This document shows positions 1-37,005 of a DNA stretch of 37,005 nt, piece by piece (the stretch's first letter is position 1; every line of letters begins with the position of its first letter). Made by a program: the position numbers and the translations under genes. The notes beneath the pieces were generated by a model. It was not told where the DNA came from, did no database searches, and worked only from the letters and a program-made list of their open reading frames with translations. Location: positions 1-37,005 of the forward strand of contig JABUTQ010000042.1 of assembly GCA_021443605.1 (NCBI GenBank). The letters are read 5' to 3'. The DNA comes from Bacteroidales bacterium. Lineage in GTDB: Bacteria; Bacteroidota; Bacteroidia; Bacteroidales; UBA932.

Positions 1-1494
1 CGCCAGTATGGAGCTACGTGGCTTCTTGACAAGGTTGCCGAGGCTACCGGCGTCAAGGACGACCTGCTCAAGGTGCTTGGAGGAAACGGCGAGATGGTCA
101 ACGACGTGCTGACGATGGCATATTTCCCTTTCATCGAGAACCTGTCATACAACCAATTGAGCCAGTGGCAGAAGGAGGTCAAGGCTCCTTCGGAACACGA
201 ACTCAACAGTGTCAATATCACCCGCCTGACCCAGAGTATCACGGAGAAGAACAGGATGGACCTGTTCCGTTGCCGCGCAAAGCGCGTGGGGAAGGACGAA
301 CTTTGCGCCGTAGACTCCACGTCCATGTCAACCTACGGCTTCAACCTTGTCGATATCCGCTGGGGCAAGAACAAGGAACACATGCCTCTGAGGCAGACTC
401 TTGAGGTTGTCGTGTACTCGCTCACATCGCACATGCCCATCTACTACAAGGAGTTGCCCGGCAACATGCCCGACTGCAGGACAATTGAGCTTATCATGAA
501 GGAACTCGAGCATGCCGGCTTCCGGAACCTCGTCCTTATCACCGACAGGGGCTATGAGTCCATGAAGAACCTTGAGTTGTATATAGCAAAGGGCCAGAAG
601 ATCATCACAAGCGTCAAGGTGTCGGGATGCGATGTCATCAGCAGGATAAGGCAGATAGACATGAGCCACGGCTTCCCTCAAGGGATGACGATTGCACCCA
701 AGGACAATCTCTACTACGCCCAGTACGATATGGACTACTCCGTCGGCGGCAATGGGGACAATGTCATCAAAGCGGACAAGTATAAACTCAACCTGTATTA
801 CAATCCCATCAAGAGAGGCGAGAAGATATGCGACATACAGCACTCTGTTGCGGAACAGTCCGCGGAGGTGGATGCGATAATCGCTTCGAAAGAGCCCGTG
901 GCCGATAGGGTGGATACGGTCAGGAGGTTCAACCTTCTTGAGATAAGCTTCAACGACGATGACACAATCAGGTCATACTCTGTCAATCAGAAGAAACTCG
1001 ACACCATGCTGCTGACGGCAGGCTTCTTTGCCAGCAAGACCATAGGGCTTGACCTCGACCCGTTGCAAGCGATGGACAACTACGGCATGCGCGACGAGCA
1101 GGAGAAGTGCTTTGCATTGCAGAAAGGTCCTCTGGGGCACGACCGGCTCAGGACTTGGTCGGAGGGAGGCAAACGAGGTCGCATGTTCATCTACTTTGTG
1201 GGACTCATCCTCGCGTCATACGTTCGTTCCGTGTGGCAGAAGGACGATGTCTTGCGTAAGAAGTTCTCATCAACGGAGGCCGTCCTGGCCGAGATGCGCA
1301 CCATCCGCTGCATCGAGCACACGGGCAGAATGAAGTTCATCACTCCGTTCGTCGGGGCGCAAGTTGACATCTGCAGGGCCTTCGGCTTTGCTATCCCCGA
1401 CGGCTGCGCTCCCGTCTATGTCTCCAAAGCAAGGCCTGCCGCCAGAAAGCGAGGCCGTCCGGCCAAGCCCAAGGTGGAGACTCAGGAGTTATAG
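1..1494 (+). CDS. IS4-superfamily (IS4/IS1634-like) DDE transposase, 5' end cut off
   Basis: The reading frame is open from base 1 and ends at TAG 1492-1494, so the start lies outside the window; the GTG at 73 is only an internal codon. The DDE catalytic triad is visible: Asp at 313 (AVDSTS), Asp at 544 (ITDRGYES) and Glu at 1102. That Glu sits in an exact Y-(2)-R-(3)-E-(6)-K signature, YGMRDEQEKCFALQK (1081-1125), the hallmark of the IS4 superfamily. The basic tail contains an AT-hook-like RKRGRPAKPK. The enzyme would cut and join the ends of its own element. The gene is G+C-richer than what follows (36 of 60 bases at 241-300 against 20 of 60 at 2461-2520). No frameshift is seen in the visible part, so it may be functional. 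Which IS4-type family it belongs to cannot be settled without the left end. Confidence 0.9.
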   Translation, partial: RQYGATWLLDKVAEATGVKDDLLKVLGGNGEMVNDVLTMAYFPFIENLSYNQLSQWQKEVKAPSEHELNSVNITRLTQSITEKNRMDLFRCRAKRVGKDELCAVDSTSMSTYGFNLVDIRWGKNKEHMPLRQTLEVVVYSLTSHMPIYYKELPGNMPDCRTIELIMKELEHAGFRNLVLITDRGYESMKNLELYIAKGQKIITSVKVSGCDVISRIRQIDMSHGFPQGMTIAPKDNLYYAQYDMDYSVGGNGDNVIKADKYKLNLYYNPIKRGEKICDIQHSVAEQSAEVDAIIASKEPVADRVDTVRRFNLLEISFNDDDTIRSYSVNQKKLDTMLLTAGFFASKTIGLDLDPLQAMDNYGMRDEQEKCFALQKGPLGHDRLRTWSEGGKRGRMFIYFVGLILASYVRSVWQKDDVLRKKFSSTEAVLAEMRTIRCIEHTGRMKFITPFVGAQVDICRAFGFAIPDGCAPVYVSKARPAARKRGRPAKPKVETQEL

Positions 1495-1600
1495 GTACAC
1501 GAAATTGAAAAACTCAGATTCTTATGTGGGGAATGTTGGTATGGATGCCGAAGCGTATTTTGCAAAGATTGACTCCATTGCAGCAAAGATATAGTCGCAA
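1..1600 (+). mobile_element. Right part of an IS4-superfamily insertion sequence; right boundary uncertain
   Basis: The element is inferred from the transposase. Its left end is outside the window, so the terminal inverted repeat and target duplication cannot be paired. The right end should lie somewhere in the non-coding stretch after the transposase stop (1495 to about 1757); the end given here is a guess. The following AT-rich genes are probably neighbours rather than cargo. Confidence 0.45.
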
Positions 1601-1683
1601 ATGCTTTTATTTTAGTTCAGATTTTTATATATTTGTGATGTATCGGGTATATCCTCTATATCTTAAAGTCAATTCATAGATAT

Positions 1684-1693
1684 GGGGGGGGGG
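1684..1693 (+). repeat. Homopolymeric G10 tract
   Basis: Ten consecutive G residues lie 64 bases upstream of the lipoprotein ATG. Tracts of this length are prone to slipped-strand length change. A link to phase variation of the downstream gene is inference only. Confidence 0.8.
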
Positions 1694-1706
1694 TAAATGC
1701 CTGATT

Positions 1707-1720
1707 TGTAAATATTTACA
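1707..1720. promoter_or_regulatory. Perfect palindrome, possible operator
   Basis: TGTAAATATTTACA equals its own reverse complement and lies 37 bases before the lipoprotein start. Its size and symmetry fit a dimeric regulator site. No regulator gene is adjacent, so the role is a guess. Confidence 0.3.
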
Positions 1721-1757
1721 GAAATGCCCCTTCTGCGTGAACTAAAAAAATGTACCT

Positions 1758-2378
1758 ATGAAAAACGTTTTTCTTGCTTCCGCAGCATTTTTAGCTGTTA
1801 CCATTCTCTTCGTCTCAGGATGTAGCAAAATTTCCACAACAACCGAGGATAATTCTATTTACTCGGAAATGCTCTGTTATGCAACACATTATGCTGATGT
1901 TGTCAATAATCAAATCCCATTTATTAAGACTAAAGCAAATGAAGATTCTTTTTATGGAGATAAAAACTTTGCTCCAAATCTAAGTTGCATTGACGAAAAA
2001 TTCCTTGAATATATTGAGTTATACTCTCTACCGGAAAATGTCTATGAATGGGATGAACAAGCGGTATTAGAGCTTGTTGATAATGATAATCGGTTTTCTC
2101 CAGAGGAAAAAACAATTTTCGTAAAAAGTATTGCAGCTGCTTATTTTCTAAAAAATGAATTTTCTAATCGTATTGCCTCCACAAAAGGTGATCCAAGCGA
2201 TTGTGAAGAACAGTTTAAAGAGGATATGCGGAGGGCTACCAGGAATGCAGCCATAGCATTCATTGCTGCACTTCTTGAACCTTCACTTGTGGGTGAAGCA
2301 GCCGCTTTGGTGTACTACTACTGTGAGATTGACGACGCTGAAGAAGATTATAACGATTGTATGGAACAACAACAATAG
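1758..2378 (+). CDS. Hypothetical lipoprotein
   Basis: A 206-residue protein starting at ATG 1758. The N-terminus is a clear lipoprotein signal: basic MKN, a hydrophobic stretch, then lipobox VSGC with the acylated Cys at residue 22. The mature part is acidic, with a hydrophobic, alanine-rich segment (about residues 165-190) before a Tyr/Asp/Glu-rich tail ending in EQQQ. No known domain was recognised. The gene is AT-rich, like the next two, and lies 22 bases upstream of the small membrane protein's possible TTG start. It is probably the first gene of a three-gene accessory unit. It should sit in the outer or inner membrane facing the periplasm; its function is unknown. Confidence 0.75.
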   Translation: MKNVFLASAAFLAVTILFVSGCSKISTTTEDNSIYSEMLCYATHYADVVNNQIPFIKTKANEDSFYGDKNFAPNLSCIDEKFLEYIELYSLPENVYEWDEQAVLELVDNDNRFSPEEKTIFVKSIAAAYFLKNEFSNRIASTKGDPSDCEEQFKEDMRRATRNAAIAFIAALLEPSLVGEAAALVYYYCEIDDAEEDYNDCMEQQQ

Positions 2379-2424
2379 GGTCATAACTTGTTGTAAATGA
2401 TTGAAAATTAAAAATATTGATACA

Positions 2425-2733
2425 ATGAAATTCTATTTTAAAAGAAACATTGACAGTGCAATTTCCAAACCGAAATTATACTCTTATGAGACATTTATTG
2501 TCGGGATTGTCTCTCTTTTGTTTTATTTCACAAGTGACAGTCAAAAGATTACGTCTCAATCAAAACTCTTTATAGGCATTTTTATGGGACTGTGCGCATT
2601 AACTTCTGCGATATCATTGTATAAAGAAATAAAGGAGGATTCTTCTTGTAATATTTATGACTTGTTACGATGCATAATCAGTGCTCTATTCTGTATTATG
2701 TCTTTTACCTGCATAGACATTATTTTCAAATAA
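2425..2733 (+). CDS. Small three-helix membrane protein, unknown function
   Basis: The protein begins MKFYFKRN at ATG 2425 (102 residues). A TTG eight codons upstream (2401) is in frame but less likely. Three hydrophobic segments are visible: VGIVSLLFYF, LFIGIFMGLCALTSAISLY and a final helix LLRCIISALFCIMSF ending in DIIFK. Short charged loops separate them. It ends one base before the thioredoxin-like gene, so the two are probably translated together. By context it could be a membrane partner of that periplasmic thiol protein, in the way small MauE/DoxX-type proteins accompany thiol oxidoreductases, but no homology was recognised. Confidence 0.65.
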   Translation: MKFYFKRNIDSAISKPKLYSYETFIVGIVSLLFYFTSDSQKITSQSKLFIGIFMGLCALTSAISLYKEIKEDSSCNIYDLLRCIISALFCIMSFTCIDIIFK

Positions 2734-2734
2734 G

Positions 2735-3244
2735 ATGTTGGGCGAATGTACCAAGTTTATATTTAGAATAACCATTATTTGTCAATTGTTTATATCCTTT
2801 CCTCTTTCATCTTCTGTGAAAGTAAAATTCACTGAATTATTAGGACAAAATGTGAATATGCCTACTTGTTGTCCTGATACAACAACATTTATGTTTGTAC
2901 ATATTGTTCGTGGGCAAGAGTGTACTAAATGCAGCGTGAGTTCTCTGTATCAATGGAATGATGTGATAACTATGATAGGGAGAAAAGATATTTCTTACTT
3001 TTTCATAATAGAAACACTTCCTGAAGATACACCAGATACGATTGTTGAAGCATTAGAAAGACGGGCTTTTTTTCAGTCACTCTTTGTTGATTACAATCAT
3101 GAGTTCCTTGAAAACAATAAATGGCTAAAAAAAAGAAAGTATCGAGAATTTAATGATTTCGTCGTGGATAGGTCAGGAAAGATTGTGAAAGTTGGTGACC
3201 CTCTTAATGATTTTCACTTTCTTAGGCAAATGGTGATAATGTAA
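2735..3244 (+). CDS. Secreted thioredoxin-like-fold protein with CxxC
   Basis: A 169-residue protein starting at ATG 2735. A hydrophobic N-terminal segment (about residues 8-25) looks like a signal peptide or anchor. A CxxC pair in ECTKCSVSSLYQW (about residues 62-65) sits where thioredoxin-fold proteins carry their redox centre. The later pattern of a buried strand YFFIIE, then FVDYNHEFLENN, then FVVDRSGKIVKVGDP resembles Bacteroidetes periplasmic TlpA/redoxin-like proteins. It is probably a periplasmic thiol-disulfide protein working with the preceding lipoprotein and membrane protein. The fold is inferred from motif order only. It ends tail-to-tail with hemW, 8 bases apart. Confidence 0.6.
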   Translation: MLGECTKFIFRITIICQLFISFPLSSSVKVKFTELLGQNVNMPTCCPDTTTFMFVHIVRGQECTKCSVSSLYQWNDVITMIGRKDISYFFIIETLPEDTPDTIVEALERRAFFQSLFVDYNHEFLENNKWLKKRKYREFNDFVVDRSGKIVKVGDPLNDFHFLRQMVIM

Positions 3245-3252
3245 AGATTGTT

Positions 3253-4344
3253 CTATACAAACAGCTCTGAGATGATGTTGTCGCAGATAAACCATTTGTC
3301 CTCCGGTATGCGGTAGCGGCCGTCTGTTTGGACAAGGGAGTGCATCAGGGAAAGAGGTGTTTTGTTGAGATATTTTGCTGGGATTCCGTCGCAAGTACGG
3401 AGTCCCAGCATTATTTTTTCGTTGTAAATATCTGATTCTGAAAGAATTTCTTCTTGTGGGAGATATCCATTGCAATACTCTTTGAGATTGGCAGTGTTCC
3501 AAATTCGCCGGTTCTTGCCGTCAAAAGAGTGGGCGGCAGGGCCGAGCCCGAGATACGTTACACGCTTCCAGTAGTTGCCGTTATGGCGCGAGCGCCTGCC
3601 AGGTTTTGCAAAATTCGAGATTTCATAGTGCTCATAGCCGGCCTCTTTCAGCTTGTTGCAGAGAATCGTATATTGTTCGGCGCACTCATCCTGCGAGAGC
3701 ACCGCATCCTCGTCACCGCGCTCTGCAAGGGCGCTTTCGGGGTCTATGCTGAGCTGATATGCCGAAATATGTTCAGGCGACAATGCGGCAAGGGTTTCTA
3801 TGCTCTCGCTCCATTGAGCGTTGGAAAGCCCTCTGTATCCGAAAATCAAATCGAGGGAGATATTGTCGAAGCCGCCTTCACGCAGCATCGCAAAGGCCTT
3901 TGTTGCATCCGAAAAACTATGGCGGCGGTTCATCCATCTCAAGTGCACGTCTTGTGTCGCCTGTACCCCCATGCTGATACGTTTCACTCCGCAACTTCGA
4001 TAAGTTCTGAGAAGCTCCTTTCCGCCCCGCCGGACATCGTCCGGATTCACCTCAATGGTAAATTCTTCCAATCGCCTCAAATCAAAACTGTTGCGGAGAT
4101 TGTTTACGATTTCGGCAAACACTTCGGCAGGGAGTACCGATGGTGTGCCGCCACCAAAATAGAGTGTCGTAATCTCTTCATTATCAGAGAAAAAATCCCT
4201 TCGCCGCTGCATCTCTTCAAAGAGTGCCCATGTAAAAGCGCCGAATGTGCCGGACACAACTTCGGTGCCGACACATTCAGAGTAAAATCCGCAATAGGTG
4301 CAGAAAGTTCTGCAAAACGGTATATGTACGTATATTCCGGCCAA
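3253..4344 (-). CDS. hemW: Radical SAM heme chaperone HemW
   Basis: A 363-residue protein opening MAGIYVHIPFC. The radical-SAM cluster motif is CRTFCTYC (Cys 11, 15, 18; CX3CX2C), followed by the family's YFGGGTPS and IEVNPD segments. The HemW-type motif HNGNYW is followed by GLGPAAHS. HemW resembles oxygen-independent coproporphyrinogen oxidase but binds heme and passes it to proteins. The start is TTG (4342-4344), immediately after the TAA of the upstream gene (TAATTG), since no in-frame ATG gives the conserved N-terminus. This suggests translational coupling with that coiled-coil protein. Confidence 0.92.
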   Translation of the reverse strand: MAGIYVHIPFCRTFCTYCGFYSECVGTEVVSGTFGAFTWALFEEMQRRRDFFSDNEEITTLYFGGGTPSVLPAEVFAEIVNNLRNSFDLRRLEEFTIEVNPDDVRRGGKELLRTYRSCGVKRISMGVQATQDVHLRWMNRRHSFSDATKAFAMLREGGFDNISLDLIFGYRGLSNAQWSESIETLAALSPEHISAYQLSIDPESALAERGDEDAVLSQDECAEQYTILCNKLKEAGYEHYEISNFAKPGRRSRHNGNYWKRVTYLGLGPAAHSFDGKNRRIWNTANLKEYCNGYLPQEEILSESDIYNEKIMLGLRTCDGIPAKYLNKTPLSLMHSLVQTDGRYRIPEDKWFICDNIISELFV

Positions 4345-5211
4345 TTATCTAAGGAGCAAATCGGCTGAACCGAGTTTGGTTTCGGTGGTATAGACATCCA
4401 CGGTATAGACACCCTTCGTGAATCCTTGTGAAGATGAGAGCCAGATGCTGATTTCCACCTCTTCGCCCTGATAATCCACTTCGCGGCTGGCACTTGCAAT
4501 CATCTCTTCTCCGGCGCAGCTGAATGTTGTCTGCTCTCCTTCGGCAATCAAGATTCCGTCCGGCCCTTTAACCCTGATATACACCCTCTTGTATCCCTTC
4601 TTGGCGATTGTGTTTTCCACAAGAGTGATGTCGGTGCGCAGTTTGGCAACACGGCTGCTGCGGTCTGTCTCCTTGTTGGAGTTGTTTATGGCCAACAAGG
4701 TGATTCCGCGTCCCTTGACTACCGAGCCCTTTTCAACTGTGGCGGCATATTGCTCTGTGGTGGATACCAGATCGTCATATTTCCTCTTGCTCTCGGCAGC
4801 TGCGCGGCGAGCTTCGGATGCCTCTTGCTTCAAGCTCATATTCAGTGAGTTGAGCGAATCAATCTGCACAATATAGTGCTTCATTATCGACCTGAGGGTG
4901 CCGAGCTCCTTTTCGTATTTCTTAATCTGGGCGCGGTTTGTCGCCTCTGTTTTCTGGAATCTCTCAATCAGCTGATCTACTTTCTCCTTCTCAACTGCAA
5001 GAGAATCGGTAAGCTGGTTGCTGTGGACGGTGAGGGAGTCGTATTCGTTGCGCAAATCCATCATCTGGCTTGTAAGTTCGGCCTTTTCCACGTTGAGGTC
5101 TTTAACGATGTTGTTTTTTGTAATCCAGATATATGCAAGAGCCCCAATCAGCAAAGCGGCAACTGCCCCAAGGACTATTGTAATGATTTTAAGCGTTTTT
5201 TCTTTTTCCAT
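4345..5211 (-). CDS. Membrane-anchored coiled-coil protein, unknown function
   Basis: A 288-residue protein starting MEKEKTLK. One transmembrane helix (about residues 8-30) is followed by a long heptad-rich coiled coil (about 35-150, rich in Glu, Lys, Gln, Leu) and a C-terminal beta-rich domain (about 160-288: ITLLAINNS, VYIRVKGPDG, GVYTVDVYTTE). This fits an envelope protein anchored in the inner membrane with its coiled coil and globular end in the periplasm. No named family was recognised. It is first in a two-gene unit with hemW, whose start abuts its stop, and is divergent from 5280-5759. Confidence 0.75.
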   Translation of the reverse strand: MEKEKTLKIITIVLGAVAALLIGALAYIWITKNNIVKDLNVEKAELTSQMMDLRNEYDSLTVHSNQLTDSLAVEKEKVDQLIERFQKTEATNRAQIKKYEKELGTLRSIMKHYIVQIDSLNSLNMSLKQEASEARRAAAESKRKYDDLVSTTEQYAATVEKGSVVKGRGITLLAINNSNKETDRSSRVAKLRTDITLVENTIAKKGYKRVYIRVKGPDGILIAEGEQTTFSCAGEEMIASASREVDYQGEEVEISIWLSSSQGFTKGVYTVDVYTTETKLGSADLLLR

Positions 5212-5235
5212 TGTTCGTTATGTTCAATAATTCCG

Positions 5236-5243
5236 CAAAAGTA
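5236..5243 (-). promoter_or_regulatory. Bacteroidetes -7 motif (TACTTTTG) for coiled-coil protein/hemW
   Basis: Read on the minus strand, TACTTTTG matches the TAnnTTTG consensus and lies about 25 bases upstream of the ATG at 5211. No clear -33 TTTG was found at the right distance. Confidence 0.5.
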
Positions 5244-5245
5244 AT

Positions 5246-5253
5246 TAATTTTG
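5246..5253 (+). promoter_or_regulatory. Bacteroidetes -7 motif (TAATTTTG) for gene at 5280
   Basis: TAATTTTG matches TAnnTTTG and ends 26 bases before ATG 5280. It is back-to-back with the minus-strand motif two bases away. No clear -33 element was seen. Confidence 0.5.
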
Positions 5254-5279
5254 TCATTATTAACCATAAAAATCGTGCT

Positions 5280-5759
5280 ATGAAGTATCTGATTCGTTCT
5301 GTAAAATATCTGCTCTATTTCGCATTGCTGTTTTGCATTATCACCCTCATCATCGCCCTGTTGATGAATCACGACATCACCCAATTCTCCGGTCTGTTCG
5401 TGGAGGGGGCCCTTTGGAAGATTATAGGGGTGTTTGTGCTGGTCTCTGCAGTATATCCCCTGTTTGGGTTCAAGAAGAATCATCTTGTGATAGACGGGGA
5501 GTTCGCCAACTATCGCGACATCATAGTTGAGACGATGCAAGCTGCTGATTACAAGCTGGTTGAAGAGACTTCTTCCAAGCTTGTGTTCCGCACTGTAAAG
5601 ACAGCCGTGAAGTTTTCCAGGATGTGGGAGGATGCCGTCACCTATGAGTTGAAAGACAATAACGAATTGGTTGTGGATGGGCCATACAAAGATACACTCA
5701 GATTTATCCGCACAATCTCATACAGACACGGAATGAATCAGCAAAAGGAGGAAGAATGA
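5280..5759 (+). CDS. Two-helix membrane protein, unknown function
   Basis: The open frame extends upstream to 5211, but ATG 5280 (MKYLIRSVKYLLYF) is chosen because the promoter-like motif lies at 5246-5253. The protein has 159 residues. Two membrane segments (about residues 8-28 and 44-63) are followed by a mixed alpha/beta cytoplasmic-type domain (HLVIDGEFANYRDIIVETMQAADY, KLVFRTVKT, NELVVDGPYKDTL). No family was named from the sequence. It overlaps the next gene by ATGA (5756-5759), so the two are translationally coupled. Confidence 0.75.
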   Translation: MKYLIRSVKYLLYFALLFCIITLIIALLMNHDITQFSGLFVEGALWKIIGVFVLVSAVYPLFGFKKNHLVIDGEFANYRDIIVETMQAADYKLVEETSSKLVFRTVKTAVKFSRMWEDAVTYELKDNNELVVDGPYKDTLRFIRTISYRHGMNQQKEEE

Positions 5760-5974
5760 AAATAGTCGCAAAATATATGAAGCCGTATGAGGCTCACCTT
5801 GCAAAGGGGATGTTGCAGGAAGAGGGGATAATGAGCGAAGTTCTCAACGAAAATTTTCCCTATCCCGGATTGGGATTTATCCCCGGAATGGAAATCCAGC
5901 TCGTCGTCAATGACGAAGATTATGACCGTGCGCTTGAGTTAATCAATGCGGCAGCAGAATCAAGCGCGGAGTAA
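5756..5974 (+). CDS. DUF2007-like small protein (putative signal-transducing protein)
   Basis: A 72-residue protein, MKIVAKYMKPYEAHLAKGMLQ. The order of strand (KIVAKY), helix (EAHLAKGMLQEEGI), a Gly/Pro-rich turn (FPYPGLGFIPG), strand (EIQLVVND) and helix (DYDRALELI) matches the DUF2007 fold, related to PII-like small alpha/beta proteins. Its biochemical role is not known. It is coupled by ATGA overlap to the membrane protein before it. Its last 55 bases overlap the 3' end of the opposite-strand DUF3109 gene. Confidence 0.72.
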   Translation: MKIVAKYMKPYEAHLAKGMLQEEGIMSEVLNENFPYPGLGFIPGMEIQLVVNDEDYDRALELINAAAESSAE

Positions 5975-6516
5975 AACTCCTCTCCAAAATGCTCTATTAA
6001 GGTGTCCTTCAAGAATTTATAAACCGGGACACCTTCTTTTTTGCCCTTTTCGAATGCACATTTGCAGATATCCCAGCGGTGCAGGTTCAGGGCAATCATC
6101 CCATTGCTCATAGTCGATACCCTGATTGGATAGAGTCGGCACGAGATAGGTTTGCGCCAGTTGCATTCTCCGTTGCAGAATGCCCTTTCAATGGCGCAGA
6201 AGCAGTTTCCGTTTTCGAAGAAAGTATATGCGCACTCTTCAGAGTTGCCAATCAGCGGGGTGACGATATCCCCGTCGTTGTCTACCTCAAAAAATCCCAC
6301 TTCATCGATTCTCGCTTTGCCGGCGGGTGTCATAAGGTCTTGATAATGAGGGTAATTGGCTTCTAATTTCTCTGTTTCCTCCTCTTTTACCGGCGCTCCG
6401 CTGTCGCCTATTATGCAACAAGCTCCTTTGCACTTCTCGTAATCGCATACAAAGCACTCGCTTACAATGTCAGACGAAATCAGGATATTGTCTATCTCAA
6501 TGATGGATGAATACAT
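5920..6516 (-). CDS. DUF3109 family Cys-rich protein
   Basis: A 198-residue protein. It has a cysteine-cluster layout near the N-terminus (FVCDYEKCKGACCIIGDSGAP) and further Cys-rich segments (CAYTF, CFCAIE, CNGECNWRKPISCRLYPIRV, WDICKCAFEKGKKEGVP). These match DUF3109, a relative of YkgJ-type zinc/iron-cluster proteins; the molecular function is unknown. The gene starts only 7 bases after the U-tract of the sdhC terminator, so it depends on read-through or on a promoter inside or before that terminator. Its 3' end overlaps the convergent DUF2007 gene by 55 bases. Confidence 0.88.
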   Translation of the reverse strand: MYSSIIEIDNILISSDIVSECFVCDYEKCKGACCIIGDSGAPVKEEETEKLEANYPHYQDLMTPAGKARIDEVGFFEVDNDGDIVTPLIGNSEECAYTFFENGNCFCAIERAFCNGECNWRKPISCRLYPIRVSTMSNGMIALNLHRWDICKCAFEKGKKEGVPVYKFLKDTLIEHFGEEFYSALDSAAALINSSARS

Positions 6517-6523
6517 AATATTT

Positions 6524-6551
6524 AAAAAAGGGGCGGTTGTTTGCCGCCCCT
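6524..6551 (-). terminator. Rho-independent terminator of sdhC
   Basis: On the minus strand the transcript folds as AGGGGCGG, loop CAAACAA, CCGCCCCT (6529-6551) followed by U residues (6524-6529). The GC-rich stem and U-run fit an intrinsic terminator 23 bases after the sdhC stop. Confidence 0.85.
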
Positions 6552-6573
6552 GTATTTGTTGTAGGATTGATTT

Positions 6574-7470
6574 CTATTTGTTGTGCTTTTCGCAGCTGCC
6601 ATCGCAAGAGCCTTCTTTCCCGCATTTGCCTTCTTTCTCGCACTTGCCGTTTTTCTCGCAGCTTGCATCGTGTTTACACTCGCTTTTGCCCTCTTCGCAG
6701 TCACTGCACTCGCCACCGCCACATTCGCCTGTGCATCCATCGTGCTTTGCAGCCTTGACTTTCTGACCGCCATCGCAGCAATCCATCACAGCTTCGGTCT
6801 TAGGCTCGGGGAACCAGCCGTTTGCCCTGCCGCAAGCAACCACTGCAGTAGTTGCGAAACCGAGCATAAGGAGAGTTACAACCACGCATCCGATGCCTTT
6901 CCATCTCTTGAGCCACTTGTCGTTGTTCCAGCCGATTGTCTGGAATGCGCTCCAGAAACCGTGTGTGAGGTGGAACCAAAGGGCAGCGAACCACAAGATG
7001 TAAAGAACTGTAACCCATACGTTTCCGAAGGTAGCATAGAGAAGTGTATTGGGATCGCCCGGAGTCTTGCCCATCCAATCTTTGAGCTGCATATCAGCCC
7101 AGAAGTCTGTAAGGTGAAGAGCAATGCCGATTACAACGATGATACCGAGGATAAGCATATTTCTGGCTGACCACGAATCGGTCTTTGCCTTGTTTGATAC
7201 GGCATATCTCTGAGTACCGCGTGCGCGATAGTTTTGCAGAGAAAGGATGAATGCATAAATGATGTGAATGAGAAATCCGAATGCAAGCACCGGTACCATA
7301 ATGCTCACGATGCCGAGTGACATGAATTCGCAGCATCCTTCGAAGGCTTCAGGACTGAAAACCGAAACAAGGTTGAGACTCATGTGGAGAGTCAAAAACA
7401 GTATCAGGAACAAACCGCTGATGCTCATAATCAGCTTTTTTCCGATAGAGGAGGTAAAAATGTTTGCCAT
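6574..7470 (-). CDS. sdhC: Succinate dehydrogenase/fumarate reductase cytochrome b subunit with Cys-rich C-terminal tail
   Basis: A 298-residue protein. Residues 1-220 are the five-helix diheme cytochrome b membrane anchor of the Bacteroidetes/B. subtilis/Wolinella type. Helices lie at about 15-35, 52-78, 104-120, 145-170 and 193-213; candidate heme histidines are H29, H69, H119 and H167 or H170. It anchors the flavin and iron-sulfur subunits and exchanges electrons with quinone. Residues 226-298 are an extra hydrophilic tail with 12 cysteines in Lys/Glu/Gly-rich spacing (EKNGKCEKEGKCGKEGSC), not part of the normal subunit. With five helices and a cytoplasmic N-terminus, as in relatives, the tail should be periplasmic (inference). 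The sdhA and sdhB partners normally follow directly, but here a terminator and DUF3109 follow. Confidence 0.88.
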   Translation of the reverse strand: MANIFTSSIGKKLIMSISGLFLILFLTLHMSLNLVSVFSPEAFEGCCEFMSLGIVSIMVPVLAFGFLIHIIYAFILSLQNYRARGTQRYAVSNKAKTDSWSARNMLILGIIVVIGIALHLTDFWADMQLKDWMGKTPGDPNTLLYATFGNVWVTVLYILWFAALWFHLTHGFWSAFQTIGWNNDKWLKRWKGIGCVVVTLLMLGFATTAVVACGRANGWFPEPKTEAVMDCCDGGQKVKAAKHDGCTGECGGGECSDCEEGKSECKHDASCEKNGKCEKEGKCGKEGSCDGSCEKHNK

Positions 7471-7510
7471 AGTTTATTTTAATAATTTGTATTATCACAC
7501 TAATAGTTTG

Positions 7511-7518
7511 CAAAGATA
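7511..7518 (-). promoter_or_regulatory. -7 motif (TATCTTTG) for sdhC
   Basis: Read on the minus strand, TATCTTTG matches TAnnTTTG about 41 bases upstream of the sdhC ATG (7470). Confidence 0.5.
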
Positions 7519-7552
7519 ACCTCAAAGTTGTAAATTACATAATATTTTTTGC

Positions 7553-7560
7553 TACTTTTG
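7553..7560 (+). promoter_or_regulatory. -7 motif (TACTTTTG) for pyrH
   Basis: TACTTTTG ends 20 bases before the pyrH ATG. A TTG at 7528-7530, 22 bases upstream, could be the -33 element. Confidence 0.55.
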
Positions 7561-7580
7561 CTACTCAAACATTACGATAT

Positions 7581-8291
7581 ATGAAATACAACAGAATATT
7601 ATTGAAACTCAGCGGAGAAGCCATCGGTGGTCCGGACGGCCGCGGGCTTGACGAAAAAGTGATGGATACTTTTGCAAAGCAGATTGCAGCTGTCGCAAAA
7701 AGCGGCGTACAAGTGGCTATTGTCATTGGAGGCGGAAACATTTTCAGGGGGCTCAGCGGCACTCAACTCGGTTTTGACCGCGTGCGTGGAGACCAGATGG
7801 GGATGCTCGCCACCGTGATAAACAGCATCGGAATGTCTTTGGCAATCAAGGCCAATGGTATTGATGCAGAGGTGTTTACATCTACCCCGATGCGCCCTTT
7901 GGCAAAATATTATATGCGAGACGAAGTTCTGGACTATCTCTCAAAAGGTGGAGTCGCCCTCATCGCCGGCGGCACAGGAAACCCCTTCTTCACAACCGAT
8001 TCCGCTTCTGCCCTCCGTGCCTGTGAGCTTAGATGCGACCTTCTGTTGAAAGGGACAAAAGTGGATGGCGTATATGACAGCGATCCCGTAAAGAATCCTT
8101 CTGCAAAAAAATATCAGACCTTGACTTTCGATAAGGCAATCGCAGACAATCTCAAGGTGATGGACAAGACTGCCTTCGCTCTTTGCAGCGAGAACGATAT
8201 GCCGATAGTTGTGTTCAATATGAATAATGAAGGAGACCTCCAGGCTGTGCTCGAAGGAGAGCCCGCAGGGACATTAGTAAGTAACAAATAA
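7581..8291 (+). CDS. pyrH: UMP kinase
   Basis: A 236-residue protein of normal length for bacterial UMP kinase (amino-acid-kinase fold). It phosphorylates UMP to UDP with ATP in pyrimidine nucleotide synthesis. Visible family motifs are ILLKLSGEA (about 6-14), GGGNIFRG (about 50-57), RGDQMGMLATVINS, the TGNPFFTTDSA segment, and KGTKVDGVYDSDP near the ATP site. It is followed by frr after 12 bases, the usual pyrH-frr order. The rpsB-tsf genes often found before it are absent; instead sdhC is divergent. Confidence 0.97.
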   Translation: MKYNRILLKLSGEAIGGPDGRGLDEKVMDTFAKQIAAVAKSGVQVAIVIGGGNIFRGLSGTQLGFDRVRGDQMGMLATVINSIGMSLAIKANGIDAEVFTSTPMRPLAKYYMRDEVLDYLSKGGVALIAGGTGNPFFTTDSASALRACELRCDLLLKGTKVDGVYDSDPVKNPSAKKYQTLTFDKAIADNLKVMDKTAFALCSENDMPIVVFNMNNEGDLQAVLEGEPAGTLVSNK

Positions 8292-8303
8292 CTGATTTAT
8301 AAT

Positions 8304-8867
8304 ATGATAGAGAAAGCAAACGCGGTAATTGAATCCGCAAAAAAGAAAATGAACGGGGCTGTTGAGTTTCTCGATGAAGAGCTCAAGAACTACCGTGCAG
8401 GCAAGGCTAATCCTGCCGTGTTCAATGCAGTGCTCGTAAACTACTACGGCAATATGACACCCGTTCCACAGGTTTCAAGCATCACCACACCGGATGCCAA
8501 GACAATGCTCATCCAGCCGTGGGACAAAACTCTGATTCCTGCAATCGAGAAGGCCATTATGGCTGCAAACCTCGGATTCACTCCTCAGAACAACGGCGAG
8601 CATATTCGCATCAACGTTCCCGCTCTCACCGAAGAGCGTCGCAAGGATCTCGTGAAAAAGGCTAAGACTGCCGGGGAGACCGCCAAGGTGAGCGTGCGCA
8701 ACATCCGCCGCGATGCCATAGAGTCGCTCAAGAAACTTCAGAAGGAGGGGCTTCCCGAGGATTCTGAAAAAGATTTTGAAACCAAGATTCAGAAAGAGAC
8801 CGACAACTTCTCAAAGAAAGTTGAGGAACTCCTCGTTGCCAAGGAGAAAGAGATAATGACCGTCTAA
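8304..8867 (+). CDS. frr: Ribosome recycling factor
   Basis: A 187-residue protein of normal length. RRF works with EF-G to split the post-termination ribosome. Family features are the start of the three-helix bundle (EELKNYRAGKANPAVFNAVLVNYYG), the hinge region PVPQVSSITTPDAKTMLIQPWD, PALTEERRKDLVKKAK, and the C-terminal helix VRNIRRDAIESLKKL. It is co-transcribed with pyrH. It ends tail-to-tail with lgt, 8 bases apart, with no clear terminator between. Confidence 0.97.
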   Translation: MIEKANAVIESAKKKMNGAVEFLDEELKNYRAGKANPAVFNAVLVNYYGNMTPVPQVSSITTPDAKTMLIQPWDKTLIPAIEKAIMAANLGFTPQNNGEHIRINVPALTEERRKDLVKKAKTAGETAKVSVRNIRRDAIESLKKLQKEGLPEDSEKDFETKIQKETDNFSKKVEELLVAKEKEIMTV

Positions 8868-8875
8868 TACGGTTT

Positions 8876-9772
8876 CTATTTCTTCTTGTTGGATACCGGA
8901 CGTTGCACGGGCTTAGGCTCCAGCACGGCCGGTTTCTTGTATTTATAGCTGAGAATCAATATGGTAAGGCCGGCCAAGATAAACGGCACACTGAGCAGTT
9001 GCCCCATATTGAGTGTCATTCCCGATTCGAAACTCACCTGGTCGTTCTTGATGAACTCAATGAGGAATCTCATTCCGAAAAGGACCATCAGGAATACACC
9101 GAAGAGCCATCCTCGGTAAATCTTGTCGCTCTTGTGGTTGTAAATCCAAAGCAGCACCAAGCCGAGAATCAAATAACTGAGGGCCTCGTAGAGCTGTGTG
9201 GGGTGGCAGGCAACCCCTTCGGGGGGGAATACGTCCGGCCCGTAGGTTGTAATCCATTCATACGACTTGGGGAATTTGAAACCCCACGGAAGGGTGGTGG
9301 CACCTCCGAAAATTTCGGAGTTGAAAAGGTTGCCCAGGCGGATGCAGCACCCGGCGAAGCTCACAACTATTGCGATTCTGTCGAATACCCACATTGTATC
9401 AAAGCCGTGTTTCTTGCCGTATTTGTGGGCGTAAATTATTACACATAAAATAACCCCTATCGCTCCGCCGTGGCTTGCAAGACCACCTTTCCAGACCTTG
9501 AAAATCTCCACAGGATGAGACAGATAGTATCCCGGCTCATAAAACAGGCAGTGGCCGAGGCGTGCCCCCACCACCGTTCCCAAAAGGAGGAGATAGAGCA
9601 GCGGGTCCAGCAACTCCGTGGAAACCCCTTCTCGTTTGTAGAATTTCATAAATAGATAATAACCCAAGGGGAATCCGGCGATAAACAGAAGGGAGTAATA
9701 TCTTATTGAAACAGGCCCAATCTGAAGCAAAATTGGATCCACGTTCCATGTAACTGTCAGAAAATCAAACAT
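8876..9772 (-). CDS. lgt: Prolipoprotein diacylglyceryl transferase
   Basis: An inner-membrane enzyme that moves diacylglycerol from phosphatidylglycerol to the lipobox Cys of prolipoproteins, the first step in maturing the many lipoproteins seen in this window. ATG 9772 (MFDFLTVTWNVDP) gives 298 residues; a TTG ten codons upstream is less likely. Family motifs are SIRYYSLLFIAGF, VVGARLGHCLFYEP, the HGGAIG segment (His about 101) and GCCIRLGNLFNSEIFG, with several hydrophobic helices throughout. The C-terminus is basic (SNKKK). Confidence 0.95.
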   Translation of the reverse strand: MFDFLTVTWNVDPILLQIGPVSIRYYSLLFIAGFPLGYYLFMKFYKREGVSTELLDPLLYLLLLGTVVGARLGHCLFYEPGYYLSHPVEIFKVWKGGLASHGGAIGVILCVIIYAHKYGKKHGFDTMWVFDRIAIVVSFAGCCIRLGNLFNSEIFGGATTLPWGFKFPKSYEWITTYGPDVFPPEGVACHPTQLYEALSYLILGLVLLWIYNHKSDKIYRGWLFGVFLMVLFGMRFLIEFIKNDQVSFESGMTLNMGQLLSVPFILAGLTILILSYKYKKPAVLEPKPVQRPVSNKKK

Positions 9773-9799
9773 AAAAAATCTTGTTGGTAAAAGTTGACA

Positions 9800-9807
9800 C
9801 AAAAATA
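9800..9807 (-). promoter_or_regulatory. -7 motif (TATTTTTG) for lgt
   Basis: Minus-strand TATTTTTG matches TAnnTTTG about 28 bases upstream of the chosen lgt ATG, which supports the start at 9772 over the upstream TTG. Confidence 0.45.
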
Positions 9808-9820
9808 ATCTAAAAAATCG

Positions 9821-9828
9821 TAACTTTG
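9821..9828 (+). promoter_or_regulatory. -7 motif (TAACTTTG) for methyltransferase gene
   Basis: TAACTTTG ends 21 bases before ATG 9850. A TTG at 9794-9796 lies 24 bases upstream as a possible -33 element. Confidence 0.55.
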
Positions 9829-9849
9829 TAAAATTGACACCAAAAAGTA

Positions 9850-10782
9850 ATGACTATAGAATACCCATCTCCATCGTGGAGAGACTACGAGTTGATTGAT
9901 TCCGGCAACGGGCAGAAACTGGAGCGTTTCGGCCAGTATATTATGATTCGCCCTGAGCCTAAGGCATTGTGGAACAGCTCTTTGAGTGCTGATGAATGGC
10001 ATCGCAGGGCACATACCGAGTTTAAGGCCGGCGCAGGTTTCTCCAAAGCCGGCAAAGAGGACAGCGGCACATGGAATATGCTCCGCAAGATGCAGGAACA
10101 GTGGCTTGTAGGCTATCAGGGGCGTAGTGAAGACGGAAGCGACGGACTCGATTTCAAGCTCCGGCTCGGGCTCACCTCTTTCAAGCACGTGGGGGTGTTC
10201 CCGGAACAGGCTCCCAATTGGGATTTTATCTATCGCAATGTGTTAAAAATCAAACAGAAACAAGCAGAGAAGCCGAAGGTGCTCAATCTGTTTGCATATA
10301 CCGGTGCGGCATCGCTCGCCGCCTGCGCCGCAGGGGCAGAAGTCACCCACTTGGATTCTGTGAAACAGGTGGTTACGTGGGCGAGGGGGAATATGGAATA
10401 CAGCCGGCTCGACAATATTCGCTGGATTATAGAAGATGCGATGAAGTTTGCAAAGCGGGAGGCACGCCGCGGCAATCTCTACCAGGGGCTTATTCTGGAT
10501 CCGCCCGCATACGGCCATGGCCCCGATGGCGAGAAATGGAAACTGGATGAATGCCTTTTCGAGTTGCTCCGCTCCTGTGCCGAAATTCTCGCCCCGCAGA
10601 ACAGTTTTATGGTGCTGAATCTCTATTCCAACGGCTACTCGGCTGTCCTTGCGGACACTCTCGTAAAATGCGCTTTCGGTTCGAGAATCTCCAAAGCAGA
10701 CATATCTTACGGAGAACTTGTGCTCAAAGACAGCTTCGGCAAGGCGTTGCCGCTGAGTGTCTTTGCAAGATTGATATTCTGA
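9850..10782 (+). CDS. Class I SAM-dependent methyltransferase, RlmI-like (COG1092 type)
   Basis: A 310-residue protein. The SAM-binding motif I is VLNLFAYTGAASLAACAAGAEVTHLDS (about residues 143-169). The catalytic-region motif is LILDPPAYGHGPDGEKWKL (about 215-233), where DPPxxG is typical of RlmI/RlmK-type methyltransferases. These methylate cytosine or guanine bases in 23S rRNA. It has no evident PUA domain and is shorter than E. coli RlmI (about 396), so the exact target is uncertain. It lies 17 bases upstream of rlmN, another rRNA methyltransferase, probably in one transcript. Confidence 0.85.
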   Translation: MTIEYPSPSWRDYELIDSGNGQKLERFGQYIMIRPEPKALWNSSLSADEWHRRAHTEFKAGAGFSKAGKEDSGTWNMLRKMQEQWLVGYQGRSEDGSDGLDFKLRLGLTSFKHVGVFPEQAPNWDFIYRNVLKIKQKQAEKPKVLNLFAYTGAASLAACAAGAEVTHLDSVKQVVTWARGNMEYSRLDNIRWIIEDAMKFAKREARRGNLYQGLILDPPAYGHGPDGEKWKLDECLFELLRSCAEILAPQNSFMVLNLYSNGYSAVLADTLVKCAFGSRISKADISYGELVLKDSFGKALPLSVFARLIF

Positions 10783-10799
10783 TTATCAATAAGTTGAAT

Positions 10800-11810
10800 A
10801 TGGAAAAACTTCTTGGAAAAAATCTTGCGGACCTCCGGCAGATAGTGCTTGAAGAGGGGCTCCCGAAATTTGCCGCCGGGCAGATTGCGCAATGGCTCTA
10901 TGTCAAAAAGGTAAGTACGATAGACCAGATGACCAACCTTTCCAAGCAGGCAAGGGAAAAACTATCCGAAAAATATGGAATCGGCCATATTGCCCCTTGC
11001 GAGGTAATTTGTTCGGCAGACGGCACCAAGAAATATGCTTTCCCCGCCGCAGATGGGAAGAACATAGAGGCGGTAATGATTCCGGACGGAGACAGGAGCA
11101 CTTTGTGTGTATCGTCACAGGTGGGGTGCAAGATGGGATGCGTTTTCTGTATGACGGGCAGGCAGGGGTTCCACGGCAATTTGAGCGCGGCGGAAATCAT
11201 TTCGCAGTTTTTGAACGTAGAAGAATCGGACTCCCTTACCAACACCGTTTTTATGGGGATGGGGGAGCCTCTCGACAATTGGGAAAATGTAAAGAGGGCG
11301 ATTGAGATTCTCACCGCAGATTGGGGGTTTGGCTGGAGTCCTAAGCGTATAACTCTCTCATCCATAGGTGTTATACCCAAGTTGAAAGAGTTTTTGGATC
11401 AGACCAGATGCCATCTTGCAATCAGCATACACACTCCGTTTCCGGAGCAGAGGGGAGAGCTTATGCCAATCCAAAGACGGTACAATATAGAAGATGTCGT
11501 GAATCTTATAAAGCAATACGATTTCACCGGCCAGCGCCGCGTGAGCTTCGAATACACGATGTTTGCCGGAGTGAACGATAGTAAACGGCACGCCGACGCC
11601 CTCGTGATGCTCTTGAAGGGGCTTGAATGCAGGATTAATCTCATCCGTTTTCACGAGATTCCCGACAGCCCCCTCAGATGTGCTCCCACGCCTGTCATGG
11701 AGGCGTTCAGAGACCGTTTGAACAGGGGAGGCATCACCACTACGATAAGGGCTTCCCGCGGCGAGGACATCCTCGCAGCCTGCGGTATGCTTGCCGGCAA
11801 AAAATATTAA
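10800..11810 (+). CDS. rlmN: Dual-specificity 23S rRNA A2503 / tRNA A37 C2-methyltransferase
   Basis: The start is ATG 10800 (MEKLLGKNLADLRQIV), giving 336 residues; the open frame upstream is shadow. The radical-SAM motif CKMGCVFC is followed by MTGRQGFHGNLSAAEI. Later motifs are FMGMGEPLDNWENV, ITLSSIGVIPKL, LAISIHTPFPEQR and VSFEYTMFAGVNDS. The C-terminal RGEDILAACGMLAG carries the second mechanistic Cys. RlmN makes 2-methyladenosine in the peptidyl-transferase centre and in some tRNAs. It ends before an AT-rich gap leading to the ATPase/nuclease pair. Confidence 0.96.
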   Translation: MEKLLGKNLADLRQIVLEEGLPKFAAGQIAQWLYVKKVSTIDQMTNLSKQAREKLSEKYGIGHIAPCEVICSADGTKKYAFPAADGKNIEAVMIPDGDRSTLCVSSQVGCKMGCVFCMTGRQGFHGNLSAAEIISQFLNVEESDSLTNTVFMGMGEPLDNWENVKRAIEILTADWGFGWSPKRITLSSIGVIPKLKEFLDQTRCHLAISIHTPFPEQRGELMPIQRRYNIEDVVNLIKQYDFTGQRRVSFEYTMFAGVNDSKRHADALVMLLKGLECRINLIRFHEIPDSPLRCAPTPVMEAFRDRLNRGGITTTIRASRGEDILAACGMLAGKKY

Positions 11811-11837
11811 TTGAGGCATTTTTCAAACAAAATTCAC

Positions 11838-11845
11838 TAACTTTG
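11838..11845 (+). promoter_or_regulatory. -7 motif (TAACTTTG) upstream of ATPase/nuclease pair
   Basis: TAACTTTG matches TAnnTTTG, with TTG at 11811-11813 24 bases upstream. It lies about 170 bases before the ATPase ATG at 12015, implying an unusually long leader. Confidence 0.5.
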
Positions 11846-11899
11846 CGCAAGGAAGGTAGGCGATACCACATTTTTATGGAGAATCATAGTAACTCTTTT

Positions 11900-11981
11900 T
11901 TGCCCCTTTCAAGTTTGCATTAATTTGAATATTGCCCAGTTTCTTGTTTTTTTGGCTTTTTAAAAGCTGGCTATGGGGCAA
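11900..11981 (+). repeat. Inverted repeats in the leader of the ATPase gene
   Basis: TTGCCCC (11900-11906) pairs with GGGGCAA (11975-11981), extendable with one mismatch into flanking CTT/AAG. Inside it, GCTTTT-T-AAAAGC (11955-11967) is a compact palindrome. This could be an RNA structure or an operator. A 15-codon frame (MENHSNSFLPLSSLH, 11876-11923) starts just upstream; whether it is translated is unknown. Confidence 0.35.
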
Positions 11982-12014
11982 GAAGATAGAAAACGATAAT
12001 AAGCGTGAGACAAT

Positions 12015-13301
12015 ATGAAACTTCTTACAATCAAAAATATTGGCCCAATTGACCATGTAGAACTGAACATGAAGCGAGTAAACGTAATTATGGGTCCTCA
12101 GAGTGCAGGTAAAAGCTGCATCTTGAAGATTGCCTGCTTTTGTGCATGGGCAGAAAAGCGCATCCAACTTGAGCAGGACAAAAATGGATTCTCTGATTAC
12201 GAATTCTTGAAGGAGAACCTCATTGTGTTCCATAAATTGGACGGATTTATCCGCGAAGGCAGTATGTTCTCTTACAAGACGAATCATATGTCTTTTACAA
12301 TAGATTTTGACAAGAAAGATGGCGAGATGTTCTCTATGGCGTTTAATAAAAATGGGCATTGGGAATATCGAAGAAGTCGTGTGGCGTATATCCCTGCAGA
12401 GCGAAATATAGTGGCTGTTATTCCAAATTGGTTTGAAGTAAGTCTTGGCAATACAAATCTCAAGAGCTTTGTGTCGGATTGGAATATGACACGAGGTCTG
12501 TCCAATACGAGTCAAGAGTTGTCCGTATTGAATCTTGGCATTCGGTATTACTATGATGCAGACAAGAAACAGGACATGGTTCGTATGGCAAATGGCAATC
12601 CTTTGAACTTTGCTGATGCTTCGAGTGGTGTTCAATCAGTAATACCAATGTGGGTATATCTTGATTACCTTTTCCACAAGCAATATCAAGGACAAAATCT
12701 AAATAAACTGTCAATAGACGCAGACAACGAGAATATTCTTCAACACATTTATAACAAGAAGTATAAACCGGGTTTGGCCAAACGCATAGGAGACAACCAA
12801 GCATATATTGGCAAAATAGGAATGGGTAAATTGGCTTTTGCCAACGAAGATGAGTATAAAGAGTGTAAGTCATTGTTCAACTCATTCACGCAAACTGCTT
12901 ATTCAGACATCTATCTTGAAGAGCCGGAGCAGAACCTGTTTCCTGTGACTCAAGTGAATCTTATAGAGACACTTATGTCTGAGATGAAGCTGCATAACGA
13001 TTCCATTTTCATCGCAACTCATAGTCCTTTTATTCTCTATGCATTGAACAATTGCATGCTTGGCTATTTGGTAAAAGACAAAATAGAGCCCGGCTCTCCG
13101 CTGTTCGAAAAAAAAGATTGTTGGGTCAATCCAAAGGACGTTGCAGTTTGGGAAATTCGTGACGGTGCACTTTCGTCAGAAATTGATAAAAAATCTCTGA
13201 CAATTCAAGATAAGAGCGGGTTGATTAGAAGCAACTATTTTGATAGGGTCATGAAGCAGGTAATGGCGGACTTTACAAACTATATTGCCTATTATGACTA
13301 A
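12015..13301 (+). CDS. AAA (SMC/ABC/OLD-like) ATPase, probable defence-type protein
   Basis: A 428-residue protein with a full ABC/SMC-like ATPase core. Walker A is GPQSAGKS (27-34); YIPAERN lies at 125-131; a signature-like DASSGVQSVIPM at 201-212; Walker B DIYLEEPEQNLFP at 298-310 with Glu 302/303; and the H-switch ATHSPFIL at 334-341. This layout is that of the OLD/RecF-like ATPases used in many two-gene phage-defence and toxin units. No TOPRIM nuclease is visible in it. It overlaps the next gene, a PD-(D/E)xK-like protein, by 8 bases, so the two are probably a complex. It is AT-rich against its flanks (20 of 60 G+C at 12181-12240 versus 30 of 60 at 14641-14700), which suggests transfer. 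Defence is inference. Confidence 0.85.
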   Translation: MKLLTIKNIGPIDHVELNMKRVNVIMGPQSAGKSCILKIACFCAWAEKRIQLEQDKNGFSDYEFLKENLIVFHKLDGFIREGSMFSYKTNHMSFTIDFDKKDGEMFSMAFNKNGHWEYRRSRVAYIPAERNIVAVIPNWFEVSLGNTNLKSFVSDWNMTRGLSNTSQELSVLNLGIRYYYDADKKQDMVRMANGNPLNFADASSGVQSVIPMWVYLDYLFHKQYQGQNLNKLSIDADNENILQHIYNKKYKPGLAKRIGDNQAYIGKIGMGKLAFANEDEYKECKSLFNSFTQTAYSDIYLEEPEQNLFPVTQVNLIETLMSEMKLHNDSIFIATHSPFILYALNNCMLGYLVKDKIEPGSPLFEKKDCWVNPKDVAVWEIRDGALSSEIDKKSLTIQDKSGLIRSNYFDRVMKQVMADFTNYIAYYD

Positions 13302-13890
13302 ACTGGAGCAGACATTTTTAAAAGCGAAGACCTATACCGGTGATGTGTGGGTGGCTGATTATACCCTTCAAACACAAAACCTGCCAAAGGAAGAGCGTAA
13401 AGGTGTTGTCATTTCCGAAGCTGAGCTGGCAGATATCAGCTGTTTCCGTCTGCACAATGACTCAAATATCGAAATTTTAGGTGTAAACTTCGAGGAGCAT
13501 AAAAACTTTTTCCCTGAAGGATATGGAAGTTGTGAATGTCTATTCAAAGTTAAAGATGTGAACCGAGGGGGCTGGCTGCTTCTATGCGAACTTAAGTATG
13601 GAAAGGACGAATTACCTAATAATATCACCAATGCGGATAAGGCATTTGGCCAACTGTATGACACATGGAACCTTCTGAAGGATAGAAGAGTGTTTGCTGT
13701 AAGAAAATGCAAATCATACCTAAATATCAGTATGCCCAAACATGGAAATGAAACTCCGTTTGATTCGTATCTGAGCCTGCAAGATGAGAAGCTGGAGTGG
13801 TTGCAGCAGTACAGGATTAAATTGATGGGTGTGAATAACGTGCTGATAATCAATGAGGGGATTTTACAAGTTCCGAATGTTACAATATGA
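13294..13890 (+). CDS. Small PD-(D/E)xK-like putative nuclease, partner of the AAA ATPase
   Basis: The start is ATG 13294 (MTKLEQTFLKAKTYTG), 198 residues, overlapping the ATPase stop by 8 bases; a TTG at 13285 is also in frame. The segment SCECLFKVKDVNRGGWLLLCELKYG (79-103) gives an acidic strand (E81), a hairpin and an ExK strand (E99, K101), as in PD-(D/E)xK nucleases. It is followed by a helix with KAFGQLYDTW like the Gln-bearing helix of that fold. An annotated family was not recognised. The likely role is the nucleic-acid-cutting effector controlled by the ATPase. Mutational or structural support is lacking, so nuclease activity is inference. Confidence 0.55.
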   Translation: MTKLEQTFLKAKTYTGDVWVADYTLQTQNLPKEERKGVVISEAELADISCFRLHNDSNIEILGVNFEEHKNFFPEGYGSCECLFKVKDVNRGGWLLLCELKYGKDELPNNITNADKAFGQLYDTWNLLKDRRVFAVRKCKSYLNISMPKHGNETPFDSYLSLQDEKLEWLQQYRIKLMGVNNVLIINEGILQVPNVTI

Positions 13891-13930
13891 TATTTGTGAT
13901 ACACCTATCCTGAATAGAAAAAAAATATCC

Positions 13931-13938
13931 TAACTTTG
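13931..13938 (+). promoter_or_regulatory. -7 motif (TAACTTTG) for patatin gene
   Basis: TAACTTTG ends 5 bases before ATG 13944, so the mRNA would have a very short leader. It gives the patatin operon its own promoter, independent of the inserted pair. Confidence 0.5.
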
Positions 13939-13943
13939 CAGAT

Positions 13944-16175
13944 ATGGGAAAGAAGATTGCTATAATGCTTTTGGCAGCGCTTGTGTCACTGCCGCTTTTG
14001 GCACAGCGCCCCAAGGTCGGGGTTGTCCTTTCCGGTGGAGGAGCCAAGGGATCGGCACACGTTGGAGTTCTCAAGTATCTGGAAGAGAATAATATACCTA
14101 TAGACTACATTGCCGGTACGAGTATGGGGGCTATCATTGGAGGTCTCTATGCGATAGGTTATTCCGCAGACGACCTCGAGCAGATGATTAATTCCCAGGA
14201 CTGGCCCTTCGTGATGAGTGGTCAGGTGAATCGAGACAACATCACCTACGAAAACAGAGAATACCAGGACAGGGTGCTGCTCAGCGTCCCTTTCGGAATC
14301 CATCCCATAAAAGACTTCTCGGCAGGCATTGAATCTTCAATCCTCCCGATGGGGCTTATCGGAGACCAGCATATCACAAATCTTTTTTCAAAATACACGG
14401 TGGGTTATCAGGATTCACTGGATTTCAACAAGATGCCCATTCCGTATGCGTGCGTGGCAGTTGATCTAGACACCAAACAGGAAGTGGTGTTCCACAGCGG
14501 CGTTCTGGCAAAGGCAATGAGGGCGTCAATGTCCATCCCCGGAGTTTTTGCCCCCGTGAGGATGGGAGAAGACGTGTTTGTGGATGGCGGTGTGAAGAAC
14601 AATTTCCCCGTGGATGTGGCCAAGGAGATGGGGGCGGATATCATCATCGGAAGCCTTCTGGGGTATGAAGATCCACACGAGAAGGCTACTTACAACACGC
14701 CTCTCGATGTCGCGTCCAAGATGTTGGATATGATTACCGGACAGAAGATTGAAGAAGGGGTGGCGGTGACGGACATTCTCATATCCCCCTCGGTTGTCGG
14801 ATACAATGCCCTCAGTTTCGACTCGGAATCGCTTAAAGTATTGATGCAGAACGGATACGATGCCGCTGTAAGGAAAAAGACGGAGATTGAGGAGTTGAAA
14901 AAATACCTTGACAAATGGGACGGTCCCCTTACCGCTGCCAAGACATACAAGAAGGCGCTCAAGCCTCAGGATACCATTGAAATAGCTGCGCTTGTCGTCA
15001 GAGGTATCCCCAAAGATGACATCAGATGGCTTCTGGACGATACCAAAATAGCCCCGGGCGTAAGGACAACCATAGACAATATCGACAACGCGATAGACGA
15101 TTTGTATGCCACCGAGGCATTCACCTCCATCAATTATTCACTTGTCGGAAAGGAATCTCCGTTCAATCTTGAATTGGAATTCAATCCCGCTCCCAAGAAC
15201 GTTGCAGGTCTCGGGGCAAGGTTCGATACCCAGGAGATAGCATCTCTTCTCTTCGATTTCAGGTTCAATCACAAGAAGTTATACGGTTCAAGATATTTCT
15301 TGCAAGCCAAGTTGCACAACAATTTCTACGTGAATGCCGGATATACTTATGCATTCAAGTCCAGATTCGAGGTTGGGGCATCGGCCGGTATCAAGCGCCA
15401 TTATTTCAATATGATGGACATTGACAAGGAGGTTGGAAACGTTTCGTATCTACACTACTTCGGCAAGGTGAACCTCAGTACCAGCAGGCTGAAAAAAGTG
15501 AAGATAAATGCCGGTGGAAGAATCGACATTTACACTTATCGAAACAGTTTCCCGATTATATCATATTCAGATATTTATGACTACGATAACAGGAGCAATA
15601 TCTTCCCCGGCGTGTATTTTTCTTTGGACTTCGATAATACAGACAGCCCCGCCATTCCTAATAGAGGAGTGTCATTAAATTGGACGTCAAGGCTTTACAA
15701 GCCTGTGGCGGTTGCAGACAAATCGTGGTTCTCACTACACAACCTTTCCTTCAGTGCCGCCTGGACTCCTTGTGAATATGTCACGGTCCTTCCTTTTGTG
15801 AATGCCCGTCTGGTGCTTGGCAAGAATCCTCCGGTAATCGCCGCGAATGTGGTTGGCGGGTATCAGAGCGGAAAATTCATGTCCCAGCAACTGCCGTTCT
15901 ACGGCATTCTCAATCCCATTATCGTCGGGAAGTTCTTGGCTATTGGAGGTCTTGACTTACGCGGCAATATCGGACAGGCGCATCACGTTTATCTTGGCGG
16001 AAACTACGCATTCCAGGGAAATGACGTCAAGTCGGTTTTGGAGCAAGACAACTTCTGGGGTGTGCGATTGGGTTATACCTTCAATTCAAAGGCGGGCCCG
16101 CTTTCGTTCAATGTCCATTATTCCGATTTCACAAGAAAGGTCGGGGTATATATCAGTCTCGGTTATAATTTCTAA
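13944..16175 (+). CDS. Patatin-like phospholipase with POTRA and outer-membrane barrel (PlpD/type Vd-like)
   Basis: A 743-residue protein. A signal peptide (about 1-20, ending in LLAQ) precedes the patatin lipase domain. The oxyanion loop is SGGGAKG (30-36), the nucleophile elbow GTSMG (58-62, Ser60) and the dyad Asp is in VDGGVKNNFP (D214). A POTRA-like segment follows (about 330-400: IAALVVRGIPKDDIRWLLDDTK). Then comes an Omp85-type beta barrel (about 410-743) ending in aromatic ISLGYNF, a typical last strand for barrel assembly. The layout is that of type Vd autotransporters, which export a lipase domain. Whether the domain is cleaved off is not visible. It heads a run with recX, prfB and fumarase. 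Confidence 0.92.
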   Translation: MGKKIAIMLLAALVSLPLLAQRPKVGVVLSGGGAKGSAHVGVLKYLEENNIPIDYIAGTSMGAIIGGLYAIGYSADDLEQMINSQDWPFVMSGQVNRDNITYENREYQDRVLLSVPFGIHPIKDFSAGIESSILPMGLIGDQHITNLFSKYTVGYQDSLDFNKMPIPYACVAVDLDTKQEVVFHSGVLAKAMRASMSIPGVFAPVRMGEDVFVDGGVKNNFPVDVAKEMGADIIIGSLLGYEDPHEKATYNTPLDVASKMLDMITGQKIEEGVAVTDILISPSVVGYNALSFDSESLKVLMQNGYDAAVRKKTEIEELKKYLDKWDGPLTAAKTYKKALKPQDTIEIAALVVRGIPKDDIRWLLDDTKIAPGVRTTIDNIDNAIDDLYATEAFTSINYSLVGKESPFNLELEFNPAPKNVAGLGARFDTQEIASLLFDFRFNHKKLYGSRYFLQAKLHNNFYVNAGYTYAFKSRFEVGASAGIKRHYFNMMDIDKEVGNVSYLHYFGKVNLSTSRLKKVKINAGGRIDIYTYRNSFPIISYSDIYDYDNRSNIFPGVYFSLDFDNTDSPAIPNRGVSLNWTSRLYKPVAVADKSWFSLHNLSFSAAWTPCEYVTVLPFVNARLVLGKNPPVIAANVVGGYQSGKFMSQQLPFYGILNPIIVGKFLAIGGLDLRGNIGQAHHVYLGGNYAFQGNDVKSVLEQDNFWGVRLGYTFNSKAGPLSFNVHYSDFTRKVGVYISLGYNF

Positions 16176-16180
16176 CGGCT

Positions 16181-16654
16181 ATGGAAACAGAAGATATTTT
16201 AAACAGGATGAGAAAGTACTGCAGCAAGAAAGAGTGCTGCAAAGTGGATGTCTATAAGAAGATTATGGACATTGCTCTCAAAGAGAACATTGATATCGAT
16301 CCCGATGAAATTATTGAAAAACTGTGCAGGGAGAGATATATAGACGAGATGCGCTATGCAAAGGCTTTTGCCCACGACAAGAGCGTGTTGCAGGGGTGGG
16401 GCGATATGAAGATAAAATACCAGCTCCGCCAGAAAGGCATCGACCCTGACATCATAATGTCTGCCGTTGAGGTGATAGACCACGATGCCTCGAAGGCAAA
16501 GATGAAAAGTTTGCTGGAGGCGTATTACAACAGGCTTTCCGGCGAAGAGGACGAGAAGTTCATGAAGCTTCTCCGCTTCGGAATAAGAAGAGGTTTTATT
16601 TTTGGACAAATCAAATCGGTATATGATAGTATCAGATCAAATAAAAGAGATTAA
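16181..16654 (+). CDS. recX: Regulatory protein RecX
   Basis: A 157-residue protein with the RecX pattern of repeated three-helix units: KIMDIALKENIDIDPDEIIEKLCRERYIDEMRYAKAFAHDKS, then WGDMKIKYQLRQKGIDPDIIMSAVEVID, then the C-terminal KFMKLLRFGIRRGFIFGQIKSVYDSI. RecX binds and limits RecA filaments. It starts 5 bases after the patatin gene and overlaps the prfB start by 32 bases, so its translation probably feeds into prfB. recA itself is not in the window. Confidence 0.88.
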   Translation: METEDILNRMRKYCSKKECCKVDVYKKIMDIALKENIDIDPDEIIEKLCRERYIDEMRYAKAFAHDKSVLQGWGDMKIKYQLRQKGIDPDIIMSAVEVIDHDASKAKMKSLLEAYYNRLSGEEDEKFMKLLRFGIRRGFIFGQIKSVYDSIRSNKRD

Positions 16655-17703
16655 ACAGCGGATAGAGACGTTGGGGAGGTGTCTTTGACATCGCTTCGAA
16701 GAGAGAAGAATTAGCGACAAGAGAAGAGAAAACGCTTGCCCCCGGCTTTTGGGACGACCCCAAAAAAGCGGAGGCAGAGCTCAAGGAGATAGCCGGCATC
16801 AAATTTTGGGTATCTTCGTATAATTCTGCAACAGAAGCACTTGCGGATTTGGAAACCTTGATGGATTTTGGTGCGGAGGCCGAAGCCGATGCAGAAAAGG
16901 CATACGCAGACCTCTGTGCAAAAGTGGAATCGGTGGAGCTTCGCAATATGCTCGGTGAAGAGGGTGACAGTCTTGGAGCTTTGCTCAAGATAAATTCCGG
17001 AGCAGGTGGCACGGAGAGCAACGACTGGTCGGCAATGCTTATGCGAATGTATCTCCGTTGGGCGGAGCGAAACGGCTACAAGACCACCATCAGCGATATT
17101 CTGGACGGCGACGAGGCGGGTATAAAATCGGTTACGATAGAGATTGAGGGCGATTATGCTTTCGGGTATCTGAAAGCTGAGAGCGGCGTGCACCGTCTTG
17201 TGCGCATCTCCCCGTTTAACGCGCAGGGGAAGAGGCAGACGACTTTCTCTTCCGTATTCGTCTATCCTTTGGTGGATGATACCATCGAAATAGAGATAAA
17301 TCCGGCGGATCTCGAGTGGGATACATACCGTTCGAGCGGTGCCGGCGGGCAGAACGTCAACAAAGTGGAGACCGGAGTGCGCGTGCGCCATATCCCTACA
17401 GGAATCGTGGTGGAGAATACAGAGACTCGTTCGCAGCTCGACAACCGACAGAATGCGTTGCGCATATTGAAATCCCATCTCTACGACCTCGAGCTCAAAA
17501 AGCGTCAGGCGAAGCAGGCGGAACTCGAGGGGCAGAAGAAAAAAATAGAGTGGGGGAGTCAGATTCGCAGTTACGTGCTCCATCCTTACAAGATGGTGAA
17601 GGATTTGCGCACCGGATATGAAACGTCTGACACTCAGGGAGTTCTCGATGGCGATATCAATGAGTTTATGAAAGTTTATCTAATGGAAAACAGTAAGAAT
17701 TAA
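16623..17703 (+). CDS. prfB: Peptide chain release factor 2, made by programmed +1 frameshift at 16686
   Basis: The gene is read as 16623-16685 joined to 16687-17703, about 359 residues. Frame 0 begins at ATG 16623 (MIVSDQIKEIKQRIETLG) and meets TGA at 16686-16688 in GGAGGTGTCTTTGAC, the classic RF2 shift site: a Shine-Dalgarno-like GGAGG, three bases, CTT, then in-frame TGA C. Skipping one base gives DIASKREELATREEK in frame with the rest. RF2 identity comes from the SPF anticodon tripeptide (17209-17217); the catalytic GGQ is at 17344-17352. RF2 releases peptides at UGA and UAA. The shift lets low RF2 raise its own synthesis. It overlaps recX by 32 bases. Confidence 0.95.
16674..16690 (+). 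promoter_or_regulatory. prfB programmed +1 frameshift site
   Basis: GGGAGGTGTCTTTGACA contains the stimulatory GGAGG, the slippery CTT codon and the UGA C stop context known from E. coli prfB. Frame 0 encodes 21 residues before the TGA. Confidence 0.93.
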
Positions 17704-17721
17704 CAAATACAAATCAATATT

Positions 17722-19332
17722 ATGGAATTCAAATATCAGGAAATGTTTCCGCTGGGTGAAGACAAGACCCAGTATCGTCTCTTGACAAAAGATTATGTCG
17801 AAGAGGTTGACTTTAATGGTGAAAAGGTATTGAAAGTTGCTCCCGAAGGGCTCCGTTTTCTTGCTCGTCAGGCTATGCACGACGTGTCGTTTATGCTCCG
17901 TCCCGCTCATAATGAGATGGTTTCAAAGATTCTCTCAGATCCTGAGAGCAGTGCGAACGACAAAGCCGTTGCCCTTACAATGCTTCTCAACGCAGGTGTG
18001 GCCGCAAAGGGACAGCTTCCGTTCTGCCAGGATACCGGTACAGCCACAATCGTTGCCAAAAAAGGGCAGAAAGTATGGACCGGCGGCGGTGACACCGAAG
18101 CTCTCTATCACGGTGTTTATGATACTTACACAACTGACAATCTGCGATATAGCCAGACAGTTGCCCTCGATATGTACACCGAGAAAAATACCGGCAACAA
18201 CCTCCCTGCACAGGTGGATATCTATGCCACTGACGGAGCAGAATACAAATTCCTCTTCGTAGCAAAAGGAGGCGGAAGCGCAAACAAGACATATCTCTTC
18301 CAGGAAACCAAGGCCCTCCTGAATCCCGAGAAACTCGAAAAATTCCTTGTGGACAAGATGCGCACCCTTGGAACTGCAGCCTGCCCTCCGTACCATATCG
18401 CTTTTGTGATTGGCGGCACTTCTGCCGAGATGAACCTCAAGACCGTGAAACTCGCCTCTGCAAAATATTATGACGAGCTCCCCACTTCCGGCAACGACCT
18501 CGGTCGCGCATTCCGCGACCTTGAAATGGAGGCCAAGCTCCTTGAAGCAGCCCATAAACTTGGGCTTGGCGCACAGTTCGGCGGCAAGGCTTTCGCTCAC
18601 GATATCAGAGTGATACGTCTTCCTCGTCACGGCGCTTCGTGCCCTGTCGGAATGGGAGTAAGCTGCTCTGCAGACCGTAATGTCAAGGCCAAGATAAACA
18701 AGGACGGCATCTGGCTCGAGCAACTCGACACCAATCCTCTTCGCCTGGTTCCCGAGCAGTATCTCAACAGCAAACACTCTACAGGTGTGAAGATAGACCT
18801 CAACCGCCCGATGAAAGAGGTTTGCGCAGAGCTCAGCAAATATCCTGTCTCTACTTTCCTCCTTTTGAAAGGAACAATCATCGTTGGCCGCGACATCGCC
18901 CACGCCAAACTGAAAGAGCGCATCGACCGCGGCGAGGGTCTTCCTCAGTATATGAAAGACCATCCCATTTATTATGCCGGCCCGGCCAAGACACCCGCAG
19001 GAATGCCTTCAGGCAGCTTCGGCCCCACAACTGCCGGACGTATGGACAGCTATGTGGATTTGTTCCAGGACAATGGCGGCAGTATGATTATGATTGCCAA
19101 GGGCAACCGCAGCAAACAGGTTACAGATGCCTGCAAGAAGCACGGTGGATTCTATCTTGGAAGCATCGGCGGCCCCGCAGCCAAACTTGCACAGGACAAC
19201 ATCAAGAAGGTGGAATGCCTTGAATATCCGGAGCTTGGAATGGAGGCCATTTGGCGCATTGAAGTGGAAGATTTCCCTGCCTTCATCCTCGTAGATGACA
19301 AAGGCAACGACTTCTTCGCCGACAAGATGTAG
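17722..19332 (+). CDS. Class I fumarate hydratase (iron-sulfur)
   Basis: A 536-residue protein, close to the class I fumarases FumA/FumB (about 548). It interconverts fumarate and malate using a [4Fe-4S] cluster. Likely cluster cysteines lie in [12 protein letters not shown] and in [19 protein letters not shown]. The C-terminal half has the FumA beta-domain pattern ([59 protein letters not shown]). It follows prfB by 18 bases and is closed by the 16-bp-stem terminator at 19389. With SdhC in the same window, it suits the fumarate-to-succinate arm used in Bacteroidales fermentation. Confidence 0.96.
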
Positions 19333-19337
19333 AACCC

Positions 19338-19383
19338 TCATTCCGAGGTAGTTGCGTCATTCTGAGCGACAGCGAAGAATCTC
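19338..19383 (+). repeat. Tandem TCATTC(C/T)GAG dispersed-repeat motif
   Basis: TCATTCCGAG (19338-19347) recurs as TCATTCTGAG (19357-19366), continuing into CGACAGCGAAGAATCTC. From memory, close variants of this sequence occur as interspersed repeats in many Bacteroidetes and other genomes; only these two partial copies are seen here. Confidence 0.5.
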
Positions 19384-19388
19384 CACGA

Positions 19389-19434
19389 AAATCCTCAAAA
19401 GGTTGTTGCCAATAAACCTTTTGAGGATTTTTTC
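19389..19434 (+). terminator. Strong intrinsic terminator after fumarase
   Basis: A perfect 16-bp stem, AAATCCTCAAAAGGTT (19389-19404) with AACCTTTTGAGGATTT (19415-19430), closes a 10-base loop and is followed by a T-rich run. The symmetric A/T edges could also let it act for minus-strand transcripts. Confidence 0.9.
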
Positions 19435-19469
19435 TTGCAGTATTTCAATATAAATATATAATTTTGTGT

Positions 19470-19625
19470 CTTAAAAGGTTAGTGGATGATAACCATTTAA
19501 TTAAAAAATATGGCATCAGCATTACAGCCATCCAAAAACTCATCAATCAACTTGTTGTAAAAAACTATATAGAGAAGAATCCGACAGACAACACCTGGCG
19601 AGTAATCATAACCCCTTCGTTATAA
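19470..19625 (+). pseudogene. Remnant of a winged-helix domain protein (3' end only)
   Basis: The frame ending at TAA 19623-19625 reads KKYGISITAIQKLINQLVVKNYIEKN followed by NTWRVIITPSL. This has the look of a winged-helix DNA-binding end, as in the tails of AAA_4/AlbA_2-type ATP-binding proteins: helix-turn-helix, then GYIE-like wing, then WRVI. No start codon, upstream domain or promoter is left, and upstream the frame runs into the fumarase terminator. It probably represents a gene lost by deletion. Confidence 0.4.
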
Positions 19626-19635
19626 AGGATTTGCA

Positions 19636-21303
19636 CTACACCCGGCAGAGGGTGTGGCCGGCAAGGGTGCCCGTGTGCTTTCCTTCTGAGATTGCGTGCG
19701 CTCCGTTTACGAAAACGTGTTCGATACCGGTAGGGAAGGTGTGCGGATTGGCATAGGTTGCAAGATCCTTTATTGTATCGGGATTGAAGACAACCACGTC
19801 TGCAGCATACCCCGGAATCAGCAGCCCGCGGTTCCCGATATGAAGCCGTGAGGCGGGAAGGCCGGTGCACTTGTAGATTGCCGTAGCCATATCTACCACC
19901 TTCTCCTCGCGGACAAATTTCTCGAAGAAGCGGGGGAAGGTCCCATACGACCGCGGATGGGGAATCTCTTTGCTGAGGACACCTTCCGGAGAATAGACGC
20001 TCCCGTCGGATGCCGGCATCGAAAGCGGATGGGCATAAATCATATTCAGGTTTTCTTCTTTCATCGCAAATACCGCCATCTGCACGCCAAGTCTCTCTGT
20101 AACAAGTAGATGGTGAATCATTGGCCAAATATCGAGACCGGAAATTTCACAACACTCGGCAATGTTCTTTCCGGAATATTGTGCATTTTCGGGACGTGAG
20201 CAGGCGGCTATAAGGATTTTTTGAGCTCCTCCGAGCTGCTTCACACGATTTTCGGCATACTGCCCTATCGTTTTTTCTGTCACCGGATTGTCGAGCCTCG
20301 CAAGGATGTCGTCCGTTGAGCCGTCTCGCATATTGAGTGGGATAATGTTCGACAGCCCGGTGAAGAATGCCAGATAAGGATAGCGGTCAAAAGTAATATC
20401 GATACCACCGTTGCGTGCTTCATCAATAAGTTCAAGAAGGTGAGGAAGTTTGTGCCAGTTCGGTTCATTTTGGGCTTTCAAATGGGATATCTCCAATCTC
20501 GCTCCACTCTTGCGGGCAAAATCTATCGCCTCGGCGACCGCCTGCTCCACAAAATTGTCTTCATTCCGCATATGAATCGCGTAAAGGGCATCGTGTTTGG
20601 CCACCACCTTGCACAAGGCAATCATCTCTTCCACTGAAGCATACGAACCCGGGGCATATTCCAGCCCGAACGAGAGGCCGATTGCCCCCATCTCCAATTC
20701 TTTGTCCAGAATATTGCACATTTGCTCTATCTGCTCTTTCGTCGCAGGGATGTTCTTGTTGCCAACTACGCTGGAACGAAGGCTTCCCTGCCCGACGTAG
20801 CTTGCATAATTTATCCCTATCTTATTGTTGTCAAGCGCTGTGTAAAATCCGTCTATATCTTTCCAAAAAGGATTTCCCCAGCGGAGGCGCTCCTTGTTTG
20901 CCTCATAATATGCATCTGAATAGGGAAACGGAGAGTCACCGCAGTTGCCTCCGATGTCTGTCGTTACCCCCTGGAATATGCGGCTGTCCCCTTTGGGGGC
21001 CTCAAACAGATTGGTGTCCGTGTGGGAGTGTATGTCGATAAATCCCGGGCTCACCGCCATTCCTTTTGCATCGATTACCAAATCTGCACTTGAGCCGAGA
21101 TCCTGCCCGATGGCCGCTATTTTCCCTTCGCGGATTCCCAAATCGCCTTTGATTGCAGGCTTGCCGTCGCCCGAATAGATTGTGCCGTTTTTGATTATCG
21201 TATCAAAATGATTGCGTGTGCATGCAGTTGCAAACGGTGAGAATGAAATTCCCAACGCTGCGGCTCCGAATGCCGATGTCTTGAAGAAATCCCTTCTATT
21301 CAT
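19636..21303 (-). CDS. N-acyl-D-amino-acid deacylase family amidohydrolase, Tat-exported
   Basis: The start is ATG 21303 (MNRRDFFKTS), 555 residues, rather than the longer upstream frame, because this gives a twin-arginine signal (RRDFFK, residues 3-8) and ATAC lipobox with Cys at residue 28. The amidohydrolase metal site begins at GFIDIHSHTD (His 92 and 94) and continues with GGNCGDSPFP, IHMRNED and LEISHLKAQNEPNW. The C-terminal segment returns to the small beta domain (GLLIPGYAADVVVFNPDTI). Relatives remove acyl groups from D-amino acids or cleave related N-acyl or dipeptide substrates; the true substrate is unknown. It follows apbE by 5 bases. Confidence 0.85.
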   Translation of the reverse strand: MNRRDFFKTSAFGAAALGISFSPFATACTRNHFDTIIKNGTIYSGDGKPAIKGDLGIREGKIAAIGQDLGSSADLVIDAKGMAVSPGFIDIHSHTDTNLFEAPKGDSRIFQGVTTDIGGNCGDSPFPYSDAYYEANKERLRWGNPFWKDIDGFYTALDNNKIGINYASYVGQGSLRSSVVGNKNIPATKEQIEQMCNILDKELEMGAIGLSFGLEYAPGSYASVEEMIALCKVVAKHDALYAIHMRNEDNFVEQAVAEAIDFARKSGARLEISHLKAQNEPNWHKLPHLLELIDEARNGGIDITFDRYPYLAFFTGLSNIIPLNMRDGSTDDILARLDNPVTEKTIGQYAENRVKQLGGAQKILIAACSRPENAQYSGKNIAECCEISGLDIWPMIHHLLVTERLGVQMAVFAMKEENLNMIYAHPLSMPASDGSVYSPEGVLSKEIPHPRSYGTFPRFFEKFVREEKVVDMATAIYKCTGLPASRLHIGNRGLLIPGYAADVVVFNPDTIKDLATYANPHTFPTGIEHVFVNGAHAISEGKHTGTLAGHTLCRV

Positions 21304-21308
21304 ATTAT

Positions 21309-22346
21309 TTAGTTTTCTGAATCGAGTTTCAGGTTTGGTGTGTGCCACACTTTCATATCATCTTGCTCTCCATAAACGAGATATGCCTCAAATCCCATCT
21401 TCTGTGCAATCTCTTTTGCTGCATCAAGCCCCACAACCATAAGCCAGGTAGCATAAGCATCTGCTGTGGCGCCGTCTTGTGCTGATACTGTGGCACTTAG
21501 CAGAGTGTGCGTTACCGGATACCCCGTGAATGGATCTATCGTATGGGAATATTTCTCTCCGTCTTTCACATAAAATTTCCGATAATTTCCCGAGGTCACA
21601 AGGCCGCAGTCCGTGATGTTGAGGATATCCTGTTTCAACTCGCCCGAAGCGTTGTTTCCATCGACCGGTTTGTCTATCCACACGCGCCACGTCCCTTTCC
21701 GAGGGCTCTCTCCGGCGCAGACAATCTCCCCTCCAAGCTCTATGATATAATCTTTGCAGCCCTCTCTTTTCAGTATTCCGGCAAGGAGGTCGCAAGTGAA
21801 TCCTTGGGCTATAGCATTGAAATTCAGTTTGATGCGAGAATCTTCCTTTTTGAGGTGTATCGTGCCGTCATCGTATTTTGCGAGAGATACCTTCTCCATC
21901 CCCACAAAAGACAAGACGCTGTCCACCTTCATCTTGGTTGCTGTCGTATCCTGTGAAAAACCAAATCCCCAAATGTCGAACAGGGGAGCCGCCGAAGGGT
22001 CGAATGCCCCGCCGCTGATGTCGTATATCCGTTTGGAGATTGTGAAAGTCTCAACAAAGATATCATCAAGGGGAATATCCTGATTGTCATTTACTCTTGA
22101 AAGGATAGATCCTTTGTTATAGCCCGAGATGGACATATCAACCGCCTTGAGCAAGGAATCTATCGAAGCTTCTACCGCTTTTATGTCTGAAGTATCTGGT
22201 AATCTGCAAGTTATGTTATATGTCCCCCCTTGCGCCTCGCCTGCGAAACGGGTGTAGTTGTCATAAGAATTAATACATCCGCAAAAGAAAAATGACGAAG
22301 CAAAAAGGAGCAAAAAAACAGAATGTCTATGATTGATTTTTATCAT
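21309..22346 (-). CDS. apbE: FAD:protein FMN transferase (ApbE), lipoprotein
   Basis: The start is ATG 22346 (MIKINHRHSVFLLLF), 345 residues; the open frame upstream is ignored because the signal peptide begins here. The lipobox region is FFFCGC (Cys 24, possibly 22). ApbE attaches FMN from FAD to threonine or serine of flavoproteins such as NqrB/NqrC and RnfG in the periplasm. Family motifs are GGTYNITC, SGGAFDPSAAPLFDIWGFG, KLNFNAIAQGFTCDLLA, YIIELGGEIVCAGESP, SGNYRKFY and SHTIDPFTGYPV, ATADAYATWLMVVG. It lies upstream of the amidohydrolase in the same direction. Confidence 0.93.
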   Translation of the reverse strand: MIKINHRHSVFLLLFASSFFFCGCINSYDNYTRFAGEAQGGTYNITCRLPDTSDIKAVEASIDSLLKAVDMSISGYNKGSILSRVNDNQDIPLDDIFVETFTISKRIYDISGGAFDPSAAPLFDIWGFGFSQDTTATKMKVDSVLSFVGMEKVSLAKYDDGTIHLKKEDSRIKLNFNAIAQGFTCDLLAGILKREGCKDYIIELGGEIVCAGESPRKGTWRVWIDKPVDGNNASGELKQDILNITDCGLVTSGNYRKFYVKDGEKYSHTIDPFTGYPVTHTLLSATVSAQDGATADAYATWLMVVGLDAAKEIAQKMGFEAYLVYGEQDDMKVWHTPNLKLDSEN

Positions 22347-22421
22347 TTGGATGGCACGATTTTCGTTCCTGATTACGCAAAATTCCAAAAAAAAGTGCAT
22401 ATTTGCAAGTTATAAATTGAA

Positions 22422-23450
22422 ATGATGAATAACTGTAAGAAATATTTATGGATGCTGGTGGCCGCATTGTCGCTTTTCTGTGCGGTTGCCTGCAACAAAG
22501 AAGAGGAAGAGGAGGAGACAAAGCCTTCAATGACCGGCACAATCAAATTTGATTTGCCGACATACATTCCGATAAATGAACTCAGACAATTGACCGCATC
22601 CGGAATCACCTATCCCGAGAAAGTGGACTACAAATGGATGATAAAGGCGATGTATTCCGATACCCTTTATGGTGAGTCGGTCATAGTCCGTTTTCCCGAT
22701 TCGCTCGGAACATTCGTTGTGACCTCCTTGGCCACAGCCGATGGCTATTATGTTTCGACCACTTCCAAGGAGACCACTACCGTAGATACCACAGCTCTAA
22801 TCGGCTCCCTTCAGGGATTGTCGGTGGCATCATCGTATTTTGTAGATCCGAGAGATAAAAAAACTTATGGTTATGAGACGATTGGCAAGCTCGATTGGTT
22901 TACCGAAAACCTTGCTTGGGAGGGGTGCGGAGCTCCTTTCAAGTCGTCTGAAATTATGACACATATCTTCGGAAGATACTATTCTTGGAACGAAGCTACT
23001 GGCGGCGTTTCAGCTGATGGCCTCGGCGCCGGTCCTCAGGGGGCCTGCCCTCCCGGCTGGAGTGTCCCCACCAATGCAGACTGGGTTGATTTGGCGACTG
23101 CTATGAACGATGGCAAAGAATTGAAGTTCCATGATTTATGGGTTGAAATCGGAGAAAGGGCCTCTGCCATCGCTTATTTTAATGAAACCAAGATGTGGGA
23201 ATATTGGCCTGATAATCTCCATACAAACGATTTCTATTGGAACGGCTTGCCTTGCGGATACTCTTTGCAGAACAATGGCAATTTCAAGGGAATATATGAA
23301 TACGGAATGTGGTGGAGTGCCACCGAGAAGGATGCTTCCAAGGCGTATTACAGATATATCTACATGAAGGAGTCCAGTTTCCCTGCTTCATACGGCGCCA
23401 AAAATGATTACGGTATGACCGTGAGATGTGTGAGAATCGCCTCCGAATAG
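22422..23450 (+). CDS. FISUMP-domain lipoprotein
   Basis: A 342-residue protein (ATG 22422; a second ATG at 22425 is equally good). The signal peptide ends in the lipobox VAC, followed by NKEEEEEE, the acidic stretch that serves as a surface-export signal in Bacteroidetes lipoproteins. The C-terminal half is the Fibrobacter succinogenes major paralogous (FISUMP) domain: FGRYYSWNEATG, CPPGWSVPTNADWVDLA, GMWWSATEK and GMTVRCVRIA. FISUMP proteins are thought to be surface or extracellular binding proteins. The N-terminal half is beta-rich and unassigned. It heads the 22422-28301 run, 9 bases before the first TPM gene. Confidence 0.85.
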   Translation: MMNNCKKYLWMLVAALSLFCAVACNKEEEEEETKPSMTGTIKFDLPTYIPINELRQLTASGITYPEKVDYKWMIKAMYSDTLYGESVIVRFPDSLGTFVVTSLATADGYYVSTTSKETTTVDTTALIGSLQGLSVASSYFVDPRDKKTYGYETIGKLDWFTENLAWEGCGAPFKSSEIMTHIFGRYYSWNEATGGVSADGLGAGPQGACPPGWSVPTNADWVDLATAMNDGKELKFHDLWVEIGERASAIAYFNETKMWEYWPDNLHTNDFYWNGLPCGYSLQNNGNFKGIYEYGMWWSATEKDASKAYYRYIYMKESSFPASYGAKNDYGMTVRCVRIASE

Positions 23451-23459
23451 ACGAGTTAT

Positions 23460-23897
23460 ATGAGAAACAAGTTTCTGACTGATAGTCAAATAACCGCTGT
23501 GGAGCAGGCAATAGGGCAGGCTGAGAAAAAGACCTCTGGTGAGATTCGTGTCCGTCTTGAGCCCAGATGTCTCTCCAACCCCGTGAAGCGGGCGGTGAAG
23601 GTGTTCTATAAACTTGGAATGGATAAGACAAAGAATCAGACCGGTGTGCTTGTATATGTTGCCCATAAATCGGGGAAGATTGCCATAGTTGGAGACAAGG
23701 GGATCAATGAGGCTGTCGGAGAAGGCTTTTGGAACGGCATCATTGCAAATCTCTCGACATCATTCAGTTGCGGAGAGCGTCAGAAAGGGCTTTGTGATGC
23801 AGTGTTGGCTGTCGGTGAGGCTTTGAAACAATATTTTCCATATCAAGACGACGATGAAAACGAACTTCCGAATGAAATATCTGTGGGGCGTTTGTAG
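23460..23897 (+). CDS. TPM-domain protein (short, cytoplasmic type)
   Basis: A 145-residue protein without a signal peptide. It matches the TPM fold (TLP18.3/Psb32/MOLO-1): FLTDSQITAVEQAIGQAEKKTSGEIRVRLEP, TGVLVYVAHKSGKIAIVGDKGINE, then GFWNGIIANLSTSFSCGERQKGLCDAV. TPM proteins are often paired in a LemA-TPM-TPM block. Here the second TPM gene follows, overlapping by 44 bases, but no lemA is seen upstream; a FISUMP lipoprotein is there instead. The acidic end DDDENE lies in the overlap region. Confidence 0.82.
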   Translation: MRNKFLTDSQITAVEQAIGQAEKKTSGEIRVRLEPRCLSNPVKRAVKVFYKLGMDKTKNQTGVLVYVAHKSGKIAIVGDKGINEAVGEGFWNGIIANLSTSFSCGERQKGLCDAVLAVGEALKQYFPYQDDDENELPNEISVGRL

Positions 23898-24633
23898 ACG
23901 GTCTGCACTGGTGGTTTTGTTGCTGACATTGTCGTTGGCGGCCGCAATGGCACAGATACCCGCCAAGCCCAATCCACCGCGTCTTGTGAACGATTTTGCC
24001 GAAATTTTTACGGCATCAGAGCGGCAGATTCTTGAAAATCGTTTGGTGGCATTTGACGATACCACTTCAAATCAGATAGTTATAGTTACTGTCAACGATC
24101 TTGGCGGATACGACAAGGCCGAGTTTGCCATTCGTCTCGGCACGGAATGGGGTGTGGGGACGGAGAAGCACGATAATGGTCTGGTGATACTGATTAAGCC
24201 AAAGACATCGTCCTCGAGAGGAGAATTGTTCATATCTGTGGGATATGGTCTCGAGGGAGTTGTTCCAGATGCCGTTGCAAAGAGAATTACTGACGAGAGG
24301 CTGATTCCCCATTTTATGGAGAATGACTACTACGGAGGAGTGGAGGATGCGCTCAGTGTTCTTATGCCGCTACTTGCCGGAGAGATATCCGAAATCCCCC
24401 ACCGCGAGGGAGACGATGATGACACAGCGATTTTTATTCTCTTTTTTATACTAATCGTATTGATTGTGTACCTCAAGATGAGTAATGGAGGCGGAGGTAT
24501 CACAATCTCGAGCCACGGTGGAGGTTATTCCGGCGGCGTCTTCTCCGGTGGAAGTTTTGGTGGAAGTTCCGGAGGATTCGGAGGGTTTGGCGGCGGCAGC
24601 TTCGGTGGTGGCGGTGCCGGTGGCAGTTGGTAA
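23854..24633 (+). CDS. TPM-domain membrane protein, YgcG-like, with Gly-rich tail
   Basis: 259 residues from ATG 23854; a later ATG at 23872 (MKYLWGV) is an alternative start. A signal peptide (ends about AMAQ) is followed by the TPM domain (VNDFAEIFTASERQILENRLVAFDDTTSNQIVIVTVNDLGG, NGLVILIKPK, ISVGYGLEGVVPD). Then come a membrane helix (AIFILFFILIVLIVYLK) and a final Gly/Ser-rich tail of about 50 residues (GGSFGGSSGGF). This is the YgcG layout. It overlaps the first TPM gene by 44 bases, so the pair is probably co-translated. Confidence 0.88.
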   Translation: MKTNFRMKYLWGVCRRSALVVLLLTLSLAAAMAQIPAKPNPPRLVNDFAEIFTASERQILENRLVAFDDTTSNQIVIVTVNDLGGYDKAEFAIRLGTEWGVGTEKHDNGLVILIKPKTSSSRGELFISVGYGLEGVVPDAVAKRITDERLIPHFMENDYYGGVEDALSVLMPLLAGEISEIPHREGDDDDTAIFILFFILIVLIVYLKMSNGGGGITISSHGGGYSGGVFSGGSFGGSSGGFGGFGGGSFGGGGAGGSW

Positions 24634-24650
24634 TCCCAGAAGTTGTTCTT

Positions 24651-25700
24651 ATGCGTAAGTTTGCGATTATACTCTCGGTCATTCTGCTTGGCTCTTTTAC
24701 GGCTCTGGCGCAGGATACCGTGAGGATTGCGTTCATTGGAGATGTGATGTGCCACCAACGGCAGCTCGAGTACGCATACGATTCATCATCAAAAAGTTAC
24801 AATTTCGATTCTTATTTTGCCCATATCAAGCCGTTTTTCGAGCGCGCCGATTTTGCAGTTGCAAATATGGAATTTACCGTGGGTGTCACCCCTTACACCG
24901 GTTACCCCTGCTTCTCTGCGCCGGCCGAACTCCCTCTGAAGGCAAAGGAGGCCGGTATAGATTTGTTTATGATGGCAAACAACCATATCTGCGACAAGGG
25001 AAAAAGGGGACTTGACAGCACTATGGCAATCTACAGCCGTCTGCAAGTCCCGCATATCGGAGCCTATGCTTCAGATTCTGTGGAAGTGGCTGATAATCCA
25101 TATCTTGTGAATATCCGAGGAATCAATGTCGCTTTCTTGAATTTCACTTATGGCACAAACGGCATTTCTGTGCCTTCTCCATATCGTGTAAACAAATTGG
25201 ACTCGTTGCATATCCGTCAGACGATTGCGCGGGCAAAGGAGCGTGGCGCGGAATTCATTATTGCTATGCCCCATTGGGGAGAGGAATATTCAATCAACTG
25301 CAACCAATCTCAGCGGAAGTGGGAAGCTTTCCTTTATCGCGAAGGGGTAAATGCCGTAATCGGCTCGCATCCGCATGTGGTTCAGGAGGTTGAGTATGGA
25401 GCTGGCCGTTTCACGGTCTTTTCTATGGGGAATTTTATCTCCAATATGAGCATAAAATTTGGTCAGATAGGGATGCTCGTGGAGCTTGTGTTGACTGTCG
25501 ATGACGAGAAAGTTTTGGATGTGCTTCCTCCGGAGGTGACATATCTTTGGTGTGGCCGTGGCGGCCTGATGGAGAAAAACTACTCCGTGGTACCGATAAG
25601 GGATTATCTCGACAGTGCAGACCACTTTCTGGTCAAGGCGCAGCATCAGAAGATGGTGCGTGAATGGAACGAACTTGTGAAAAAACTGAATATAGAATAG
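24651..25700 (+). CDS. CapA/PgsA-family metallophosphatase-like protein
   Basis: The start is ATG 24651 (MRKFAIILSVILLGSF), 349 residues with a signal peptide ending near ALAQ; the upstream part of the frame is ignored. CapA motifs are FIGDVMCHQRQ, DFAVANMEFTVG, MMANNHICDKGKRG, MPHWGEEY and AVIGSHPHVVQ, with the family's metal-binding Asp/Asn/His positions. CapA/PgsA proteins are linked to poly-gamma-glutamate or capsule synthesis in other bacteria, but many Bacteroidetes members stand alone and the substrate is unknown. It starts 17 bases after the second TPM gene, and phoH begins at its stop. Confidence 0.88.
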   Translation: MRKFAIILSVILLGSFTALAQDTVRIAFIGDVMCHQRQLEYAYDSSSKSYNFDSYFAHIKPFFERADFAVANMEFTVGVTPYTGYPCFSAPAELPLKAKEAGIDLFMMANNHICDKGKRGLDSTMAIYSRLQVPHIGAYASDSVEVADNPYLVNIRGINVAFLNFTYGTNGISVPSPYRVNKLDSLHIRQTIARAKERGAEFIIAMPHWGEEYSINCNQSQRKWEAFLYREGVNAVIGSHPHVVQEVEYGAGRFTVFSMGNFISNMSIKFGQIGMLVELVLTVDDEKVLDVLPPEVTYLWCGRGGLMEKNYSVVPIRDYLDSADHFLVKAQHQKMVREWNELVKKLNIE

Positions 25701-26672
25701 ATGGATATCGAAAAGAGAATTGTTTTACAGGAGATTGACCCCGTGGAGATTTATGGGGTCAACAACAAATTGTTTGATTTTTTTGTTTCGCGCTTCCCGA
25801 AGGTAAGGGCTGTGGCGCGCGGTGCGGAGATTTTCATTGTAGGGGCAGAGGACGACATCGCTGCATTTGAAACGAAGCTCAATGCGTTGATAGCCAAAAA
25901 GATGACAAAGCGTTCGCTCACTATGTACGATGTGGAATCGCTCTTTGAGAATGGTGGCGGCCACGACGACGAAGTGGGGATGGTGGATATGGAAGATAGC
26001 CGCGAATATACTATCGTCTATGGCGTTGACGGACACGTTGTAAGGGCGAAGACAAAGAATCAGAAGAAACTGGTGAGGGAGTATTACAAGAACGATTTGC
26101 TGTTTGCTCTGGGGCCTGCCGGCACCGGAAAGACTTATACCGCTATTGCATTAGCTGTCAGAGCATTAAAAAACAGAGAAGTCAAGAGATTGATTCTTAC
26201 CAGACCGGCTGTCGAAGCGGGAGAGCGTTTGGGATTCCTTCCGGGAGATATGAAGGAAAAGCTCGATCCATATCTCCAGCCACTCTACGATGCCTTGCAG
26301 GATATGATTCCCGCAAAGAAACTCCAGACCTTTATGGAAGACGGCACAATACAGATTGCTCCGCTCGCTTATATGCGCGGCCGCACCCTCGATAGGGCAT
26401 TCGTGATTCTGGACGAGGCACAGAATACCTCTCTCGGCCAGCTCAAGATGTTCCTCACCCGAATGGGATGCGATGCGAAATTTATCGTGACAGGCGATGC
26501 TACCCAGATAGACCTTCCTCGCAAAAGCGATTCGGGATTGCTCAAAGGGGTGGGGCTCGTGAAGGACATAAGGGGGGTAAGTGTAGTGGAATTTGGCAAG
26601 GAAGATATTGTGCGTCACCCACTTGTATCAAAAATCATTGAAGCGTTTGAAAACGACAAAGAAAATTGCTAA
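25701..26672 (+). CDS. phoH: PhoH-family ATPase
   Basis: 323 residues; ATG follows the previous stop with no gap. An N-terminal KH-like/OB part (about 1-75) precedes the P-loop domain. Walker A is GPAGTGKT (138-145), then LTRPAVEAGERLGFLPGD, Walker B FVILDEAQN (about 230-238) and the sensor FIVTGDATQIDLP. PhoH is an RNA-linked ATPase often near ybeY and tied to ribosome or RNA maturation. No ybeY is seen here. It is followed after 27 bases by the SPOR lipoprotein. Confidence 0.95.
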   Translation: MDIEKRIVLQEIDPVEIYGVNNKLFDFFVSRFPKVRAVARGAEIFIVGAEDDIAAFETKLNALIAKKMTKRSLTMYDVESLFENGGGHDDEVGMVDMEDSREYTIVYGVDGHVVRAKTKNQKKLVREYYKNDLLFALGPAGTGKTYTAIALAVRALKNREVKRLILTRPAVEAGERLGFLPGDMKEKLDPYLQPLYDALQDMIPAKKLQTFMEDGTIQIAPLAYMRGRTLDRAFVILDEAQNTSLGQLKMFLTRMGCDAKFIVTGDATQIDLPRKSDSGLLKGVGLVKDIRGVSVVEFGKEDIVRHPLVSKIIEAFENDKENC

Positions 26673-26699
26673 ATTCGCGTTTTGGAAAAAAGGCAAGAA

Positions 26700-27176
26700 A
26701 TGAAATCGATAAAAGTCATCACTGCGTTGCTCGCTTCAATGTGCTTACTGAGCAGTTGCGATTTCTTCCGCAAAATTGTCGGCAAGCCCACCTCAGAGGA
26801 GATTGAAAAACTCAAGTTAGAGGTAGCCATAAGGGAGAGGGCTCAGCGCGATTCTCTCGCTGCTGCCAGGACCCTTACCGCGGATAAAGCCCCTATGGAG
26901 GCGGAGTTTGCGGCAAAAGACAATTTGGACAAGGAATATTATGTCGTGCTCGGAAGTTTCAAGGTTCCGGAAAATGCAGCCAAATTCAAAGATTATCTCG
27001 AGAAGAAAGGATACGAAATCAAAGAAGTGCGCTTCACAAATGGCTATAATGTTATAATGACTTGTGGAACAAATAATTATCGCGAGGCATACGGGAAGAT
27101 GGTGGAGTTTATGGAGTTTCAGTTCTGTCCCGATGACATCTGGATATACGGCAAATCACAGAATTTACACGAATAA
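26700..27176 (+). CDS. SPOR-domain lipoprotein
   Basis: The start is ATG 26700 (MKSIKVITALLASMCLLSSC), 158 residues; the TTG at 26682 is rejected because this ATG begins the signal. The lipobox is LSSC. A short charged helix (about 35-65) leads to a SPOR domain (about 79-154): YYVVLGSFKVPENAAKFKDYLEKKG, then YNVIMTCGTNNYREAYGKMVEF and DIWIY. SPOR domains bind denuded peptidoglycan at the septum, so the protein probably acts in cell division or wall turnover. It lies 15 bases before gcvT. Confidence 0.9.
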   Translation: MKSIKVITALLASMCLLSSCDFFRKIVGKPTSEEIEKLKLEVAIRERAQRDSLAAARTLTADKAPMEAEFAAKDNLDKEYYVVLGSFKVPENAAKFKDYLEKKGYEIKEVRFTNGYNVIMTCGTNNYREAYGKMVEFMEFQFCPDDIWIYGKSQNLHE

Positions 27177-27191
27177 ATCAATAAAACTATC

Positions 27192-28301
27192 ATGATTAAA
27201 ACAACAGCTTTTACAGAAAAACACATTGCTCTCGGGGCAAAGATGGCTCCATTTGCAGGTTATAATATGCCGATTGAATATGTCGGCATAAATGAAGAAC
27301 ACGCCACTGTACGCAATGGCGTAGGCGTTTTTGACGTTTCGCACATGGGCGAAATCTGGGCAAAGGGACCGAATGCATACAAGTTTCTCCAATATGTATC
27401 TTCAAACGATATCAGCGTCCTCTTCCCGGGCAAGGCACAATACACTTGCTTCCCGAATGGCAAGGGCGGCATCGTGGATGACTTTATCGTTTATTGCGTT
27501 GATAGCGAGACATATCTCCTTGCTGTGAATGCTGCAAACATAGAGAAAGACTGGAATCACCTTTGCGCAATTGCTCCCAAGTTCGATATGACTCCGGGCA
27601 AGGAGCTCTACAACGCTTCTGACGAAATCTGCCAGCTCGCCATCCAGGGCCCTAAAGCTATGGAAGTGATGCAGAAGATTTGCGACGAGGATGTGATGTC
27701 TATGGAATATTATACTTTCAAGAAACTCACCGTTGCAGGCATTCCTAACGCAATCCTCTCTACCACAGGTTATACCGGCAGCGGCGGATGCGAAGTTTAT
27801 GTTGCAAACGAAGACGGCGACAAGCTTTGGAAGGCCGTGTTCGAGGCAGGTGCAGAGTTCGGCATCAAACCTATCGGTCTCGGTGCACGCGACACCCTTC
27901 GTCTCGAAATGGGTTTCTGCCTCTATGGCAATGACATTGACGACACCACCTCACCTCTCGAGGCAGGTCTCGGCTGGATTACCAAATTCAACGACACAAA
28001 GGGCGACTTCATCGACCGCGACTATATGCTTCAGCTTAAAGCAGATGGCATCAAACGCAAACTCGTTGGTTTTGAGCTTGTTGACAAGGGTGTAGCCCGT
28101 CACGGATATGACATCTGCGATGCAGAGGGCAATGTAATCGGCCACGTCACTTCAGGTACAATGGGCCCTTCAGTGAAGAAGGCAATCGGTATGGGCTATG
28201 TAAACACTCCGTTCAACAAAGTTGACAGCGAGATTTTCATAAGCGTCCGCGGCCGTCTGCTCAAGGCAAAGGTTGTGAAGATGCCTTTCTACAAAAAGTA
28301 A
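27192..28301 (+). CDS. gcvT: Glycine cleavage system aminomethyltransferase (T protein)
   Basis: A 369-residue protein of usual length. GcvT takes the aminomethyl group from the H protein and makes 5,10-methylene-tetrahydrofolate plus ammonia. Motifs are [38 protein letters not shown], the folate-site segments [13 protein letters not shown] and [36 protein letters not shown] and [21 protein letters not shown]. The other glycine-cleavage genes are not in the window. It is the last gene of the run and is closed by a terminator. Confidence 0.97.
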
Positions 28302-28323
28302 ATTTTGTTCGACAATAGAGATG

Positions 28324-28355
28324 AAAGTCGTGCAACTCTTGCACGACTTTTGTTT
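28324..28355 (+). terminator. Intrinsic terminator after gcvT
   Basis: AAAGTCGTGCAA (28324-28335) pairs with TTGCACGACTTT (28339-28350) over a 3-base loop, then TGTTT. A 12-bp stem and T-rich tail end the seven-gene run. Confidence 0.8.
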
Positions 28356-28362
28356 ATATTTG
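28355..28362 (+). promoter_or_regulatory. -7 motif (TATATTTG) for M28-like gene
   Basis: TATATTTG matches TAnnTTTG and ends 23 bases before ATG 28386. It follows the gcvT terminator at once. No clear -33 element was found. Confidence 0.45.
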
Positions 28363-28385
28363 CCCGACTGACAAATCTTGTTTTG

Positions 28386-29678
28386 ATGAAAAGAATCGTA
28401 TCTCTGCTTGTTCTTGCACTGATTTCTGCCGGGCTTTATGCCCAAGACTTGGAATATATCCTCAAGAAGGATGTGGAATATCTCTGCAATGACCGTCTGC
28501 AAGGGCGCAAGGCCGGTTCGGATGGGGAAAGGCAGGCAGCTATGTACATCCACGGAAGGTTGACTAATGCCGGAGTCACAATGCTTTCCGGCAAAGATGG
28601 AGACAAGTTTTCGGTTGTGAATGAGAAGGGTGATACGGTTTCTTCCCGGAATGTTATAGGAATAATTGAAGGGTACGATCCAAGGCTCAGGGAGGAGTAT
28701 ATCGTGGTGGGGGCAAGGCTTGACCATCTTGGCACCAGCAAAATGACGTCAAACGGCAGGGTGGTGACGCAAGTTTATCCGGGGGCAGATGCCTCAGCAA
28801 GTGGAGCGGCTGCTCTATGTGCTGTGGCCGAGATACTTGCAGGAGAAAGGATATTTTTGCGACGCTCCATCATCTTTGTGGCGTTCGGCGCAAGCGAAGA
28901 GGAGTTTGCCGGATCAAGATATTTTCTGACAGGATTTTCTGATGCGCCGGCCAAAATCAAGATGATGCTGAATCTCGATATGCTCGGGCGCGGAAACGGG
29001 TCGAATCCGTTCAGGATATTCTCTCCCGTAAAAAAGAGCGATGTTCAATCGACAATGGCTTATATCCTTGAGAATGAGTCGGTAACCACCGTTCCTACAA
29101 TTGGCTCGGGGACAATAAATCCGTCTGATTATATCCCGTTCCACCAACAGAAGATTCCTGCCGTGATATTTTCCACCGGCATTTCAAAGGAGTACCGCAC
29201 CATCCGGGATGTGCCCGCCCTAATCGATTATTGCAATCTCGCGGCCGAATCAATCTATATTGCGGCATTTGTCAAATCTGTGGCACAGAAGGATTTGCTG
29301 TTTCCGTCTCGGGTTGCATCCGGTTTTGACGACATTGAGCCAGATTATTATGCACCATCCGATTGCGATGTCCGTCCAAAATTTTTCCACAACAGCGAGG
29401 CGTATTTCCTTGAAGCGTGGGTTTACAAGTATCTCAAATATCCCGATGCAGCGGTCGATAAAGGGATTCAGGGTATCGTGAACGTCTCTTTCATTATCGA
29501 GACCGATGGCAGGGTGACAAATGTGAAAGTGGAGAAGAGCGTCCATAAACTTCTTGATGATGAGGCGGTTAAAGTTGTTTCGGTTTCTCCCAAGTGGAGT
29601 CCGGGAGAGATTTCGAAAAAGAAGGTCCGTACCAAGGTTGTCATCCCTGTGGAATTCCGCCTCACCCGTGGTAGGTAA
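28386..29678 (+). CDS. M28-peptidase-like domain (probably inactive) fused to a TonB C-terminal domain
   Basis: The start is ATG 28386 (MKRIVSLLVLALISAG), 430 residues, with a signal peptide to about residue 20. Residues 30-300 follow the M28 zinc-aminopeptidase fold, but both zinc-ligand histidines are missing: the usual GAHYDH is GARLDH (R111) and the usual DYH...D is EYRTIRD (R271). The second Asp of GADD is Ala (A136). D135, E171-E173, D198 and the SDYIPFHQQKIP segment remain. Residues about 345-425 form a TonB C-terminal domain (VNVSFIIETDGRVTNVKVEKSVHKLLDDEAVKVV). It is probably a periplasmic binding or scaffold protein rather than a peptidase. No partner is adjacent. Confidence 0.82.
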   Translation: MKRIVSLLVLALISAGLYAQDLEYILKKDVEYLCNDRLQGRKAGSDGERQAAMYIHGRLTNAGVTMLSGKDGDKFSVVNEKGDTVSSRNVIGIIEGYDPRLREEYIVVGARLDHLGTSKMTSNGRVVTQVYPGADASASGAAALCAVAEILAGERIFLRRSIIFVAFGASEEEFAGSRYFLTGFSDAPAKIKMMLNLDMLGRGNGSNPFRIFSPVKKSDVQSTMAYILENESVTTVPTIGSGTINPSDYIPFHQQKIPAVIFSTGISKEYRTIRDVPALIDYCNLAAESIYIAAFVKSVAQKDLLFPSRVASGFDDIEPDYYAPSDCDVRPKFFHNSEAYFLEAWVYKYLKYPDAAVDKGIQGIVNVSFIIETDGRVTNVKVEKSVHKLLDDEAVKVVSVSPKWSPGEISKKKVRTKVVIPVEFRLTRGR

Positions 29679-29797
29679 GCGTTCATCAAACAAAAATTCT
29701 ATTTACGGCGTAATTTTTGCATATTATTTAAATTTTTTGCAAACTTTGCAGTTCAGTTTTGACAACAACGATTATAACGCAATAAAAATTTTAGATA

Positions 29798-30532
29798 ATG
29801 AAAAGAGTATGTGTGATAATAGGTATTCTTTGCGCAAGCATTTCGCTTTCGGCTCAGAATAATACTACGTCGCAAACGAGAACACAGTCAGAGCAGAGTA
29901 CCCAGAACGTGCAGGCTACAACAAGTAATGGAGAAAATGCCAAAAAGAATCAGAACCAAGTGAGAAACAATTGGTTCATTACTGCATCCGGCAATGCCCA
30001 GTTTTATTTTGGCGACCACAATTCACAAGCTACTTTCGGTCAGCTGATAGCTCCGGGTGCTACACTTGAAGGTGGTAAATGGTTCAACAACATCGTAGGT
30101 TTCAAGGCAGGTGTTCATTATGGGCTTTCAAGGGGCGCAACACAGAACGGTGCTCACTCTACAGGAGCTGAACTTCCGGGCAAAGGCGGTCCGGGCTATT
30201 GGCTCAAAACACAGAGATTCCCTTATATAAATGCCCAGGCAGATGTTGTTTTGGATATCATCAATATCTTTGCAAATGACCCTTACAGGACAGTCAAACT
30301 CTTGGGATATATCGGCCCCGGTGTTGCACACACTTGGGACAATCCCAAAGCAACAAGTTTCAGCGGCAATGCAGGGCTCACTTGCGCGATTGCCCTCACC
30401 CGCAATCTTGATTTCAACGTAGGAGTTGATGGCACTATCGTAGGCGACGGCTTTGACGGCGAGCCTGGTGGAAGGCCTCTTGAAGGCACTATTGCCCTCA
30501 ACCTCGGCCTTACTTGGAATTTCTTGAAGTAG
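29798..30532 (+). CDS. Probable outer-membrane beta-barrel protein
   Basis: A 244-residue protein with a signal peptide ending near LSAQ. A Gln/Thr/Asn-rich linker (about 21-57) precedes alternating amphipathic strands (WFITASGNAQFYFGDH, VGFKAGVHYGLSR, RFPYINAQADVVLDII, LDFNVGVDGTIVG) and a last strand IALNLGLTWNFLK with near-terminal aromatic Phe, typical of outer-membrane barrels. No peptidoglycan-binding OmpA end is present. The role is unknown. It stands alone, with a terminator after it and no clear exact promoter motif before it. Confidence 0.75.
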   Translation: MKRVCVIIGILCASISLSAQNNTTSQTRTQSEQSTQNVQATTSNGENAKKNQNQVRNNWFITASGNAQFYFGDHNSQATFGQLIAPGATLEGGKWFNNIVGFKAGVHYGLSRGATQNGAHSTGAELPGKGGPGYWLKTQRFPYINAQADVVLDIINIFANDPYRTVKLLGYIGPGVAHTWDNPKATSFSGNAGLTCAIALTRNLDFNVGVDGTIVGDGFDGEPGGRPLEGTIALNLGLTWNFLK

Positions 30533-30557
30533 ATTGTATTATAGAATGAATGAGATT

Positions 30558-30591
30558 AATCCTGCGAGCTGAAACTCGCAGGATTTTTTTT
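30558..30591 (+). terminator. Intrinsic terminator after barrel protein
   Basis: AATCCTGCGAG (30558-30568) pairs with CTCGCAGGATT (30575-30585) over a 6-base loop, followed by eight Ts. Confidence 0.9.
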
Positions 30592-30626
30592 CTACTATTC
30601 GACAATAATTATTTACCTCTTTTTCT

Positions 30627-30634
30627 TACATTTG
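30627..30634 (+). promoter_or_regulatory. -7 motif (TACATTTG) for der operon
   Basis: TACATTTG matches TAnnTTTG and ends 28 bases before the der ATG. Confidence 0.5.
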
Positions 30635-30662
30635 CACACGAATGTATCGTTAAGAAAAAGAA

Positions 30663-31976
30663 ATGAATTTAGTAGCAATAGTTGGCCGTCCGAACGTGGG
30701 CAAATCCACCCTTTTCAACCGCCTTGTGGGTATGCGTCAGGCGATTGTGGATGAGACGGCAGGTGTGACAAGAGATCGCCATTACGGCACATGCGAATGG
30801 TGCGGCAATGAATTTTCCGTTGTGGACACGGGCGGTTTCACTGTCAATTCAGATGACGTTTTTGAAGAGGCAATCCGCCGTCAGGTGATGATAGCCATAG
30901 AGGAGAGCGACCTTATCCTGTTTTTGGTGGAGGTTGGCACGGGCATTACCGATTTTGACCAGGAGATAGCATCTATTCTGCGCCGTACCGACAAGCCGGT
31001 GGTTCTTGCTGTAAATAAGGTGGATACGGGAGAAAAGATGTATGGCACATACGATTTTTACCGTCTCGGTCTCGGAGATCCGTGGAGCATCGCAGCCGCC
31101 ACGGGGAGCGGCACCGGAGACCTTCTCGACGAGATAGTCCGCCTTCTTCCCAAAGACACTGCAATCGTCGATGAAGAGGAGAAGAAGATTCCCAATATCG
31201 CAATAGTGGGTAAGCCGAACGTGGGCAAATCTTCCCTTACCAATGCCCTTTTGGGAGAGGAGAGAAATATCGTCACTCCGGTTGCCGGTACTACAAGAGA
31301 TTCCATATCAACCTATTACAATAAATACGGCCACGAGTTTAACTTGATTGACACCGCTGGTTTGCGTCGCAAGAACAGAGTTAAAGAAGATCTTGAATTT
31401 TACTCCGTGATGCGCAGTATCCGTGCCATCGAAAACTCCGACGTCTGCATCCTGATGGTGGATGCGCAATCGGGTCTGGAGGCGCAGGATATGGCAATCT
31501 TCAATATCATAAACCGCAACAAGAAAGGGTGCGTGGTGGTTGTGAACAAGTGGGATACCGTTGAAGGGAAGACCGCCAACACTATGAAAGAATTTACGGA
31601 AGGAATCAAGCACCGCCTTGCACCAAACGACGACGTTCCCGTCATCTTCACCTCTGTAATCAACAAACAGCGCATCATGGACGTGCTGAATGCCACCGCA
31701 ATGGTTTATGAAAATTATTCCAAAAAGATTCTCACTTCCCGCCTGAATGAGGCGATGCTGCCGGAAATAGAGAATTATCCGCCGCCTGCTTGGAAAGGCA
31801 AATTTGTGAAAATCAAGTATATAATACAGCTTCCCACTCCTTGCCCATCGTTTGCGTTTTTCTGCAATCTGCCGCAGTATGTGCGTGAGCCGTACAAGCG
31901 TTTTCTCGAAAACAAGCTCAGAGAACATTTCGATTTTACAGGGTGTCCCATCCAGGTGTTCATAAGACAGAAATGA
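30663..31976 (+). CDS. der: Ribosome-assembly GTPase Der (EngA)
   Basis: A 437-residue protein of normal length with two tandem GTPase domains and a C-terminal KH-like domain. Domain 1 has GRPNVGKST (about 7-15), DTGGF and NKVD. Domain 2 has GKPNVGKSS (about 180-188), DTAGLRRK and NKWD. The C-terminal part continues [24 protein letters not shown]. Der is needed for 50S subunit assembly. It is the first gene of a four-gene run with 4-5 base gaps. Confidence 0.97.
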
Positions 31977-31980
31977 CAAT

Positions 31981-32865
31981 ATGGTTGCGATAAAGAAATA
32001 TCTGAAAGAGTATTCGCTCCTTGTGCTCGGCTGCTTCATCTTCTCGGCTGGCGCGGTGATGTTCGTGGAGCCCTACGGATTTGCGCCGGGGGGGACATAC
32101 GGCCTTTCAATGGTTTTCCACCACCTTTGGGGGTGGCGCACGGAAGTCACGGCTCTTTGTATGGATATTCCGCTGCTCATTATAGGCATTTTGGTCATCG
32201 GCCGCAAGTTTGGGGTGAAGACTCTCATTTGCACGCTGCTTCTGCCGGCGTTTATGTGGCTTATGCACACGATATATGGCTACAATTCATTGATAGAGCC
32301 GGATGTTACCGATATCTCTCTCTTTGACAATCAGATACTTGCAGCGATATTCGGCGCCATTGTATATGGTGTGGGGCTTGGGTTGATTTTCAAGTCGAGA
32401 GCCACTTCGGGCGGTTCGGACATCTTGGCAATGATTGTAAACAAGTATTTTCATTTACCCCTCGGAACTTGCATCATCATCGTTGATGGCATAATCACCC
32501 TATCCACCGTGATTGCTTTCAAGGATTGGACGCTGCCTATGTACTCTTGGATTATTATATATGTCGAGAGCAAGGTGATAGATTTCATTGTTGACGGAGC
32601 TCCGTCGAAGACAATGATGATAATCACAAACAATGTAGATGAAGTGAAAGATATCATAATCAACGAGTTGGGGCGAGGCGCAACCCTTATCCCCGCAAGA
32701 GGGATGTTTCAGGGGGTTGACCGCGATATCTTGTATGTAGTGCTTACCCGCAAGGAGATGATATCGCTCCGCTACAAGATTGCGGATATAGATCCGAGGG
32801 CATTCATCAATGTCATCGATTCAAGTGAAATTCTCGGAGAAGGTTTTAAAAATATAAAAGAGTAA
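31981..32865 (+). CDS. YitT-family membrane protein with DUF2179 domain
   Basis: A 294-residue protein. The N-terminal two-thirds contain several hydrophobic helices ([70 protein letters not shown]), with the YitT-type [11 protein letters not shown] and [17 protein letters not shown] loops. The C-terminal DUF2179-type domain (about 210-290: [44 protein letters not shown]) is cytoplasmic. The family is common but its substrate is unknown. It starts 4 bases after der. Confidence 0.93.
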
Positions 32866-32870
32866 TTATT

Positions 32871-33845
32871 ATGCAAAGTATCAGTACTATCGGAGTGCTT
32901 ACCTCAGGCGGGGATGCTCCCGGAATGAATGCGTGTGTTCGTGCCGTCACCAGAGCGGCAATTTATCAAGGCTGGAAAGTCTATGGAATCTACAGGGGCT
33001 GGGAAGGGCTCATCGGCGGAGATCTCAAGGAATTTACGACAGAGAGTGTCAGCAGCACCATTCAGCGCGGTGGCACAATCCTCAAAACTGCACGCAGCGA
33101 GGCTTTCCGTACTCCCGAGGGGCGTGCAAAAGCGTTTGAGACCATCAAGAGATATAATATTGACGCTTTGATTGTGATTGGCGGAAACGGTTCTCTTGCG
33201 GGGGCAGACCAGCTCGCCCGTGAATTTGACCTTCCCGTTATCGGTATCCCCGGCACGATAGACAACGACCTTTACGGTACTGACCTCACTCTCGGTTATG
33301 ACACGGCGTTGAATACGATTATGAAGTGTGTGGACAACATCCGCGACACCGCCACAAGCCACGACCGTATCTTCTTCGTGGAGGTTATGGGTCGAGATGC
33401 GGGCTTCCTTGCCCAGAACAGTGCTATCGCAGCAGGTGCGGAAGCTGCCATTATACCTGAGGAAAATACTGATATTGACCAACTTGAACAGTTTATCGAG
33501 CGCGGTATCCGCAAGAGCAAGAACAGCAGTATCGTCCTCGTTTCCGAGAAAGATGGTGGTGCGATGCACTACGCCGAGCGTGTCCGCACAGAGTATCCTC
33601 AGTTTGACGTGCGTGTCTCCATCCTCGGGCACCTCCAGCGCGGCGGCTCGCCCACAGCACAGGACCGTATCCTCGCGTCCCGTATGGGAGTTGCCTCAAT
33701 CGAGGCCCTCGTGGAGGGACAGCGCAACGTGATGATTGGCGTCAAGAACGACGAAATCGTATATGTTCCCATCGCAAAGGCTATCAAGATAGACAAGCCA
33801 ATCGCAAAGGAACTCATAAATGTCCTTTCAATTCTTTCAATATAA
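32871..33845 (+). CDS. pfkA: 6-phosphofructokinase, ATP-type
   Basis: A 324-residue protein of usual length. It phosphorylates fructose 6-phosphate in glycolysis. Motifs are [26 protein letters not shown] (Gly after Asn, which favours ATP over pyrophosphate; many homologs have GGDGS), [32 protein letters not shown], and [15 protein letters not shown]. The gene lies 5 bases after the YitT gene and 5 bases before the alpha-2-macroglobulin gene. Confidence 0.95.
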
Positions 33846-33850
33846 CGATT

Positions 33851-36800
33851 ATGAAAAACAAATTGTCCGTTTTCTGTGCGCTGGTCATTGCAGCCACACT
33901 CCTTGCCGGATGTAAAGGGGGAGACAAGGTAAAAATCGCCGACAACCCCACGGCGGCACAAGTCGAAGAGTATATCCGAGCCGTAAACGATAAAGGATAT
34001 ATTTCCATTTCGGTTGACGAAATGATTGTGGATCAGTCAAATCCGGGATGTATGGATGTAAAGGGACAGATTAAGACCAGCCGGAGGGTTGAGCAGGAAG
34101 ATCTCTTCAAAGTGGCAAACTGCACCCATCCTGCCGGATTGGGCGGATTTTATCTGGATCGTGCTTCGGATGACGACTGCATCTGGAACTATACTCTCAA
34201 AGGGTTGATAAAAGGAAATGAAAGCGGAAATGCCGTCATCAAGGTGAGGGCAAGTGAGATAGGCTTCAGCGAAGACGCCGCCGCCACTTTCGAGGTTCCG
34301 GGTAAAAGCGAGTTTAAAGTGTTGAGAGTAAGGGATGTAATGGGCAATGAGCGCTATGTGGAAATCCTTTTCTCACAGCCTCTCGACAGAAATGCCGACT
34401 ATTCCGGCCTCGCTTCAATCAAGGGTGTTACGAGCGAAAGAATCGTAACCGACAAAAACAGCCTCAGAATCTATTACGACAATATCGAAGCCGACGAATA
34501 CCAGGTTGAGATTTCGGACAAGATTGCCGCATACAATTCTGCCCGTCTCGGTGTGACAACTACCGAAATAGTTGCCAGAATGCAGGATTTTCCGTTCGTA
34601 TCGCTTGACTTCAAGGGGAGCATTCTTCCGGACCAGAAGCGTCTCGAACTTCCTTTCACTGCCGCAAACCTTGCCGCAGTAGATTTGAAGGTGATTGAGA
34701 TTTATCCGGAAAATATCCTTATGTTCTTGCAGGAGAACAACTTGAATGGTTCATTCGACCTCAGGGGCAACGGTCGTCTTGTCTATAAGCAGACTATTCC
34801 CCTCGATGGGGAAAATCTCCACAGGGCCAATAAATACTCAATAGACCTTTCGGAGATGTTCAAGAGAAATTCCGGAGCTATATACAGGGTAGTCCTTTCT
34901 TACAGATACGAGTATTCGCTTTACAATAAGGATGTTGCGACAGCTATGGATGGTATCCGCAACTATATTGCGGGATTTGGCTACAAGGGTGTGACCAAAG
35001 AGGATAATGAAGAGTGGGACGAGACTTCCCGCTACTATTATCAGAATTATATCGATTGGGAGAATTACAAATGGAGCAAGATAGAAGATCCCGAGCATCC
35101 TTCATATTATATGGAGAGCGACAGGATGCCGAGCGTCAATCTACTTGCCACAAATATAGGTATCATTGCCAAGTCTTTGGACAACAATAAGATATGGGTT
35201 GCTGTCAACGACATCCTCTCTTCCGGCTCAATATCGGGGGCTGAGGTTACGGCATACAATTATCAGATGCAGCCGATTGCAAAAGGTAAGACAGACGGCG
35301 ATGGATTCGCATTGCTCGAGACTTCAAACAAACCATTTGTGGTCACTGCCAAGAAAGGGAAGTCAATCAGTTATCTGAGAGTTGCATCGGGTACAGAAAA
35401 TTCCCTCTCACGCTTTGACGTGGGCGGAATCGTATATAAGAGCGGCATCAAGGGATTCGCATACGGCGAGCGTGGCGTGTGGAGCCCTGGCGACACCCTT
35501 CATCTCGGTTTCTTCGTGATGGACAATGCCAATTCAATCCCTGACGGCCATCCAGTGGTGATTGAGCTCTTCAATCCTCAGGGACAGCTCCAGATGAGAA
35601 AGGCATCCGAAAAGATGGAGCATGGTCTTGCCGTGTTTAATATCCCTACAAGGAAAGACGATCCCACAGGGGTTTGGAATGCATACTTCAAGATTGGCTC
35701 GACTTCGTTCCACAAAGCTCTCAGAATAGAGGATGTAAAGGCTAACCGCTTGAGTATCAAGCTTGATGTTCCGAAAGTGCTCCAGGCATCGGAGACAGTC
35801 CGCACTTCAGTGGCTTCAAACTGGCTCACAGGTCCGGCCGCAAAGGGGCTGAAGGTGAAAGTGGATATGACGCTTCGCAACACGGGGAGCGGATTCGACA
35901 AATACAAAGGATATGTCTTCAACAATCCCGCAACCGATTTCGTATCATCTGAATCGGAATTGTACTCAGGTGTGCTGAACGAGGCCGGAGAGGCAACTAT
36001 GTTCTGGAACCTCCCTCAGACCAATACAGCTCCGGGTATGTTGAGCGCGACTGTCGTAACACGCGTTATGGAACAGGGTGGAGACGAGAGTGTTGTGACC
36101 GACAAGGTGCTCTACTCGCCATACAGCGCATACGTGGGCATCAAGGTGCCGGAGGGTAAGAACGGCTATATCGATACCGATAAGGAACACGCTATAGATT
36201 TCGTTGTGATTGACAAGGACCAGAATCCCGTAGCAGGTCACAAGATAGAGTATTTTGTTTACAAACTCGATTGGAGATGGTGGTGGGAGAGTGCGTCAGA
36301 GAGTCTTGATTCTTATGTAAACGGTTCATACTCAAAGCCTTTTACAAAGGGTGCATCTACTTCAAGCAACGGAAAACAGAGTATCACAGTGAAAGTTCCG
36401 GCCAAAGAATGGGGACGCTATCTCATCTTTGTGAAAGACAAGACCAGCGGACACGCCGCCGGTGCAATTGCCTATTTTGATTGGCCTTCTGAGAGTGGCC
36501 GCAACAGCCGCAAGGACCCTACCGCCGCCACAATGATTACTTTCAACAGCGACAAGAGTGCATACAAGGCAGGGGAGAAGGCTACAATCTCCATCCCCGC
36601 TTCAGATGGAGCGATGGCTCTCGTTTCTCTCGAGAACAGCCGTGGAATCCTCGGCAGCAAGTGGGTTAAGGGTTCCTCAAACGGTGAAATTAAATATCAG
36701 TTCACCATTACTGAGGATATGGCTCCCAACTTCTATGTTCACGTGTCAATGCTCAATCCTTATGAAAAGACCAAAGACGGCTCACCTGTAAGACTTTACG

Positions 36801-37005
36801 GAGTTCAGCCCATTGAGGTTTCAAACGAGTCGTCACATATCACTCCGGTAATCACCATGGCAGATGCCGTGGCTCCGGGCGAGGAATTTACAGTCAAGGT
36901 GAAGGAAACTTCGGGCAAGCCGATGGCTTATACCCTTGCAGTGGTGGATGAAGGATTGTTGAGCCTTACATCATTCAAGACTCCGAATCCCTGGAACGAG
37001 ATGTA
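33851..37005 (+). CDS. Alpha-2-macroglobulin-family lipoprotein, 3' end cut by window
   Basis: The frame from ATG 33851 (MKNKLSVFCALV) stays open to the right edge, about 1051 codons visible. The lipobox LAGC is followed by KGGDK. The protein begins with beta-rich MG-type domains. The family segment GERGVWSPGDTLHLGF (near 35465-35515) and the late VVDEGLLSLTSFKTPNPW (near 36945-36995) match bacterial alpha-2-macroglobulins. These trap foreign proteases in the periplasm by a bait region and often a thioester; the bait and any thioester would lie past the edge. Full-length relatives are about 1,600-1,900 residues. The partner pbpC, often next to it, would also be outside the window. Confidence 0.92.
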   Translation, partial: MKNKLSVFCALVIAATLLAGCKGGDKVKIADNPTAAQVEEYIRAVNDKGYISISVDEMIVDQSNPGCMDVKGQIKTSRRVEQEDLFKVANCTHPAGLGGFYLDRASDDDCIWNYTLKGLIKGNESGNAVIKVRASEIGFSEDAAATFEVPGKSEFKVLRVRDVMGNERYVEILFSQPLDRNADYSGLASIKGVTSERIVTDKNSLRIYYDNIEADEYQVEISDKIAAYNSARLGVTTTEIVARMQDFPFVSLDFKGSILPDQKRLELPFTAANLAAVDLKVIEIYPENILMFLQENNLNGSFDLRGNGRLVYKQTIPLDGENLHRANKYSIDLSEMFKRNSGAIYRVVLSYRYEYSLYNKDVATAMDGIRNYIAGFGYKGVTKEDNEEWDETSRYYYQNYIDWENYKWSKIEDPEHPSYYMESDRMPSVNLLATNIGIIAKSLDNNKIWVAVNDILSSGSISGAEVTAYNYQMQPIAKGKTDGDGFALLETSNKPFVVTAKKGKSISYLRVASGTENSLSRFDVGGIVYKSGIKGFAYGERGVWSPGDTLHLGFFVMDNANSIPDGHPVVIELFNPQGQLQMRKASEKMEHGLAVFNIPTRKDDPTGVWNAYFKIGSTSFHKALRIEDVKANRLSIKLDVPKVLQASETVRTSVASNWLTGPAAKGLKVKVDMTLRNTGSGFDKYKGYVFNNPATDFVSSESELYSGVLNEAGEATMFWNLPQTNTAPGMLSATVVTRVMEQGGDESVVTDKVLYSPYSAYVGIKVPEGKNGYIDTDKEHAIDFVVIDKDQNPVAGHKIEYFVYKLDWRWWWESASESLDSYVNGSYSKPFTKGASTSSNGKQSITVKVPAKEWGRYLIFVKDKTSGHAAGAIAYFDWPSESGRNSRKDPTAATMITFNSDKSAYKAGEKATISIPASDGAMALVSLENSRGILGSKWVKGSSNGEIKYQFTITEDMAPNFYVHVSMLNPYEKTKDGSPVRLYGVQPIEVSNESSHITPVITMADAVAPGEEFTVKVKETSGKPMAYTLAVVDEGLLSLTSFKTPNPWNEM

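Follow-up and report, generated by a model that had tools for sequence, protein, structure and literature searches.

The window, by which we mean the whole 37,005-nucleotide stretch of Bacteroidales DNA analyzed here, carries a gene whose product joins an M28 pseudo-peptidase to a TonB C-terminal domain (TonB_C). The gene, its domains and its upstream neighbors are laid out as follows:

26682..27176, + strand: SPOR-domain lipoprotein with an LSSC lipobox (PF05036)
27192..28301, + strand: gcvT, aminomethyltransferase, between the SPOR and fusion genes (TIGR00528)
28386..29678, + strand: M28 pseudo-peptidase/TonB_C fusion gene, 430 amino acids plus stop (ORF, translation, Pfam)
28386..28442, + strand: signal peptide MKRIVSLLVLALISAGLYA, with putative cleavage before Q20 and no lipobox (sequence)
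28650..29249, + strand: Peptidase_M28 domain, residues 89-288 (PF04389, E 5e-25; best Foldseek matches the M28 aminopeptidases 1amp/1qq9)
29430..29663, + strand: TonB_C domain, residues 349-426 (PF03544, E 5e-18, far above the cut-off)

The fusion gene starts with the ATG at 28386 and its stop codon ends at 29678, so that the coordinates and the 430-residue length given in a preliminary description of the sequence were right. The TTG at 28305, which the ORF finder lists, is an unlikely start codon; the ATG at 28386 begins a typical signal peptide. Homology to the M28 family is clear from a PF04389 score of 88.7 against a cut-off of 21.3. A TonB C-terminal domain had likewise been proposed for the end of the protein, and PF03544 matched there; in addition to the profile match, the domain has the YP motif and the C-terminal strand of the family, and Y352-P353, G363, G375 and W404 are invariant in 69 aligned orthologues. 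Residue 29 (window 28470-28472) is Asp; both the fusion family and the outgroup M28 proteins have His (H29) at this position, with a conservation of 90% or more. The structure predicted by AlphaFold2 from 69 sequences had a mean pLDDT of 94 and a pTM of 0.77, with a weak hinge at residues 313-317 between the domains. In Foldseek searches M28 aminopeptidases came first, with a probability of 1.00, and the family profile also matched transferrin receptor 1 (TfR1) and nicalin.

The catalytic register was anchored by a phmmer alignment to the Aeromonas/Vibrio aminopeptidase (1amp/3b3t) and a profile alignment to 2ek8, and the numbering was fixed by named mutants among the structural matches, D118N (3b3t), M180A (3b35) and E151H. 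In the aminopeptidase, Zn1 is bound by D117, E152 and H256, and Zn2 by H97, D117 and D179 (PMC7522609, Table 1). The corresponding residues of the window protein are:

28716..28718, + strand: R111, at the position of zinc ligand H97 (alignment)
28791..28793, + strand: A136, at the position of bridging zinc ligand D117, the second D of GADD (alignment; D118N entry 3b3t)
28893..28898, + strand: S170, at the position of general base E151, and E171, the kept ligand E152 (alignment)
28977..28979, + strand: D198, the kept zinc ligand D179 (alignment; M180A entry 3b35)
29196..29198, + strand: R271, at the position of zinc ligand H256 in the YHTxxD motif (alignment, including 2ek8)

Thus, where an active M28 peptidase has the five zinc ligands H, D, E, D and H, the window protein reads R, A, E, D and R, and Ser takes the place of the general-base Glu. 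As only E171 and D198 are kept, one of three ligands is left at each zinc site. Arginines at both ligand-histidine positions and Ala at the second Asp of GADD had been noticed before, and the structure-anchored alignment agrees on all three, R271 falling opposite the His of YHTPND in 2ek8 in the profile alignment. The accompanying statement that the carboxylate positions remain is correct for E152 and D179, but not for the bridging D117 or the general base E151. The change of E151 to S170 is an additional one that had been missed. An M28 enzyme may stay active when only its general base is lost, since PDB entry 2anp, an E151H mutant, is titled 'functional'. Identity to solved M28 enzymes is only ~15-20%, which would be a ground for supposing that the register is wrong and the protein an active peptidase. 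However, the motifs align gap-free to those of the intact orthologue L057 (GAHIDH, GADDNASG, GAEELVVAGS, NLDMLG and YHSPRD), which is ~52% identical, and we give a misplaced register hardly any credence.

A full-length orthologue was present in all searched genomes of the same genus but one, the exception (G010) being incomplete. Most of these orthologues likewise have A136 and R271 and lack E170, whereas R111 is, within the genus, special to the window protein. Because nearly all genomes of the genus carry the orthologue and mostly share these changes, chance or sequencing error can be ruled out. A search for other M28-TonB_C fusions, as the preliminary description had advised, returned many: with a family-wide orthologue threshold of E<=1e-40, the fusion was found in 234 of 300 genomes and 16 of 26 genera of the GTDB family. 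It is absent outside this family in the two wider samples; in the order sample (393 genomes) all full-length fusions belonged to family f1, and in the phylum sample (396 genomes) the genome of the window was the only one with the fusion. The idea of a single odd protein is not borne out; the window protein stands at one end of a series that runs through the family. An artefact of sequencing or binning was considered and rejected, as most related genomes have the orthologue within the same block of genes; so was a chance fusion by misassembly, as all 69 members of the orthologue alignment match both PF04389 and PF03544. A scan of the genome contigs revealed only four distant M28 genes. An open-access literature search found no paper on an M28-TonB_C fusion, which does not disprove that one exists.

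The catalytic positions were then compared across a set of 97 distinct full-length orthologues. As the set was taken from those matches that scored best against the window protein, the intact share in the whole family may be higher. Position 111 is His in 47, Asn in 26, Arg in 23 and Tyr in one; position 271 is Arg in 52, His in 18, Asn in 17 and another residue in 10. D136 is found in 32 of the 97, E170 in six, E171 in 82 and D198 in 72. All five ligands are kept in 12 orthologues, and five of these 12 (L057, L105, L111, L118 and L121) also keep the general base and hence all six residues. D113, two residues past the lost His, is invariant in all 97. The outgroup M28 proteins are intact (HDEEDH) in 26 of 26 cases, including the same-family paralogues L046 (G030) and L049 (G013), and intact paralogues occur inside the same family and genus. 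Alignment with M28 homologues, a check that had been proposed, therefore confirmed the site losses and revealed that they recur in the family.

On a maximum-likelihood tree built without the catalytic columns, the minimum number of state changes was eight at position 111, nine at 136, five at 170, three at 171, five at 198 and seven at 271, with R111 accounting for four changes and R271 for seven; the tree is of a quick kind with several long rows, and these exact counts are soft. The intact members, in g5 and g40, are scattered among ligand-deficient clades. Together with the intact outgroup, the multiple state changes indicate repeated loss of catalytic residues, and the M28-TonB_C family very probably descends from an intact aminopeptidase. 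Judged from the tree, the R111 of the window protein is independent of that in g47 and very probably independent of that in the g40 clade.

That catalytic residues are progressively lost in the family could also mean that the gene is decaying without a function. For the M28 domain, dN/dS was 0.04-0.17 in close orthologue pairs, most of them ligand-deficient; the window protein has no close relative and its own dN/dS is saturated, so that selection was measured on these pairs instead. Such low values point to a maintained pseudo-peptidase rather than a decaying gene. The frame is open in nearly all listed family members, and fold positions and TonB_C are conserved, mean column conservation in the 97 orthologues being 0.59 for M28 and 0.69 for the more conserved TonB_C. 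Few columns are fixed in the outgroup and the ligand-complete fusions but relaxed elsewhere (D36, H111, D136, position 174 and Y270), with position 271, now mostly Arg, just outside this filter. Hence, decay is concentrated on the catalytic centre and not spread over the fold. Gene decay is largely refuted by this purifying selection, and its probability is close to negligible. Zinc ligands and general base are lost, the losses recur, and fold and sequence are under purifying selection in the close orthologue pairs, as expected of an M28-fold pseudoenzyme; the proposal of a pseudo-peptidase made in the preliminary description is thus strongly supported. We conclude that the fusion protein is a real, conserved bacterial M28 pseudo-peptidase joined to TonB_C.

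Each arginine falls within one of the former zinc sites, where a single carboxylate is retained: D198 for R111 and E171 for R271. In the orthologue rows, all 52 with R271 retain E171 and 21 of the 23 with R111 retain D198, and N111 goes with loss of D198 in 22 of 26 and N271 with loss of E171 in 12 of 17. This pattern suggests that Arg may replace the charge of the metal beside the one remaining carboxylate; the arginine side chains would take over the missing positive charge and hold the pocket together. R111 also accompanies loss of E171, so a charge-replacement account is not simple. Statistically supported covariation of Arg and carboxylate was considered and not upheld: striking as the raw tables look, correction for common descent leaves only two to three independent pairs and no significance for the R111/R271 pattern, so that the pairing stays a suggestion.

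The kept E171 and D198 and the invariance of D113 in 97 of 97 orthologues could instead mean that the site still binds one metal, or runs another reaction with fewer ligands, like the glutaminyl cyclases, one-zinc enzymes of the same fold that are among the Foldseek matches. Glutaminyl cyclases keep Asp, Glu and His ligands (PMC7522609, Table 1), whereas the window protein has one carboxylate per site and no His. Its remaining histidines (56, 114, 253, 335 and 387) are not at ligand positions, and positions 111, 136 and 271 vary widely across the family. We regard a surviving metal site as decidedly improbable.

In TonB and TolA, a membrane helix at the N-terminus is followed by a region spanning the periplasm and by a C-terminal domain, which binds the target through strand addition (PMC12204202). 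By inspection of its sequence, the fusion protein begins with a short signal peptide that looks cleavable (LYA|Q) and has neither a membrane anchor nor a long periplasmic spacer. An AxA-like signal end, scored with a permissive pattern, is present in 96 of 97 orthologues and a lipobox in none of the 97. The inner-membrane helix and spacer of an energy transducer are accordingly missing, and the M28 domain takes the place of the spacer. As only the C-terminal domain of TonB/TolA is present, the fusion protein would dock without transferring energy.

Most genomes of the genus encode two to four TonB_C proteins, typically a canonical TonB (~231-249 aa), with N-terminal membrane helix and spacer, and the fusion. 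In the window's genome assembly (G000, 88% complete), no TonB_C protein other than the fusion was found. A canonical TonB is found in most related genomes, and the lack of one here probably reflects the incompleteness of the assembly. The same assembly contains 30 plug-domain and four ExbD matches. A second TonB that retains its signal sequence as a membrane anchor would fit the presence of TonB_C, of ExbD and of many transporters, as well as the position of the fusion as the only TonB_C match in this incomplete assembly. Against such a transducer stand the AxA-Q signal, the missing spacer and the separate canonical TonB of most relatives, which make it very improbable. The suggestion in the preliminary description that the protein had turned to energy coupling is not supported on the same grounds, and energy coupling by the fusion protein is unlikely.

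In most related genomes the fusion gene lies in a conserved block consisting of the SPOR lipoprotein gene, gcvT, the M28/TonB_C gene and leuS. With some loci cut short, 76 of 97 loci had a recognizable SPOR gene close to the fusion gene, and 73 of 97 had gcvT. leuS (leucyl-tRNA synthetase) closely follows in most loci, as a cluster found in 84 loci and identified from one member. In genus g47, gcvT was not found between the SPOR and fusion genes, and the SPOR gene lies directly upstream of the fusion gene. The block argues for vertical descent of orthologous genes; taken alone, it points to no particular pathway. The window lacks leuS downstream and has instead a gene for a 244-aa protein, followed by der, which indicates a local rearrangement in the window lineage. 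This 244-aa protein (window 29798-30532) has a signal peptide, no Pfam match and, by eye, a barrel-like sequence.

The frequent proximity of the SPOR gene, and its direct contact with the fusion gene in g47, would suit a protein that is indeed a pseudo-peptidase but uses TonB_C for dimerization or for a cell-wall or lipoprotein partner, such as the adjacent SPOR lipoprotein, in an envelope or septal role. Denuded septal glycan is bound by SPOR domains (PMC6895207), which we count in favor of such a role. However, the block also contains gcvT and leuS, suggesting general synteny over one pathway, and the TonB_C domain of the window protein is identical at 43 of 89 conserved positions of same-genus canonical TonBs, including YP, Gly and W404 and residues of the last strand. 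A septal or dimerization role is hence possible but doubtful.

Taken together, a periplasmic binding or adaptor role with a TonB-type docking module appears most likely. The reading that we favor, with somewhat better than even confidence, is that of a periplasmic, metal-free M28 pseudo-peptidase that binds peptides or a protein partner and whose TonB_C docks without energy transfer. An intact aminopeptidase ancestor would have lost its catalytic residues many times while the M28 fold was kept, and the protein would now bind peptides or a protein partner instead of cutting. Least certain is the docking step: TonB_C may attach the protein to outer-membrane TonB-dependent transporters, at their TonB box or plug region, or else to a different envelope partner, since the partner could be something besides a transporter. 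Because an inner-membrane anchor is lacking, this docking would not transmit energy. Ancestral members with an intact site would, by docking in this way, bring an aminopeptidase to the transporter. A more specific version, which we consider rather unlikely, makes the protein a soluble, non-energized adaptor or TonB competitor at transporters, its former peptidase domain sensing imported peptides or the transporter and its arginines replacing the two zincs. If this version were true, one bacterial family would hold a natural series from active peptidase to adaptor. In any case, one family with one conserved locus offers a natural series from an intact zinc peptidase to a zinc-less pseudo-peptidase, and its many independent losses and repeated Arg-for-His replacements make the change from enzyme to binding protein testable. 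The family also raises the possibility that TonB C-terminal domains serve as docking modules on proteins unable to transmit energy.

M28-fold pseudoenzymes such as the transferrin receptor and nicastrin are already known. Transferrin receptor 1, nicalin and nicastrin are eukaryotic membrane proteins. They use the same fold as a binding or receptor module and are not peptidases; nicastrin has been discussed as a peptidase-derived substrate-binding protein (PMC2647162). Unlike these three, the fusion protein is bacterial, secreted and joined to TonB_C, and descent from them is not claimed. M28 is absent from the main text of a review of pseudopeptidases (PMC11266112). With the M28 aminopeptidases, namely AAP of Aeromonas proteolytica, SGAP of Streptomyces griseus and BSAP/YwaD, the fusion protein has in common the fold, the order of the motifs and Gly/Asp positions such as D113; it differs from them in the replacement of three of five zinc ligands and the general base and in the addition of TonB_C. 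The nearest M28 outgroup consists of ~500-aa proteins of the same order, in which M28 is followed by a C-terminal extension, often a predicted outer-membrane barrel, and in which, in contrast to the fusion, the catalytic site is intact in 26 of 26. Among five of these scanned, none matched TonB_C and three matched OMP_b-brl below E 1e-4. L135, L148, L046 and L049, and probably most of L131-L151, are such intact ~500-aa proteins with a weak C-terminal OMP_b-brl_2 match (up to 8e-9). An intact M28 domain with a barrel-like C-terminus occurs in many families of the order, apparently as a peptidase tethered to its own barrel. The canonical TonB of the same bacteria has a homologous C-terminal domain, ~44% identical over residues 328-426; its N-terminal membrane helix and spacer are replaced in the fusion protein by a signal peptide and an M28 domain.
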